From: Pseudomonas allokribbensis | GTDB lineage: Bacteria > Pseudomonadota > Gammaproteobacteria > Pseudomonadales > Pseudomonadaceae | Assembly (NCBI RefSeq): GCF_014863605.1 | Contig: NZ_CP062252.1 | Location: 5,805,501-5,869,500 of the forward strand | Direction: 5' to 3' | DNA length: 64,000 bases | Shown here: positions 1 through 64,000 of the stretch, one piece after another | Layout of the letters: each line of letters starts with the position of its first letter | Position numbering within the stretch: the first letter of the stretch is position 1 | The notes under the pieces: generated by a model | The model's database searches: none | What the model was told of the DNA's origin: nothing | Seen by the model: only the letters and a program-made list of their open reading frames with translations | Made by a program: the position numbers and the translations under genes

Positions 1-2
1 GC

Positions 3-530
3 CAGTTGAGCGACAGCAGCCGCCTCGAAGCCTCGCTGTATCGGACAGACCTGGAAGACGCGATCATCTTCGGCAGCAACTCACGCCCGGAAAACGTCGC
101 GTCGGCGCGGATCAACGGCTTTGAGGCAGCGCTGAAACAGGAACTGCTGGGCTGGCAGAGCAACCTCGGCGTCGCAATCATCGATCCCCGCGACCGCGAC
201 ACCGGTCACACCCTGGCGCGCCGTGCACGCCGGACGCTGAGCTGGGATCTGGATCGACAATTCGATCGTCTCGGCCTCGGCGCCAGTTGGCAGGCCGTCA
301 GCAGCAGCTATGACGACCTGAACAATCAACAACCATTGGGTGGTTATGCGCTACTCGGACTGCGCAGCAGTTGGGCGCTGAACCGTGAGATCAAGCTGGA
401 TTTCAAGGTGGATAACCTGCTGGACAAGGGTTACAGCCGAGCGCTGTACAGCCATGACGGCAGTCAGTATGGCTATCGCGAGGAAGGTCGGGCGTTCATG
501 TTCGGAGTGACCTGGACACCGCAGCTGTAG
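3..530 (+). CDS. btuB: TonB-dependent outer-membrane receptor, C-terminal part (probably vitamin B12 receptor BtuB)
   Basis: The reading frame is open from the left edge, so only about 175 C-terminal residues of a beta-barrel are present. The alternating hydrophobic strands, the segment LDFKVDNLLDKGYSRALYSHDG and the terminal aromatic-rich strand (AFMFGVTWTPQL) are typical of TonB-dependent receptors; NLLDKGY is the near-universal penultimate motif. Such receptors import cobalamin or siderophores across the outer membrane using TonB energy. BtuB is preferred because the convergent neighbour, three bases away, encodes a BtuF-like cobalamin-binding protein. The N-terminal TonB box, the plug and any cobalamin riboswitch lie outside the window, so the substrate is inferred from context. 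Confidence 0.8.
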   Translation, partial: QLSDSSRLEASLYRTDLEDAIIFGSNSRPENVASARINGFEAALKQELLGWQSNLGVAIIDPRDRDTGHTLARRARRTLSWDLDRQFDRLGLGASWQAVSSSYDDLNNQQPLGGYALLGLRSSWALNREIKLDFKVDNLLDKGYSRALYSHDGSQYGYREEGRAFMFGVTWTPQL

Positions 531-533
531 CGG

Positions 534-1334
534 TCAACGGTCTGGCGCAATCAGCTGGCAGAGCTTGGCGGTCGCCTCGATCATCTGCCCGCTCGGACGC
601 TCCAGACCTTTGTCCGTGACCAGCAGCAACTGCCTGTGCTTGACTGCTGCCACCTGCGGCCAGGCGTTCCATGCGTTCAGTTGTGACTGGTCGCCGGCCA
701 GAATCACTTCGGGGTCACGCTGTAAAACGGCTTCGATGCTCACCTGCGGCGCCGGCAATGTCAGGTCGGCAAACGCATTGCGTGCACCGCACACTTCAAG
801 CGCATCGCTGATGATCTGCCCGCCACCGACGGTGTACAGCGGCTTGTCCCAGACCTGGTAGAACACCCGCAACGGCGTTTCCCGCCGATAGCGTTGGCGC
901 AGCTCGTCGAGCTTGCGCCGCAACCCAGTCGCCCGCTCAACCCCGCGCTCAGGGCGACCAAGCTGCGCAGCGATGGCTTCGATCTGCGTGATCAACTGTT
1001 CGAAACTGTGGGGTTCGGCAACGAAAGTCGGGATGTTCAGACGCTTGAGCTGATCGCGCTGGGCCGGGCCGACACTGCCGGGCCACAGCAGCAACAAGTC
1101 AGGCTTGAGGCTGAGCAGCCGTTCCATGTCGAGCTGACCATAACGACCCACCGAAGGCACATCCTTGATCGCAGACGGCCGGTCACCGGCATCCAGCACG
1201 CCGACCAACAGATCGGCCGAATCCAGCTCGACGACGATTTCAGACAAGGATGGCGCGAGGCTGACCACTCGCAGAGCGGCCAGGGTTTCACTGCTGACGG
1301 CCAGCAGCAGAACCGCCAGCCAGAGACGGCGCAT
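534..1334 (-). CDS. btuF: Periplasmic cobalamin-binding protein, BtuF-like
   Basis: A 266-residue helical-backbone metal-receptor protein. It starts with a signal peptide ([20 protein letters not shown]) followed by RVVSLAPSLSEI, the first strand of the BtuF/FecB fold, and continues with the KPDLLLLWPG and PTFVAEP segments of the lobe hinge. Such proteins carry corrinoid from the outer-membrane receptor to an inner-membrane importer. The start at 1334 is chosen because it gives a clean signal peptide and its ATG shares one base with the upstream stop (TGATG); the longer open frame adds only a low-complexity tail. It is the last gene of a tightly overlapping ribA-orf-btuF group. No permease or ATPase (BtuCD) is adjacent. 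Confidence 0.85.
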   Translation of the reverse strand: MRRLWLAVLLLAVSSETLAALRVVSLAPSLSEIVVELDSADLLVGVLDAGDRPSAIKDVPSVGRYGQLDMERLLSLKPDLLLLWPGSVGPAQRDQLKRLNIPTFVAEPHSFEQLITQIEAIAAQLGRPERGVERATGLRRKLDELRQRYRRETPLRVFYQVWDKPLYTVGGGQIISDALEVCGARNAFADLTLPAPQVSIEAVLQRDPEVILAGDQSQLNAWNAWPQVAAVKHRQLLLVTDKGLERPSGQMIEATAKLCQLIAPDR

Positions 1335-1753
1335 CAACCGAGTTGACGCGGGATACGGTAGAGGTAGAACAGCACCGCCGTGGACAGCGCCAGCAACATC
1401 AGCGGTACGGCCTCCAGGCCGACGAACACCGCCAGTGCACCGATCCACGCCGGCAACCCCGCCACCAGAAACGCTGTGCGACGACGCGCAGCGAGGGCTA
1501 TCCACGCAGCGGGTTCTTCAGGAGTATCGAGGGCTTTTTGTGTGGCGATCAGCGCATGTTTGTAACGGCCGAAAAACTTCAGGCTGACAAACATCGAGGC
1601 CACACCAGCGATAAACAAGGGCATCGCCAGCACTGGCAGGATGGCTTCGCTCTCGCCGAACACGCCGTTGAGTACAAACAGCGGCACCAGTGCCAGCGCC
1701 AGGTATTTCCACCAGGCGACTGACAGACGGCGCCGCACCTGACCGCGAGTCAC
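1334..1753 (-). CDS. Small inner-membrane protein of unknown function
   Basis: A 139-residue protein with four predicted membrane segments: roughly 13-30, 39-57, 93-113 and 115-132. The loop between the second and third pair is charged ([21 protein letters not shown]). I do not recognise a named family. The start is a GTG at 1753 that overlaps the ribA stop (GTGA), and the stop overlaps the btuF start, so translation of all three genes is probably coupled. The location between riboflavin and cobalamin genes suggests a transport or envelope role, but nothing in the sequence proves it. Confidence 0.8.
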
Positions 1754-2367
1754 GCCCGGTCTACCTCGCCCTGATGTTCGTTGCCCATCATGTGGTCGAG
1801 TTTGCTGGCTTTGGTCGCCAGGTAGAGTTTGTTGTGCGGGTTGTGGCCTGTGTGCAGCGGCACGCGCTCGGCGACGACGATATTCATGTCGGTCAGGGCT
1901 TTGACCTTGCGCGGGTTGTTGGTCATCAGGCGCAGGGATTTCACGCCCAGATGCTCAAGCATCGGCAGACACATGGCGTAGTCACGCTGGTCGGCGGCAA
2001 AACCCAGACGCTCGTTGGCTTCAACGGTGTCGGCACCGCCGTCCTGCAATTCGTAGGCACGGATCTTGTTCAGCAGGCCAATGCCACGGCCTTCCTGACG
2101 CAGGTACAGCAACACGCCACGACCTTCACGGGCGATCGCCTTGAGGGCGGCCTCCAGTTGCGAGCCGCAGTCGCAACGCTGACTGAACAAGGCATCGCCG
2201 GTCAGGCATTCGGAGTGCAACCGGCCGAGTACCGGGGCACCGTCGGCAATCTCACCCAGGCTCAGCACGACGTGTTCGCGGCCGGTGGCTTCATCGAGAA
2301 AACCGTGCATGGTGAATTGCGCAAAAGGCGTTGGCAGCTTGGAAGCGGCGACAAAAACGACAGGCAC
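1750..2367 (-). CDS. ribA: GTP cyclohydrolase II
   Basis: This enzyme opens GTP to 2,5-diamino-6-ribosylamino-4-pyrimidinone 5'-phosphate, the first committed step of riboflavin synthesis. The 205-residue sequence has the zinc-binding cysteines Cys54, Cys65 and Cys67 ([20 protein letters not shown]) and the catalytic stretch [11 protein letters not shown], both intact. This matters because the second domain of RibBA at 5816-6907 lacks them, so this protein is probably the active cyclohydrolase of the locus. The start is a GTG at 2367, supported by an AGGAG ribosome-binding site eight bases upstream. It heads the ribA-orf-btuF group. Confidence 0.97.
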
Positions 2368-2463
2368 CGGTGTGCTCCTGATCTAAAAAGTCTGAAGATT
2401 CGCTGGGCGGCATTGTAACAGCAGGTTCCTGCAGGCGCTTAGGCTGAATTATCGGCCATAACG

Positions 2464-2478
2464 ATCAAAAAGTTTGAT
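2464..2478. repeat. Short inverted repeat upstream of ribA
   Basis: A perfect 6-bp inverted repeat, ATCAAA-aag-TTTGAT, lies in the 133-base space between ribA (leftward) and the end of the binding-protein gene. It could be a weak hairpin ending the upstream transcript or a protein site. No FMN riboswitch consensus is visible in this gap and I could not assign a clear promoter. Confidence 0.3.
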
Positions 2479-2500
2479 AACAGGCCCGACATCATCGCGT

Positions 2501-3238
2501 TTACTCGAACGGATACGGCTGCTTCCAGTGTTCGAAGATCGGTTTCAGCTCGCCGCTTTTCACCAGTTGTTCCATGCGCTGGTCGTAGATCGACATCAGT
2601 GCGCGGGCCTGCGGGGTGTCGGCGAAACCGAGGTACAGCGGCAACTCCGCCAGATGCGAGTAATGGTATTGCGAAGGGTCGGCGGCGTTTCTCACCACCG
2701 CTTCGATTTCCGTCAGCGCATCGATGTAGTAATCCGCCCGCCCCTGCTTGAGCATCGACAGGATTCCGGTGCGGCGTTCGATCTGGTTGAAGCGTTTGAC
2801 GTTCGGCAGGTAGGTTTCATACCGATAACCCCGCACCCAGGCCAGTCGGTACTTGCCAAGGTTCGCCTGGGTCGGCGACGGGTTGCTGGCAAGGCCGAGT
2901 GCGTAGATGTGGTCGGAATCGAAGTTCCATTTCGGGTACAGCACCTGCTCGGCTTCACCGCGATAGGAGCCGACCAGTGCGTCGACTTCCTTCAGTTGCA
3001 CCAGGCCCACCGAACGGGTGTACGGCACGGAGCGGATATCCAGAGTCACGCCGGCCGGCTCGAACACTTTGCGCAACACGTCCCAGCCCAGGCCGTGGCC
3101 ATCGGCAGCGGTGTAGTCTTCCCATTCTTCGCTGGCCAGGTGAATCACCGACGGCGTTGCGTCCTGCGCCTGTGCCACCGCACCGGCCAGCACACCCAGC
3201 AGGGTAAAAAACAGTACCAACAAGCCGCGTCGAGCCAT
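2501..3238 (-). CDS. Periplasmic substrate-binding protein (SBP_bac_3-like), orphan
   Basis: A 245-residue secreted protein: signal peptide MARRGLLVLFFTLLGVLAGAVAQAQ, then a two-lobed polar amino-acid-binding-type domain. Recognisable segments are LASEEWEDYTAADGHGLGWDVL (binding lobe 1), VPYTRSVGLVQLKEVDALVG, and a C-terminal MEQLVKSGELKPIFEHW helix usual in these proteins. No permease or ATPase gene is next to it, so it may feed a distant importer or act as a ligand sensor. Start 3238 is preferred over the in-frame ATG at 3253 because it begins the signal peptide cleanly and has a GAGGG site upstream. It sits between pgpA and ribA on the same strand, 28 bases after pgpA. Confidence 0.8.
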   Translation of the reverse strand: MARRGLLVLFFTLLGVLAGAVAQAQDATPSVIHLASEEWEDYTAADGHGLGWDVLRKVFEPAGVTLDIRSVPYTRSVGLVQLKEVDALVGSYRGEAEQVLYPKWNFDSDHIYALGLASNPSPTQANLGKYRLAWVRGYRYETYLPNVKRFNQIERRTGILSMLKQGRADYYIDALTEIEAVVRNAADPSQYHYSHLAELPLYLGFADTPQARALMSIYDQRMEQLVKSGELKPIFEHWKQPYPFE

Positions 3239-3266
3239 CCCTGTGTCCCTCATCCACGCCTTGAAA

Positions 3267-3770
3267 TCAGGCGAAAATCCACACCAGTCCCTGCATCGCC
3301 AACCAGGCGAACACACCCGCCAGCACGTCGTCGAGCATGATGCCGACGCCGCCATGCACATGCCGGTCGATCCAGCGGATCGGCCATGGCTTGAGGATGT
3401 CGAAGAAGCGGAACATCAAAAACCCGGCGAGCAACCAGTACCAGCCTTCCGGCACCAGCCACAGGGTGATCCACATCCCGACCATTTCGTCCCAGACGAT
3501 GCCTTCGTGGTCGTGTACCCGCAGATCGTCGGCGACCTTGCCGCACAGCCAGAAGCCGAACAGCATGGTGATCCCGAGCATCAGCCAGTAACCCCAGTCG
3601 GGCAACATCTGCCACAACGGAATAAAGGGTAGCGCAACTAACGAGCCCCACGTGCCCGGTGCTTTCGGCAAGGTGCCGGAACCGAAGCCGAACGCGAGGA
3701 AATGCCAGGGGTTGCGCCAGACCGACGGCGGAACGAACTCGCCGGGAACCTGTTTCGGGTGATCTGTCAC
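3267..3770 (-). CDS. pgpA: Phosphatidylglycerophosphatase A
   Basis: This inner-membrane enzyme dephosphorylates phosphatidylglycerophosphate to phosphatidylglycerol. The 167 residues contain the family hallmarks FGSGTLPKAPGTWGS, the acidic VWDEMVGMW motif, FRFFDILKPWPI and a final LDDVLAG segment, plus several hydrophobic membrane helices. It begins with a GTG at 3770 overlapping the thiL stop (GTGA), so it is translationally coupled to thiL. The thiL-pgpA pairing is widespread in Gammaproteobacteria. Confidence 0.97.
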   Translation of the reverse strand: MTDHPKQVPGEFVPPSVWRNPWHFLAFGFGSGTLPKAPGTWGSLVALPFIPLWQMLPDWGYWLMLGITMLFGFWLCGKVADDLRVHDHEGIVWDEMVGMWITLWLVPEGWYWLLAGFLMFRFFDILKPWPIRWIDRHVHGGVGIMLDDVLAGVFAWLAMQGLVWIFA

Positions 3771-4732
3771 GGTGACTCCTGAAAATGTTGATAACCCCGG
3801 ATTTGCGGGGTGATGTCATGCCCTTCGCGATCCAGCAGCACCACGCCCTGCCCCTCGGCCACGCGCCCGATCACATGGATCGGCCAGCCATCGGCCAGCA
3901 GCGCCGGCAATTCGACGGACGGCAAGGTAAAGGCCAGCACGTAATCATCGCCACCGCTCAACGCCGCACGCTCGGCGCCGCGCTGACCGAGAAACGCCAC
4001 CAGCGCCTCCGACAGCGGCACGCGCTCGCGCTCGACTTCGAGGCGAACCTTCGAGGCCAGTGCGATGTGGCCGCAATCGGCGAGCAGGCCATCGGAGATA
4101 TCCAGTGCCGACGTAGCCTTGCCACGCAAGGCCTGACCGAGGGCGAGTTGCGGTTGCGGCGACCAGTAATGATCGAGCAGCGGCTGGGCGATGTCCGGCT
4201 CGGCTTCGCGCTGGCCGAGCACCAGCGGCAAGGCCCCTGCGGCATTGCCCAGTTCGCCGCCGACGCACAGCAGATCGCCCGGCTGCGCGCCGCTGCGGGT
4301 CAGGGCCTTTCCGGCCGGGACGCGACCGAACACGGTGACGGTCAGGCTCAACGGCCCGCGAGTGGTATCGCCGCCAACCAGCGCCACGCTGCAGCTTTGC
4401 GCCATACGGTTCAAACCACGGGCATAGGCTTGCAGCCAATCGGCAGTCACCGTCGGCAAGGTCAGGGCAAGGGTAAAGGCAACGGGCGTGGCGCCCATGG
4501 CAGCCAGATCGCTGACCGCCACGGCCAGCGAGCGCTGACCGAGCAGAAACGGATCGCAGGGATCGGCGAAATGCACGCCGGCCACCAGCGTATCGGTGGA
4601 AATCGCCAGCTGCTCCCCGGAAGGAACCGCCAGCAAGGCGCAGTCGTCGCCGATCCCCAGTGCAACGCCTTCGCCCCCCTGCGCACAAGGCGCGGCGGCG
4701 AAGAAATTGCGGATCAGCTCAAACTCGCCCAT
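3767..4732 (-). CDS. thiL: Thiamine-monophosphate kinase
   Basis: ThiL phosphorylates thiamine monophosphate to the cofactor thiamine diphosphate using ATP. At 321 residues it has normal length. It shows the ATP and metal motifs GIGDDCALL (about residues 27-35), LVGGDTTRGPLSLTVTVFG in mid-protein, LDISDGLLADCGHIA and SGGDDYVLAF near the C-terminus. It lies 18 bases after nusB and overlaps pgpA by four bases, so the three are probably one transcript with the rib genes upstream. Confidence 0.98.
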   Translation of the reverse strand: MGEFELIRNFFAAAPCAQGGEGVALGIGDDCALLAVPSGEQLAISTDTLVAGVHFADPCDPFLLGQRSLAVAVSDLAAMGATPVAFTLALTLPTVTADWLQAYARGLNRMAQSCSVALVGGDTTRGPLSLTVTVFGRVPAGKALTRSGAQPGDLLCVGGELGNAAGALPLVLGQREAEPDIAQPLLDHYWSPQPQLALGQALRGKATSALDISDGLLADCGHIALASKVRLEVERERVPLSEALVAFLGQRGAERAALSGGDDYVLAFTLPSVELPALLADGWPIHVIGRVAEGQGVVLLDREGHDITPQIRGYQHFQESP

Positions 4733-4750
4733 TGCGATATCAAGCGCTGA

Positions 4751-5251
4751 TCAGCGCTTGAACGCCTTGACTTCAGCTTCACGCAGGCGCGGAGCCAGCT
4801 TGTCGAGAACGCCGTTGACGAACTTGTGGCCGTCGGTGGAACCGAACACCTTGGCCAGTTCGATACCTTCGTTGATCACAACGCGGTACGGCACGTCGAC
4901 GCGCTTGAGCAGTTCCCAGGTGGACAGGCGCAGAACCGCCAGTTCAACCGGGTCCAGCTCTTCGATCGCCAGATCCAGGCAAGGCGTGAGCGCGTTGTCG
5001 ATTTCGGTGCGGCTGGCCGGAACCCCGTGCAGGATTTCGCGGAAATACGCGCCATCGACATCGGTAAAATCGTTATCGACCCGGAATTGCGCTTCGATCT
5101 CGTTCAGCGAAGCCTTGGCCATGTGCCATTGATACAGAGCCTGAGTCGCGAGCTGACGGGCTTCGCGGCGCTTGACGCTCTTTGATGGCTTGCCGGCATC
5201 CGCAGGTTTCGGGTCGCGCGGGTTGAAACGATCGCTTTCGTCGCTAATCAC
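4751..5251 (-). CDS. nusB: Transcription antitermination factor NusB
   Basis: NusB binds boxA RNA with NusE (S10, also encoded in this window) and prevents premature termination in rRNA operons. The 166-residue all-helical protein shows the [18 protein letters not shown] first helix and the [33 protein letters not shown] core. The N-terminus has about 25 extra charged residues ahead of the core. The start is a GTG at 5251 that overlaps the ribH stop (GTGA). Placement after ribH is conserved in proteobacteria. Confidence 0.98.
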
Positions 5252-5724
5252 TTGGCCTCCAACTGCGCCAGCAGGCTGACCATTTCCAGAGCGGACAGGG
5301 CAGCTTCAGCACCTTTGTTGCCGGCCTTGGTGCCGGAACGTTCGATGGCTTGCTCGATGGAATCAACGGTCAGGACGCCGAAAGCGACCGGTACGCCGAA
5401 TTCCATGGACACCTGGGCCAGGCCCTTGGTGCACTCGCCAGCCACGTATTCGAAGTGCGGAGTGCCGCCACGAATGACCGCGCCCAGGGCGATGATTGCT
5501 GCGAACTCGCCTTTCTGGGCGACTTTTTGCGCAACCAGCGGGATTTCGAAGGCGCCAGGTGCGCGGATGATGGTGATGTCGCTTTCGCTCACGCCGTGGC
5601 GAACCAGGGCATCAACTGCACCGCTGACCAGGCTTTCAACCACGAAACTGTTGAAACGGCCTACTACCAAAGCGTAGCGGCCTTTAGGGGCGATGAAGGT
5701 ACCTTCGATGGTCTTCAGGGTCAT
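5248..5724 (-). CDS. ribH: 6,7-dimethyl-8-ribityllumazine synthase
   Basis: Condenses 3,4-dihydroxy-2-butanone 4-phosphate with the pyrimidine intermediate to form the riboflavin precursor lumazine. The 158 residues contain [25 protein letters not shown], the phosphate and catalytic-histidine segment [19 protein letters not shown], and the C-terminal GNKGAEAA motif. Length and motifs are those of the icosahedral-type enzyme. It sits 91 bases after ribBA; that gap holds a GGGACGCG/CGCGTCCC hairpin. Confidence 0.98.
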
Positions 5725-5746
5725 TCGTCAGATCTCTTAAAGAGCC

Positions 5747-5769
5747 GGGACGCGTCTGTTCCGCGTCCC
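5747..5769 (-). other. Hairpin in the ribBA-ribH gap
   Basis: A perfect 8-bp inverted repeat, GGGACGCG with a seven-base loop and CGCGTCCC, lies between ribBA and ribH. No clean U-tract follows on the minus strand, so I read it as an RNA processing, stability or attenuation element rather than a full terminator. Confidence 0.45.
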
Positions 5770-5815
5770 TCAGTGATTTATTTGCCGCGAATTCGGGTCC
5801 GGAAACAACCGGTCA

Positions 5816-6907
5816 TTATTCGGAGGGCACGTATTCTACAACTTCCAGATCGAAACCGGATATCGCATTAAATTTCATCGGTGCGGACATCAGGCGCATT
5901 TTGCGCACACCGAGGTCACGCAGGATCTGCGAACCGGCACCGACGATGCTGTAGGTGGTCGGTTTTTTCACCGCCGCCTGATCGCCGGTTTCGCGGATAT
6001 GCGCCAGCAACACGTCGCCATCGAGCGGGTGACCGAGCAGCAGCACCACACCGCTGCCGGCCTCGGCAACCGCAGCCATGGCGGCGCGCAGGCTCCAGCG
6101 GCCCGGTTGCTTGACCATCAGCAGGTCGCGCAGCGGGTCCATGTTGTGCACACGAACCAGGGTCGGTTCTTCGGCGCAAACGGTGCCCAGGGTCAGTGCC
6201 ATGTGCACGTCGCCTTCCACGGAATCACGATAGGTCACCAGGTTGAATTGGCCCAGTTCGCTGTCCAGTGGCTGCTCGGCAATCCGCTGAACGGTACGTT
6301 CGTGGATCATCCGGTAGTGAATCAGGTCGGCGATGGTGCCGATCTTGATGTTGTGTTCGGCCGCGAAAGCTTCCAGTTCGGCGCGACGGGACATGGTGCC
6401 GTCGTCGTTCATCACTTCGCAGATCACGCCGCTCGGCTCGAAACCGGCCATGCGTGCCAGGTCGCAAGCCGCTTCGGTGTGACCGGCGCGCGCCAGGGTG
6501 CCACCGGCCTGAGCCATCAGCGGGAAGATGTGGCCCGGGCTGACGATGTCTTCGGCTTTCGCGTCTTTCGCCGCAGCCGCTTGCACGGTGCGTGCGCGGT
6601 CAGCGGCGGAGATGCCGGTAGTCACGCCCTCGGCAGCTTCGATCGACACGGTGAACTTGGTGCCGAAACCGGAACCGTTGCGCGGTGCCATCAGCGGCAG
6701 CTTCAGGGTTTCGCAGCGCTCGCGGCTCATCGGCATGCAGATCAGGCCACGGGCGTGCTTGGCCATGAAATTGATGTGCTCGGCCTTGCAGCATTCGGCG
6801 GCCATGATCAGGTCGCCTTCGTTCTCGCGGTCTTCGTCATCCATGAGGATGACCATCTTGCCTTGGCGGATGTCTTCAACCAGTTCTTCGATGCTATTGA
6901 GCGCCAC
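5816..6907 (-). CDS. ribBA: 3,4-dihydroxy-2-butanone 4-phosphate synthase with degenerate GTP cyclohydrolase II domain
   Basis: The N-terminal domain (about residues 1-200) is an intact DHBP synthase: DDEDRENEGDLIMAAE (about 23-38), HARGLICMPM and GHTEAACDLARMAG, which makes DHBP from ribulose 5-phosphate. The C-terminal domain (about 205-363) has the cyclohydrolase II fold outline (FNLVTYRD, LVRVHNMDPLRDLL) but no cysteine triad and no [11 protein letters not shown] stretch, so it cannot bind the catalytic zinc as usual. GTP cyclohydrolase activity is therefore probably supplied by ribA at 1750-2367. The start is a GTG at 6907 with a GGGGG ribosome-binding site. It lies 16 bases after ribE. 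Confidence 0.97.
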   Translation of the reverse strand: MALNSIEELVEDIRQGKMVILMDDEDRENEGDLIMAAECCKAEHINFMAKHARGLICMPMSRERCETLKLPLMAPRNGSGFGTKFTVSIEAAEGVTTGISAADRARTVQAAAAKDAKAEDIVSPGHIFPLMAQAGGTLARAGHTEAACDLARMAGFEPSGVICEVMNDDGTMSRRAELEAFAAEHNIKIGTIADLIHYRMIHERTVQRIAEQPLDSELGQFNLVTYRDSVEGDVHMALTLGTVCAEEPTLVRVHNMDPLRDLLMVKQPGRWSLRAAMAAVAEAGSGVVLLLGHPLDGDVLLAHIRETGDQAAVKKPTTYSIVGAGSQILRDLGVRKMRLMSAPMKFNAISGFDLEVVEYVPSE

Positions 6908-6923
6908 AAGGCACCCCCTTCAG

Positions 6924-7586
6924 TCAGGATTTGAGGTAGCCGTTGGCGGCCAGAAAGCTTTCAGTGATGCCGCCGGACGTTGGCTCTGCAGCCTTGTCGC
7001 CCAACAGCAGACGCTCCAGATAACGCGCCAGCAAGTCGACTTCCAGGTTCACCCGGCGACCTGGCTTGTAGGACGCCATGATGGTTTCGCTCAAGGTGTG
7101 CGGGATGATCGTCAGCAGGAATTCGGCGCCATCGACCGCGTTCACGGTCAGGCTGGTGCCGTCGACGGTGATCGAGCCTTTGTGGGCGATGTACTTGGCC
7201 AGCTCTTTCGGCGCGCGGATGCGAAATTCCACGGCGCGGGCATTGTCGCTGCGCGAGACCACTTCGCCGACACCGTCGACGTGACCGCTGACCAGATGCC
7301 CGCCGAGACGGGTGGTCGGGGTCAGGGCTTTTTCCAGGTTGACCGGGCTACCGCTCTTCAGGTCATTCATGGCGGTGCAGTCGAGGGTTTCGCGACTGAC
7401 GTCGGCGGCAAAGCCGTCGCCCGGCAGCTCCACAGCGGTCAGGCACACGCCGTTGACCGCGATGCTGTCGCCGAGTTTGACGTCGCTCAGGTCGAGCTTG
7501 CCGGTTTCGACATGCACCCGCACATCACCGCCCTTTGGGGTCAGTGCGCGGATACTGCCGATGGATTCGATGATGCCGGTAAACAT
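6924..7586 (-). CDS. ribE: Riboflavin synthase, alpha subunit
   Basis: Dismutates two lumazine molecules to riboflavin and the pyrimidine precursor. The 220 residues form two homologous lumazine-binding barrels: the first starts MFTGIIESIGSI and contains DSIAVNGVCLTAVE; the second contains HKGSITVDGTSLTVNAVD. The C-terminal helix mediates trimer formation in the family. It is separated from ribD by 47 bases and followed closely by ribBA. Some nomenclatures call this gene ribC. Confidence 0.98.
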   Translation of the reverse strand: MFTGIIESIGSIRALTPKGGDVRVHVETGKLDLSDVKLGDSIAVNGVCLTAVELPGDGFAADVSRETLDCTAMNDLKSGSPVNLEKALTPTTRLGGHLVSGHVDGVGEVVSRSDNARAVEFRIRAPKELAKYIAHKGSITVDGTSLTVNAVDGAEFLLTIIPHTLSETIMASYKPGRRVNLEVDLLARYLERLLLGDKAAEPTSGGITESFLAANGYLKS

Positions 7587-7633
7587 GGGGTTCTCCTTGA
7601 GAACGAAGCCAGCGCTAACGCGATGGCCGGGAA

Positions 7634-8767
7634 TTATACGCTCGCCGATGAGACAGGGATTGCAGTGACTCGCCAGTCATCGCCAACCGCGCGAATTTCA
7701 GTGATTTTCAGTTCCGGCGCATCCTTCATATAGGCTAGCGGCCAGTCCAGCAACGGACGCGCCGTGGAGCCGAGAAACTTGCCGGCGATGAAGATCACGA
7801 ACTCGTCGACCAGACCGAGCTGGGCAAACGCACCGGCCAGTCGCGGACCGGCCTCGACCAGCACTTCGTTGACGCCACGGCTGGCCAGTTCAATCAGCAA
7901 TTGGCGCAGATCGACCTGACCGTCATCACCCGGCACGATCAGGCATTCCGGGCCGTGGGCGTACTGTTCTTCGATGGCCACGCAGGTGGCGACCAGCGCC
8001 GGGCCGGCCTTGAAGAACGGCGCATCCAGCGGTACTCGCAGGCGCCCGTCGATCAGCACGCGCAGCGGCGGACGGCTCAGGGCCAGCGCAGTTTGCTCGG
8101 CATCCAGACCCAGCTCATCGCCGCGCACGGTCAGTCGTGCACCATCGGCCAGCACCGTGTCGGCACCTGTCAGCACCACGCTGGCCTGGGCGCGCAAACG
8201 CTGCACCGCCGAACGCGCGGCAGGCCCGGTGATCCATTGGCTCTCTCCGCTTTCCATCGCTGTGCGGCCGTCGAGGCTCATGGCCAACTTGACCCGCACG
8301 AACGGCAAGCCGTGCTCCATGCGTTTCAGAAAACCTTGATTGAGCTTGCGTGCTTCGGCTTCCAGCACGCCGCTTTCGGTGGCGATGCCGGCATCGGCCA
8401 GACGCTGCAAACCGCGCCCGGCGACTTGCGGATTGGGATCGCGCATTGCCGCGACCACCCGCCCCAAACCGGCATTCACCAGCGCATCGGCGCACGGCGG
8501 TGTACGACCGTGATGGCTGCAAGGTTCGAGAGTGACGTAAGCGGTCGCGCCCCGGGCCAGCTCACCGGCGGCGCGCAGGGCGTGGACTTCGGCGTGGGGT
8601 TCGCCGGCACGCTCATGCCAGCCTTCGCCGACAATCTGCCCGTCGCGCACGATCACGCAGCCGACCCGTGGATTGGGATGGGTCGTGTAATGCCCTTTGC
8701 GCGCCAATTCCAGGGCCCGGGCCATGAAGTGGGCGTCGAGGATGGCCTGTTCGGCGGCGCTGGTCAT
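7634..8767 (-). CDS. ribD: Bifunctional riboflavin deaminase/reductase
   Basis: Performs steps two and three of riboflavin synthesis. The N-terminal deaminase (about residues 10-150) has the zinc site HAEVHAL and the [11 protein letters not shown] segment. The C-terminal NADPH-dependent reductase (about 155-377) has RPFVRVK-like ([15 protein letters not shown]) and [15 protein letters not shown] motifs and the terminal [11 protein letters not shown]. The length, 377 residues, is normal. Its ATG overlaps the nrdR stop (ATGA), indicating translational coupling. Confidence 0.98.
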
Positions 8768-9228
8768 TCTTTCACCGGTTCACGGGCGAGGCGGTCGATC
8801 TCTTCGCGGAACTCGTTGAGGTCCTGGAAGCGGCGATACACGGAAGCGAAACGGATGTAGGCGACTTCATCGAGCTTTTGCAGCTCGGCCATCACCAGTT
8901 CGCCGACCACGAGGGATTTGACCTCGCGTTCGCCGGTGGCGCGCAGCTTGTGTTTGATGTGCACCAGCGAGGACTCGAGACGCTCGACGCTCACCGGACG
9001 TTTCTCCAGGGCGCGCTGCATGCCGGCGCGGAGTTTTTCTTCGTCGAACGGTTGGCGGCTGCCGTCGGTTTTGATCAGGCGCGGCAACACCAGTTCGGCC
9101 GTCTCGAACGTCGTGAAACGTTCGCCGCAGGCCAGGCATTCACGCCGGCGGCGCACCTGTTCGCCCTCGGCGACCAGACGCGAGTCGATGACCTTGGTGT
9201 CGTTGGCACCGCAGAAGGGACAGTGCAT
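8764..9228 (-). CDS. nrdR: Transcriptional repressor NrdR
   Basis: Senses the ATP/dATP balance and represses ribonucleotide reductase genes. The 154 residues comprise an N-terminal zinc ribbon ([17 protein letters not shown] and later [13 protein letters not shown], i.e. two CxxC pairs) and an ATP-cone domain (about 49-140, beginning [20 protein letters not shown]). Start 9228 is chosen because MHCPFCG is the conserved N-terminus; a longer frame to 9285 has no ribosome-binding site. It is the first gene of the nrdR-ribD-ribE-ribBA-ribH-nusB-thiL-pgpA series. Confidence 0.98.
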
Positions 9229-9278
9229 GGTGGCTGGCAACAAAAAAAGGGAGGGCCATGGTAGCGCATCCCGGTGGC

Positions 9279-9307
9279 AAGACAAGCCATAGGCTTTGCG
9301 GTATACA
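9279..9307 (+). promoter_or_regulatory. Possible sigma70 promoter for the ybaY-methyltransferase-cnoX genes
   Basis: AAGACA (9279-9284) and TATACA (9302-9307) are separated by 17 bases, about 50 bases before the lipoprotein start and inside the 128-base divergent space next to nrdR. The -10 matches consensus in five of six positions and the -35 in four. Confidence 0.4.
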
Positions 9308-9356
9308 GACTGCCATGATCGTTTGATCCATGGATTTCATTTTGCTGGAGCCGCCA

Positions 9357-9821
9357 ATGTCGTTACGACCGCTCGTTTTGCTCAGTGTTTTCAGCCTGCT
9401 GGTGGCCTGTGGCAGCGACGCGCCCAAGCCGCAGCCGCCTACACCGGGCCCGGCGCCGCAACAGGCGCAGAAAAAGGCCAGGGAAGCTGCCGACCTCGGC
9501 CCGTTGCCCGCGTATCAACGTGAACTGAGCGGCACCCTGCAAGGCGTGCCGGCTGGCGCCGAAGTCGAACTGGCGCTGCTGGTGATCGACGAGAAAGGTC
9601 GCCCACAGCAGTTACTCGCCAGCTCCAGTCTGATCGGCAACAACCAGGTTCTACCGTTCCGCCTGCGTTTCAACCCTGATGCCTTCCCGGCCGGCGCGCG
9701 GGTCGAACTGCGGGGCCGCGCCACTCAATCCGGCCAGTTGATCCTGCACCTGCCGTCGCAGACCATCAGCCAGCCGACCACCCAGGCGTTGGGCCAACTG
9801 CAATTTGTCAAAGCTCCATGA
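9357..9821 (+). CDS. YbaY-family lipoprotein
   Basis: A 154-residue outer-membrane or periplasmic lipoprotein. The start MSLRPLVLLSVFSLLVAC gives a lipobox LVAC with Cys18 as the lipidation site. A proline-rich linker (PKPQPPTPGPAPQQAQ) follows, then a YbaY-type beta-sandwich with LSGTLQGVPAGAEVELALLVID and the VLPFRLRFNPDAFPAGARVELRGR core. The function of the family is unknown. An upstream in-frame ATG at 9330 is less likely because it would put nine residues before the signal peptide. The stop overlaps the methyltransferase start (ATGA). Confidence 0.8.
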   Translation: MSLRPLVLLSVFSLLVACGSDAPKPQPPTPGPAPQQAQKKAREAADLGPLPAYQRELSGTLQGVPAGAEVELALLVIDEKGRPQQLLASSSLIGNNQVLPFRLRFNPDAFPAGARVELRGRATQSGQLILHLPSQTISQPTTQALGQLQFVKAP

Positions 9822-10474
9822 ATGCACCGTTAGACCTGCAACAGGCGCTGGGCGAGTTGCTCGGCGACGCGCGACTGAAAGCCTGTGCGTTGCCGGACAC
9901 CGATTTGCAGCTGTGGCTGATCGACGGCGACAACATGGCGCGCGAATTCAGCCAGGAAGAAACCCAACGAATCCTGCATGAACCGCCGTACTGGAGTTTC
10001 TGCTGGGCCAGTGGTCTGGCGGTGGCGCGTTATCTGGCGGAGTTTCCCGAGTGGGTGCGTGGTAAACGCGTGCTGGATTTCGGCGCCGGTTCCGGGATCG
10101 CCGGGATTGCCGCCGTGAAGGCCGGCGCGCTGGAAGTGGTGGCCTGCGACCTCGACCCGCTGGCGATTGCCGCCTGCCGGGCCAACGCCGAACTCAATGA
10201 TGTGCAGATGAGCTATTCCACGGACTTCTTCGCCGAGGCGGATCGCTTTGATCTGATCCTGGTGGCCGACGTTCTGTACGACCGCGAGAACCTGCCGCTG
10301 CTTGACGCGTTTCTCAGTCGCGGCCGCGAAGCATTGGTGGCGGATTCGCGGGTCAGGGATTTCCGTCATCCGCTGTACCGGCGGATCAAAATGCTCGAAG
10401 CCATGACCCTGCCGGATCTGGCCGAGCCCGAAGAGTTTCGCCATGTCAGCCTCTACCACGCGGCCCGCGCCTGA
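9818..10474 (+). CDS. Class I SAM-dependent methyltransferase (MTase-16 / protein-lysine type)
   Basis: A 218-residue methyltransferase with SAM-binding motif I VLDFGAGSGIAGIAA (about residues 85-99), motif II VVACDLDPLA and post-II AELNDV. The EPPYWSFCWASG segment before motif I is typical of the METTL-16/ETFB-lysine methyltransferase relatives, which modify proteins including electron-transfer flavoprotein beta subunit. The substrate here is not provable from sequence. Translation is coupled to the lipoprotein gene by an ATGA overlap. Confidence 0.85.
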   Translation: MNAPLDLQQALGELLGDARLKACALPDTDLQLWLIDGDNMAREFSQEETQRILHEPPYWSFCWASGLAVARYLAEFPEWVRGKRVLDFGAGSGIAGIAAVKAGALEVVACDLDPLAIAACRANAELNDVQMSYSTDFFAEADRFDLILVADVLYDRENLPLLDAFLSRGREALVADSRVRDFRHPLYRRIKMLEAMTLPDLAEPEEFRHVSLYHAARA

Positions 10475-10513
10475 CCGTATAGTTGCCCCATTCACGCTTT
10501 TACGAGATACCCC

Positions 10514-11386
10514 ATGAGTCAGCAAACGCCGTACATCTTCGACGCCACGACGGCCGACTTCGACCAGTCGGTGATCGAGGCCTCCTTTCAAAAACCGGTG
10601 CTGGTGGATTTCTGGGCCGAATGGTGCGCGCCGTGCAAAGCGCTGATGCCAATGCTGCAAGGGATCGCCGAGAGCTATCAGGGCGAGTTGCTGCTGGCCA
10701 AGGTCGACTGCGACGTCGAGCAGGACATCGTCGCCCGCTTCGGTATCCGCAGCCTGCCGACCGTGGTGCTGTTCAAGGACGGTCAACCGGTGGATGGTTT
10801 CGCCGGGGCCCAGCCGGAGTCCGCTGTGCGTGCCCTGCTCGAACCGCATGTGAAGATGCCGCCACCGGCCGCCGCCGATCCATTCGAACAGGCTCAGGCG
10901 CTGTTCGACGAAGGCCGTTACGCCGATGCCGAAGCCGCGCTGGTGGTGATGCTCAATGAAGACAACACCAACGCCAAGGCGCTGATCCTGTATGCCCGCT
11001 GCCTGACCGAGCGCGGTGAACTGGGCGAAGCGCAAACCGTGCTCGACGCGGTCAAAAGCGACGAGCACAAAGCCGCACTGGCCGGTGCCAAGGCGCAGAT
11101 CAAGTTCCTTGGTCTGGCCCGCGACCTGCCGGACGCCGCCGACCTGAAAAGCCGTCTGGCGCAGAACCCGCAGGACGATGAAGCGGTGTATCAACTGGCG
11201 ATCCAGCAACTGGCCCGTCAGCAATACGAAGCGGCGCTGGACGCTCTGCTCAAGCTGTTCATCCGCAACCGCAGCTACGGCGAAGGCCTGCCGCACAAGA
11301 CCTTGCTGCAAGTGTTCGAACTGCTGGGCAACGATCACCCGTTGGTGACCGCTTACCGGCGCAAGGTGTTTGCGGCGCTGTACTAA
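10514..11386 (+). CDS. cnoX: Thioredoxin-TPR co-chaperone CnoX (YbbN-like)
   Basis: The 290 residues combine an N-terminal thioredoxin domain (about 5-112) with a C-terminal TPR region (about 120-290, repeated AQALFDEGRYADAEAAL-type helices). The active site is WCAPCK at 37-42, both cysteines present, whereas E. coli CnoX lacks the canonical pair; the residue between them is Ala rather than the usual Gly. The family protects unfolded proteins from oxidation and delivers them to GroEL or DnaK. The gene follows the methyltransferase by 39 bases. Confidence 0.9.
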   Translation: MSQQTPYIFDATTADFDQSVIEASFQKPVLVDFWAEWCAPCKALMPMLQGIAESYQGELLLAKVDCDVEQDIVARFGIRSLPTVVLFKDGQPVDGFAGAQPESAVRALLEPHVKMPPPAAADPFEQAQALFDEGRYADAEAALVVMLNEDNTNAKALILYARCLTERGELGEAQTVLDAVKSDEHKAALAGAKAQIKFLGLARDLPDAADLKSRLAQNPQDDEAVYQLAIQQLARQQYEAALDALLKLFIRNRSYGEGLPHKTLLQVFELLGNDHPLVTAYRRKVFAALY

Positions 11387-11390
11387 GCGC

Positions 11391-11747
11391 TTACTCGATC
11401 CAGCTGTAGAGCGGCGTATCCCCGCCGCTCAGCACTTTCACGTCGGATGAATGACGCAGGCGCACCAGCAAGCGCTTGCCCGCCGCCGCACTGCCGGTCA
11501 GCCCTTCGAGCTGATCCAGCAGCTCCGGCCCGCTGAGTTGCCCGGCCTTGCGCAACAGATCCCTGGCGACCTGCCACAACGCGTCATCCTGATTGACCGG
11601 TTTCGCCACCGGCGCCGCGGCTGCTTGCGGCTGGGCCGTCTGCACCTGCACGCCCAACTGCGAACCGAGCCGCGCCCAGTCGCTTTCATCCAGTTCCAGG
11701 GTCAAATCCACCGGCAACTCGCCGACGGTTCCGCGTATCCGCAACAT
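11391..11747 (-). CDS. Conserved hypothetical protein, 118 residues
   Basis: The protein opens with MLRIRGTVGELPVDLTLELDESDWARLG, a short beta-rich region, then an Ala/Pro/Gln linker and a helical C-terminal half (DDALWQVARDLLRKAGQLSGPELLDQLEGL) ending in beta strands. There is no signal peptide, membrane segment or known catalytic motif. The start at 11747 has a GGGAG site upstream; a longer frame to 11861 would run into the Zur-box region and is unlikely. It converges with cnoX, four bases apart. I cannot name a function. Confidence 0.7.
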   Translation of the reverse strand: MLRIRGTVGELPVDLTLELDESDWARLGSQLGVQVQTAQPQAAAAPVAKPVNQDDALWQVARDLLRKAGQLSGPELLDQLEGLTGSAAAGKRLLVRLRHSSDVKVLSGGDTPLYSWIE

Positions 11748-11832
11748 AACTTCGCTCCCGCACATTTCTGACCTGCATGCTCCCATGGGACTTGTGTAAC
11801 GCCAAGCGGGCGGGCAAACTCTGCGCACTTTC

Positions 11833-11850
11833 GTTATAAGATTACATAAC
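11833..11850 (+). promoter_or_regulatory. Candidate Zur (zinc uptake regulator) box
   Basis: GTTATAAGATTACATAAC lies 32 bases before the DUF2796 start. It contains GTTAT-N3-ATTAC, one base off the GTTAT-N3-ATAAC core of gammaproteobacterial Zur boxes, and its outer ends GTTAT/ATAAC are also inverted repeats. The operon it precedes has homologues reported to be zinc-repressed in P. aeruginosa. Confidence 0.6.
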
Positions 11851-11881
11851 AAACTCTTCACTTTACTTCCCGGAGTTCGCC

Positions 11882-12484
11882 ATGCGTCGTCTGCTGCTCG
11901 CTTTGCCGTTTGCCCTGTTGCCGCTGGCCATCGCCCAGGCTGCCGATGAGCATGACCACGATCATGAACACGGCAGCCTCGGTGCCCACGAACATGGCGT
12001 CGGTCGCCTGAACGCTGCGCTCGACGGCCAGACCCTGGAACTGGAGCTGGAAAGCCCGGCGATGAACCTGGTCGGCTTCGAACACGTCGCCACCAGCGAT
12101 GCCGACAAGGCCAAGGTCGCTGCCGCTCGCGCGCAACTCGAGAAGCCGCTGGCGCTGTTCAGCCTGCCGGCCGCCGCCGGTTGCAAGGTCACCCGTCAGG
12201 AACTGTCGAGCCCGCTGTTCGGTGACAAGCCGGATGCCGACGATCATGACGACGATGACCACGATGAAGACGCCAAGGGCGGCGAAGCGCATCACCACGA
12301 TCACAGCGAAATCCATGCTCACTACCAGTTCACCTGCGCAGCACCGGGCGCCTTGACTACTCTGGATCTGGCGAACATTTTCAATACCTTCCCGGCGACC
12401 CAGAAAATTCAGGTACAACTGATCAGCCCGAACGGCCAGCAAGGCACGGAAGTGACGGCCAAATCCGCCGCCCTGAAATTCTGA
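11882..12484 (+). CDS. Periplasmic His-rich DUF2796 protein (ZrgA-like), probable zinc binder
   Basis: A 200-residue protein with signal peptide MRRLLLALPFALLPLAIAQA and two metal-binding low-complexity stretches: one after the signal (DEHDHDHEHG) and one at about 118-140 (DDHDDDDHDEDAKGG then HHHDHSEIHAH). Between and after them are the DUF2796 strands (LESPAMNLVGFEH, HYQFTCAAPGAL). The family includes ZrgA of Vibrio, the periplasmic part of a zinc importer. It heads a four-gene operon with an ATPase, an FtsX-like permease and a DUF3299 protein, behind a Zur-box candidate. Direct zinc binding is inferred from composition. Confidence 0.88.
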   Translation: MRRLLLALPFALLPLAIAQAADEHDHDHEHGSLGAHEHGVGRLNAALDGQTLELELESPAMNLVGFEHVATSDADKAKVAAARAQLEKPLALFSLPAAAGCKVTRQELSSPLFGDKPDADDHDDDDHDEDAKGGEAHHHDHSEIHAHYQFTCAAPGALTTLDLANIFNTFPATQKIQVQLISPNGQQGTEVTAKSAALKF

Positions 12485-12499
12485 TCACGAACCGGCACC

Positions 12500-13210
12500 A
12501 TGACCCAAGCACTCATCGAACTGTCCGACCTGGGCTTCAACTGGCCCGGTCACCCGCCGCTGCTGGACATCCCGGCGTTTCGTCTGGAACCGGGTGAAAC
12601 CCTGTTCCTCAAGGGCCCCAGCGGCAGCGGCAAGACCACCCTGCTCGGCCTCCTCGGCGGGGTGCAGAAGCCCGGTCGCGGCAGCATTCGCCTGCTCGGC
12701 CAGGAACTGACCGAACTGGGTGCCGGCGCTCGCGATCGCTTTCGTGTCGATCACACCGGCTACATCTTCCAGCAGTTCAACCTGCTGCCGTTTCTCTCGG
12801 TACGCGAGAACGTCGAACTGCCGTGCCACTTTTCGAAGCTGCGTGCAGAACGCGCGAAGCAGCGTCATGGCAGCGTCGATCAGGCAGCCGCCACCCTGCT
12901 CGCCCACCTGGGTTTGAAGGACGAAGGCATTCTCGGACGACGTGCCGATTCGCTGTCGATCGGTCAACAGCAACGGGTTGCCGCTGCGCGCGCGTTGATC
13001 GGTCAGCCGGAACTGGTGATCGCCGACGAGCCGACCTCGGCGCTGGACTACGACGCCCGGGAAAACTTCATTCGCCTGTTGTTCGCCGAGTGCCGTGAGG
13101 CCGGGTCGAGCCTGTTGTTCGTCAGCCACGACCAGAGCCTGGCGCCGCTGTTCGACCGTCACCTGTCCCTGGCCGAACTCAATCACGCCGCCACGTCTGC
13201 CGAGGTCTGA
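12500..13210 (+). CDS. ABC transporter ATP-binding protein (LolD/MacB type) of putative zinc system
   Basis: The 236-residue ATPase has Walker A GPSGSGKTT (39-47), a Q-loop FQQFNLLPFLSVRENV, an ABC signature altered to DSLSIGQQQR (Ile for the first Gly of LSGGQ), Walker B LVIADEPTSALD and the H-loop LLFVSHD. It belongs to the o228/LolD-MacB group that pairs with FtsX-like permeases, which fits the next gene. It starts 15 bases after the DUF2796 gene and is followed by the permease after one base. Confidence 0.92.
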   Translation: MTQALIELSDLGFNWPGHPPLLDIPAFRLEPGETLFLKGPSGSGKTTLLGLLGGVQKPGRGSIRLLGQELTELGAGARDRFRVDHTGYIFQQFNLLPFLSVRENVELPCHFSKLRAERAKQRHGSVDQAAATLLAHLGLKDEGILGRRADSLSIGQQQRVAAARALIGQPELVIADEPTSALDYDARENFIRLLFAECREAGSSLLFVSHDQSLAPLFDRHLSLAELNHAATSAEV

Positions 13211-13211
13211 G

Positions 13212-14477
13212 ATGTATCTGTTCCGTCTGGCCATGGCCAGCCTCGCCAACCGCCGCTTCACCGCCCTGCTCACCGCTTTCGCCATCGCCCTCTCCGTCTG
13301 CCTGTTGCTGGCAGTGGAACGGGTGCGCACCGAAGCCAAGGCCAGTTTCGCCAGCACCATCAGCGGCACCGACCTGATCGTCGGCGCTCGCTCCGGTTCG
13401 GTGAACCTGCTGCTGTACTCGGTATTCCGCATCGGCAACGCCACCAACAACATTCGTTGGGACAGCTTCGAACATTTCGCCAGCAACCCGAAAGTGAAGT
13501 GGGCGATCCCGATGTCCCTCGGCGATTCCCATCGCGGCTATCGGGTGATGGGCACCACCGAAGCCTATTTCGAGCATTACCAGTACGGTCGCCAGCAGCA
13601 TCTGGAACTGGCCGACGGCCGCGCCTTTGCTACCGATCCGTTTGAAGTGGTACTCGGTGCCGAAGTGGCCGAGGCGCTGCACTACAAACTCGGCGACCAA
13701 CTGGTACTGGCCCACGGCGTGGCGGCGATCAGTCTGGTCAAGCACGATGACAAACCGTTCACCGTGGTCGGCATTCTCAAGCGCACCGGCACGCCGGTGG
13801 ACCGCACGTTGCACATCAGCCTCGGTGGCATGGAGGCAATCCACATCGACTGGCACAACGGTGTGCCGGCCCGTGGCAACGGGCGGATCAGTGCCGATCA
13901 GGCGCGCAACATGGACCTGACGCCACAAGCGATCACCGCGTTCATGCTCGGCCTCAACAGCAAGATTTCGACCTTCGCGCTGCAACGGGAGATCAACGAA
14001 TTCCGTGGCGAGCCGATGCTGGCGATCCTGCCGGGCGTGGCCCTGCAGGAACTCTGGAGCCTGATGAGCACCGCTGAAAAAGCGCTGTTCGTGGTCTCGC
14101 TGTTCGTGGTGCTGACCGGGCTGATCGGCATGCTCACGGCGATTCTCACCAGCCTCAACGAACGTCGCCGCGAAATGGCGATCCTGCGTTCGGTGGGAGC
14201 GCGGCCGTGGCACATCGCGAGCCTGCTGGTGCTGGAAGCGTTTGCGCTGGCGCTGACCGGGGTGATCGCCGGGCTGGCGTTGCTGTACATCGGCATCGCC
14301 GCGGCACAGGGTTATGTGCAGGCCAATTACGGCTTGTATCTGCCGCTGGCATGGCCAAGCGAGTATGAATGGACGCTGCTCGGTGGCATTCTGGCTGCCG
14401 CGCTGCTGATGGGCAGCGTGCCGGCCTGGCGCGCGTATCGCCAATCATTGGCCGATGGCCTGTCGATCCGTTTATGA
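13212..14477 (+). CDS. FtsX/MacB-like ABC permease of putative zinc system
   Basis: A 421-residue membrane protein with the MacB layout: one N-terminal helix (about 14-36, LLTAFAIALSVCLLLAV), a large periplasmic domain (about 40-290) and three C-terminal helices (about 292-318, 345-373 and 385-410). ERRREMAILRSVGARPWHI is the conserved cytoplasmic coupling loop. Start 13212 follows the ATPase stop immediately and avoids the out-of-frame overlap of a longer open frame. With the ATPase it forms a mechanotransmission-type ABC unit; together with the DUF2796 protein it probably handles zinc. Confidence 0.9.
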   Translation: MYLFRLAMASLANRRFTALLTAFAIALSVCLLLAVERVRTEAKASFASTISGTDLIVGARSGSVNLLLYSVFRIGNATNNIRWDSFEHFASNPKVKWAIPMSLGDSHRGYRVMGTTEAYFEHYQYGRQQHLELADGRAFATDPFEVVLGAEVAEALHYKLGDQLVLAHGVAAISLVKHDDKPFTVVGILKRTGTPVDRTLHISLGGMEAIHIDWHNGVPARGNGRISADQARNMDLTPQAITAFMLGLNSKISTFALQREINEFRGEPMLAILPGVALQELWSLMSTAEKALFVVSLFVVLTGLIGMLTAILTSLNERRREMAILRSVGARPWHIASLLVLEAFALALTGVIAGLALLYIGIAAAQGYVQANYGLYLPLAWPSEYEWTLLGGILAAALLMGSVPAWRAYRQSLADGLSIRL

Positions 14478-14488
14478 GGATGTTCACC

Positions 14489-15007
14489 ATGCCCCGCGCT
14501 GTCCTTGCGCTGCTGTTGCTGGTCGCCCTGCCCGTGTGGGCAACGGCGCCGAAAGACCTGACCTGGTCGGAGATGATCCCGCCGGACGCGGCGCCCGAAG
14601 TGCCGAACATGACGCCGCTGCATGACCTGTCGAAGATGAGCGATGCGCTGTCCGCAGAATCCGCGCCAGCGGCCAAGCAGGACCTGCCCAACGCCCCGGT
14701 GGTGCAAAGCCTCGACGGCCAGAACATCCGCCTGCCGGGCTACATCGTACCGCTGGAAGTCAGCGAGGAAGGCCGCACCACGGACTTCCTGCTGGTGCCG
14801 TATTTCGGCGCCTGCATCCACGTGCCGCCACCGCCGTCGAACCAGATCGTGCATGTGAAAAGCGCCGTCGGCGTGAAGCTCGACGAGCTGTATCAGCCGT
14901 ACTGGGTCGAGGGGCCGTTGCAGGTCAAGGCGTCCACCAGCGAACTGGCCGATGCCGGGTATCAGATGGATGCGGACAAGATTTACGTCTACGAGCTGCC
15001 GGAGTAA
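14489..15007 (+). CDS. DUF3299 family secreted protein
   Basis: A 172-residue exported protein with signal peptide MPRAVLALLLLVALPVWATA and the DUF3299 core: LPGYIVPLEVSEEGRTTDFLLVPYFGACIHVPPPPSNQIVHV, including the conserved single cysteine. The chosen start has an AGGA site at the right distance. An ATG at 14474 overlapping the permease stop (ATGA) would add five residues and remains possible. It is the last gene of the zinc-type operon; family members are common partners of these ABC genes but their job is unknown. Confidence 0.85.
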   Translation: MPRAVLALLLLVALPVWATAPKDLTWSEMIPPDAAPEVPNMTPLHDLSKMSDALSAESAPAAKQDLPNAPVVQSLDGQNIRLPGYIVPLEVSEEGRTTDFLLVPYFGACIHVPPPPSNQIVHVKSAVGVKLDELYQPYWVEGPLQVKASTSELADAGYQMDADKIYVYELPE

Positions 15008-15032
15008 ATCCGGCACTCAGTTATAGCCCGCC

Positions 15033-15061
15033 AAATCGGCTTCGCGAGCAAAGGTTCCACA
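15033..15061. repeat. Degenerate REP-like fragment
   Basis: The text GGCTTCGCGAGCAAAGGTTCCAC resembles one half of the P. fluorescens-type REP element, usually TTCGCGAGCAAG... followed by GCTCCCACA. The second arm has decayed, so it no longer forms a hairpin. It lies in the gap between the DUF3299 gene and ompW. Confidence 0.3.
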
Positions 15062-15085
15062 AAAAAACCGCCCATCACTGTTTCA

Positions 15086-15099
15086 TTGAGCTGAGTCAA
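15086..15099 (+). promoter_or_regulatory. Candidate Anr/FNR box upstream of ompW
   Basis: TTGAGCTGAGTCAA contains the perfect core TTGA-N6-TCAA of the Anr/FNR consensus TTGAT-N4-ATCAA. Its centre is at about 15092.5. A -10-like TACCAT at 15122-15127 predicts a start near 15134, so the box would be at -41.5, the classical activating position. OprG/OmpW in P. aeruginosa is known to be Anr-dependent. Confidence 0.6.
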
Positions 15100-15165
15100 A
15101 AGACCGTATCAGACGGATTCGTACCATAGGACATCAAACATTTTTAACGTCCTTTGGGAGCTTCC

Positions 15166-15864
15166 ATGAACAAGTCCTTGCTCAGCGCTTCGCTGTTTGC
15201 CCTCGCGCTCGCAGCCCCGCTCGCCCACGCCCACGAAGCCGGCGACATCATCGTTCGTGCCGGTGCGATCACCGTCAACCCGAAGGCCGACAGCTCCAGC
15301 GTCAAGGTCGATCAGGGTCCGCTGAGCGGCACCAACCTGGGCGGCAAGGCGACCATGAGCAGCGACACCCAACTGGGTCTGAACTTCGCCTACATGCTGA
15401 CCAACAACATCGGTATCGAGCTGTTGGCCGCGTCCCCGTTCGAGCATGACGTGAAGCTCAAGGGCACTGCACTGCCAGCCGCCAACGGCAAGCTCGGCAC
15501 CCTGAAGCACCTGCCGCCGACCCTGAGCGTCGTCTACTATCCGCTGGACGCGAAGTCGGCCTTCCAGCCGTACATCGGCGGCGGCATCAACTACACCTGG
15601 ATCTACGACGAACACGTCGGCAGCGAAGCCCAGTCCAACGGCTTCAGCAACTTCAAGGCGAAAAACTCCTGGGGCCTGGCCTGGCAGGTCGGTGCGGACT
15701 ACATGCTGACCGACAACATCATGCTCAACGCCCAGGTGCGCTACATCGACATCGACACCCGCGCCACCGTCGAGAACAACGCCGTGGCTCCAGGTACTCG
15801 CGCAAAAGTGAACGTCGACGTCGATCCATTTGTGTACATGGTCGGTCTGGGCTACAAGTTCTAA
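15166..15864 (+). CDS. oprG: Outer-membrane protein OmpW/OprG
   Basis: A 232-residue eight-stranded barrel with signal peptide MNKSLLSASLFALALAAPLAHA. Conserved segments include DIIVRAGAITVNP, QLGLNFAYMLTNNIGIELLAA, the ILPPTLS-like LPPTLSVVYYPL, QPYIGGGINYTWI and the terminal strand DVDPFVYMVGLGYKF ending in Phe. The family forms a narrow hydrophobic channel for small hydrophobic molecules. Start 15166 gives the signal peptide; a frame start at 15154 is less likely. It is monocistronic, controlled by the likely Anr box upstream, and ends before a bidirectional terminator. Confidence 0.95.
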   Translation: MNKSLLSASLFALALAAPLAHAHEAGDIIVRAGAITVNPKADSSSVKVDQGPLSGTNLGGKATMSSDTQLGLNFAYMLTNNIGIELLAASPFEHDVKLKGTALPAANGKLGTLKHLPPTLSVVYYPLDAKSAFQPYIGGGINYTWIYDEHVGSEAQSNGFSNFKAKNSWGLAWQVGADYMLTDNIMLNAQVRYIDIDTRATVENNAVAPGTRAKVNVDVDPFVYMVGLGYKF

Positions 15865-15950
15865 GCGAGCAATCAAAGAACGTTCACGTGGTGGTGAATG
15901 AGGCTTGGTGGCGGGCAGACTCAGAACTGACGGCGATGTTACGCAATCGA

Positions 15951-15975
15951 CCGGGGAGCAAGCTCCCTCGCTACA
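15951..15975. repeat. REP-type palindrome
   Basis: GGGAGC-AA-GCTCCC, followed by TCGCTACAG, is a short perfect hairpin of the kind scattered in P. fluorescens genomes as REP elements. It lies between ompW and the terminator at 16009. Confidence 0.55.
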
Positions 15976-16008
15976 GGAAATGTGTTTGAAATCCGATTTC
16001 CGGCCGTG

Positions 16009-16038
16009 AAAAAGGCGCCTGTCAAAAGGCGCCTTTTT
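16009..16038. terminator. Bidirectional terminator between ompW and the epimerase gene
   Basis: AAAAAGGCGCC, an eight-base loop and GGCGCCTTTTT form an 11-bp symmetrical stem with A and T runs, so it can stop both the rightward ompW transcript and the leftward epimerase transcript. Confidence 0.9.
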
Positions 16039-16054
16039 CATGTCCGCGAGAAGC

Positions 16055-16984
16055 TCAGCGGCCGAGCAAACGTGCCAGGCCGACGCTCATCGGCGTTGGC
16101 GTCGGGCACTTGAATCGCTCGAGCAACCGAGCGTTGTTCGCCCGCGAATGACGGATGTCACCGGAGCGCGCCGGGCCATAGCTGACCGGCGGCAACTCGC
16201 CGACCACCGCTTCCAGCGCAGCCAGCATCTGCTTGAGATTGGTCGCCTGATTCCAGCCGACGTTTACCGCGCCGACTTGCGCTTCAGGCTTTTCCAGGGC
16301 CTGCACCAGCACGTCGACCAGATCTTCGACGTACATGAAATCCCGGGTCTGCTCGCCATCGCCGAACACGGTGATCGGCAAGCCTTTCTGCGCGCGTTCG
16401 CTGAAGATGCTGATCACGCCGGAGTACGGCGAGGACGGATCCTGACGCGGGCCGAAAATATTGAAGAAGCGGAAGATCACCGGCTCCAGACCGTGCTGGC
16501 GGCGGTAGAAATCGAAGTAGTGCTCACCGGCCAGTTTGTCCGATGCATACGGCGTCAATGGCGCTTTCGGCGTGTCTTCGTTGATCGACTCGCCCTCGCC
16601 ATTGTTGCCGTAGACCGCGGCGCTGGAGGCGAACAGCACGCGCTTCACGCCGGCCTCGCGCATGGCTTCGCAGACGTTGAGCGTGCCGATGAAATTGCTC
16701 TGGTGAGTCTTCACCGGATCATCCACCGACGCCTGCACCGACGCCACGGCGGCCAGGTGCGCGACCGCGCTGCAACCTTGCATCGCTTGTGCAACCAGCG
16801 CGGCGTCGGCGACGTCGCCGACGATCAGTTCAACCTTGGGATTGTCCAGCGGCAAGTTGCTGCGTTTGCCGGTCGACAGGTCATCGAGGATCCGTACCGA
16901 ATGGCCGTTGGCGAGCAACGCGTCAGTCAGGTGCGAACCGATGAAACCGGCGCCGCCGGTGATTAAAACAGGGCCGTCAGCCAT
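16055..16984 (-). CDS. NAD-dependent sugar-nucleotide epimerase/dehydratase (GalE-like SDR)
   Basis: The 309 residues form an extended SDR: GGAGFIGSHL cofactor motif at the N-terminus, the DDLSTGKRSNLP loop, HLAAVASVQASV, SSAAVYGNNGEG with the catalytic Ser, and the YASDK catalytic Tyr/Lys pair. RFFNIFGPRQDP is typical of UDP-hexose 4-epimerases. It probably makes a UDP-sugar for surface polysaccharide. Start 16984 is at the conserved Rossmann strand (MADGPVLITGG) and overlaps the end of the upstream RmlD-like gene by eight bases, suggesting one operon. Confidence 0.9.
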   Translation of the reverse strand: MADGPVLITGGAGFIGSHLTDALLANGHSVRILDDLSTGKRSNLPLDNPKVELIVGDVADAALVAQAMQGCSAVAHLAAVASVQASVDDPVKTHQSNFIGTLNVCEAMREAGVKRVLFASSAAVYGNNGEGESINEDTPKAPLTPYASDKLAGEHYFDFYRRQHGLEPVIFRFFNIFGPRQDPSSPYSGVISIFSERAQKGLPITVFGDGEQTRDFMYVEDLVDVLVQALEKPEAQVGAVNVGWNQATNLKQMLAALEAVVGELPPVSYGPARSGDIRHSRANNARLLERFKCPTPTPMSVGLARLLGR

Positions 16985-17861
16985 GGCGATAAAACCTATC
17001 CAGTAAGCCCGGGAGTGCGGCGCGCCAGGCGCGCGGCTTGATCCCGAAAGTGTGCAGAATTTTCTTGCAGGCCAGCACCGCGTGTTGCGGCTCTTCAGCG
17101 GCATCCTCACGCGCGGCATGGGCCTGGGCGGTCGGTTCTTCGATCGCCAGCGGATGCAGGCTGCGAGCCTCGGTGAGAATCGCCTGCCCCAGGGCCAGCG
17201 GTGTGGTCGCCTCGTGGCCGGCGTAGTGGTAAGTGCCCCACAGCGGCGCGGCGCAATCGAGTTGTTTGAGCACCGAAATGATCACCCGGGCCGCATCGTC
17301 GACCGGGGTCGGATTGCCGCGACGGTCGTCAGCCAGCAGCAATTCTTCCGGCTGTTCGGCACGGGCCAGGAATCGCCCGAGGGTGCCTTCCGGGCTGTCA
17401 TCGAGCAGCCAGCCAAAACGCAGCAACACGTGCTGCGGGCAAGTGGCGCGTACGCTCTGCTCGATCCGCCACAGCGCCTGACCGCGCAGGCCCAACGGCA
17501 CGGGCTCGTCCTTTTCGCTGTAGGCGGTGGCACGGGAACCGTCGAATACCCGGTAGCTGGACGGTTGCACCAGCACGATGTTGTGGTGCTGGCACAGTTC
17601 GGCCAGACGCTCGATGGCGCGTTCCTGGCCCGACAGACGGCTTTCGCTGACGGTCTCGGCCTGGAACCAGTCGAAATAGTAGGCAAGGTTGATCAATGCA
17701 TCGGGACGGGTGTCGTCGAGCAGTTGTGTCAGGCTCGCGGCATCCCAGCCGTCTTCGGGCGGGCGGGGGGCGAGGAAACCGATGTCTTCCTCCGCACCGA
17801 GGCGAATCAGCGCCTGCCCAAGGGCATTTCCGCCGCCCAGTAACATAAGGCGCATTCGCAT
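16977..17861 (-). CDS. RmlD-like sugar-nucleotide-binding SDR lacking the catalytic Tyr/Lys
   Basis: A 294-residue protein of the dTDP-4-dehydrorhamnose reductase group. It has the short Rossmann motif LLGGGNALGQAL and the LVQPSSYRVFDG stretch equivalent to the STDYVFDG strand. Where active RmlD has PxxxYGxTKxxGE, this protein reads PLGLRGQALWRIE: the Tyr is Arg126 and the Lys is Leu130. It is therefore probably not an ordinary reductase; it may bind a nucleotide or sugar, or regulate the partner epimerase, with which it overlaps. Alignment to RmlD was made by eye. Confidence 0.75.
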   Translation of the reverse strand: MRMRLMLLGGGNALGQALIRLGAEEDIGFLAPRPPEDGWDAASLTQLLDDTRPDALINLAYYFDWFQAETVSESRLSGQERAIERLAELCQHHNIVLVQPSSYRVFDGSRATAYSEKDEPVPLGLRGQALWRIEQSVRATCPQHVLLRFGWLLDDSPEGTLGRFLARAEQPEELLLADDRRGNPTPVDDAARVIISVLKQLDCAAPLWGTYHYAGHEATTPLALGQAILTEARSLHPLAIEEPTAQAHAAREDAAEEPQHAVLACKKILHTFGIKPRAWRAALPGLLDRFYRHG

Positions 17862-18039
17862 AGAGTCAGCAGGCCCAGTCTGATTGGAACGATGGCTTTA
17901 GCGACGATGCGCGTGGCACCGTCGTCGATAATTGCCGGAATCGTTGCATTTTGCGGGTTTAGTGCGCAACCGTCACCCGTAAAGTGTAGATCCCCAGCGG
18001 TACTTGCAACTTCGCCCGCTCACCCGCATAACTGAAGCC

Positions 18040-21000
18040 ATGAATCTGCCCCTCCCCAAGGACGCGGCCCTGGCAGGCTTCCACCCCGCTGTCAGCGCCT
18101 GGTTCAGCCACACATTCGCGACGGTCACCGCCGCCCAGGCCCGCGCATGGCCGTTGATCCGCCAGCGACGCTCGACGCTGATCGCCGCGCCCACCGGCTC
18201 CGGCAAGACCCTCACCGCATTTCTCGCGGTGCTTGACGATCTGGTCCACCGTGGCCTGGAAACCCCGGACGGTCTGCCGGACGAGACGCTGGTGGTCTAC
18301 GTTTCGCCGCTCAAGGCGTTGTCCAACGACATCCGCATCAACCTGCAAAATCCGCTGGCCGGGATAACCGACCAGTTACGTCAAATGGACCTGCCGGCAC
18401 TGGAAATCACCACTGCCGTACGCACCGGTGACACCCCGCAAAAAGACCGCGCCGCCATGCGCAAAAGTGCGCCGCACATTCTGGTGACCACCCCGGAATC
18501 TCTCTACGTACTGCTCGGTTCCGAGTCCGGGCGCAAAATGCTCGGCACCACGCGCACGGTGATCGTCGATGAAATCCACGCCATTGCCGCCAGCAAACGT
18601 GGCAGTCACCTGGCCCTGAGCCTCGAACGCTTGCAGGCGCTGTGCGCCGAACCGCTGACCCGCATCGGGCTGTCGGCCACGCAAAAACCGATCGATGCGG
18701 TCGCACGGTTTCTGGTCGGCCATGAGCGCCCGTGCGAAATCATCGACATCGGCCACGCGCGCCCACGGGATCTGGGCATCGAAGTGCCGCCGGTGCCGTT
18801 GTCGGCGGTCATGGCCAATGATGTCTGGGAGCTGGTCTACGACCGCCTCGCCACGCTCGCCAGCGAACACCGCACCACGCTGATTTTCGTCAACACCCGG
18901 CGCCTCGCCGAACGCCTGAGTCGGCACCTGAGCGAACGCCTCGGCAAACACGCGGTGGCCGCGCACCACGGCAGTCTGGCCAAGGAGTTTCGTCTCGACG
19001 CCGAACAGCGCCTCAAGCGTGGCGAACTGCAAGTGCTGATCGCCACTGCGTCGCTGGAACTGGGGATCGACATCGGTGAAGTCGACCTTGTGTGCCAGAT
19101 CGCTTCGCCGCGGTCGATTGCCGGTTTTCTGCAACGGGTCGGCCGTTCCGGACACCAGGTTGGCGGCACGCCCAAGGGGCGCCTGTTCGCCACCACCCGC
19201 GATGACCTGATCGAATGCGCCGCGCTGCTCGACTGCGTGCGCCGGGGCGAACTCGACACCCTGCACATCCCCGAAGCGCCGCTGGATGTGCTGGCGCAAC
19301 AGATCATCGCCGAGGTCAGTTGCCAGGAGTGGGCCGAGGACGCGTTGCTCGCACTGCTTCGTCACGCGGAACCCTACGCCGACCTCGACGAAAAGCATTA
19401 TCAGGCGCTGCTGACCATGCTCGCCGAAGGCTACAACGGTCGTCAGGGCATCCGCAGCGCCTACCTGCACCGCGACGCTGTAAGCCGAACCTTGCGCGGA
19501 CGACGCGGTGCGCGGCTGACGGCCGTGACCAGCGGCGGCACCATCCCCGACAACGCCGACTACAGCGTGCTGCTGGAACCCCAGGGCCTGAACATCGGCA
19601 GCGTCAACGAAGACTTCGCCGTGGAAAGCATTGCCGGCGATGTGTTCCAGCTCGGCAACACCTCCTACCGAATCCTGCGGGTGGAAACCGGCAAGGTGCG
19701 GGTCGAGGATGCCCAGGGCCAACCGCCGACTATTCCGTTCTGGCTCGGCGAAGCACCCGGTCGCAGCGCCGAATTGTCGATGGCCGTGGCCCGCCTGCAG
19801 GCACAGCTCGATCAACTGCTGAGCGCCAGCCCCGGCAACCTGCAACCGGCCCTCGACTGGCTGACCGCAACCCTGGGACTGGACCTGGCCAGCGCCGAAC
19901 AGCTTGTGGATTATCTGGCCCGAGCCCGCCTCTCCCTCGGCGCCCTGCCGTCCCAGGACACGCTGCTGATGGAACGGTTTTTCGACGAGTCCGGCGGCAC
20001 CCAACTGATCATCCACTCGCCATTCGGCAGCCGTATCAATCGCGCCTGGGGCCTGGCCCTGCGCAAGCGCTTCTGCCGCACCTTCAACTTCGAATTGCAG
20101 GCTGCCGCCAGCGAAGACGCCATCGTGCTGTCGCTGTCCACCAGCCACAGTTTCGAACTCGACGAGGTCTGGCGTTATCTGCACAGCAACAGCGCCGAGC
20201 ACATCCTGATTCAAGCAGTGCTCGACGCACCGTTGTTCGGCGTGCGCTGGCGCTGGAACGCCGGGGTGGCGCTGGCCCTGCCGCGTTTTGTCAGCGGGCG
20301 AAAAGTCCCGCCGCAGTTGCAGCGAATGAAAAGCGAAGACCTGATCGCCAGCGTGTTTCCCGATCAGATCGCCTGCCTGGAAAATCTCGCCGGCGAACGA
20401 GAAATCCCCGAGCATCCGCTGGTGGAACAGACCCTCGACGATTGCCTGCACGAAGCGATGGACAGCGAGGGCTGGCTCGGTCTCCTGCGACGGCTGGAAC
20501 GCGGTGAAGTGCGCCTGATCGCTCGCGATCTGCCGGCGCCCTCGCCGCTGGCGGCGGAAATCCTCAGCGCACGCCCCTACACCTTTCTCGACGACGCGCC
20601 GCTGGAAGAGCGTCGCACCCAGGCTGTGCTCAACCGCCGCTGGAGCGATCCGCAATCCACCGATGACCTCGGTGCGCTGGACGCCGACGCGATCACCGCC
20701 GTACGTGAAGAAGCCTGGCCAACGCCGAACAGCCCCGACGAAATGCACGAAGCGCTGATGAGCCTGGCCTGCATCAGCGACCACGAAGTCGAGGCCAACC
20801 TGCATTGGCGCGATTGGCTGAATGCGTTGGCCGACACGGGTCGAGCCTGCCAACTGCAAATCGATCCCGAGCATTCGCTCTGGTTGGCGCGAGAACGCCT
20901 GACCTGTCTGCAAGCGCTTTATCCACAGGCATCTTCAGTGCTGCAAGCCCTGCCCGGTTTTGATGAAGTCTGGACCGCCGACGATGCCTTGGTGGAAGTC

Positions 21001-22335
21001 ATCCGCGCGCGACTGAGTGCATTCGGCCCGCTGCCACTGGAGACCATCGCGCAACCGCTGTCATTGCCGCCCGAACACGTCCATCAAGCCCTCGCCCGAC
21101 TGGAACGCGAAGGCTATGTGCTGCGTGGTCAATTCACGCCGGGGCTGAAGACTGAAGAATGGTGCGAACGGCATCTGCTCGCGCGTATTCACCGCTACAC
21201 CGTCAAGCGCCTGCGCCGGGAAATCGAACCGGTGGCGTTGCAGGATTTTATGCGTTTCCTGTTCGACTGGCAGCATGTCTCCTCGTCCACCCGGGGTCAG
21301 GGCAGCGCCGTGTTGCCGGCGGTTGTCGGTCAGTTCGAAGGCTACCCGGCAGCAGCGTCGGCGTGGGACAGCGACATTCTTCCGGCGCGGCTCAAGGACT
21401 ATTCACCGAGTTGGCTGGATGATCTGTGCCGCAGCGGAAAACTGGTGTGGACTCGCCTCAGCGCCCGGCAAAAAACCAGCGGCACGGCGCTGCGCAGTAC
21501 GCCCGTGGTGCTGTTGCCGCGCAGTCAGGTCGGGTTGTGGAGCGCACTGGCCGAGCAGACGCCGATCAGTGAACTGTCGCCTAAAACGCAGAAAGTCTTC
21601 GAGGCCCTCAGTCAGCACGGGGCGCTGTTTTTCGATGAGCTGATTCATGAAGCGCACCTGCTGCGCACCGAACTGGAAATCGCCTTGCAGGAACTGGTCG
21701 GCGCTGGCCTGGTGAACGCCGACAGTTTTGCCGGCCTGCGGGCACTGATCACCCCGGCGAGCAAGCGTCAGCAACGCAGCAGTCGACGCGGGCGCGGGGC
21801 GTTCGTGGGTGGCATGGACGATGCCGGGCGCTGGGCGCTTTTACGTCGTGGGTCGGTTGTGGAAAGCAGCCAGACAGCGTCGCCCGAGACGCTTGAACAC
21901 ATCGCCATGACCTTGTTGCGCCGTTACGGCGTGGTGTTCTGGCGCCTGCTGGAACGCGAAGCCGATTGGCTGCCGAGCTGGCGCGAACTCCTGCGCACCT
22001 TTCACCGGCTGGAGGCCCGGGGCGAGATTCGCGGCGGGCGTTTTGTCAGTGGCCTGGCCGGTGAACAATTCGCCCTGCCCGAGGCGATTCCGCTGCTGCG
22101 CGAAGTGCGCCGTCGCCCCCATGACGGCAGCCTGATCGCGGTGTGCGGGGTCGATCCGCTGAACCTCGCCGGCACTTTGTTGCCGGGCGCGAAAGTGCCG
22201 GCGCTGGCGAGCAACCGGCTGGTGTATCGCGACGGGTTGCCGGTGGCGGCCGAGATTGCCGGCAAGCAGCAGTTCTGGCCGGAGCTGGATCAGGTCTCCA
22301 TGGAACAGGTGCGCAACAAACTGATTCGGCATTGA
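18040..22335 (+). CDS. lhr: Large ATP-dependent helicase Lhr
   Basis: At 1431 residues this is a full-length Lhr. The N-terminal superfamily 2 helicase core shows [12 protein letters not shown] (Walker A), [12 protein letters not shown] (Ia), VDEIHA (motif II), LSATQKP (III), [15 protein letters not shown] (IV) and the [12 protein letters not shown] motif VI. It continues through the winged-helix and Lhr-specific DEAD/H-associated region (about 620-860) into the long C-terminal extension seen in gammaproteobacterial Lhr. The family unwinds RNA-DNA hybrids 3'-5' and is linked to DNA damage tolerance. Start 18040 gives [16 protein letters not shown]; a frame start 36 bases earlier is weaker. 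It is divergent from the SDR pair across 178 bases. Confidence 0.95.
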
Positions 22336-22467
22336 GCTCAAGAACGCCTTGAGGGCAGCGTTTGATCTTTGCTCCCAGGTCAAATATCAAATGCCCATCC
22401 CTGTATTTTTCCTCCCTCGCCAAACCCCGACACTGCGCTCCATTCAATCCTCAACCGGAGTGCTGTC

Positions 22468-23679
22468 ATGCCCATTGCCTTGCTCGCGCTGACGCTCAGC
22501 GCATTTGCCATCGGGACGACCGAGTTCGTCATCGTTGGCCTGCTTCCTACCATCGGCGCCGATCTTGGCGTCAGTCTGCCGTCCGCCGGTCTGCTGGTCA
22601 GTCTCTACGCCCTCGGCGTGGCCATCGGTGCGCCGGTGCTGACCGCGCTCACCGGCAAAGTCCCGCGCAAACTGTTGCTGCTGTCGCTGATGGTGCTGTT
22701 TACCCTCGGCAACCTGCTGGCCTGGCTGGCACCGAGTTATGAATCGCTGGTGCTGGCACGGATCGTCACCGGCCTTGCTCATGGCGTCTTCTTCTCCATC
22801 GGCTCGACCATTGCCACCAGCCTGGTGCCCAAGGAAAAGGCCGCCAGCGCGATTGCAATCATGTTCACCGGCCTGACCGTGGCACTGGTCACCGGCGTGC
22901 CGCTGGGCACGTTCATCGGTCAGCATTTCGGCTGGCGTGAAACCTTCCTCGCCGTGTCGGCGCTGGGCGTCATCGCGTTCATCGGCAGCTTGCTGTATGT
23001 GCCGAAAAACATCGCCCACAGCAAGCCGGCTTCGTTGCTGCAACAGTTGCAGGTGCTCAAACAGCCGCGCCTGCTGCTGGTCTACGCCATGACCGCCATC
23101 GGTTACGGCGGCTCGTTCATTGCCTTCACCTACCTGGCGCCGATTCTTCAGGACATCTCGGGCTTCAGCGCCGGCACGGTCAGCCTGGTGCTGCTGGTGT
23201 ACGGCGTATCGGTCGCCGTCGGCAATATCTGGGGTGGCAAACTGGCGGACAAGCGCGGGCCGATCAGCGCCCTGAAAATCATCTTCGCCCTGCTCGCTGC
23301 CGTGCTGTTCGTGCTCACTTTCACCGCCGGCAACCCGTGGCTGGCACTGGCCACCGTGCTGGTCTGGGGCGCGGTCGCCTTCGGCAACGTGCCGGGTTTG
23401 CAGGTGTACGTGGTGCGTCAGGCTGAACATCACACGCCGCAGGCAGTCGATGTGGCTTCAGGGCTGAACATTGCGGCGTTCAACCTCGGGATCGCCGGCG
23501 GTGCCTGGGGTGGCGGGCTGATTGTCGAGCACATCGGCCTGATCCACACCGCGTGGATCGGCGGGCTGGTGGTGCTGGTGGCATTGGCCCTGACAGCCTT
23601 GAGCGGTCGCCTCGACCGGCTGGGCCCGGTGTATGCCGAACCCGCTGAAGGCTCTGCTCGCGTCATTACCGGCCACTGA
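22468..23679 (+). CDS. MFS drug/sugar exporter (AraJ/DHA1-type)
   Basis: A 403-residue, 12-helix major-facilitator protein. The N-terminus AFAIGTTEFVIVGLLPTIGADL and the loop-2 region around GKVPRKLLLL match the AraJ/YdhP arabinose-efflux-like branch, which exports drugs or metabolites using proton antiport. Start 22468 has a CCGGAG ribosome-binding site; an upstream in-frame ATG would add a non-conserved tail. It stands alone between lhr and the ybhP cluster, and its substrate cannot be deduced. Confidence 0.88.
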   Translation: MPIALLALTLSAFAIGTTEFVIVGLLPTIGADLGVSLPSAGLLVSLYALGVAIGAPVLTALTGKVPRKLLLLSLMVLFTLGNLLAWLAPSYESLVLARIVTGLAHGVFFSIGSTIATSLVPKEKAASAIAIMFTGLTVALVTGVPLGTFIGQHFGWRETFLAVSALGVIAFIGSLLYVPKNIAHSKPASLLQQLQVLKQPRLLLVYAMTAIGYGGSFIAFTYLAPILQDISGFSAGTVSLVLLVYGVSVAVGNIWGGKLADKRGPISALKIIFALLAAVLFVLTFTAGNPWLALATVLVWGAVAFGNVPGLQVYVVRQAEHHTPQAVDVASGLNIAAFNLGIAGGAWGGGLIVEHIGLIHTAWIGGLVVLVALALTALSGRLDRLGPVYAEPAEGSARVITGH

Positions 23680-23782
23680 TCCGGCGAATACCGACCGTCC
23701 GTAGTCCCGCCGAAACTTTCTCGAACCGCCCGCAGTCACCAATAGACAGAGGCGGTACGAGGACTTTCGACGGGAGGACGGC

Positions 23783-23869
23783 ATGGCGGCGATTCGCATC
23801 GATGACTCAAAGGGGCGCCCTGCCCCTTGGCGCGACCAGCGCCACCCCCCTGCGGGCATGCCGTCATGA
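23783..23869 (+). CDS. Possible 28-codon leader ORF coupled to ybhP
   Basis: An ATG at 23783 is preceded by a strong GGGAGGA ribosome-binding site. The frame encodes a 28-residue Arg/Pro-rich peptide starting MAAIRIDDSKGRPAPW and stops at 23867-23869, overlapping the ybhP start as ATGA. The good ribosome site and the exact overlap suggest real translation that couples to ybhP; ybhP has only a poor site of its own. I know no family for the peptide, and chance cannot be excluded for so short a frame. Confidence 0.4.
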   Translation: MAAIRIDDSKGRPAPWRDQRHPPAGMPS

Positions 23870-24663
23870 GCATTCCCGAGCCGGTCGGCGTCACCGATGA
23901 ACAGGCCACCGTCATCACCACGGTGCGTCGTTTCACCGTGCTGACGGTCAACACCCACAAGGGCTTCACCGCGCTGAACCGCCGCTTCATTCTCCCGGAA
24001 CTGCGCGAAGCGGTCCGCAGCGTGTCCGCCGACGTGGTGTTCCTGCAGGAAGTCCACGGCACCCACGAACACCATCCCAAGCGCTACAACAACTGGCCGA
24101 CGATGCCGCAATACGAGTTCCTCGCCGACAGCCTGTGGCCGCAGTTCGCCTACGGGCGCAACGCGGTGTACCCGGAGGGTGATCACGGCAACGCCCTGCT
24201 GTCGAAATTCCAGATCGTGCGCCACGACAACCTCGACGTTTCCATCAGCGGTCATGAAAACCGTGGTCTGTTGCATTGCGTGCTGCGCCTGCCGGGAGAC
24301 GCTCGCGAATTGTACGCGATCTGCGTGCACCTGGGCCTGCGTGAAAGTCATCGCAACGCACAGCTGAAACTGCTGCGAAAACGCCTCGCCGACCTGCCCG
24401 ACGATGCACCGGTGATCGTCGCCGGCGACTTCAACGACTGGCGCCAGCGCGCCGATGCGCTGCTGGAACCTTGCGGTCTGCGTGAAGTGTTTGCCGAGCA
24501 TCAGGGCAAACCGGCGCGCAGTTTTCCGGCGCGCTGGCCGGCACTGCGGCTGGACCGGATCTACGTGCGCAACCTCAAGACCAGCCAGCCGAAGGTGCTC
24601 GCCAACCGGCCCTGGTCACATCTTTCCGATCACGTGCCGCTGTCAGTGGAGATCGAACTATGA
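23866..24663 (+). CDS. ybhP: Endonuclease/exonuclease/phosphatase-fold protein, YbhP-like
   Basis: A 265-residue EEP-superfamily hydrolase: TVNTHKGF near the N-terminus, VFLQEVHG with the metal-binding Glu, the VHLGLRESHR central motif, VIVAGDFNDWR (catalytic Asp/Asn) and SDHVPLSVEI with the terminal Asp-His pair. The superfamily cleaves phosphodiester or phosphate bonds in nucleic acids, inositides or sphingolipids. Here its strict linkage to clsB and ybhN (as in E. coli) suggests a lipid-related substrate. Start 23866 is preferred; a longer frame from 23827 lacks a ribosome site. Confidence 0.85.
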   Translation: MSIPEPVGVTDEQATVITTVRRFTVLTVNTHKGFTALNRRFILPELREAVRSVSADVVFLQEVHGTHEHHPKRYNNWPTMPQYEFLADSLWPQFAYGRNAVYPEGDHGNALLSKFQIVRHDNLDVSISGHENRGLLHCVLRLPGDARELYAICVHLGLRESHRNAQLKLLRKRLADLPDDAPVIVAGDFNDWRQRADALLEPCGLREVFAEHQGKPARSFPARWPALRLDRIYVRNLKTSQPKVLANRPWSHLSDHVPLSVEIEL

Positions 24664-25946
24664 GCAGCGCGCCGCTGGAAAAGTCCGCCGTGGAACCGAT
24701 CACCATCACCCCACCGATCCGCGAGCCCGGCCAAGTCGATGTCGACTATGGCTGGCAGGGCAACAACCGCGTCGAACTGCTGGAAAACGGCGAGGATTAT
24801 TTCCCGCGAGTCTTCGATGCCATGCGCACGGCGAAGAGTGAAATCCTGCTGGAGACCTTCATCGTTTTCGAAGACAAGGTCGGCAACGAGTTGCAGCAGA
24901 TTCTGATCGACGCCGCCCGGCGTGGCGTGCGCACCACCGTCAGTCTCGACGGCTTCGGTTGCGGCGAATTGAGCACCCGTTACCTCACCGCGTTGAGCGA
25001 GGTCGGTGTGCACCTGCAAATCTTCGACCCGGCGCCCAAACGCCTGGGTTTTCGCACCAACTGGTTTCGTCGCCTGCACCGCAAGATCGTGGTGGTCGAC
25101 GGGCTGATTGCGTTCATCGGCGGGATCAATTTTTCCGGCGATCACCTGGCGGATTTCGGCCCCGAGGCGAAGCAGGATTACGCGGTGCAAGTTCAGGGCC
25201 CGGCGGTGGCCGACATCCATCATTTCGCCCTGCTGCAAAGCGGTCGTCCCGGCCGGGCGCGGTTCTGGTGGCAGCGTCGACGCCAGCGGCGGGCGGAGAT
25301 GGCGTTCACCGAACATGACGGTCAGGTGCGATTGGTATTCCGCGACAACGACCAGCATCACACCGATATCGAAGACGTTTATTTACAGGTGTTGCGCCGC
25401 GCCCGGCGGCGGGTGGTGATCGCCAATGCCTATTTCTTTCCCGGTTACCGCTTGCTGCGCGAGATGCGCAACGCGGCCCGGCGCGGCGTCGATGTGCGGC
25501 TGATCCTGCAGGGCCAGCCGGACATGCTGGTGGCCAAACTCGCAGCGCGCATGACCTACGACTACCTGCTCAAGGCCGGGGTGCAGATCCACGAATATTG
25601 CGAGCGGCCGCTGCACGGCAAAGTCGCGCTGGTGGATGAGGATTGGAGCACTGTCGGGTCGAGCAATCTTGATCCGCTGAGCCTGTCACTGAACCTGGAA
25701 GCCAATGTTTTGATCCGCGACCGGGCCTTCAATGGTCATCTGTTTGAACGTCTCGAAGATCTGAGCAACAACCACTGCAAAACGATGGACGCCAGCAAGT
25801 CGCCGCGCGGCCGACTCTGGCACATGACCGTGGGGTTTCTGGTGTTTCATTTCCTGCGCCATTTCCCGGCCATGGCCGGCTGGCTACCTGCACACAAACC
25901 ACGGTTGAAACCCTTTATCCGCACGACCGGGAGCGATCCGTCATGA
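24660..25946 (+). CDS. clsB: Cardiolipin synthase B
   Basis: A 428-residue phospholipase-D-superfamily enzyme that joins phosphatidylglycerol with a second phospholipid to form cardiolipin. Two HKD motifs are intact: HRKIVVVD (His140, Lys142, Asp147) and HGKVALVD (His319, Lys321, Asp326), each followed by the expected GG/GSSN segments. It lacks the two N-terminal membrane helices of ClsA, as expected for ClsB (YbhO). It overlaps ybhP and ybhN by four bases (ATGA) on both sides, so the three are translationally coupled. Confidence 0.93.
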   Translation: MSSAPLEKSAVEPITITPPIREPGQVDVDYGWQGNNRVELLENGEDYFPRVFDAMRTAKSEILLETFIVFEDKVGNELQQILIDAARRGVRTTVSLDGFGCGELSTRYLTALSEVGVHLQIFDPAPKRLGFRTNWFRRLHRKIVVVDGLIAFIGGINFSGDHLADFGPEAKQDYAVQVQGPAVADIHHFALLQSGRPGRARFWWQRRRQRRAEMAFTEHDGQVRLVFRDNDQHHTDIEDVYLQVLRRARRRVVIANAYFFPGYRLLREMRNAARRGVDVRLILQGQPDMLVAKLAARMTYDYLLKAGVQIHEYCERPLHGKVALVDEDWSTVGSSNLDPLSLSLNLEANVLIRDRAFNGHLFERLEDLSNNHCKTMDASKSPRGRLWHMTVGFLVFHFLRHFPAMAGWLPAHKPRLKPFIRTTGSDPS

Positions 25947-26932
25947 GCCGTTCCGATGCTCCCGCCGCCACACATTCGAAGCCAGCGGCCACGTCACGCT
26001 GGAGTCGCTGGAAGCGTCCGCTGACATTGCTGTTTTTCCTCGCGCTGATCGTCCTGCTGACGATGTTCGCCAGCCGCATCGAATGGGCCGAGGTGCTGCA
26101 AACCCTCGCCGACTTCAAGGTGCGCACGCTGATCATCGCCTCCAGCCTGACGCTGTTGAGCTTTCTGGTATACGCCAGTTTCGACCTGATCGGCCGCACT
26201 TACATTCGCCAGGAGCTGACCTGGAAACAGATCCTGCCGGTGGGCATCATCAGTTACGCATTCAACCTCAATCTGAGCGCGTGGGTCGGCGGGATCGCCA
26301 TGCGTTATCGGCTGTACTCGCGACTCGGCGTGAGCAAAAGCAACATCGCCAAGATCCTCGGGCTGAGCCTGGCCACCAACTGGTTCGGCTACATGACCAT
26401 CGCCGGCGCGGTGTTCAGCAGCGGTCTGGTCAGCATGCCGCCGGGCTGGAAAGTCAGCAGCGATGCGTTGCAGGGCATCGGCGTTTTGCTGCTGTTGCTG
26501 AGTGCCGGTTACCTGGTCGCCTGCCAGTTTTCCCGGCGCCGCGAGTGGTCGATTCGCGGGGTGGAAATCAATCTGCCGTCGCTGCGCATGGCCGTCCTGC
26601 AGCTGTTGCTCGGCGCGCTCAACTTGTCATTGATGGCGGCGGTGATTTTCACCTTGCTGCCGGGCAAGCTCGACTATCCACTGGTGCTCGGGGTGCTGTT
26701 GATCAGCGCGATTGCCGGGGTCATCACTCACATTCCGGCCGGGCTCGGCGTACTCGAAGCGGTGTTCGTCGCGCTGCTGCAACACGAGGCGTCGCGCGGC
26801 AGTCTGGTCGCGGGGTTGCTGGCCTATCGGGCGATCTATTTTCTGCTGCCGCTGCTGATCACGGTGGTGATGTATCTGGTGGTGGAAGCCAAGGCCAAGG
26901 CACTGCGGATCGAGAAGAAACCCAAGCCCTGA
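25943..26932 (+). CDS. ybhN: YbhN-family inner-membrane protein (lysylphosphatidylglycerol synthase-type TM domain)
   Basis: A 329-residue protein with about eight membrane helices of the UPF0104/LPG_synthase_TM family, the same fold as the flippase half of MprF. Conserved features are YAFNLNLSAWVGGIAMRYRLYSRLG and the glycine-rich ITHIPAGLGVLEAVF near the C-terminus. It has no catalytic aminoacyl-transfer domain. Its coupling to clsB suggests lipid movement or localisation, which is an inference. It ends directly against the convergent hydrolase gene. Confidence 0.88.
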   Translation: MSRSDAPAATHSKPAATSRWSRWKRPLTLLFFLALIVLLTMFASRIEWAEVLQTLADFKVRTLIIASSLTLLSFLVYASFDLIGRTYIRQELTWKQILPVGIISYAFNLNLSAWVGGIAMRYRLYSRLGVSKSNIAKILGLSLATNWFGYMTIAGAVFSSGLVSMPPGWKVSSDALQGIGVLLLLLSAGYLVACQFSRRREWSIRGVEINLPSLRMAVLQLLLGALNLSLMAAVIFTLLPGKLDYPLVLGVLLISAIAGVITHIPAGLGVLEAVFVALLQHEASRGSLVAGLLAYRAIYFLLPLLITVVMYLVVEAKAKALRIEKKPKP

Positions 26933-27691
26933 TCAGCGCGACTGAATGATGCTCAACCGTTCGCCCACCACCATCTCGGTGATCCAGTCGACCAGGATCG
27001 AGGTGTACGCCTGCTGCGAGGTCGGGTCGCTCAGGGCATGGTCGGCACCGTCGATGATCCGATGGGTCAGCGAGTGGGTCTGCTGACACGCCGCGCGATA
27101 ACTCATGATCGTCGCGTGGGGCACGTAGTCATCGGTTTCCGATTGCACCAGCAGCACGTCCCCGGTGAATTGCGAGCAGGCATGCAGCGCCCGATTGCTG
27201 TCGGCGCGCACCAGCGTACCGCGATAATCGCGCAGGTCAGCCTTGTCCAGATCGCGCTTGGGCGTGTGCCATTGCTCGTCGCGATAAAGCGCCGGCACCC
27301 GCAGCGCCAGCCAGCGCACCGGGCGCAATGAGGTGAGGATCGAAGCGAGATAACCGCCGTAGCTGGTGCCGACCACCGCGATGGCCGAGGTGTCCAGCGC
27401 CGGGTGCGCGAGCAGCCGGTCGTAGGCCGCCAGCAAGTCGCGCAGGTTGTCTTCACGGGTCACCCGGCTCAGCGGAATACCGGTGCCGCCGGTATGCCCG
27501 CGCAGATCAAACGTCAGGCAAACGCAGCCCAGGCCGGCGATGCCTTTGGCCCGTTCCAGATCTCGCTCCTGACTACCGCCCCAGCCGTGCACGAACAACA
27601 CACCGGGGACTTTCGATTTGGGGCTGAGGAAGGTCCCGCTCATCTGCTCGTCATCAATGTCGATTTGAATGCTTTCGCTTCTAGCCGTCAT
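26933..27691 (-). CDS. Alpha/beta hydrolase
   Basis: A 252-residue serine hydrolase of the dienelactone hydrolase/prolyl-oligopeptidase-like group. It shows the oxyanion region FVHGWGGSQERDLERAKG, the nucleophile elbow GTSYGGYLA, an acid in SETDDYVP and the catalytic His in GADHALSDP. No signal peptide is seen, so it is cytoplasmic. It overlaps the upstream DUF3182 gene by 11 bases on the same strand, so the two are probably co-transcribed. The substrate is unknown. Confidence 0.85.
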   Translation of the reverse strand: MTARSESIQIDIDDEQMSGTFLSPKSKVPGVLFVHGWGGSQERDLERAKGIAGLGCVCLTFDLRGHTGGTGIPLSRVTREDNLRDLLAAYDRLLAHPALDTSAIAVVGTSYGGYLASILTSLRPVRWLALRVPALYRDEQWHTPKRDLDKADLRDYRGTLVRADSNRALHACSQFTGDVLLVQSETDDYVPHATIMSYRAACQQTHSLTHRIIDGADHALSDPTSQQAYTSILVDWITEMVVGERLSIIQSR

Positions 27692-28790
27692 AGGATTTGA
27701 CCGTCACGTATTTGAGGAGAAAGTCGCTGTTCTCGGCAGGGCCGCGATAGACCTCGATAGCATCCGCCGGCAGGGCCTGGTCGATGTAGGTTTCCACCGA
27801 CGACACGCGGATCGCGCACATCGACGGATCGTTGACGAAACTCTGCAACGCCGCCACCTCGGCACTGCTCGCGCCGCCCATGCGCCAGGATTGTTCGAGC
27901 ACGCCGCTGCGCTGCTGACCATCGCTGCCCAGGCCCTGGGCGATGTCGTAATTGCGCCGCGAAGCGTAGAACCGTGGATAGGCTTCATCCGCCGCGCGGT
28001 CGAACACCTGCGCCTGCTCGATGGCCAGCCGCACATCGTCCGGCAGGTCCAGTGTCAGCAGTTCCTCGTAACCGCCCTGCACCACCAGCAGGTTCGAGCC
28101 GCCGTACACGTCTTCGCCGTGGGCGTCTTCGGTCAAGTATTGATCACCACAGTAACTGAGCACCCGGTCGCCGATGAACGACTGGCCGACGCTGTGGGTA
28201 ACTACCTGGCTCAGGTCCTGCTCCAGCACCACGCCTTCGTTGAACTGTTTTGCAATGTCCGGGCGAGTGAGGATCTCGTCGAAAGCGTCGAGGCTCTTGA
28301 TCACTTCCTGTCCGCGGCCGGCGCACGCATGAATCGGTTTGAGACGGATCGGGCCGCTGTACAGCAGATGTTCGGCGGCGGGTCGTGCATCTTTCAGATC
28401 AAACACGCTGAGCCCGTCGAGCACGACATTGCGCGTGCGTTCGGAAAACAGCGGCGACCAGCCTTGCGGCGCGCGGGCCAGATGACTGCGCAAACCGTGG
28501 CTGATGGCTTTGGTGCAGATGAAATCGTGCTCGACGAAACCGCCCCACAGATCGTTCGGGCCTTTGATACCCAGTTCATGGGCCTTGGCAGCGCCGACGA
28601 TGGTTTGGGTCGGCAGCAGATACAGGTCGCGACCGCGGTGCTTTTGCGCGTCGTAGTTGTCGCCGAATGTCAGCCCGAGAATCTGCGCCAGCCAGCGGGC
28701 CAGCGCCTTGTTGGTCTGCACTTCGTGTTGAGGTGCGTCGGGGCGTACGGAATGGGCGACCACTATTTTGTTGCGAGGTGTCGGGGTCAT
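27681..28790 (-). CDS. DUF3182 family protein, possible ATP-grasp-like enzyme
   Basis: A 369-residue soluble protein. The family has no assigned function that I know. The stretch IRLKPIHACAGRGQEVIKSLDAFDEIL resembles the nucleotide-binding Lys and glycine-rich loop of ATP-grasp enzymes, and VVLEQDLSQ followed by DVYGGSNLLVV resembles the later ATP/metal-binding strands. These similarities were judged by eye and are suggestive only. The start at 28790 is the only reasonable ATG. The gene overlaps the alpha/beta hydrolase, which may act on its product. Confidence 0.75.
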   Translation of the reverse strand: MTPTPRNKIVVAHSVRPDAPQHEVQTNKALARWLAQILGLTFGDNYDAQKHRGRDLYLLPTQTIVGAAKAHELGIKGPNDLWGGFVEHDFICTKAISHGLRSHLARAPQGWSPLFSERTRNVVLDGLSVFDLKDARPAAEHLLYSGPIRLKPIHACAGRGQEVIKSLDAFDEILTRPDIAKQFNEGVVLEQDLSQVVTHSVGQSFIGDRVLSYCGDQYLTEDAHGEDVYGGSNLLVVQGGYEELLTLDLPDDVRLAIEQAQVFDRAADEAYPRFYASRRNYDIAQGLGSDGQQRSGVLEQSWRMGGASSAEVAALQSFVNDPSMCAIRVSSVETYIDQALPADAIEVYRGPAENSDFLLKYVTVKSYDG

Positions 28791-28968
28791 GCGTCCCCCT
28801 TCCTGCGGCTCGGTGAATGTAGGTCAGAGGGTGCAGAGATCAGGCCAAACGGCTGCTGCGCGAAACCCCACGCAAATCAGTGAATTAGCCTTTTCGTACT
28901 GGCACCCCGCCCGTTTCAATCTGCACGACCGGCGCCATGGCTCCGGCATTTTGCACGACCGTCAGACG

Positions 28969-29964
28969 CTATCTCGCCAGCGCCGTCGGCGGTGTCACGC
29001 CAAACCGCGCCCGATAATCGCTCGGCGCCAGCCCGGTGATTTTCTTGAAGATGGCGCGAAATGCACCCGGATCCTGATATCCCACCGTCCACGCGATATG
29101 GTCGATGGTGCCGTTGGTGAACTCGAGCATTTCCCGTGCCTTGCCGACCCGCAGGTGCTGACAGTACTCGGTGGGTTTCAGGCCGGTCGCGGCACGGAAA
29201 CGACGCAGGAATGTGCGCTCCTCCAGCCCCGAGCGCTCAGCCATCGAGGCCAGCGAAACGTCAGTCGCACCGGTGCTTTGCAGCCAGTGCTGGACCTTGA
29301 GAATCGATGCATCGCCATGGCTGAGGATCGGCGCGAAATTGCTGCCGCAGGCACTGGCGCTGTCGCTGTGTTCCATCACCAGGAACCGCGCTGTGGCGCT
29401 GGCGATGCTCGGCCCCAGCAAACGATCGACCAGCCGCAACCCCAGCTCTGACCAGGCCATCAGCCCGGCGGTGGTGATCAGGTCGCCGTCATCGACAATC
29501 GGTGTGTCGGCCTTGAGCTTGATGTCTGGATAACGCTCGGCAAACGCCTTGGCCGAGGTCCAGTGAGTGGTGGCGCTGCGACCGTTGAGCAGGCCGCTTT
29601 CGGCCAGCAGCCACGAGCCCACGCAGACGCCGCCCAGCGTCGCGCCACGGGCATGCTGATCGCGCAGCCATTGCAGCAATCCCGGCGATGTCTGCTCTGC
29701 ACTGAACCCGGCGATCGAAGGTGGGATCAGCACCGCCAGCAAGCCTGTTTCGGCTGCAGGATGACTGTCGTAAACCCTGACCGGAGCCTGTTCGTTTTCG
29801 ACCTGCCAGTGACTCACCCGCAGCCTTGGCAATTGCGCGGCCTGATGCTCGACCGCGATCCGGTCGGCCACGCCGAACAGGTCGGTCAAACCATGCACCG
29901 CCGCCAGTTGCGCACCGGGATAAATCAGCACGCCCAATTCGGCAACGGCCCTTTCAACACCCAT
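28969..29964 (-). CDS. GlxA-family transcriptional regulator (DJ-1/PfpI domain plus AraC HTH)
   Basis: A 331-residue regulator. The N-terminal half (about 8-180) is a DJ-1/PfpI-like domain with the elbow GGVCVGSWLLAESGLL and ATTHW. The C-terminal half (about 220-325) carries two AraC-type helix-turn-helices, ending in the conserved IAWTVGYQDPGAFRAIFKKITGLAPSDYRARF. Such proteins regulate amine, glycine-betaine or related catabolism. Start 29964 gives MGVERAVAELGVLIYPGA; the longer frame to 30081 runs through the promoter region. It is divergent from the cysteine hydrolase gene, its probable target. Confidence 0.9.
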   Translation of the reverse strand: MGVERAVAELGVLIYPGAQLAAVHGLTDLFGVADRIAVEHQAAQLPRLRVSHWQVENEQAPVRVYDSHPAAETGLLAVLIPPSIAGFSAEQTSPGLLQWLRDQHARGATLGGVCVGSWLLAESGLLNGRSATTHWTSAKAFAERYPDIKLKADTPIVDDGDLITTAGLMAWSELGLRLVDRLLGPSIASATARFLVMEHSDSASACGSNFAPILSHGDASILKVQHWLQSTGATDVSLASMAERSGLEERTFLRRFRAATGLKPTEYCQHLRVGKAREMLEFTNGTIDHIAWTVGYQDPGAFRAIFKKITGLAPSDYRARFGVTPPTALAR

Positions 29965-30000
29965 TGTCAGTTTTCCCCTGTCTATTGTCGGTGCGGCCAA

Positions 30001-30058
30001 TCCTCGAAGACGTAGCTGGCGCCGATACTGATTCCACACCCAACAAACACTTCGAGGA
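30001..30058 (+). promoter_or_regulatory. Long-range inverted repeat covering the ribosome-binding site of the cysteine hydrolase
   Basis: TCCTCGAAG (30001-30009) and CTTCGAGGA (30050-30058) are perfect 9-bp inverted repeats. The second includes GAGGA, the ribosome-binding site seven bases before the ATG at 30066. The pair could be a hairpin hiding the site or two half-sites for the divergent regulator. Confidence 0.45.
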
Positions 30059-30065
30059 CACACCC

Positions 30066-30620
30066 ATGGCCAGGCAAGCACTCATCGTAGTCGATATCCA
30101 GAACGACTACTTCCCCCAAGGCAAGTGGCCGCTGGCTGGCGTCGACGCTGCCGCCGACAACGCTGCCCGACTGATCGCAGCGTTCCGTGAAGCGGGTGAG
30201 CCGGTGATCCATATCCGTCACGAATTCACCTCGGCGGATGCGCCGTTCTTCACCCCGGGCTCCGAGGGCGCCAAGCTGCACCCCAAGGTGCTCAACCGCG
30301 CCGACGAACCGGTGGTGCTCAAGCACTTCGTCAACTCGTTCCGCGAAACCGAACTGCAATCGATCCTTGATGAGCAAGACATCAAGGAACTGGTGGTGGT
30401 CGGCAGCATGAGCCATATGTGCATCGATGGCGTCACCCGTGCGGCGGCGGATCTGGGTTACACCGTCACGGTGATTCACGATGCCTGCGCCACCCGCGAT
30501 CTGGAATTCAATGGCCTGACCGTGCCGGCGGCCTATGTACACGCAGCATTCATGTCATCGTTGGGTTTTGCCTACGCCAGCGTGGTCTCCGCAGACGAAT
30601 TCCTCGCCACCAGCCGTTAA
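30066..30620 (+). CDS. Isochorismatase-like cysteine hydrolase
   Basis: A 184-residue hydrolase with the full catalytic triad: Asp10 in VVDIQNDYF, Lys86 in VVLKHFVNSF and Cys119 in GSMSHMCIDGVTRAA. The family hydrolyses amides and related bonds (nicotinamide, carbamoylsarcosine, isochorismate). Lack of an isochorismate-binding partner gene makes an amidase more likely. It is transcribed away from the GlxA-type regulator, a common arrangement in Pseudomonas, and ends 31 bases before a strong terminator. Confidence 0.9.
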   Translation: MARQALIVVDIQNDYFPQGKWPLAGVDAAADNAARLIAAFREAGEPVIHIRHEFTSADAPFFTPGSEGAKLHPKVLNRADEPVVLKHFVNSFRETELQSILDEQDIKELVVVGSMSHMCIDGVTRAAADLGYTVTVIHDACATRDLEFNGLTVPAAYVHAAFMSSLGFAYASVVSADEFLATSR

Positions 30621-30651
30621 TTCTCGTGCGCGAACCTTCGCAATAGACACA

Positions 30652-30677
30652 GGCCCGCCATGTTGCGGGCCTTTTTT
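30652..30677 (+). terminator. Terminator of the cysteine hydrolase gene
   Basis: GGCCCGC, a six-base loop, GCGGGCC and six T residues form a classical intrinsic terminator on the plus strand. Confidence 0.92.
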
Positions 30678-30693
30678 CGCGCACTGAAAAAAT

Positions 30694-30705
30694 CTCACGC
30701 GTGAG
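30694..30705. promoter_or_regulatory. Palindromic operator 1 of the yjf operon
   Basis: The perfect 12-bp palindrome CTCACGCGTGAG lies three bases upstream of a -35 box. Read on the minus strand it is flanked GG...aTT, nearly the same flanks as operator 2 on the plus strand, so the two are extended copies in opposite orientation, 46 bases centre to centre. Confidence 0.75.
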
Positions 30706-30708
30706 CCA

Positions 30709-30737
30709 TTGATGGCACTTTGAATTGGTTGTAGTGT
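30709..30737 (+). promoter_or_regulatory. Sigma70-type promoter of the yjf operon
   Basis: TTGATG (30709-30714), a 17-base spacer and TAGTGT (30732-30737) lie exactly between the two CTCACGCGTGAG palindromes. The predicted start, about 30744, falls inside operator 2. The -10 is weak (three of six, key positions kept). Confidence 0.55.
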
Positions 30738-30739
30738 GG

Positions 30740-30751
30740 CTCACGCGTGAG
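30740..30751. promoter_or_regulatory. Palindromic operator 2 of the yjf operon
   Basis: The second perfect copy of CTCACGCGTGAG covers the predicted transcription start and ends 23 bases before the yjfI ATG. A protein bound here would block initiation. Confidence 0.75.
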
Positions 30752-30774
30752 TTATTCATAACAGAGTCATCGCC

Positions 30775-31443
30775 ATGAAAAGCAACTCCCCAGCAACAAA
30801 ATCGGAGAGCCCGAAGGGAGTACGCTCGACAACGTCCGCGAAAAAACCATCGAGTTTCTATATGAAGCAGATGCGTGCGGGCCTGGCGGCCGCCGGTTAT
30901 GTGAAACACGAAACTTGGGTGCTTCCGGAGAACCGAAGCTTGCTCAAGCAAATGGAGCAACAGCTACGCCAACCGATTCTGGCTGGCTCTTTCATGTCGG
31001 AGAATTACATGAGCGCAGGCAACAACTGGAACATCGATAGCCTCTACAACGCTTTCAAGGCACTGGACGAAGTGGCTTCGCAAGAAATCACCCTGTCCCT
31101 GATCCAGAGCTCCGAACCCAGCCTCAAGCTGGAAATGAACGAATTCGGCGGCCTGCCGATTCACATCGCCATCGCGGGTCAGCAGATCATCGTCGACACC
31201 GTGCTGGTGGACATCGATTCGATCACCGACGTGCGTACCTTCAACGATGCGGTCCTGCGCAGCCGGGAAATGTTCCCGCTGTCGTCGATCGGCATCGAGA
31301 CCATGCCCAACGGCCAGACTGTCTACAACATGTTCGGCGCGCTGAGTGCAGATTCGAGCCTGACCAACGTGGTCACCGAGGTGAAAACCCTGGTCGATAA
31401 CGTGCAGCGCGCCAGCGAAGCCTTCGAACATTTCTTCAAGTAA
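30775..31443 (+). CDS. yjfI: YjfI-family (DUF2170) protein with N-terminal RHH-like extension
   Basis: A 222-residue protein. Its C-terminal part (about 85-222; ITLSLIQSSEPSLKLEMNEFGGLPIHIAI) is the YjfI/DUF2170 domain. The N-terminal 80 residues are basic and contain YMKQMRAGLAAAGYVKHETW and VLPENRSLLKQMEQQLR (about 29-65). This looks like the strand-plus-helix of ribbon-helix-helix antitoxins of the MazE/DUF3018 type. The E. coli protein is, from memory, about 130 residues and lacks it. It is first of six genes and is preceded by two perfect palindromes, so it may repress its own operon; that is inference. The start is clear, with an ATG at 30775. Confidence 0.82.
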   Translation: MKSNSPATKSESPKGVRSTTSAKKPSSFYMKQMRAGLAAAGYVKHETWVLPENRSLLKQMEQQLRQPILAGSFMSENYMSAGNNWNIDSLYNAFKALDEVASQEITLSLIQSSEPSLKLEMNEFGGLPIHIAIAGQQIIVDTVLVDIDSITDVRTFNDAVLRSREMFPLSSIGIETMPNGQTVYNMFGALSADSSLTNVVTEVKTLVDNVQRASEAFEHFFK

Positions 31444-31460
31444 TCAACAGGGAAAGTCCA

Positions 31461-32159
31461 ATGACTCAGTCCATCTGGAACAAGTTGTTCACCGCGCTGC
31501 GCGGCGGCGCCAATGAAGTCGGCGAAGCGATCGTCGATCAACAGGCCCTGCGCATCCTCGATCAGGAAATCCGTGACGCCGACAGCGCCCTGTCCAACGC
31601 CCGTCGCGAACTGGTCACCATCATGGCCAAGCACAAGCTGTCCGCCGATCGCGTGAGCGAGTACGACGCCAAGATCAAGGATCTGGAAGCCAAGGCAGTC
31701 TCCGCCCTGAACGCCGGCCGTGAAGACCTGGCGATGGAAGTGGCCGAAGCGATTTCGACCCTGACCAACGACCTGACCACCGAGAAGGCCCAGAGCGACG
31801 AGTTCGGTACCTACGCCGACAACATGCGCAAGGACATCAACAAGGCCGAAGCGCGGATCAAGAGCCTGCGTCAGCAAGTGGACATGGCCAAGGCCCGTGA
31901 AAGCGTGCAGAAAGCGCAGGTCAGCGCCTCCATCGCCAGCGGCGGCGCCAACGGCAAGCTGGAAACCGCAGTCGGCACCCTGAACCGTCTGCAGGAGAAG
32001 CAAAAGCAACGCGCCGCCGAGCTGAACGCTCAGGACGAACTGGCCGATGCCACGACCGGCAACGACCTGGAGCGCAAACTGCGCGACGCCGGCATCACGC
32101 CGAACGAGGGCAGCGCCAACGCGATCCTCGAGCGACTGAAGCAGAAGTCGGCCCAGTAA
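31461..32159 (+). CDS. yjfJ: PspA/IM30-family protein (YjfJ-like)
   Basis: A 232-residue, almost wholly helical coiled-coil protein of the PspA/Vipp1/IM30 (bacterial ESCRT-III-like) family. The N-terminus SIWNKLFTALRGGANEVGEAIVDQQALRILDQEIRDAD carries the amphipathic membrane-binding helix and first hairpin. The coiled coil runs to about residue 190 and a variable C-terminus follows. PspA proteins assemble on stressed membranes. There are no pspB, pspC or pspF genes nearby, so this is the second, yjf-type PspA. It follows yjfI by 17 bases and is followed by a terminator. Confidence 0.92.
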   Translation: MTQSIWNKLFTALRGGANEVGEAIVDQQALRILDQEIRDADSALSNARRELVTIMAKHKLSADRVSEYDAKIKDLEAKAVSALNAGREDLAMEVAEAISTLTNDLTTEKAQSDEFGTYADNMRKDINKAEARIKSLRQQVDMAKARESVQKAQVSASIASGGANGKLETAVGTLNRLQEKQKQRAAELNAQDELADATTGNDLERKLRDAGITPNEGSANAILERLKQKSAQ

Positions 32160-32173
32160 GGGCAGCCAGAGAA

Positions 32174-32201
32174 AAGAAGGGCACCGGGTGCCCTTCTTTT
32201 T
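32174..32201 (+). terminator. Intra-operon terminator between yjfJ and yjfK
   Basis: AAGAAGGGCAC, a three-base loop and GTGCCCTTCTT with a T run form an 11-bp stem 14 bases after yjfJ. It would reduce expression of yjfKLMC relative to yjfIJ, or separate two transcription units. Confidence 0.88.
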
Positions 32202-32282
32202 CGCCTGCTCGTTTGTCACGAGGCCGGTACACTAGCGGCGTTTTGCCAACGAACACCTCCACCCGCTTCAAGGAATGTACCC

Positions 32283-32918
32283 ATGGGATGGTTAAAGAAC
32301 TTGCTGGGGACCCCGGCTCCAACACCTGAAGCTGTCGGCGGCCCGCTTGGCCTGGCGCAGGGCAAGGGGATCCGGTTCGATACGACGCTCGGCCTGCTGC
32401 TCGATGGCAGCACCTCGGTACGGGTTCCCGATGCCCAGGCCATCTGGAGCGCCGGCTGGATCGACCTCGGCCAGTCGAACAAGCTGCATCGCTATTACCT
32501 GAACAACGAAGATTTCTGGCTGCAGGTGCATGTCACCGGCGACGATCAGATCGAATCGGTGACGCTGTTCAATTACGTCAGCTATGTCACGGTCAACAGT
32601 GACGCCGAGCTGCAGCGCCTGGCGGGCCCGAACAGCCTGATCGGCCTACCGGCCTACACCCATGACGGCGTGTCCTTCACCCGTGAATGGGGCACCGAAC
32701 GCGGCCAGACCGAACTGGTCCCGCTCACCGAACAAGTGATCAATCCCGACGAGTCCTACACCATCGAACACCATTCGATGCTGTACGCCCGGGAAACCGG
32801 CCTGACCGACCGTCGAGAGCTGCTGCTGTTCTCCGTCGAACAGGACGAAGAAGGCACCGTCAGCCTGAGCACATCGCTGGGCATCTCGCTGTACACCACC
32901 GATCTGAGCACCATTTAA
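32283..32918 (+). CDS. yjfK: YjfK-family (DUF2491) protein
   Basis: A 211-residue soluble protein of the DUF2491 family, with FWLQVHVTGDDQIESVTLFNYVSYVTV and a C-terminal YTTDLSTI. It is beta-rich and has no signal peptide, membrane helix or known catalytic motif. The start at 32283 follows the yjfJ terminator by about 80 bases, where a TACACT -10-like element exists without a good -35. In all genomes I recall, the family is found only beside PspA-like and DUF350 genes, implying a shared process. Confidence 0.85.
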   Translation: MGWLKNLLGTPAPTPEAVGGPLGLAQGKGIRFDTTLGLLLDGSTSVRVPDAQAIWSAGWIDLGQSNKLHRYYLNNEDFWLQVHVTGDDQIESVTLFNYVSYVTVNSDAELQRLAGPNSLIGLPAYTHDGVSFTREWGTERGQTELVPLTEQVINPDESYTIEHHSMLYARETGLTDRRELLLFSVEQDEEGTVSLSTSLGISLYTTDLSTI

Positions 32919-32931
32919 AAGGAAGTTCCCC

Positions 32932-33357
32932 ATGCTGGAAGTGCTGTCCGTTTCCCTGAACAAGGCCGCGCTGGTCGGTTTCGCCGCCTACCTGATCGGC
33001 GCCGTGCTGCTGTTCATGCTGTTTCAGTTCGTCTACACCCGCATCACGCCGCACAAGGAATTCGAACTGATTCGCGGCGGCAACAACGCTGCCGCCATCG
33101 CCCTGTCGGGTGCGATCATCGGTTTCGCGATTCCGGCGAGCAACATCATCGCCCACTCGATCAACGTCCTCGATTTCGTGCTCTGGGCGGTGATCGCCGC
33201 CGCGGTGCAATTGCTGGCATTCCTGGCGACCGGCCTGGTGCTCAAAGGCACGTCCCAGCGCATCGCCAACGGTGAAGTCGCCGCCGGCATCTACGTCGCG
33301 GCGGTGGCGATCAGCGTCGGCATGCTCAACGCCGCGTGCATGACACCGTCCTACTGA
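32932..33357 (+). CDS. yjfL: YjfL-family (DUF350) inner-membrane protein
   Basis: A 141-residue membrane protein with four helices, about 15-36, 54-76, 82-104 and 117-137, arranged as the two repeats of DUF350. Conserved small-residue motifs are GNNAAAIALSGAIIGFAIP and NGEVAAGIYVAAVAISVGMLNAACM. It follows yjfK by 13 bases with a good AAGGAAG site. The family has no proven function; its constant partner genes (PspA-like, ATP-grasp ligase) suggest a membrane platform for a ligated product. Confidence 0.88.
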   Translation: MLEVLSVSLNKAALVGFAAYLIGAVLLFMLFQFVYTRITPHKEFELIRGGNNAAAIALSGAIIGFAIPASNIIAHSINVLDFVLWAVIAAAVQLLAFLATGLVLKGTSQRIANGEVAAGIYVAAVAISVGMLNAACMTPSY

Positions 33358-33374
33358 TCGGCAGGAAGCCTGAG

Positions 33375-34076
33375 ATGAAACGAAGCAAGTACGTTCAACT
33401 GTCCCTGGCGGCCTCCGTGGCGCTGGCGATTTCCGGCGAAGTGGCCGCCCAGGAACAACGCAACTTCCAGAGCGTGGAACAGTGCGTTGACGCCGAAGTA
33501 GCCGCCGATGCCTGCTCGAACGCCTACGTCGCGGCCCTGACCGAACACCGGCGCATCGCCCCGGCGTATGACGATAAAGCGCAGTGCGACGCAGACTTCG
33601 CCGCCGGCTGGTGTCAGAAAAATTCCGACGGCCGCTTTGTGCCGAAGCTGGGTGGCTTCAAGGTGCCGCAGAACGTTGAGCCGGCGCAGAACCTCGATGC
33701 GATCGCCAATGCGCAGATGCCAGCGGGTGACCCGGCACCTGCCCAGACCACACAGAGCACTTCCCATGGTTCCAGTGGCGGTGGCGGTGGCGGTGGTAAC
33801 GGCTGGCTCAGCGGATGGCTGATCGGCAATGCCATGAGCAACAATCGCGCAAGCGACACGCGGACGGTCTATCGCGATCGTGACACTCGCCAGACGTACG
33901 ACACTTCGACGCTGAACCGCCGGATCGAATCGGCTCCGACGACTCGAAACGATTCGGACTACACCAGCTCCCGAAGCAAATCGGTCAACGTGGCGTCCTC
34001 GACTTCCCGTGGCGGTTTCGGCAGCCAGTCCAGTGCGCGCAGCGGTTGGGGCGGCTGGGGCAGTTCGAGCAGCTGA
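33375..34076 (+). CDS. yjfM: YjfM-family (DUF1190) exported protein with Gly/Ser-rich tail
   Basis: A 233-residue protein with a signal peptide (MKRSKYVQLSLAASVALAISGEVAAQ) and a small cysteine-bearing domain (SVEQCVDAEVAADACSNAY, AQCDADFAAGWCQ; four cysteines, probably two disulfides) matching DUF1190. It then has a low-complexity half: a seven-Gly run near residue 140, NGWLSGWLIGNAMSNN, and a C-terminal SSTSRGGFG...GWGGWGSSSS tail. It is periplasmic or surface-directed. The start at 33375 has AGGAAG upstream; the earlier in-frame ATG overlaps yjfL and would spoil the signal peptide. Confidence 0.82.
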   Translation: MKRSKYVQLSLAASVALAISGEVAAQEQRNFQSVEQCVDAEVAADACSNAYVAALTEHRRIAPAYDDKAQCDADFAAGWCQKNSDGRFVPKLGGFKVPQNVEPAQNLDAIANAQMPAGDPAPAQTTQSTSHGSSGGGGGGGNGWLSGWLIGNAMSNNRASDTRTVYRDRDTRQTYDTSTLNRRIESAPTTRNDSDYTSSRSKSVNVASSTSRGGFGSQSSARSGWGGWGSSSS

Positions 34077-34078
34077 TC

Positions 34079-35236
34079 ATGAAGAAGATCCATTGCGCTG
34101 AGCGCCCCGACTGGAAACAGACCGCCGAAAGTCTCGGCTTCCTGTTTCACACCATCGACGACGAACCCTATTGGGACGAACGCGCGTACTACCAGTTCAC
34201 GCTCGCGCAGATCGAAAACGATCTCGAGGATCCGACCACCGAACTGCACGAGATGTGCATGGACCTGGTCGACCGGGTGGTGCACAGCGAAGAGTTGCTC
34301 GATCGCCTGAGCATCCCCGCGTCGTACTACGACATGATCCGAACGTCCTGGCTGGAAGGTCATCCGCATCTGTACGGACGCATGGACTTCTCCTACAGCG
34401 GCAACGGCCCGGCAAAGTTGCTGGAGCTCAACTACGACACGCCCACCAGCCTGTACGAAGCAGCGGCGTTCCAGTGGGGCTGGCTGGAGCAATGCATCGA
34501 GCGCGGAATGCTGCCGCGCCATGCCGACCAGTTCAACAGCATCGACACCCGCCTGCACGAAGCCTTTGCCCAGCTGAAGCTCAAGCGCCCGTTCTACTTT
34601 GCCTCGATGAAAGGCTCGGTCGAGGACAAGGGCACCACGGACTACCTGCGACTGATCGCGGAAAAGGTCGGCATCGAATCACTGCACATCGATATCGAAG
34701 ACATCGGCCTGACTCCCGAGGGACGTTTTGTCGATCTTGAAGATCGCTGGATCCCGCACCTGTTCAAGCTGCACGCCTGGGAGTTCATTTTCCATGAGCC
34801 GTTCGGCGCAGCCATCGCCGAATGCGACACGCAGTTTTTCGAACCGGCCTGGAAATCCATTCTCTCCAACAAGGGCGCCCTGCCCTTGCTCTGGGAGCTG
34901 CACAAAGGCCATCCGAACCTGCTGGCGGCGCATCTCGACCCGAATCCGGGTAGCGCAGTGCCAAAAGGTTGGGTACGCAAACCGTACTTTTCCCGGGAAG
35001 GCGCCAACATCGAGCTGCAAACCGCCGACGGTCTGGTCGTCAAAGAGGACGGCCCCTACACGGACGCGCCCTTCATCCTGCAGGAATTTGCGCCGCTGCC
35101 CAAGTTCGATGACAGCTACACGCTGATCGGCTCCTGGGTGATTGGTGATCAGGCCGCAGGAATAGGCGTGCGGGAGGACAACAGTCTGATCACCAAGGAT
35201 TCGAGCCGGTTCTTGCCGCATTTGATTCTTGACTGA
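34079..35236 (+). CDS. yjfC: ATP-grasp amide ligase of the glutathionylspermidine-synthase type (YjfC-like)
   Basis: A 385-residue enzyme matching the C-terminal synthetase domain of glutathionylspermidine synthase, without the N-terminal amidase. Motifs include GRMDFSYSGNGPAKLLELNYDTPTSLYEAA (substrate and metal strand), VEDKGTTDYLRLIA, and the ATP-grasp end APFILQEFAPLP...TLIGSWVIGDQAAGIGVRED. The fold joins an acid to an amine or peptide using ATP. The real substrate is unknown: E. coli YjfC lacks confirmed glutathionylspermidine activity. It starts two bases after yjfM and ends the six-gene operon before a strong terminator. Confidence 0.9.
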   Translation: MKKIHCAERPDWKQTAESLGFLFHTIDDEPYWDERAYYQFTLAQIENDLEDPTTELHEMCMDLVDRVVHSEELLDRLSIPASYYDMIRTSWLEGHPHLYGRMDFSYSGNGPAKLLELNYDTPTSLYEAAAFQWGWLEQCIERGMLPRHADQFNSIDTRLHEAFAQLKLKRPFYFASMKGSVEDKGTTDYLRLIAEKVGIESLHIDIEDIGLTPEGRFVDLEDRWIPHLFKLHAWEFIFHEPFGAAIAECDTQFFEPAWKSILSNKGALPLLWELHKGHPNLLAAHLDPNPGSAVPKGWVRKPYFSREGANIELQTADGLVVKEDGPYTDAPFILQEFAPLPKFDDSYTLIGSWVIGDQAAGIGVREDNSLITKDSSRFLPHLILD

Positions 35237-35252
35237 AAAACCTGCGCCCATG

Positions 35253-35287
35253 AAAAAGGCCCGTCGTGTTCAGCGACGGGCCTTTTT
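35253..35287. terminator. Bidirectional terminator between yjfC and ssb
   Basis: AAAAAGGCCCGTCG, a seven-base loop and CGACGGGCCTTTTT form a 14-bp stem with A and T runs on both sides, suitable for the convergent yjfC and ssb transcripts. Confidence 0.93.
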
Positions 35288-35311
35288 ATTTAAAGCGGAT
35301 ACAGCAGCGAA

Positions 35312-35830
35312 TCAGAACGGGATATCGTCATCGAAGCTGTCGAAATCCGGAGCCGGTTGCGGTGCGGCCTGCTGTGGAGCCGGGGCCGGACGCTGCTGAG
35401 GTGCCGACTGCTGCGGACGCGGAGCCTGCTGGCGTGGCGCCTGCTGCTGATAGTTGTTGCCACCGCCTTGTTGGTCGCCCTGTTGTGGACGGCCGCCCAG
35501 CAGTTGCATGGTGCCTTGCATGTCGACCACGATTTCGGTGGTGTAACGCTTGATACCGTCTTTTTCCCACTCACGGGTCTGCAGCTTGCCTTCGATGTAC
35601 ACCTGCGAACCCTTGCGCAGGTATTCGCCGGCGATTTCGGCAACCTTGCCGAACATCGATACACGGTGCCACTCGGTCTTCTCGACCTTCTGACCGGTCT
35701 GCTTGTCGGTCCACTGCTCGCTGGTCGCCAGACTCAGGTTGGTCACGGCGTTACCGTTGGGCAGGTAGCGTACTTCGGGATCCTGGCCGCAAGTACCGAC
35801 CAGAATGACTTTGTTAACCCCACGGGCCAT
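35312..35830 (-). CDS. ssb: Single-stranded DNA-binding protein
   Basis: A 172-residue SSB. The OB-fold (about 1-112) begins [22 protein letters not shown] and includes [19 protein letters not shown] long Gln/Pro/Ala-rich linker (about 113-160) follows, and the C-terminal tip DDDIPF docks partner proteins. It binds and protects single-stranded DNA during replication, repair and recombination. It lies nine bases after the MFS gene on the same strand, so it shares a transcript with it or uses a promoter inside it. Its proximity to uvrA is conserved in many bacteria. Confidence 0.97.
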
Positions 35831-35839
35831 AACGTTCTC

Positions 35840-37237
35840 CTAGGCTTCGCACGCAGTCTGCGCCGGGTTGTTCACCAGGCGCTCAAGAGTGGTGCGATCC
35901 ATTAATTCGGTGTCCAGTTTGATGTAGATCGCCGCTTCATCAGCGACTATGACTGCATCAGTTACCCCTACGAGGGCCTTGAGGCGCTCGACCAGACCCG
36001 CTTCGCGGATCGCTTCGGGCGACAACGGCAGGCGCAGGCTCGTCACGTAGGGAGGTTCGCGCATGGTAACAGCAAAGGCCAGCCAAAGTGCAGCCAGCCC
36101 GGCACATCCGAGGAACACAACCGACAGACCGCCATGCTGGAACATCCAGCCGCCGAGAATCCCGCCGAGTGCAGATCCGAGGAACTGGCTGGTGGAGTAC
36201 ACGCCCATGGCCGTGCCTTTGCCACCTGCCGGTGAAACCTTGCTGATCAGCGACGGCAGCGAAGCTTCCAGCAGATTGAACGCGGTGAAGAACACCACCG
36301 TCCCGATCACCAGAGCCCGCAGGCTGTCACCGAACTGCCAGAAGAATAGCTCAGTGAGCATCAGCGTCATCACGGCGCCGAGCAAAACTCGTTTCATTTT
36401 GCGTTTTTTCTCGCCGTAGATGATGAACGGAATCATGGCGAAGAACGAGATCAGCAAGGCTGTGAGGTAGACCCACCAGTGCTGTTCCTTGGGCAGACCG
36501 GCCTTTTCGACCAGGGCCAGGGGCAGCGCGACGAAGCTCGACATCAACATCGCATGTAACACAAAAATGCCCAGGTCCAGCCGCAGCAGGTCCGGGTGTT
36601 TGAGCGTCGGCATCAACGCCTGACGCGCCACGCCGGACTCACGATGACTCAGCGGCCCGGTGGACTTCGGCACCATGAACATCACGATCACGATACCGAT
36701 CAGTGCCATCCCGCCGGTGGCGAGGAACAGGCCGGACAGACCGAATGCGCGGGTCAGCAGCGGACCGACCACCATGGCCACGGCGAACGACAGGCCGATG
36801 GTCATGCCGATCATGGCCATCGCCTTGGTGCGGTGTTGTTCGCGAGTGAGGTCGGACAGCAACGCCATGACCGCCGCGGAAATAGCGCCGGCGCCCTGCA
36901 GGACCCGGCCGGCAATCACGCCCCAGATCGAGTCGGCCTGGGCCGCCAGCACACTGCCGAGGGCGAAGACGATCAGCCCCAGGTAAATCACCGGGCGACG
37001 GCCTATGCGGTCGGAAATGATCCCGAACGGGATCTGGAAAATCGCCTGGGTCAAGCCGTAAGCGCCAATCGCCAGCCCGATGAGGGCCGGGGTCGCTCCC
37101 GCCAGATCCATGCCATAGGTCGCCAGTACCGGCAGCACCATGAACATGCCAAGCATACGGAAGGCGAACACCAGGGCCAGACCGCTCGCCGCGCGGGTCT
37201 CGCTGCCACTCATGCGTTCGCTGTGGGGATCGTGCAT
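35840..37237 (-). CDS. MFS transporter with C-terminal YAM domain (YajR-like)
   Basis: A 465-residue major-facilitator protein with 12 helices (N-terminal motif A GIISDRIGRRPVIYLG at about residues 75-90). A cytoplasmic tail of about 75 residues (about 391-465) reads AIREAGLVERLKALVGVTDAVIVADEAAIYIKLDTELMDRTTLERLV. This tail has the beta-alpha-beta pattern of the YAM domain of E. coli YajR, a ferredoxin-like module thought to modulate transport. The substrate is unknown, probably an exported drug or metabolite. It is divergent from uvrA across 191 bases and lies directly upstream of ssb. Confidence 0.9.
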   Translation of the reverse strand: MHDPHSERMSGSETRAASGLALVFAFRMLGMFMVLPVLATYGMDLAGATPALIGLAIGAYGLTQAIFQIPFGIISDRIGRRPVIYLGLIVFALGSVLAAQADSIWGVIAGRVLQGAGAISAAVMALLSDLTREQHRTKAMAMIGMTIGLSFAVAMVVGPLLTRAFGLSGLFLATGGMALIGIVIVMFMVPKSTGPLSHRESGVARQALMPTLKHPDLLRLDLGIFVLHAMLMSSFVALPLALVEKAGLPKEQHWWVYLTALLISFFAMIPFIIYGEKKRKMKRVLLGAVMTLMLTELFFWQFGDSLRALVIGTVVFFTAFNLLEASLPSLISKVSPAGGKGTAMGVYSTSQFLGSALGGILGGWMFQHGGLSVVFLGCAGLAALWLAFAVTMREPPYVTSLRLPLSPEAIREAGLVERLKALVGVTDAVIVADEAAIYIKLDTELMDRTTLERLVNNPAQTACEA

Positions 37238-37428
37238 GGAAAAACCTCGTGTGAACCGGCGGCGATTCTACCAGTCCCATCGAAAGACGGGGTATATCGC
37301 GACGCTTTGCCACGTACAGATGAAACTCTCTTCATGTAAGGCAGAAATCCCTTCATTTGATAGTGTGCATCCATCCAGTATTTGGCCGTATACTCCTGTG
37401 TTTTCGACGCCCGCCGAGCGAGGCCACT

Positions 37429-40263
37429 TTGGACAAGATCCTGATACGTGGGGCCCGTACCCACAACCTGAAGAACATCGACCTGACCCTGCCACGGGAC
37501 AAACTGATCGTCATCACCGGCCTGTCCGGATCCGGCAAGTCGTCCCTGGCCTTCGACACGCTGTACGCCGAAGGTCAGCGCCGCTATGTCGAATCCCTGT
37601 CGGCCTATGCCCGGCAGTTCCTGTCGATGATGGAAAAACCCGACGTCGACACCATCGAAGGTCTGTCGCCGGCGATCTCCATCGAACAGAAGTCGACCTC
37701 GCACAACCCGCGCTCCACGGTCGGCACCATCACCGAAATCTACGACTACCTGCGTCTGCTCTATGCACGCGTCGGTACGCCGCGCTGCCCGGATCACGAC
37801 ATCCCGCTGGAAGCCCAGACCGTCAGCCAGATGGTCGACCTGGTGCTGGCCCAGCCGGAAGGCAGCAAACTGATGCTGCTGGCCCCGGTGATCCGTGAGC
37901 GCAAGGGCGAGCACCTTTCGGTATTCGAAGAACTGCGCGCCCAGGGTTTCGTCCGGGCCCGGGTCAACGGTCGGCTCTGCGAGCTGGACGAGCTGCCGAA
38001 ACTGGATAAGCAGAAGAAGCACACGATCGAAGTCGTGGTCGACCGCTTCAAGGTGCGCGCCGACCTGCAGCAGCGTCTGGCCGAATCCTTCGAGACCGCG
38101 TTGAAGCTGGCCGACGGCATCGCCCTGGTAGCACCGATGGACGACGAGCCGGGCGAAGAGATGATCTTCTCCGCGCGCTTCGCCTGCCCGATCTGCGGCC
38201 ATGCGATCAGCGAACTGGAACCCAAGCTGTTTTCCTTCAACAACCCGGCCGGCGCCTGCCCGACCTGTGACGGTCTGGGCGTGAAGCAGTTCTTCGACAT
38301 CAAGCGTCTGGTCAACGGTGAACTCACGCTGGCCGAGGGCGCGATTCGCGGCTGGGACCGGCGCAACGTCTATTACTTCCAGATGCTCGGCTCGCTGGCT
38401 GCGCATTACGGCTTCAGCCTGGAGCAACCGTTCAACGAACTGCCGGCCGATCAGCAGAAGCACATCCTGCACGGCAGCGGCTCGCAGAACGTCGACTTCA
38501 AATACCTCAATGACCGGGGCGACATCGTCAAACGCTCGCACCCGTTCGAAGGCATCGTGCCGAACCTGGAGCGTCGTTACCGCGAAACCGAATCGGCCAG
38601 CGTGCGTGAAGAACTGGCGAAGTTCCTCAGCACCCAGTCCTGCCCGGACTGCCGTGGTACACGTTTGCGTCGCGAAGCTCGGCATGTGTGGGTGGGCGAG
38701 AAAACCTTGCCGGCGGTGACCAACCTGCCGATCGGCGATGCCTGCGACTACTTCGGCGAGCTGAAGATGACTGGCCGGCGCGGTGAAATCGCCGACAAGA
38801 TCCTCAAGGAGATCCGCGAGCGTCTGCAGTTTCTGGTCAACGTGGGGCTGGATTACCTGTCGCTGGATCGCAGTGCCGACACATTGTCCGGCGGCGAAGC
38901 CCAGCGGATCCGTCTGGCCAGCCAGATCGGCGCCGGCCTGGTCGGCGTCCTGTACATTCTCGACGAACCGTCCATCGGACTGCACCAGCGCGACAACGAT
39001 CGCCTGCTCGGCACCCTCAAGCACCTGCGCGACATCGGCAACACCGTGATCGTGGTCGAGCACGACGAAGACGCGATCCGACTGGCAGACTACGTGGTTG
39101 ATATCGGCCCGGGCGCCGGCGTTCATGGCGGGCAGATCGTCGCCGAAGGCACGCCGGCCGAAGTCATGGCACACCCGGACTCGCTGACCGGTAAATACCT
39201 GTCGGGCCGGGTCAAGATCGAAGTGCCGGCCAAGCGCACGCCGCGCAACAAGAAACAGGTGCTGTCGCTCAAGGGCGCGCGCGGCAACAATCTGCGCAAT
39301 GTCGACCTCGAAATTCCGATCGGCCTGCTGACGTGTGTGACCGGTGTTTCCGGCTCCGGTAAATCGACGCTGATCAACAACACACTGTTTCCGTTGAGCG
39401 CTACGGCACTCAATGGCGCGACCACTCTGGAAGCCGCCGCCCACGACAGCATCAAGGGCCTGGAGCATCTTGACAAGGTCGTGGATATCGACCAAAGCCC
39501 TATCGGTCGTACACCGCGCTCCAACCCGGCGACCTATACCGGGCTGTTCACGCCGATTCGCGAACTGTTCGCCGGCGTGCCCGAGTCCCGCTCCCGTGGT
39601 TATGGCCCGGGGCGCTTCTCGTTCAACGTCAAGGGCGGTCGCTGCGAGGCTTGCCAGGGCGACGGCCTGATCAAGGTGGAAATGCACTTTCTGCCGGACA
39701 TCTACGTACCGTGCGACGTGTGCAAGAGCAAACGCTACAACCGCGAAACCCTGGAGATCAAATACAAGGGCAAGAGCATCCACGAAACCCTCGAGATGAC
39801 CATCGAGGAAGCGCGGGAGTTCTTCGACGCGGTGCCGGCGCTCGCGCGCAAGCTGCAAACACTGATGGATGTGGGTCTGTCGTACATCAAGCTCGGTCAG
39901 TCGGCGACCACGCTGTCCGGCGGTGAGGCCCAGCGGGTCAAGCTGTCTCGCGAGCTGTCGAAGCGCGATACCGGCAAGACCTTGTACATACTCGATGAGC
40001 CGACCACAGGCCTGCACTTCGCGGACATCCAGCAACTGCTCGACGTGCTGCATCGCCTGCGCGACCACGGCAACACCGTGGTGGTGATCGAGCACAACCT
40101 CGATGTAATCAAGACCGCCGACTGGCTGGTGGATCTCGGCCCCGAGGGTGGTTCGAAAGGTGGACAGATCATCGCCACCGGCACACCGGAGGAAGTGGCC
40201 GAGATGAAGCAATCTCACACTGGCCATTACCTCAAGCCGCTGCTGATCCGCGATCGAGCCTGA
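37429..40263 (+). CDS. uvrA: Excinuclease ABC subunit A
   Basis: Recognises DNA damage and loads UvrB in nucleotide excision repair. The 944-residue protein has two ABC ATPase modules: Walker [10 protein letters not shown] near residue 31 and GVSGSGKST in the second half, and LSGGEAQR signatures in both. It has two zinc fingers (CPICGH...CPTCDG and CEACQG...CDVCKS). The start is a TTG at 37429, because the conserved N-terminus [16 protein letters not shown] begins right after it and no ATG or GTG is near; GAGG lies a few bases upstream. The longer frame from 37357 would add a non-conserved tail. It ends before a strong terminator. Confidence 0.97.
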
Positions 40264-40275
40264 TTGCCAGGCATG

Positions 40276-40315
40276 AAAAAGCCCCTGTCACTTCAGCAGT
40301 GACAGGGGCTTTTTT
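40276..40315. terminator. Bidirectional terminator between uvrA and the ferritin gene
   Basis: AAAAAGCCCCTGTCACT, a five-base loop and AGTGACAGGGGCTTTTTT form a 17-bp perfect stem with runs on both sides, serving convergent uvrA and ferritin transcripts. Confidence 0.95.
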
Positions 40316-40328
40316 GTATCTGACGCAA

Positions 40329-40796
40329 TCAGGATGTGTGTGATTGCAGGTAGTTCTGAATGCCGATCAACTTGATCAGGCCCAACTGCTTTTCTAGCCA
40401 GTAGGTGTGATCTTCTTCAGTGTCGTGCAGCTGAAGCTTGAGGATATCGCGGCTTACGTAGTCGCCATTCTTCTCGCACAGTTCGATGCCTTTGCACAGA
40501 GCCGCACGAACCTTGTACTCAAGGCGCAGATCCGCTTCGAGCATGGTCTCCACCGTGGTGCCGACATCCAGGTCATCCGGACGCATGCGCGGTGTGCCTT
40601 CCAGCATCAGAATGCGGCGCATCAAAGCGTCAGCATGACCGGCTTCTTCTTCCATCTCGTGGTTGATTCGTTCGTAGAGCTTGGTGAATCCCCAGTCCTC
40701 ATACATCCGCGAGTGAACGAAATATTGGTCACGCGCGGCCAGTTCGCCGGTCAGCAACGTGTTGAGGTAATCGATAACGTCTGGGTGGCCTTGCAT
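40329..40796 (-). CDS. ftnA: Bacterial ferritin (FtnA/BfrA type), lacking the bacterioferritin haem-ligand Met
   Basis: A 155-residue four-helix iron-storage subunit. The diiron ferroxidase residues are present: Glu18, Glu51, His54 and, in the second half, the [11 protein letters not shown] and [12 protein letters not shown] helices. Position 52, which in haem-binding bacterioferritins is Met, is Ala here ([10 protein letters not shown]), so it probably does not bind haem in the usual way. It matches the ferritin beside katA in P. aeruginosa, first named BfrA and later FtnA. Start 40796 gives [12 protein letters not shown] with a GGAG-type site; the longer frame is unsupported. It probably supplies iron for KatA, as reported for P. 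aeruginosa. Confidence 0.92.
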
Positions 40797-40909
40797 CGCC
40801 CTACATCTCCCTTCTTGAAAGTCTGTAGTTTGAACCAACCTGACTGCGAGGTCACTCACTTCGCGCAATAAAAGCGAAGATATTCTGAGAAAAGCAGGTT
40901 AAATAACGC

Positions 40910-40934
40910 AAAAACCGCCCTAATGAGGGCGGTT
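40910..40934 (-). terminator. Terminator of katA
   Basis: On the minus strand AACCGCCCT, a four-base loop and AGGGCGGTT are followed by TTTTG, 12 bases after the katA stop. Confidence 0.88.
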
Positions 40935-40945
40935 CTGCTTCTCGT

Positions 40946-42400
40946 TTAGACTTCGTTAAGCTGTACGTTGAGCAGCTTTGCGATTGCTTCTCCATACGCC
41001 GGGTCGGCCTTGTAGAAATGCTGCAACTGGCGGTCGACGACATCACTCGAAACACCCGCCATCGCACCGGCAATGTTGCTGACCAACAGCGCTTTCTGTT
41101 CGTCACTCATCAAACGGAACAGCGCTCCGGCATGGCTGTAGTAGTCGGTATCTTCGCGGTGATCGTAGCGATCAGCCGCGCCACTCAAGGCCAGCGCAGG
41201 CTCAGCGTAATGCGGCGCCTGCTTTGGCGACTCTACGTAGCTGTTCGGCTCGTAGTTAGGCGTCGCACCACCGTTACTGCCGAAAGCCATCGAACCGTCA
41301 CGCTGATAGGTATTCACCGGGCTGCGCGGGGCGTTCACCGGCAGTTGCTGGTGATTGGTGCCTACGCGATAGCGATGCGCATCGGCGTAGGCAAACACGC
41401 GACCTTGCAGCATGCGATCCGGCGAAAGACCAACACCCGGGACCATGTTGCTCGGGCCGAATGCAGCTTGCTCGACTTCGGCGAAATAGTTCAGCGGGTT
41501 GCGATTCAACTCCAACTCACCGACTTCGATCAGCGGGAACTCCTTCTGCGACCAGGTCTTGGTCACGTCAAACGGGTTCTCGTAATGTGCTGCGGCCTGG
41601 GCTTCGGTCATGATCTGGATGCACACGCTCCATTTCGGGAAGTCGCCGCGCTCAATGGCCTCGAACAGATCACGTTGCGCGTAATCAGGATCGGTACCCG
41701 CCAGGCGTGCCGCATCTGCCGGCGCAAGGTTCTTGATCCCTTGCTTGGTTTTGTAGTGCCATTTCACCCAGTGACGTTCGCCTTGCGCACTGATCAAGCT
41801 GTACGTGTGACTGCCGAAGCCGTGCATGTGGCGGTAGCCGTCTGGAATACCGCGATCGGAAAACAGAATGGTGACCTGGTGCAACGCCTCCGGCGAGTGC
41901 GACCAAAAATCCCACATCATCTGCGCACTTTTCAGATTGCTCTGCGGCAGGCGTTTCTGGGTGTGGATAAAGTCAGGGAATTTCAGCGGATCGCGAATGA
42001 AGAACACTGGCGTGTTATTGCCGACGATGTCCCAGTTGCCTTCTTCGGTGTAGAACTTCAGTGCGAAACCGCGAGGGTCGCGCTCAGTGTCAGCGGAACC
42101 ACGCTCACCGCCAACCGTAGAGAATCGCAGGAAAGTCGGCGTCTGCTTACCCACCGCAGAGAACAGCTTGGCGCTGGTGTACTGCGTGATATCGCGAGTG
42201 ACGGTGAAAGTACCGTAGGCGCCCGAGCCCTTGGCGTGCACGCGGCGCTCAGGAATGTTTTCACGGTTGAAATGGGCAAGCTTCTCGATCAAGTGAAAGT
42301 CATCGAGCAGCAACGGACCACGCGGCCCGGCAGAGCGGGAGTTCTGGTTATCGGCGACTGGCGCGCCGCTGGCAGTCGTAAGCGTCTTGTTCTGGCTCAT
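40946..42400 (-). CDS. katA: Catalase KatA (monofunctional haem catalase)
   Basis: Decomposes hydrogen peroxide to water and oxygen. The 484 residues make it a small-subunit (clade 3) catalase. Key residues are visible: distal His55 in [12 protein letters not shown], the haem-pocket Asn of [11 protein letters not shown] (about 128) and the proximal ligand Tyr338 in [12 protein letters not shown]. There is no signal peptide. It is monocistronic, with its own terminator, and followed by the ferritin gene on the same strand. An incomplete OxyR-like ATAG-N7-CTAA element lies about 105 bases upstream. Confidence 0.97.
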
Positions 42401-42504
42401 GCGATCTTCTTCCTCTGTCAGTCTTGAACTGCCGGCTAATCGGCTTGTTGGGGAGTATCGATCATCAACATGACAGCCACAAATTCATTAACTCATGGTC
42501 ATCA

Positions 42505-42519
42505 ATAGAAAAAAGCTAA
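42505..42519. promoter_or_regulatory. Possible partial OxyR site upstream of katA
   Basis: ATAG-N7-CTAA matches one half of the OxyR consensus (ATAG-N7-CTAT) with one mismatch; the expected second half is poorly conserved. It lies in the 238-base gap between katA and rplQ. Confidence 0.25.
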
Positions 42520-42593
42520 CGATAAATCCCCACACATAGTGCAGACACAAACAGGGTAGAAGCTTGTACGAACCGCGCATTTCTTGCGGGCAC

Positions 42594-42622
42594 AAAAAAC
42601 CGGGCACTAGGCCCGGTTTTTT
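42594..42622 (-). terminator. Terminator of the alpha ribosomal operon
   Basis: AAAAAACCGGGC, a five-base loop and GCCCGGTTTTTT form a symmetrical 12-bp stem 17 bases after the rplQ stop. Confidence 0.95.
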
Positions 42623-42638
42623 GTTTCAGACTGACGTC

Positions 42639-43025
42639 TTACTCAGCGGATACAGCTTCACCGCCGACAGCACGATCAACCAGTTCGACGTACGCCATAG
42701 GCGCGTTGTCGCCAGCGCGGAAACCGCACTTGAGGATGCGCAGGTAGCCACCCTCACGGGTAGCGTAACGCTTGCCCAGGTCGTTGAAGAGCTTACCAAC
42801 GATAGCTTTCGAACGAGTACGGTCGAAAGCCAGACGACGGTTAGCAACGCTGTCTGTCTTGGCCAGAGTGATCAGCGGCTCGGCAACGCGGCGCAGTTCT
42901 TTGGCTTTTGGCAGAGTAGTTTTGATCAGCTCGTGCTCGAACAGCGACACTGCCATGTTTTGGAACATGGCCTTGCGGTGCGAGCTGGTGCGGCTCAGGT
43001 GGCGACCACTTTTACGATGACGCAT
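42639..43025 (-). CDS. rplQ: 50S ribosomal protein L17
   Basis: A 128-residue protein beginning [20 protein letters not shown], the conserved basic N-terminus of L17, with the LITLAKTD motif and ending GEAVSAE. It is the last gene of the alpha operon (rpsM-rpsK-rpsD-rpoA-rplQ), 42 bases after rpoA and just before the operon terminator. L17 binds 23S rRNA near the exit of the peptide tunnel. Confidence 0.98.
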
Positions 43026-43067
43026 GGTTCATTCCTTACCAAACACTACGTTCGGTGATTACGACGA

Positions 43068-44069
43068 TCAGGCAGTCGCCTTGTCGTCCTTCTTAAGACT
43101 TGCAGGCGGCCAGTTGTCGAGGCGCATGCCGAGGGACAGACCGCGGGAGGCCAGAACGTCCTTGATTTCAGTCAAGGATTTCTTGCCCAGGTTCGGAGTC
43201 TTCAACAGCTCTACTTCGGTGCGCTGGATCAGGTCACCGATGTAATAGATGTTTTCCGCCTTAAGGCAGTTAGCCGAACGTACAGTCAGTTCCAGATCGT
43301 CAACCGGGCGAAGCAGGATCGGATCGATCTCGTCTTCCTGCTCGACAACCACTGGCTCACTGTCACCTTTGAGGTCGACGAACGCAGCCAACTGCTGTTG
43401 CAGGATGGTTGCAGCACGACGGATAGCCTCTTCAGGATCCAGAGTACCGTTGGTTTCCAGATCAATAACCAGCTTGTCCAGGTTGGTACGCTGTTCGACA
43501 CGGGCGTTTTCCACCACGTATGCGATACGGCGAACCGGGCTGAACGAAGAGTCAAGCTGCAAGCGACCGATGCTGCGGCTTTCGTCTTCATCGCTCTGAC
43601 GCGAGTCTGCTGGTTCATAACCACGACCACGAGCTACGGTGAGCTTCATGTTCAGGGCGCCGTTAGACGCCAGGTTAGCGATTACGTGATCGGGATTAAC
43701 GATCTCGACATCATGATCCAGCTGAATATCGGCAGCGGTAACCACCCCCGAACCCTTCTTCGACAAGGTCAGCGTAACTTCGTCACGGCCGTGCAGCTTG
43801 ATAGCCAGACCTTTAAGGTTCAACAGGATTTCAATTACGTCTTCCTGTACACCTTCGATGGCGCTGTACTCGTGGAGCACACCGTCAATCTCGGCCTCGA
43901 CTACTGCGCAGCCGGGCATTGAGGACAACAGGATGCGGCGCAGCGCGTTGCCCAGGGTGTGGCCGAAACCACGCTCGAGAGGCTCGAGAGTGATCTTGGC
44001 GCGGGTTGGACTGACAACCTGCACATCAATATGGCGGGGTGTCAGGAACTCATTTACCGAAATCTGCAT
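43068..44069 (-). CDS. rpoA: RNA polymerase alpha subunit
   Basis: A 333-residue subunit. The N-terminal assembly domain (about 1-235) starts [17 protein letters not shown] and has [23 protein letters not shown]. The C-terminal domain (about 250-325) has [66 protein letters not shown], which binds UP elements and activators. It lies 22 bases after rpsD, the standard place. Confidence 0.99.
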
Positions 44070-44091
44070 GGATGCACCTATTTTCTAGCCC

Positions 44092-44712
44092 TTACTTGGA
44101 GTAGAGCTCGACAATCAGGCTTTCGTTGATGTCGGCGGACAGATCACTGCGAGCAGGAACGTTCTTGAAAACGCCCGACTTCTTCTCAGTGTCTACTTCT
44201 ACCCACTCTACGCGGCCACGTTGAGCACACAGATCGAGAGCTTGGACAATGCGAAGTTGATTTTTTGCTTTCTCGCGAACAGCGACCACGTCACCAGCAC
44301 GAACCTGGTACGAAGGAACGTTTACGGTCTGACCGTTAACGCTGATCGACTTGTGCGATACCAGCTGACGGGATTCGGCACGAGTCGAACCAAAGCCCAT
44401 ACGATATACGACGTTGTCCAGACGGCATTCGAGCAGTTGCAGCAGGTTTTCACCGGTTGCACCTTTCTTGCCAGCAGCTTCTTTGTAGTAGCCGCTGAAT
44501 TGACGCTCGAGAACGCCGTAGATACGACGGACCTTCTGCTTTTCACGCAGTTGGGTGCCGTAGTCGGACTGGCGACCGCGGCGTTGGCCGTGGATACCAG
44601 GTGCTGCTTCAATGTTGCACTTCGATTCGATCGCGCGCACGCCGCTCTTCAGGAAGAGATCGGTGCCTTCGCGACGAGCGAGTTTGCATTTTGGACCAAT
44701 GTAACGAGCCAT
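44092..44712 (-). CDS. rpsD: 30S ribosomal protein S4
   Basis: A 206-residue primary 16S rRNA binder starting [21 protein letters not shown], with an S4 RNA-binding domain at about 95-160 ([40 protein letters not shown]). In E. coli S4 autoregulates the alpha operon through the rpsM leader. It is 18 bases after rpsK. It is the cysteine-poor, zinc-free form (no N-terminal zinc knuckle pattern). Confidence 0.99.
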
Positions 44713-44730
44713 TCTTTACAATCTCCTGGA

Positions 44731-45120
44731 TTACACGCGGCGCTTCTTCGGCGGACGGCACCCGTTGTGCGGGATTGGCGTCACGTCGGTGATGCTGGCG
44801 ATCTTGTAGCCACAGCCGTTCAAAGCGCGGACTGCGGATTCACGACCTGGACCTGGACCCTTGACGTTCACGTCGAGGTTTTTCAGGCCGTATTCCAGCG
44901 CAGCTTGACCAGCACGCTCAGCAGCTACTTGAGCAGCGAACGGGGTGGACTTGCGGGAACCGCGGAAACCCGAACCACCGGAGGTAGCCCAGGAAAGAGC
45001 GTTACCTTGACGGTCGGTAATGGTCACGATGGTGTTGTTAAAAGAAGCATGGATGTGGGCGATGCCATCAACCACTGTCTTTTTAACTTTTTTACGAGGA
45101 CGAGCAGCAGGTTTTGCCAT
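44731..45120 (-). CDS. rpsK: 30S ribosomal protein S11
   Basis: A 129-residue protein of the 30S platform. The sequence [36 protein letters not shown] is diagnostic, as is the C-terminal [29 protein letters not shown]. It is 30 bases after rpsM in the alpha operon. Confidence 0.99.
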
Positions 45121-45150
45121 GATTAAATTCCTGTCGATTCGCTGGGGCGA

Positions 45151-45507
45151 TTACTTGCGGATCGGCTTACGCGGACCTTTACGGGTACGCGCGTTGGTCT
45201 TGGTACGCTGACCGCGTACTGGCAGACCACGACGATGACGCAGACCGCGATAGCAACCGAGGTCCATCAAGCGCTTGATTTTCATGTTGATTTCGCGACG
45301 CAGGTCACCTTCAGTGGTGAACTTCGCCACTTCGCCACGCAGCTGTTCAATCTGCTCGTCGCTCAGATCCTTGATCTTTGCGGCTGGGTTTACCCCAGTC
45401 TCTGCACAAATCTTCTGTGCAGTAGTGCGACCAACACCATAGATGTAGGTCAGCGAGATAACAGTATGCTTGTTATCTGGAATGTTAACGCCTGCAATAC
45501 GGGCCAT
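45151..45507 (-). CDS. rpsM: 30S ribosomal protein S13
   Basis: A 118-residue protein beginning [19 protein letters not shown] and ending with the basic [21 protein letters not shown] tail that contacts the P-site tRNA. It is the first gene of the alpha operon, behind a strong promoter at 45567-45595. It is separated from rpmJ by 130 bases, which hold that promoter and a hairpin. Confidence 0.99.
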
Positions 45508-45566
45508 TCAGTGGGACTCCAATTGACAGCTACCTACGCCCCGGAAGCCAAGAAATAGGGCGCGAG

Positions 45567-45595
45567 ATAATATCGCTGTAATAACAAATAATCAA
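45567..45595 (-). promoter_or_regulatory. Promoter of the alpha operon (rpsM-rplQ)
   Basis: On the minus strand TTGATT (45595-45590), a 17-base spacer and TATTAT (45572-45567) give a strong sigma70 promoter. The start is predicted near 45560, a leader of about 53 bases. Its -35 begins on the base next to the hairpin at 45596-45619. Confidence 0.8.
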
Positions 45596-45619
45596 CCCGG
45601 CAGCGCACTAGCTGCCGGG
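45596..45619 (-). terminator. Hairpin after rpmJ touching the alpha-operon promoter
   Basis: CCCGGCAGC, a six-base loop and GCTGCCGGG form a 9-bp GC-rich stem 18 bases after the rpmJ stop, followed on the minus strand by a T-rich tract (TTGATTATTTGTTATT) that is also the promoter -35 and spacer. It probably acts as a partial terminator of the spc operon. Confidence 0.65.
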
Positions 45620-45637
45620 CTTGAAGCACAATCACAC

Positions 45638-45754
45638 TCAGCCTTGGCGCTGTTTGTGACGCGGTTCCGCGCTGCAAATTACTCGAACAACACCTTCGCG
45701 GCGAATAATCTTGCAGTTACGGCACAGCTTTTTCACCGATGCACGAACTTTCAT
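45638..45754 (-). CDS. rpmJ: 50S ribosomal protein L36, zinc-binding form
   Basis: A 38-residue protein: [21 protein letters not shown] followed by a short strand and [12 protein letters not shown]. Cys11, Cys14, Cys27 and His33 form the zinc ribbon, so this is the zinc-dependent (C+) paralogue; bacteria under zinc starvation often swap it for a zinc-free copy encoded elsewhere. It is last in the spc operon, 27 bases after secY. Confidence 0.96.
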
Positions 45755-45781
45755 CACCAACTCCTCGAACCTTATGGGTAC

Positions 45782-47110
45782 TCAGCGCAACATGCCGCTG
45801 CCGTAACCCTTCAGGTTGGCTTTCTTCATCAGGGATTCGTACTGGTGCGAAACGAGGTGCGATTGTACTTGGGACATGAAGTCCATCACAACCACGACCA
45901 CGATCAGCAACGAGGTCCCGCCAAGGTAGAACGGAACGTTTGCTGCAACCACCAGGAACTGGGGTAACAGGCACACGGCCGTCATGTAAAGAGCACCGAA
46001 CATGGTCAAGCGAGTCAGAACGCCATCAATGTAGCGCGCGGACTGCTCACCTGGACGGATGCCCGGAATAAAGGCACCGGACTTCTTCAGGTTTTCCGCT
46101 ACGTCTTTCGGATTGAACATCAACGCCGTATAGAAGAAGCAGAAGAAAATAATCCCTGCACTAAACAGCAGAATATTCAACGGCTGACCAGGAGCGATCG
46201 ACTGCGAGATGTCCTGCAACCAGCCCATACCTTCAGACTGACCGAACCAGGCACCCAGCGAAGCCGGGAACAGCAAAATGCTGCTCGCGAAAATAGCCGG
46301 AATAACACCGGCCATGTTCACCTTCAGCGGCAAGTGGCTAGTCTGCGCAGCGAAAACCTTGCGGCCTTGCTGACGCTTGGCGTAGTGAACGGCGATACGA
46401 CGCTGACCACGCTCAATGAACACCACGAAACCGATAATCGCTACTGCCAGCAAACCGATGGCAACCAAGGCGAAGATGTTGATATCACCCTGACGCGCAG
46501 ACTCGAAAGACTGCCCGATTGCTCTCGGAAGACCGGCGACGATACCCGAAAAAATCAACATCGAGATACCGTTGCCTACACCACGCTCAGTAATCTGCTC
46601 ACCCAGCCACATCATGAACATCGCACCAGCCACAAAAGTGGATACCGCGACGAAATGGAAGCCAAAGTCACCAGTGAACGCAACGCCCTGCCCCGCCAGA
46701 CCAATGGACATGCCAATGGCCTGGACGAGAGCGAGGACGACGGTGCCGTAGCGGGTGTACTGGCTGATCTTGCGACGGCCAGCTTCACCTTCCTTCTTCA
46801 ACTGCTCCAGCTGCGGGCTGACGGCTGTCATCAGTTGCATGATGATCGATGCCGAAATGTACGGCATGATCCCCAGTGCAAAAATGCTCATCCGCTCCAG
46901 CGCGCCGCCGGAAAACATGTTGAACAAGCTAAGAATGGTCCCCTCATTCTGTCGAAACAGGTCCGCGAGTCGGTCCGGGTTGATACCTGGAACCGGGATG
47001 TGTGCGCCTATTCGGTAGACGATAATCGCCAGGAACAGAAAACGCAGACGAGCCCAGAGTTCAGACATACCGCCTTTGCCGAGCGCAGAGAGAGCACCTT
47101 GCTTAGCCAT
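45782..47110 (-). CDS. secY: Protein translocase subunit SecY
   Basis: The 442-residue channel of the Sec translocon, with ten membrane helices. It starts [43 protein letters not shown] and has the plug region and the cytoplasmic loop with [22 protein letters not shown] near helices 8-9. Its ATG follows the rplO stop with no gap. SecY is the only membrane protein of the spc operon. Confidence 0.99.
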
Positions 47111-47548
47111 TTATTCCTCGAACTTGCCGCCAGCTGCTTCGATAGCCGCACGCGCACCTTTGGTGGCGCCGATTCCCTTGCCGATAGTGACAGCGCGAGT
47201 CACTTCACCGGACAGCATGATTTTCACACGCTGTACGTTGACGTTGATCACGTTGGCATCTTTCAGGGACTGCACGGTGACGATGTCGCCTTCCACTTTA
47301 GCCAGCTCGGACAGACGCACTTCTGCGCGGTCCATGGCCTTCAGGGAAACGAAACCGAACTTCGGCAGGCGACGATGCAGCGGCTGTTGACCGCCTTCAA
47401 AGCCTGGAGCAATAGTGCCACCGGAGCGGGAGGTCTGACCTTTGTGACCACGGCCACCAGTCTTACCCAAACCACTACCGATACCACGGCCCGGACGATG
47501 CTTTTCGCGACGGGAACCCGGCGCTGGACTCAGATCATTGAGTTTCAT
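47111..47548 (-). CDS. rplO: 50S ribosomal protein L15
   Basis: A 145-residue protein starting [38 protein letters not shown], the Gly/Arg-rich extension that penetrates the 50S core, followed by the globular domain ending AAGGKFEE. It abuts secY and is three bases after rpmD. Confidence 0.99.
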
Positions 47549-47551
47549 CGA

Positions 47552-47728
47552 TTAACCCTCGACACGCAGCATGTAGTAAGCCTTGTTGATCATCCCGCGA
47601 TTCTCGGGAGTATCCTGGACTTCTACAGTGTGACCGATGCGACGCAGACCCAGACCCTTAACGCACAGTTTGTGGTTAGGGATGCGGCCGGTCATGCTTT
47701 TGATCAGCGTAACTTTAACGGTAGCCAT
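47552..47728 (-). CDS. rpmD: 50S ribosomal protein L30
   Basis: A 58-residue protein, [20 protein letters not shown]...LRVEG, with the KTVEV-type segment [22 protein letters not shown]. It is too short for a long-ORF scan but lies precisely between rpsE (two bases) and rplO (three bases), its conserved place in the spc operon. Confidence 0.98.
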
Positions 47729-47730
47729 GA

Positions 47731-48231
47731 TTACTTGATCTCCTCAACACGCAGGCCACGCTTGGCTGCGATGGACTCAGGAGACTGCATAGCCTTCAGA
47801 CCCTTGAAAGTGGCGTGAACCACGTTTACAGGGTTAGTCGAGCCGTAGCACTTGGCCAGAACGTTCTGAACGCCAGCAACTTCGAGGACAGCACGCATAG
47901 CGCCGCCAGCGATGATACCGGTACCTTCAGAAGCAGGCTGCATGTACACCTTCGAAGCGCCGTGAGCGGACTTCATTGCGTACTGCAGAGTGGTGCCGTT
48001 CAGATCAACCTGGATCATGTTGCGGCGAGCAGCTTCCATTGCCTTCTGGATCGCAGCAGGCACTTCACGCGACTTGCCACGGCCGAAGCCAACACGCCCT
48101 TTACCATCACCAACCACGGTCAACGCGGTAAAAGTGAAGATACGGCCGCCTTTAACGGTTTTGGCTACGCGGTTAACTTGAACCAGCTTCTCAATGTAGC
48201 CTTCGTCGCGCTTTTGGTCGTTATTTGACAT
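47731..48231 (-). CDS. rpsE: 30S ribosomal protein S5
   Basis: A 166-residue protein with the N-terminal double-stranded RNA-binding domain ([47 protein letters not shown]) and the C-terminal domain [24 protein letters not shown]5 shapes the mRNA entry channel and decoding fidelity. It is three bases after rplR. Confidence 0.99.
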
Positions 48232-48234
48232 AAC

Positions 48235-48585
48235 TTAGAACTCCAGCCCAGCTTCACGAGCAGCATCAGCCAGCGCTTTAACGCGGCCGTGGTACTTGAA
48301 GCCAGAGCGGTCGAAAGCCACCTGCGAGACGCCAGCGGCCTTAGCACGCGTAGCGACCAGCTGGCCAACCTTAGTGGCCGCGTCGATGTTGCCAGTGGCG
48401 CCATCACGCAGTTCTTTATCCAAAGTCGAGGCGCTTGCCAGGACTTTGTTGCCGTCGGCCGAAATGACCTGGGCGTAGATGTGCTGCGACGAGCGGAACA
48501 CGCAGAGACGCACGACTTCGAGTTCGTGCATTTTCAGGCGTGCTTTGCGAGCGCGACGCAGTCGAGTAACTTTTTTGTCGGTCAT
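48235..48585 (-). CDS. rplR: 50S ribosomal protein L18
   Basis: A 116-residue 5S rRNA-binding protein: [21 protein letters not shown] basic N-terminus, [15 protein letters not shown] strand and the ending [15 protein letters not shown]. It is ten bases after rplF. Confidence 0.99.
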
Positions 48586-48595
48586 TTGCTATGCC

Positions 48596-49129
48596 CTACT
48601 TCTTCTTGGCTTCTTTACGACGGACGACTTCGTCCGCGTAGCGCACACCTTTGCCTTTGTACGGCTCTGGTGGACGGAAGTCGCGGATCTCGGCGGCCAC
48701 TTGACCTACCAGCTGCTTGTCGATGCCCTTGATCAGGATATCGGTCTGGCTAGGGGTCTCAGCGGTGATGCCTTCCGGCAGTTCATAATCCACTGGGTGC
48801 GAGAAGCCAAGAGCCAGGTTCAGCACTGTGCCTTTTGCTTGCGCTTTGTAACCAACACCGACCAGCTGGAGCTTGCGCTCGAAGCCTTGGCTTACGCCCT
48901 GGACCATGTTGTTAACCAACGCACGAGTGGTACCGGCCATTGCGCGAGTTTGTTGATCGCCATTGCGAGCAGCAAAACGCAGCTCACCGGCTTCTTCAAC
49001 GATCTCAACGGACGAATGGACGTTCAGTTCGAGAGTGCCCTTGGCACCCTTCACCGAAAGCTGTTGGCCTGCGAATTTGACTTCGACACCGGCTGGCAGC
49101 TTAACGGGGTTCTTAGCGACGCGAGACAT
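48596..49129 (-). CDS. rplF: 50S ribosomal protein L6
   Basis: A 177-residue protein with two L6 repeats, starting [17 protein letters not shown]; the C-terminal motif [24 protein letters not shown] is diagnostic. It binds near the factor-binding centre of the 50S subunit. It is 12 bases after rpsH. Confidence 0.99.
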
Positions 49130-49141
49130 GCTTATCCCCCC

Positions 49142-49534
49142 TTAGAACACAGTGCAAAGAACTTCGCCGCCGACACCGGCAGCGCGCGCAGCACGATCAG
49201 TCATCACACCTTTGTTGGTGGAGACGATAGACACACCGAGACCGCCACGTACTTTTGGCAGATCTTCGACGGACTTGTACTGACGCAGGCCTGGACGGCT
49301 AACGCGCTTGACTTCTTCGATGACCGGACGGCCTTCGAAATATTTCAGCTCGATAGACAGCAGTGGTTTTGTTTCGCTGCTGATCTGATAACCCGCGATG
49401 TAACCTTCGTCCTTCAGGACTTTAGCTACAGCCACCTTCAACGTGGAAGAAGGCATGCTTACGACGGACTTTTCAGCCATCTGGGCATTACGGATTCGAG
49501 TTAGCATGTCCGCTAACGGGTCCTGCATACTCAT
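49142..49534 (-). CDS. rpsH: 30S ribosomal protein S8
   Basis: A 130-residue 16S rRNA-binding protein: [18 protein letters not shown] at the N-terminus and [33 protein letters not shown] at the C-terminus. In E. coli S8 represses the spc operon by binding mRNA near rplE. Here the gene has its own strong promoter in an unusually long, 209-base gap after rpsN, so its expression and that of downstream genes may be partly independent. Confidence 0.99.
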
Positions 49535-49632
49535 GGGCTAGACGCTCCTAATACAGAAAAATTAGCCTTGCGGCTACTACTTGTCGCCGAGAAATTCCGG
49601 GCATAAAAAACACGGGCTCAGGCGAGCCGGTC

Positions 49633-49661
49633 ATTCTAGACATACCCCAGAAATGAATCAA
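49633..49661 (-). promoter_or_regulatory. Internal spc-operon promoter before rpsH
   Basis: On the minus strand TTGATT (49661-49656), a 17-base spacer containing TCTGGGG and TAGAAT (49638-49633) give a strong sigma70 promoter, with a start near 49626 and a 92-base leader. The -35 lies inside one arm of the 14-bp hairpin at 49653-49684. Confidence 0.8.
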
Positions 49662-49684
49662 GCCCCAAAAGGGGCTTGATTCAT
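49653..49684 (-). other. 14-bp perfect hairpin containing the rpsH promoter -35 box
   Basis: ATGAATCAAGCCCC, a four-base loop and GGGGCTTGATTCAT are perfect inverted repeats. No U-tract follows, so it is not a normal terminator. In RNA transcribed from rpsN it would form a stable stem; in DNA its 3' arm supplies the TTGATT promoter element. Confidence 0.75.
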
Positions 49685-49696
49685 GTTCAAGGCCAC

Positions 49697-49728
49697 CGAT
49701 GGTCAGGTTCTTGCGAACCCGACCATCG
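49697..49728 (-). other. Structured RNA element: 14-bp stem with GCAA tetraloop downstream of rpsN
   Basis: On the transcript (minus) strand CGATGGTC-G-GGTTC pairs with GAACC-U-GACCAUCG around a GCAA loop. The single non-Watson-Crick position is G-U in the sense RNA but A-C on the opposite strand, and GCAA is a GNRA tetraloop. Both points favour a functional RNA hairpin, 15 bases after the rpsN stop. Confidence 0.6.
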
Positions 49729-49743
49729 AGACTTTGACAGCAA

Positions 49744-50049
49744 TTACCAGCTGGCTTTAACCAGACCTGGAACGTCACCACGCATTGCAGCTTCACGCAG
49801 CTTGTTACGGCCCAGGCCGAACTTGCGGTAAACGCCGTGCGGACGACCAGTCAGGCGGCAGCGGTTACGCATGCGCGAAGCGCTTGCGTCACGTGGCTGC
49901 TTCTGCAGAGCTACGGTAGCTTCCCAACGCGCTTCTGGACTTGCGTTCAGATCAACGATGATAGCTTTCAGCGCTGCACGCTTGGTGGCGTACTTGGCAA
50001 CGGTGAGCTGACGCTTCAGCTCACGGTTCTTCATGCTCTTCTTGGCCAT
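49744..50049 (-). CDS. rpsN: 30S ribosomal protein S14 (zinc-free long form)
   Basis: A 101-residue protein starting [21 protein letters not shown]. It is the long form without CxxC zinc motifs ([38 protein letters not shown] at the end). Start 50049 is the conserved one; the frame extends further upstream into rplE and that part is not used. It is 13 bases after rplE, and is followed by the unusual structured gap before rpsH. Confidence 0.99.
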
Positions 50050-50062
50050 TTTCCTACTCCAA

Positions 50063-50602
50063 TCAGTTGCGGAACGGGAATTTGAAAGCACGCAGCAGAG
50101 CGCGGCCTTCATCATCGTTCTTGGCAGTGGTGGTCAGGGTAATGTCCAGACCGCGGAGAGCATCGATCTTGTCGTAGTCGATTTCCGGGAAAATGATCTG
50201 CTCTTTCACGCCCATGCTGTAGTTGCCACGACCATCGAAGGACTTGGCATTCAGGCCGCGGAAGTCGCGAACCCGAGGCAGGGAGATCGACAGCAGACGA
50301 TCCAGGAACTCGTACATACGCTCACGGCGCAGGGTCACTTTGACGCCGATCGGCCAACCTTCACGGACTTTAAAGCCAGCGATGGATTTGCGAGCGTAGG
50401 TCACAACGACTTTCTGGCCGGTGATCTTTTCCAGGTCAGCAACAGCGTGCTCGATGACTTTTTTGTCGCCGATCGCTTCGCCCAGACCCATGTTCAGGGT
50501 GATTTTGGTAACGCGCGGAACTTCCATCACGTTCGAAAGCTTAAGTTCTTCCTTAAGTTTCGGAGCGATTTCCTTCCGGTAAATCTCTTTTAGTCGTGCC
50601 AT
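50063..50602 (-). CDS. rplE: 50S ribosomal protein L5
   Basis: A 179-residue 5S rRNA-binding protein: [20 protein letters not shown] start, [15 protein letters not shown] and [24 protein letters not shown] motifs. It contacts the P-site tRNA and helps carry 5S rRNA into the subunit. It is 20 bases after rplX. Confidence 0.99.
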
Positions 50603-50622
50603 GGTCTTCTACCTAGCAGTGT

Positions 50623-50937
50623 TCAAGCATCAACCGCTTTTTGGGTCGACTTGAAGACACGAATTTTTTTACCGTCTTCTACTTTGAAACCAACGCGGTC
50701 AGCCTTGTTGGTTTCGCCGTTGAAGATGGCGACGTTAGAAGCGTGCAGTGGCGCTTCTTTCTCGACGATACCGCCCTGTACGCCCGACATCGGGTTAGGC
50801 TTGGTATGACGCTTGACCAGGTTCAGACCACCAACAACCAGACGGTTGTCAGCAAGAACCTTCAGCACCTTACCGCGCTTACCTTTGTCTTTGCCGGCGA
50901 TCACGATGATCTCGTCGTCACGACGAATCTTTTGCAT
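50623..50937 (-). CDS. rplX: 50S ribosomal protein L24
   Basis: A 104-residue assembly-initiating protein with the KOW motif [18 protein letters not shown] near the N-terminus and [19 protein letters not shown]. It is 11 bases after rplN. Confidence 0.99.
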
Positions 50938-50948
50938 GTCGGATCTCC

Positions 50949-51317
50949 TTACAGCACTTCTGGGGCGAGCGAGACGATCTTCATGAACTTCTCAGTACGA
51001 AGTTCACGGGTCACTGGCCCAAAGATACGGGTGCCGATCGGCTCTTGCTTGTTGTTCAGAAGAACAGCAGCGTTGCCATCAAAGCGGATAATGGAGCCAT
51101 CAGCACGACGTACGCCGTGACGAGTGCGGACTACAACAGCAGTCATCACTTGGCCTTTTTTCACCTTACCGCGAGGAATTGCTTCCTTCACGGTAACTTT
51201 GATGATGTCACCGATACCAGCGTAACGACGATGGGAGCCACCCAGCACCTTGATGCACATAACGCGGCGAGCGCCGCTGTTATCGGCCACATCGAGCATG
51301 GATTGAGTCTGAATCAT
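50949..51317 (-). CDS. rplN: 50S ribosomal protein L14
   Basis: A 122-residue protein starting [33 protein letters not shown], the most conserved part of L14, and ending [14 protein letters not shown]. It contacts the 30S subunit and binds RsfS in silenced ribosomes. It is 23 bases after rpsQ and traditionally begins the spc operon. Confidence 0.99.
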
Positions 51318-51340
51318 ATAATTTCTCCGACCCCTAGCCC

Positions 51341-51607
51341 TTAGACTTCCACAGCGCGTTCGAGAACATCAACCAGCGCCCAAGACTTGGTCTTGGCCAT
51401 CGGACGAGTTTCACGAATAGTGACTTTGTCGCCGATGTGGCACTGATTGGTTTCGTCGTGCGCGTGCAGCTTAGTCGAACGCTTAACGTATTTACCGTAG
51501 ATCGGGTGCTTAACGCGACGCTCGATCAGAACGGTGATGGTTTTGTCCATCTTGTCGCTGACAACACGGCCAGTCAGCGTACGGACAGTTTTTTCGGCTT
51601 CAGCCAT
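51341..51607 (-). CDS. rpsQ: 30S ribosomal protein S17
   Basis: An 88-residue OB-fold protein, [44 protein letters not shown]. Start 51607 fits the usual length; an ATG two codons earlier is also in frame. It is the last gene of the S10 operon, two bases after rpmC. Confidence 0.98.
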
Positions 51608-51609
51608 GA

Positions 51610-51801
51610 TCACTTACCTGCCTGCTGGTTGAGCACAGTCTTCACGCGAGCGATGTCACGCTTAACTTGCGAGAGCAGATGAGACTGCCCCAACTGGCCA
51701 GTTGCTTTCTGCATGCGCAGATTGAACTGGTCGCGCAGCAAGCCGAGCAGTTGCTCGTTCAGCTGCTGTGCGGATTTTTCACGAAGTTCATTCGCTTTCA
51801 T
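51610..51801 (-). CDS. rpmC: 50S ribosomal protein L29
   Basis: A 63-residue helical hairpin protein near the tunnel exit: [19 protein letters not shown]...RRDIA-type [12 protein letters not shown]. Its ATG shares one base with the rplP stop (TGATG), so translation is coupled. One codon upstream is another in-frame ATG. Confidence 0.98.
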
Positions 51802-52214
51802 CACATCACCGTCCGTTTAACAAAGGAGGTGGCGAGCGGCAGCTTTGCAGCAGCCAGGGCGAAAGCCTCACGCGCCAGCTCTTCAGAAACACCCTCGATT
51901 TCATACAGGACTTTGCCTGGCTGAATCTGGGCAACCCAGTACTCCACGTTACCCTTACCTTTACCCATACGAACCTCGAGAGGTTTCTTGGAGATCGGCT
52001 TGTCCGGGAATACACGGATCCAGATCTTGCCGCCACGTTTTACGTGACGGGTCAGAGCACGACGCGCTGACTCGATCTGACGAGCGGTGAGACGACCACG
52101 AGCTACAGACTTCAGCGCGAACTCGCCGAAGCTGACTTTGCTACCGCGCAGTGCCAGACCACGGTTGTGGCCGGTCATCTGCTTGCGGAACTTCGTACGC
52201 TTTGGTTGCAACAT
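51801..52214 (-). CDS. rplP: 50S ribosomal protein L16
   Basis: A 137-residue protein, [53 protein letters not shown], with the [21 protein letters not shown] loop near the peptidyl-transferase centre. It is 12 bases after rpsC. An Arg in this loop is a hydroxylation target in E. coli. Confidence 0.99.
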
Positions 52215-52226
52215 TTGGCGTACCCC

Positions 52227-52913
52227 TTACTTAGCAGCTTTTTTACGAGGCGCTGGTGCTTGTGGTTTCAGTTCTTCTTGGCGACCACCAATTACTTCGC
52301 CCTTGAAGATCCAAACCTTTACACCGATCACACCGTAAGTGGTGTGAGCTTCGTAGTTGGCATAGTCGATGTCGGCACGCAGGGTGTGCAGTGGCACACG
52401 ACCTTCGCGATACCATTCAGTACGTGCGATTTCAGCACCGCCGAGACGACCGCTCACTTGGATTTTGATGCCTTTGGCACCAATGCGCATGGCGTTCTGT
52501 ACAGCGCGCTTCATAGCGCGACGGAACATTACGCGACGCTCCAGCTGCTGAGCTACGCTCTGCGCAACCAGCATACCGTCGAGCTCCGGCTTGCGGATCT
52601 CTTCGATATTGATGTGCACAGGCACACCCATTTGCTTGGTCAGGTCCTGACGCAGTTTCTCAACATCTTCACCTTTCTTCCCGATAACGATACCTGGACG
52701 AGCGGTGTGGATGGTGATGCGTGCAGTTTGGGCCGGACGATGGATATCGATACGGCTTACGGACGCGCTTTTTAGTTTGTCTTGGAGGTATTCACGCACC
52801 TTCAGATCAGCGAACAAGTAGTCCGCATAAGTCCGACCGTCTGCGTACCAGACGGAGGTGTGCTCCTTGACGATTCCCAGGCGAATGCCAATGGGATGTA
52901 CTTTCTGACCCAT
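52227..52913 (-). CDS. rpsC: 30S ribosomal protein S3
   Basis: A 228-residue protein starting [25 protein letters not shown], with the KH domain [20 protein letters not shown] and the ending with Pro/Ala/Lys residues. It forms part of the mRNA entry helicase. The longer open frame to 52997 belongs to the rplV overlap and is not used. It is 13 bases after rplV. Confidence 0.99.
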
Positions 52914-52926
52914 CTCTTCGACTCCG

Positions 52927-53259
52927 TTACTTGTCAGCAACCTTGACAGTGATATGGCAAGACCGCTTGACGATGCGATCAGCACGGCCTTTGGCACGTG
53001 GCATGATGCGCTTCAGCGAACGCCCTTCGTTGACGAAAACGGTGCTGACCTTCAGGTCATCAACGTCTGCGCCTTCGTTATGCTCGGCGTTGGCTACGGC
53101 CGACTCCAGCACTTTTTTCATGATCTCGGCGGCTTTCTTACTGCTGAAAGCCAACAGGTTGAGCGCTTCGCCCACCTTCTTCCCGCGGATCTGGTCGGCG
53201 ACCAAGCGGGCTTTCTGGGCGGAGATTCGAGCGCCCGACAACTTAGCGGCTACTTCCAT
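52927..53259 (-). CDS. rplV: 50S ribosomal protein L22
   Basis: A 110-residue protein, [29 protein letters not shown], with the tunnel-lining hairpin loop [24 protein letters not shown]. It is 11 bases after rpsS. Confidence 0.99.
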
Positions 53260-53270
53260 TTCCTTACCCC

Positions 53271-53546
53271 TTAACGCTTGGCTTTCTTGTCTGCCACGTG
53301 CCCGCGATAGTTGCGGGTACCGGCGAACTCGCCCAGTTTGTGGCCGACCATGTCTTCGTTAACGAGAACTGGGACGTGCTGACGACCGTTGTGTACTGCG
53401 ATGGTCAGACCGACCATTTGTGGCAGGATCATCGAACGACGCGACCAAGTCTTAATTGGTTTGCGATCGTTCTTTTCCGCCGCCACTTCGATCTTCTTCA
53501 GTAGGTGAAGATCAATAAAAGGACCTTTTTTCAGAGAACGTGGCAC
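53271..53546 (-). CDS. rpsS: 30S ribosomal protein S19
   Basis: A 91-residue head protein, [20 protein letters not shown], with [28 protein letters not shown] and the ending VADKKAKR. It is 16 bases after rplB. Confidence 0.99.
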
Positions 53547-53562
53547 TGTCGTATCCCTCTAT

Positions 53563-54387
53563 TTACTTGCGACGACGGACGATCATTTTGTCGGTACGCT
53601 TATTACCACGAGTCTTCGCGCCCTTAGTCGGGAAGCCCCATGGCGATACCGGATGACGACCACCAGAGGTACGACCTTCACCACCACCATGTGGGTGGTC
53701 AACCGGGTTCATGGCAACACCACGAACGGTTGGGCGAACGCCACGCCAGCGCTTGGCACCAGCTTTACCCAGCGAACGCAGGCTGTGCTCGGAGTTCGAG
53801 ACTTCGCCCAGGGTCGCACGGCATTCAGCCAGTACTTTACGCATTTCACCGGAACGCAGACGCAGGGTCACGTAAACGCCTTCACGAGCGATCAGCTGAG
53901 CCGAAGCACCAGCGGAACGAGCGATTTGTGCGCCTTTACCTGGCTTCAGTTCGATGCCGTGTACGGTGCTACCAACTGGAATGTTGCGCAGTTGCAGAGC
54001 GTTGCCCGGCTTGATCGGTGCCAGAGCACCTGCGATCAGCTGGTCGCCAGCGCTCACGCCTTTAGGGGCGATGATGTAGCGACGCTCGCCATCTGCGTAC
54101 AGCAGCAGAGCGATGTGAGCAGTACGGTTTGGATCGTATTCGATACGCTCGACAGTGGCAGCGATGCCATCTTTGTCGTTGCGACGGAAGTCGACCAGAC
54201 GATAATGCTGCTTATGACCACCACCGATGTGACGAGTGGTAATACGGCCATTGTTGTTACGACCACCAGACTTCGATTTTTTCTCGAGCAGCGGTGCGTG
54301 AGGAGCGCCTTTATGCAGCTCCTGGTTGACCACCTTGACCACAAAACGGCGGCCAGGGGAAGTCGGTTTGCATTTAACGATTGCCAT
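53563..54387 (-). CDS. rplB: 50S ribosomal protein L2
   Basis: A 274-residue core protein, [19 protein letters not shown], with the peptidyl-transferase-associated segment [30 protein letters not shown] that includes the essential His. It is 14 bases after rplW. Confidence 0.99.
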
Positions 54388-54401
54388 GATGCACCCCTTC
54401 C

Positions 54402-54701
54402 TTACTCAGCACTGCTGCTGAAATCGAGATCTTGGCCTGGCTGAAGGGAGATAACTGCCTTCTTCCAGTCATTACGCTTGCCCAGACCGCGAGCGGTGCG
54501 CTTGCTCTTACCCAGAACGTTCAGGGTAGTAACACGCTCAACTTTCACGCTGAACAGGCTTTCGACGGCCTTCTTGATTTCCAGCTTGGTTGCGTCAGTA
54601 GCAACCTTGAAAACGAACTGGCCTTTCTTGTCTGCCAGAACCGTAGCCTTCTCGGAAACGTGCGGGCCAAGCAGAACTTTAAATACGCGTTCCTGGTTCA
54701 T
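54402..54701 (-). CDS. rplW: 50S ribosomal protein L23
   Basis: A 99-residue protein at the tunnel exit, docking site for trigger factor and [50 protein letters not shown]. It overlaps rplD by four bases (ATGA). Confidence 0.99.
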
Positions 54702-55300
54702 CCCAGCAGCTCCTCGAATTTCTTCACGGCCGACACGGTGATCAACACCTTGTCGTATGCGATCAGACTAACTGGATCGGAACCTTGCACGTCACGTACA
54801 TCTACGTGTGGCAGGTTGCGAGCAGCCAGGTACAGGTTCTGATCAACAGCGTCCGACACGATCAGAACGTCGGTCAGGCTCATGTTGTTCAGTTTGCCCA
54901 GCAGGTCTTTGGTTTTCGGAGTTTCAACTGCGAAATCCTGAACCACAACCAGACGATCAGTACGCACCAGCTCAGCAAGGATGGAACGCATTGCTGCGCG
55001 GTACATCTTCTTGTTCAGCTTCTGGGAGTGATCTTGTGGACGAGCTGCGAAAGTGGTGCCGCCGCCGCGCCAGATTGGGCTACGGATAGTACCGGCACGA
55101 GCACGGCCAGTACCTTTCTGACGCCATGGGCGCTTACCGCCACCACGAACGTCGGAACGGGTCTTTTGCTGCTTGCTACCTTGACGGCCGCCGGCCATGT
55201 AGGCCACGACTGCTTGGTGAACCAGCGTCTCGTTGAACTCGCCGCCAAATGTCAGTTCGGAAACTTCGATCGCTTGAGCGTCATTTACATTTAATTGCAT
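54698..55300 (-). CDS. rplD: 50S ribosomal protein L4
   Basis: A 200-residue protein with the long tunnel-reaching loop [38 protein letters not shown]. In E. coli L4 represses the S10 operon by acting on a long leader. Here the predicted S10 leader is only about 55 bases, so the E. coli mechanism may not apply. It is 12 bases after rplC. Confidence 0.99.
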
Positions 55301-55312
55301 GTCAGCTTCCCC

Positions 55313-55948
55313 TTAACCGCGAGCCTTGGCTGCTGGACGTACAACCAGGTTGCCGCCAGTAGCGCCAGGAACAGCACCCTTGACCAACAACAGATTGCGT
55401 TCAGCGTCCACGCGCACTACTTCCAGGGACTGCACGGTCACGCGCTCAGCGCCCATATGACCGGACATTTTTTTGCCCTTGAATACACGACCAGGAGTCT
55501 GGCACTGGCCGATAGAGCCTGGGACGCGGTGGGATACGGAGTTACCGTGGGTGTTATCTTGCCCGCGGAAATTCCAACGCTTGATCGTACCCTGGAAGCC
55601 TTTACCTTTGGACTGACCGGTTACATCAACCAGTTGACCAGCGGCGAAGATTTCAGCGTTGATCAGATCGCCGGCCTGGTACTCGCCTTCTTCAAGGCGG
55701 AATTCCATTACGGTACGACCAGCGGCAACGTTCGCTTTAGCGAAGTGGCCAGCCTGAGCAGCTGTTACACGGGAAGCACGACGCTCGCCGACAGTGACTT
55801 GCACTGCACGATAGCCATCGGTTTCTTCAGTTTTGAACTGGGTGACGCGATTCGGCTCGATCTCAATGACCGTGACCGGAATGGAGACACCTTCTTCGGT
55901 GAAAATACGGGTCATACCCGCTTTACGACCGACTACACCAATAGTCAT
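55313..55948 (-). CDS. rplC: 50S ribosomal protein L3
   Basis: A 211-residue protein starting [37 protein letters not shown], with the [38 protein letters not shown] loop containing the Gln methylated by PrmB in E. coli. The start at 55948 is the conserved one; a frame extension to 55981 enters the rpsJ-rplC gap. That gap is 80 bases. Confidence 0.99.
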
Positions 55949-56028
55949 GTTGTAAACCTCATGAGTGTACGGGGCTTTCACCCGCTATGGCCGCCCATTT
56001 CAGAGCGTTACACGACTAAGACCGAGTC

Positions 56029-56340
56029 TTAGCCGAGGCTGATCTGCACTTCCACACCGGCCGCAAGATCAAGCTTCATAAGTGCATCAACGGTTTTATC
56101 CGTTGGCTGGACGATGTCCAGAACGCGCTTATGAGTGCGGATTTCGTACTGGTCACGCGCGTCTTTGTTGACGTGCGGGGAAACCAGAACGGTAAACCGC
56201 TCTTTACGGGTAGGCAGTGGAATTGGACCACGCACTTGAGCACCAGTACGTTTCGCGGTTTCCACGATTTCCTGGGTTGATTGGTCGATCAGGCGATGGT
56301 CAAAAGCCTTCAACCTGATACGGATTTGCTGATTTTGCAT
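56029..56340 (-). CDS. rpsJ: 30S ribosomal protein S10 (NusE)
   Basis: A 103-residue protein, [52 protein letters not shown]. Besides its ribosomal role it is NusE, partner of NusB (also encoded in this window) in antitermination and of NusG in transcription-translation coupling. It is the first gene of the S10 operon, behind the promoter at 56403-56431. Confidence 0.99.
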
Positions 56341-56402
56341 TGGATTTCAGACTCCGGCTGCTATTCCCACCGGGCGCAATACGCCCGTTAAAAGGAGGCG
56401 CA

Positions 56403-56431
56403 ATTCTATAGACGCCCCAGATAGGTGTCAA
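56403..56431 (-). promoter_or_regulatory. Promoter of the S10 operon
   Basis: On the minus strand TTGACA (56431-56426, perfect -35), a 17-base spacer containing TCTGGGG and TAGAAT (56408-56403). The predicted start is near 56396, giving a leader of about 55 bases. It lies six bases after the tuf terminator. Confidence 0.88.
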
Positions 56432-56437
56432 CCCAAT

Positions 56438-56467
56438 AAAAAAGCCCCCGCTAAGCGGGGGCTTTTT
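56438..56467. terminator. Terminator after tuf
   Basis: AAAAAGCCCCCGC, a three-base loop and GCGGGGGCTTTTT form a 13-bp stem 30 bases after the tuf stop. It ends the str operon just before the S10 promoter. Confidence 0.95.
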
Positions 56468-56497
56468 CAACTCATCAAAGCTATCTCAAAAAAGAGA

Positions 56498-57691
56498 TTA
56501 CTCGATGATTTTGGCTACGACGCCAGCGCCGACGGTACGACCGCCTTCACGGATAGCGAAACGCAGACCATCTTCCATCGCGATGGTTTTGATCAGGGTA
56601 ACAGTCATCTGAATGTTGTCACCTGGCATTACCATTTCAACGCCTTCTGGCAGCTCGCAGTTACCAGTCACGTCAGTAGTACGGAAGTAGAACTGTGGAC
56701 GGTAGCCTTTGAAGAACGGAGTGTGACGACCGCCTTCTTCCTTGCTCAGAACGTAAACTTCTGCGGTGAACTTGGTGTGCGGCTTAACCGAACCCGGCTT
56801 AACCAGAACCTGACCACGCTCAACGTCGTCACGCTTGGTGCCACGCAGCAGCACGCCGCAGTTCTCGCCAGCACGACCTTCGTCCAGCAGCTTGCGGAAC
56901 ATCTCAACACCGGTGCAGGTGGTGGTGGTGGTGTCACGCAGACCAACGATTTCCAGAGCATCTTGAACGCGAACGATACCGCGCTCGATACGACCAGTCA
57001 CAACAGTACCGCGACCCGAGATCGAGAATACGTCTTCGATTGGCATCAGGAATGGCTTGTCGATCATACGAACTGGCTCAGGGATGTAGGTATCCAGAGT
57101 TTCAACCAGTTTACGAACGGCAGTGGTGCCCATTTCGTTGTCGTCTTTGCCTTCCAGCGCCATACGAGCCGAACCGATGATGATCGGAGTGTCGTCGCCT
57201 GGGAAGTCGTAGGTCGACAGCAGGTCGCGAACTTCCATCTCAACCAGTTCCAGCAGCTCAGCGTCGTCTACCAGGTCAGCCTTGTTCAGGAAAACCACGA
57301 TGTACGGAACGCCTACCTGACGGGACAGCAGGATGTGCTCACGGGTTTGTGGCATCGGACCATCAGCGGCCGAGCAAACCAGGATCGCGCCGTCCATCTG
57401 GGCAGCACCGGTGATCATGTTCTTCACGTAGTCAGCGTGACCTGGGCAGTCAACGTGAGCGTAGTGACGAATAGTCGAGTTGTACTCAACGTGCGCGGTG
57501 TTGATGGTGATACCACGAGCTTTTTCTTCTGGAGCGCTGTCGATCTTGTCGAATTCAACTACGGCCGAACCGAAAACTTCGGAGCAGACGCGAGTCAGAG
57601 CAGCGGTCAGAGTGGTTTTACCGTGGTCAACGTGACCGATGGTGCCAACGTTTACGTGCGGTAGGGAACGATCAAATTTTTCTTTAGCCAC
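56498..57691 (-). CDS. tuf: Elongation factor Tu
   Basis: A 397-residue GTPase that brings aminoacyl-tRNA to the ribosome. The G motifs are GHVDHGKTT (about 19-27), [16 protein letters not shown] and SARMAL; the C-terminal barrels end [10 protein letters not shown]. This is the str-operon copy, 31 bases after fusA; Pseudomonas normally has a second copy elsewhere. Codon use is strongly biased, as expected for a very abundant protein. Confidence 0.99.
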
Positions 57692-57722
57692 GACAATTAA
57701 CTCCTAGCCTAAAGGGGCTGAA

Positions 57723-59828
57723 TCAGCCTTGTTTTTTGGTAACGGATTCGACGATGTGCGACGGAGCCGTATCGTATTTTTTGAATTCCATAGAGTAGCT
57801 TGCGCGACCCTGGGACATGGAACGGACGTCGGTCGCATAACCGAACATCTCACCCAGTGGAACCTCGGCACGGATAACCTTGCCGGACACTGTGTCTTCC
57901 ATACCCTGGATCATGCCGCGACGACGGTTAAGGTCGCCCATCACATCACCCATATAGTCTTCAGGCGTAACAACCTCTACCGCCATGATCGGCTCAAGCA
58001 GCTCACCACCGCCCTTCTGGGCCAGTTGCTTGGTCGCCATGGAAGCAGCCACTTTAAACGCCATCTCGTTGGAGTCGACGTCGTGGTAAGAACCATCGAA
58101 CACGGTAGCCTTCAGGCCGATCAGCGGATAGCCGGCAACAACGCCGTTCTTCATCTGCTCTTCGATACCCTTCTGGATAGCCGGGATGTATTCCTTAGGA
58201 ACCACACCACCTACTACTTCGTTCACGAATTGCAGACCTTCCTGACCTTCGTCAGCAGGAGCAAAACGGATCCAGCAGTGACCGAACTGACCACGACCAC
58301 CGGATTGACGAACGAACTTGCCTTCGATTTCGCAGTTCTTCGTGATGCGCTCACGGTACGAAACTTGAGGCTTGCCGATGTTGGCTTCGACGTTGAACTC
58401 ACGGCGCATCCGGTCAACCAGGATGTCCAGGTGCAGCTCGCCCATGCCGGAGATGATCGTTTGACCAGTCTCTTCATCAGTTTTAACGCGGAAAGACGGG
58501 TCTTCCTGAGCAAGCTTGCCCAGAGCGATACCCATTTTTTCCTGGTCATCCTTGGTCTTAGGCTCTACGGCAACCGAAATAACCGGCTCCGGGAAGTCCA
58601 TGCGAACCAGGATGATTGGCTTGTCAGCGTTGCAGAGGGTTTCACCAGTGGTGACGTCCTTCATGCCGATCAGGGCCGCGATGTCGCCAGCGCGCACTTC
58701 CTTGATCTCTTCACGGGCGTTTGCGTGCATTTGCACCATACGACCCACGCGCTCTTTCTTGCCTTTAACCGAGTTGATCACGCCGTCGCCGGAGTTCAAC
58801 ACGCCCGAGTAAACGCGGACGAAGGTCAAGGTACCCACGAATGGGTCGGTAGCGATCTTGAACGCCAGGGCCGCGAACGGCTCGTCGTCGCTTGCGTGAC
58901 GCTCCATTTCCTCTTCCTCGTTATCAGGGTTGGAACCCTTGATAGCAGGAATGTCGGTCGGAGCAGGCAGGAAGTCGATAACGGCGTCGAGAACCAGGGG
59001 AACACCCTTGTTCTTGAAGGAAGAACCGCAAACAGCCAGAACGATTTCGCCGGCGATAGTACGTGCACGCAGAGCAGCCTTGATCTCTTCGATCGACAGC
59101 TCTTCGCCTTCCAGGTACTTGTTCATCAGGTCTTCGTTGGCTTCGGCAGCAGCCTCAACCATGTTGTTGCGCCACTCAGCAGCCAGCTCAGCCATGTCCG
59201 CAGGAATTTCCTTGCGAACCGGAACCATACCCTTGTCAGAGTCGTTCCAGTAAACGGCTTGCATGTTGATCAGGTCGATCTGGCCCTGGAAGTTGTCTTC
59301 CGAACCGATAGCCAGCTGGATCGGCACCGGAGTGTGACCCAGACGCTGTTTGATCTGACCGATCACGCGCAGGAAGTTGGCACCAGCACGGTCCATCTTG
59401 TTTACGTAAACAAGACGTGGAACGCCGTATTTGTTGGCCTGACGCCATACGGTTTCCGACTGAGGCTCAACACCCGAAGTACCGCAGAACACAACGACAG
59501 CGCCGTCGAGTACGCGCAGGGAACGTTCTACTTCAATGGTGAAGTCTACGTGGCCCGGGGTATCGATTACGTTGAAGCGATGCTCGTGAGCGTACTGCTT
59601 CTCGGAACCTTTCCAGAAGGCGGTAATGGCAGCAGAAGTAATGGTAATACCACGCTCCTGCTCCTGAACCATCCAGTCTGTGGTCGCGGCGCCGTCATGC
59701 ACCTCGCCCATTTTGTGACTTTTGCCAGTGTAAAAAAGGACGCGCTCGGTGGTGGTGGTTTTACCAGCATCCACGTGAGCGACGATACCGATGTTACGGT
59801 AGCGACTAATCGGAGTAGTACGAGCCAT
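57723..59828 (-). CDS. fusA: Elongation factor G
   Basis: A 701-residue translocase GTPase starting [35 protein letters not shown], with switch motifs RGITITSAA and [18 protein letters not shown], and domains II-V through the [13 protein letters not shown] segment. It lies 30 bases after rpsG and 31 before tuf, standard for the str operon. It is the target of fusidic acid and argyrin-type inhibitors. Confidence 0.99.
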
Positions 59829-59858
59829 AAAGCCCTCGCAAAATTAGTGAAGCTAAAA

Positions 59859-60332
59859 TTAGAAGCGGTAGTGCGAGAAAGCTTTGTTAGCTTCGGCCAT
59901 ACGGTGCACGTCTTCACGCTTCTTAACAGCAGCACCTTTACCTTCAGCAGCATCCAGCAGCTCGCCAGCCAAGCGCAGAGCCATAGACTTCTCGCCGCGC
60001 TTACGGGCGAAGTCTACCAACCAGCGCATTGCCAGAGCGTTACGACGGGACGGACGAACTTCGACCGGAACCTGGTAAGTAGCACCACCAACGCGGCGCG
60101 ACTTCACTTCGACCAGCGGAGCGATGGCGTCGAGTGCTTTTTCGAAGAGTTCCAGGGGATCGGTGCCAGCCTTACGGGTCGCAACGGTTTCCAGGGCACC
60201 ATAAACGATACGCTCGGCAACGGCTTTCTTGCCGCTTTCCATAACGTGGTTCATGAATTTGGCGAGGATTTGGCTTCCGTATTTCGGATCGTCCAGAATC
60301 TCACGCTTTGCTGCTACGCGACGTCTTGGCAT
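59859..60332 (-). CDS. rpsG: 30S ribosomal protein S7
   Basis: A 157-residue primary binder of the 16S 3' domain: [47 protein letters not shown], and the [55 protein letters not shown] end. In E. coli it autoregulates the str operon from the rpsL-rpsG gap; here that gap is 108 bases. Confidence 0.99.
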
Positions 60333-60440
60333 TGATAAGCCCTCAAACGGTCTTCAGGTTAGCTCGGGACAGATCCAGAGGATGCGCGCCCGACCTTACT
60401 CTTATCGACTCAATAAAATGAAAATCTGCAAAACGGCCGA

Positions 60441-60812
60441 TTACTTCGGACGCTTGGTACCGTACTTCGAACGACCTTGGTTACGACCTTTAACACCGGA
60501 AGTATCCAGGGAGCCGCGAACGGTGTGGTAACGAACACCTGGCAAGTCTTTTACACGACCGCCGCGGATCAGTACCACGCTGTGCTCTTGCAGGTTGTGG
60601 CCTTCACCACCGATGTACGAGGAAACCTCGAAACCGTTGGTCAGACGCACACGGCATACTTTACGCAGTGCCGAGTTAGGTTTTTTCGGCGTAGTGGTGT
60701 ACACACGGGTGCACACGCCACGACGTTGCGGGCAGTTCTGCAGCGCAGGTACGTCGGATTTCTCGACGATACGCTTACGCGGCTGACGTACCAGCTGGTT
60801 GATAGTTGCCAT
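60441..60812 (-). CDS. rpsL: 30S ribosomal protein S12
   Basis: A 123-residue decoding-centre protein, [25 protein letters not shown]. The streptomycin-relevant residues are the usual Lys in [12 protein letters not shown] and Lys/Pro context of [13 protein letters not shown], i.e. the susceptible type sequence. It is the first gene of the str operon behind the promoter at 60904-60932. Confidence 0.99.
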
Positions 60813-60903
60813 CTACTAGCTCCACTGTTGTCTTGCGACGCTATTGTCTTGCAAGAAAAGCAAAATGGCAGGAACGAATTCCCGCCAAATTTAGGGGATC
60901 AAG

Positions 60904-60932
60904 AGTCTAAAGAGGATCTTGTCCCCAGTCAA
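60904..60932 (-). promoter_or_regulatory. Promoter of the str operon (rpsL-rpsG-fusA-tuf)
   Basis: On the minus strand TTGACT (60932-60927), a 17-base spacer and TAGACT (60909-60904). The start is near 60897, leader about 85 bases. It lies in the 215-base gap after rpoC, which also has a TCGAACC/GGTTCGA inverted repeat (60958-60998) but no clear terminator. Confidence 0.82.
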
Positions 60933-61027
60933 GGCAAGGCCCCGACCTCCCCGCTCGTCGAACCTCGACAAATTGTCTCGATTCGATGAACGGTTCGATC
61001 AGGGCCTTAGCTCATTTTTCGCAGAAC

Positions 61028-64000
<2,973 letters not shown>

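Follow-up and report, generated by a model that had tools for sequence, protein, structure and literature searches.

The closest described counterpart of the protein studied here is BacA, the first product of the bac operon. According to the accessible parts of Wallart et al. 2024 (PMC10948618), bac comprises six genes in one operon, for which a sigma54 site has been proposed. In delta-bacA PA14 biofilms BacB to BacF were increased 6.1-13.5-fold, and 167 other proteins were decreased in the bacA mutant. The solved part of BacA has a CesT/T3SS-chaperone fold and resembles T3SS chaperones and ExsC (same accessible text). A contact between BacA and BacB is predicted in the available part of PMC13092808, and that of PMC11237479 describes YjfI as CesT/Tir-like and placed beside PspA. 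The main text of PMC10948618, as far as accessible, makes no mention of palindromes, ribbon, DNA binding, autoregulation or EMSA. The preliminary description of the present locus knew of no described regulator for this operon in Pseudomonas. That is not quite accurate: in PA14, BacA had already been reported to act negatively on the bac operon, with neither a mechanism nor a binding site given. Among the papers listed in searches of literature mostly outside subscription journals, none was recognised as reporting the operators described below.

The window, that is the whole stretch of 64,000 nucleotides of Pseudomonas allokribbensis that was analysed, carries an operon of this kind (Table 1). 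As with BacA/PA3732 (Wallart et al. 2024; NF050185), whose loss raises the operon proteins, a DUF2170 protein is encoded ahead of a pspA-family gene. The comparison of loci suggests, with a probability of roughly 80%, that two palindromes before the operon are operators of BacA itself, which would act as an autorepressor, binding them as dimers through its N-terminal domain and blocking a sigma70-type promoter.

Palindromes and genes of the locus

Table 1. Coordinates of the features of the bac (yjf) locus, in positions of the window
Feature	Position	Strand	Remark
AraC-type gene	28969-30081	minus	near operon
Terminator-like hairpin	30651..30672	+	3' of upstream isochorismatase-like gene; consensus scan only
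Operator 1, CTCACGCGTGAG	30694..30705	.	about -50 to -39; 3 bases ahead of -35; conserved
-35 hexamer TTGATG	30709..30714	+	in 93 loci, TTGA conservation of 90% or more
-10 hexamer TAGTGT	30732..30737	+	17-bp spacer; conservation of TTG...TA...T
Operator 2, CTCACGCGTGAG	30740..30751	.	about -4 to +8, over putative start ~30744
bacA/yjfI	30775..31443	+	heads the operon; 222 aa; proposed autorepressor
N-terminal domain, BacA residues 23-66	30841..30972	+	likely related to MazE-like antitoxins; helix, short strand ~43-48, helix
DUF2170 domain, BacA residues 84-221	31024..31437	+	part solved as 8Q8O
pspA/IM30-family gene (yjfJ, bacB)	31461..32159	+	
DUF2491 gene (yjfK)	32283..32918	+	
DUF350 gene (yjfL)	32932..33357	+	
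DUF1190 gene (yjfM)	33375..34076	+	putative start codon; scanned from 33372
Glutathionylspermidine-synthase-like gene (yjfC)	34079..35236	+	putative start codon; scanned from 34076

The preliminary description had reported CTCACGCGTGAG twice in 58 bases with 46 bp between the two centres, and the coordinates confirmed both statements. The mirrored flanks it had noted are present at this locus, but the GG beside operator 2 is not kept in the clade (93-locus consensus); the base pairs retained outside operator 1 in that consensus are A/T. The bacA gene lies between an isochorismatase-like gene on one side and pspA on the other, the hairpin probably separating the operon from the former. The BacA of the window shares 99% identity with its counterpart in a Pseudomonas koreensis strain.

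The palindromes are very specific. In the 6,565,027-bp genome CTCACGCGTGAG occurs at 2 places, both within these 58 bases, and no exact copy was found beyond the pair; a scan of the window allowing up to 2 mismatches gave a single further match, carrying 2 mismatches. The looser 10-mer TCACGCGTGA has 3 genomic places. The third was set aside as an operator, being located within an HflK-like coding region, and the reversed 10-mer used as control was equally frequent (3 places). An identical pair of 12-bp palindromes less than 100 bp apart was obtained in 3 of 100 dinucleotide shuffles of the whole window; the pair alone is therefore only mildly unusual and weak evidence, and its significance comes from conservation.

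The N-terminal domain and its occurrence with the operators

The DUF2170/YjfI family (PF09938) matched BacA residues 84-221 with 150.6 bits, above the Pfam cut-off of 27 bits. The NCBIfam BacA equivalog model NF050185 matched residues 23-221 with 211 bits, below its cut-off of 300; the protein of the window thus has the NF050185 architecture but is more distant. Residues 23-66 are conserved and have no Pfam family, yet they are covered by the NCBIfam model. The Pfam scan gave no match of PF11455 (cut-off 22 bits) in this BacA at any score, and among five scanned N-domains of relatives one weak match below that cut-off was seen (L022, 14.9 bits, E 0.027). Profile comparison of the N-domain with the MazE-like family by hhalign gave a probability of 90.9 with E 1.1e-6 for one comparison, over 22 columns. 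The first ~65 residues of BacA therefore likely hold a small domain related to the MazE-like antitoxins of PF11455, which we take to be DUF3018, and its class is probably ribbon-helix-helix. The AlphaFold2 models, both monomers, were of weak confidence: about 42-57 over the N-domain in full-length BacA and a mean of 71 for the domain modelled alone, with two helices and no strand. Foldseek with the N-domain model found no chain, and in sequence searches of the PDB neither the N-domain nor the one MazE-like protein used as query had a solved relative. Ten short proteins, which are probably gene fragments, came out of a search with the N-domain by itself; eight of them were used as alignment rows. 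One protein of 80 residues (P0128) joins a BacA-type N-domain to a stretch of PF02151, presumably the UVR motif, and may also be a fragment.

The chain solved as 8Q8O has 146 residues and aligns to BacA residues 84-221 only, the N-domain being absent. In genome G1067, which is probably P. aeruginosa as judged from the 99% identity to the PA14 protein, BacA is 99% identical to 8Q8O and carries an N-domain of the same kind together with an operator pair. The reading frame permits a BacA of 206 residues with the N-domain (codon at position 1309 of L303), and an internal ATG (at 1486) gives 147 residues and loses it. The size of 16 kDa given for PA3732 (Macé et al. 2008, accessible text of PMC2587700) fits the shorter start, and we therefore infer that the N-domain was overlooked through the choice of start codon, the studied construct beginning at an internal Met. 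In the whole G1067 genome TYACATGTRA is found at 2 places, both before bacA.

The relation to MazE-like antitoxins extends to the DNA site. The set of 21 PF11455 genes came from 2 of 56 genomes in one search and 19 of 299 in another. Within 150 bp upstream of the match, TTACATGTAA was perfect in 9 of these and present with at most one mismatch in 13 (L282, L283, L285-L288, L290-L295, L302); it was missing from 8. The chance expectation before the 21 genes, from dinucleotide shuffles, was 0.03. TTACATGTAA is thus likely an autoregulatory operator of the MazE-like family, and since the same upstream site stands before both kinds of gene, the K-type BacA operator has the sequence of the MazE-like site. 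Two MazE-like genes with the strand KELRLW (L298, L299) have GTTGCGCATAAC / GTTGCGCGTAAC instead, possibly a second change of specificity.

The preliminary description had proposed a search for the pair in other Pseudomonas. BacA relatives occurred in 188 of 398 genomes of the genus, and TCACGCGTGA pairs whose copies are separated by 28-52 bases in 89; the backward-read pair gave 0 among the matches listed. Twenty of the 89 pair-bearing genomes were taken as loci (L112-L131), and all contained bacA. In total 281 loci were compiled, bacA being found in each by script, and merging of identical upstream and C-terminal sequences left 243 distinct ones. The strict site was defined as T[CT]AC(AT|GC)GT[AG]A and looked for in 250 bp counted from the start of the N-domain (long loci) or from the first matched residue (short loci), not from the start codon. 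Among the long loci, 207 of 212 kept at least one site upstream of bacA (two or more in 164, one only in 43), and among loci without the N-domain 30 of 31 had none and one had a site. These 31 include a small remnant (L268) and a decayed copy (L263); L303 and L304 enter none of the locus counts. E. coli K-12 yjfI (L111) and one Pseudomonas (L026) are among the site-free short loci. With 52 of the 243 left out as too short, the pspA gene was present at 164 of the 165 remaining long loci and at 25 of the 26 short ones.

Elsewhere in the same loci, strict sites numbered 2 in 1,327,380 bases, and both belong to long loci scored as site-less (L019, L243), where the operator-like site sits at a greater distance upstream, apparently separated from bacA by a repeat-like stretch. 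Of the other site-less long loci, L169 gave no site, and L207 has a disrupted bacA and degraded operators. The latter says little because operator 2 is also degraded in L010, whose gene is intact. The remaining one, a paralogue encoded by a second copy in G375 (L264), has the strand GFVPKEVWV and odd-centred TCAC-N-GTGA sites. A second bacA-like copy without the N-domain in G094 (L263) combines the K-type spacing of 24 bp with two GC-centred sites, as expected if the resident His-type BacA (L192, the main one of that genome) controls the copy; this is a single case.

A palindromic operator at the own promoter, as in ribbon-helix-helix autorepressors, is thus what was observed for bacA, and the earlier proposal of YjfI as candidate regulator gained support. 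Another reading is that a separate repressor reads the palindromes and BacA acts only indirectly by protein contacts, the latter having been suggested by Wallart et al. from its chaperone-like fold. The resemblance of the solved part to T3SS chaperones and ExsC (accessible text of PMC10948618) agrees with it, and an AraC-type gene lies nearby. We consider it improbable, as the operator tracks both the presence and the sequence of BacA's own N-domain across the 243 distinct loci and the MazE-like relatives bear the same operator before their own genes. Were an unlinked regulator the reader, one would moreover expect sites at that regulator's gene or at other targets; the only further TCACGCGTGA in the genome is the one in the HflK-like coding region.

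Operator type, spacing and promoter

The operator centre followed the N-domain strand. With His45 and Thr/Ala/Ser47, 119 loci had GC-centred sites only and 4 had one of each kind; with Lys/Arg45 and Val/Phe/Leu47, 84 loci had AT-centred sites only and 3 were site-less in range. His45 thus goes with TCAC-GC-GTGA and Lys/Arg45 with TYAC-AT-GTRA. A tree of the C-terminal part was built from 140 of the 210 long rows whose strand was readable, the 110 HT rows being represented by 40 drawn at random. It placed the His clade on one side of a fully supported branch, with the mixed group at its base. The operator centre switched once, via an intermediate, and the 119-to-84 split is therefore a single concordant event; the independent-pairs test on the tree offered one pair only and no significance. 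Eight positions of the domain differ wholly between the clades, and residue 45 is therefore not singled out. The intermediate clade (L238, L240, L241, L244) has His45 with one GC- and one AT-centred operator at 44-bp spacing. The operator of the window is best read as a GC-centred derivative of the K-type/MazE-like site.

The distance between sites was mostly 45-46 bp in the His clade. Most K loci have 22-25 bp and RL loci 45, 46 or 52, with a range of 15 to 52 bp across clades. The near-constant spacing in the His clade, and the fact that CesT-like dimers could bridge two DNA-bound dimers, would suit cooperative binding of BacA to both sites through a repression loop or bridge of ~46 bp. The preliminary description had raised such a loop of about 4.4 helical turns. 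We hold it to be unlikely: 46 bp corresponds to 4.4 turns, so the sites are off phase and do not face the same side of the DNA, a loop so small is stiff, the other clades are spaced as given above, and 43 of the 212 long loci show a single strict site.

The promoter proposed earlier, TTGATG-N17-TAGTGT, was found between the palindromes. The coordinates agree with the description: three bases lie between operator 1 and the -35, and the putative start, placed from the -10, falls within operator 2. This arrangement of a sigma70-type promoter with an operator on each side suits repression, as the preliminary description had held. Where the sites are 46 bp apart (93 loci), the DNA between them keeps TTGA and TGTAG, the consensus being CTCACGCGTGAGc.ATTGA...TGTAGtgT..CTCACGCGTGAG. 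A TTG beside operator 1, with TA...T at a distance of 16-18 bp, occurred in 170 of the 207 long site-bearing loci (156 of them at 17 bp) against 2.5 expected from dinucleotide shuffles. The RF-type loci mostly lack this pattern (present in 2 of 22), as do 14 of 44 KV loci. Nothing reached threshold in a sigma70 consensus scan of the region, and the promoter call therefore rests on conservation. An Rfam search of the region returned three matches, all far under the gathering scores and treated as chance. In three K-type loci (L303, L021, L023) the apparent -10 ends ~6-10 bases before the start codon, and the transcript may be nearly leaderless.

That the operon is sigma54 (RpoN)-driven like E. 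coli psp, with the palindromes as enhancer or activator sites, is considered very improbable. Putative RpoN sites have been proposed for the P. aeruginosa operon (accessible text of PMC2587700 and PMC10948618) and, with the second -12 base left free as noted for psp sites by Macé et al. (accessible text of PMC2587700), 3 of 207 loci match, two of which (L200, L221) belong to those most closely related to the 8Q8O protein. Shuffles, however, gave an expectation of 13.6 for this relaxed form (the G1067 promoter lying outside these 207), and the -24/-12 core with at most 2 mismatches in 250 bp occurred in 2 of 207 loci against 4.4 expected, so that neither the strict nor the relaxed element before the first gene exceeded the shuffled expectation. 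The sigma70-like pattern, by contrast, stands beside operator 1 in 170 of the 207, and an operator over the start site suits repression.

Proposed autorepression and comparable systems

The simplest model is autogenous repression at a sigma70-type promoter. BacA would bind each palindrome as a dimer via the N-domain, and with operator 1 adjoining the -35 and the start lying under operator 2, bound BacA would exclude RNA polymerase. BacA, PspA and the products of the downstream genes would stay low until BacA leaves the DNA. The CesT-like C-terminal domain is the likely sensor and the neighbouring PspA its likely partner, PspA being the putative signal. With the autorepressor encoded at the head of the operon that it controls, the response would in addition limit itself.

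A broader reading is offered tentatively, at somewhat less than even odds. BacA may be a one-protein envelope-stress switch in which an antitoxin-derived DNA-binding domain is joined to a PspA-binding chaperone-like pocket, so that the membrane state read by PspA sets the repression of the operon. The domain would have been missed through the internal-Met construct, and its DNA specificity would have changed a single time, from an AT to a GC centre, within one Pseudomonas clade, an intermediate with one site of each kind still living.

Autorepression would offer a concrete mechanism for the unexplained published rise of Bac proteins in the bacA mutant; that rise in the delta-bacA proteome could also be an indirect effect. 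Mutants of the bac operon, which BacA lowers, have been published as altered in biofilm, swarming and rhamnolipids. The analysis further suggests that the DNA-binding half is missing from the crystallised protein, speaks against sigma54 control as proposed, provides TTACATGTAA as a candidate recognition sequence for MazE-like antitoxins and points to a natural case in which a repressor-operator pair has changed its specificity.

Among the comparable systems, the P. aeruginosa-type operators (L303/G1067) differ from those of the window in being TTACATGTGA/TTACATGTAA, 22 bp apart, with one inside the -35/-10 spacer. The MazE-like antitoxins have a similar helix-strand pattern, ending in a Trp-containing strand, and the site before their own gene, but they are short and stand-alone, whereas BacA, the first product of an envelope operon, has the domain joined to a CesT-like one. 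E. coli yjfIJKLMC has the identical gene order, but its YjfI has 133 residues and neither N-domain nor operator. In E. coli psp (PspA/PspF/sigma54) a PspA-family protein is likewise under feedback control; in contrast, the bac loci have no sigma54 core beyond chance, and a repressor is proposed rather than inhibition of an activator. Trifunctional PutA also carries an N-terminal DNA-binding domain on a functional protein, represses its own operon and exists in versions without the domain (accessible text of PMC5293562); its partner domains are enzymes and its ribbon-helix-helix fold is solved, and it is likened to BacA by design.
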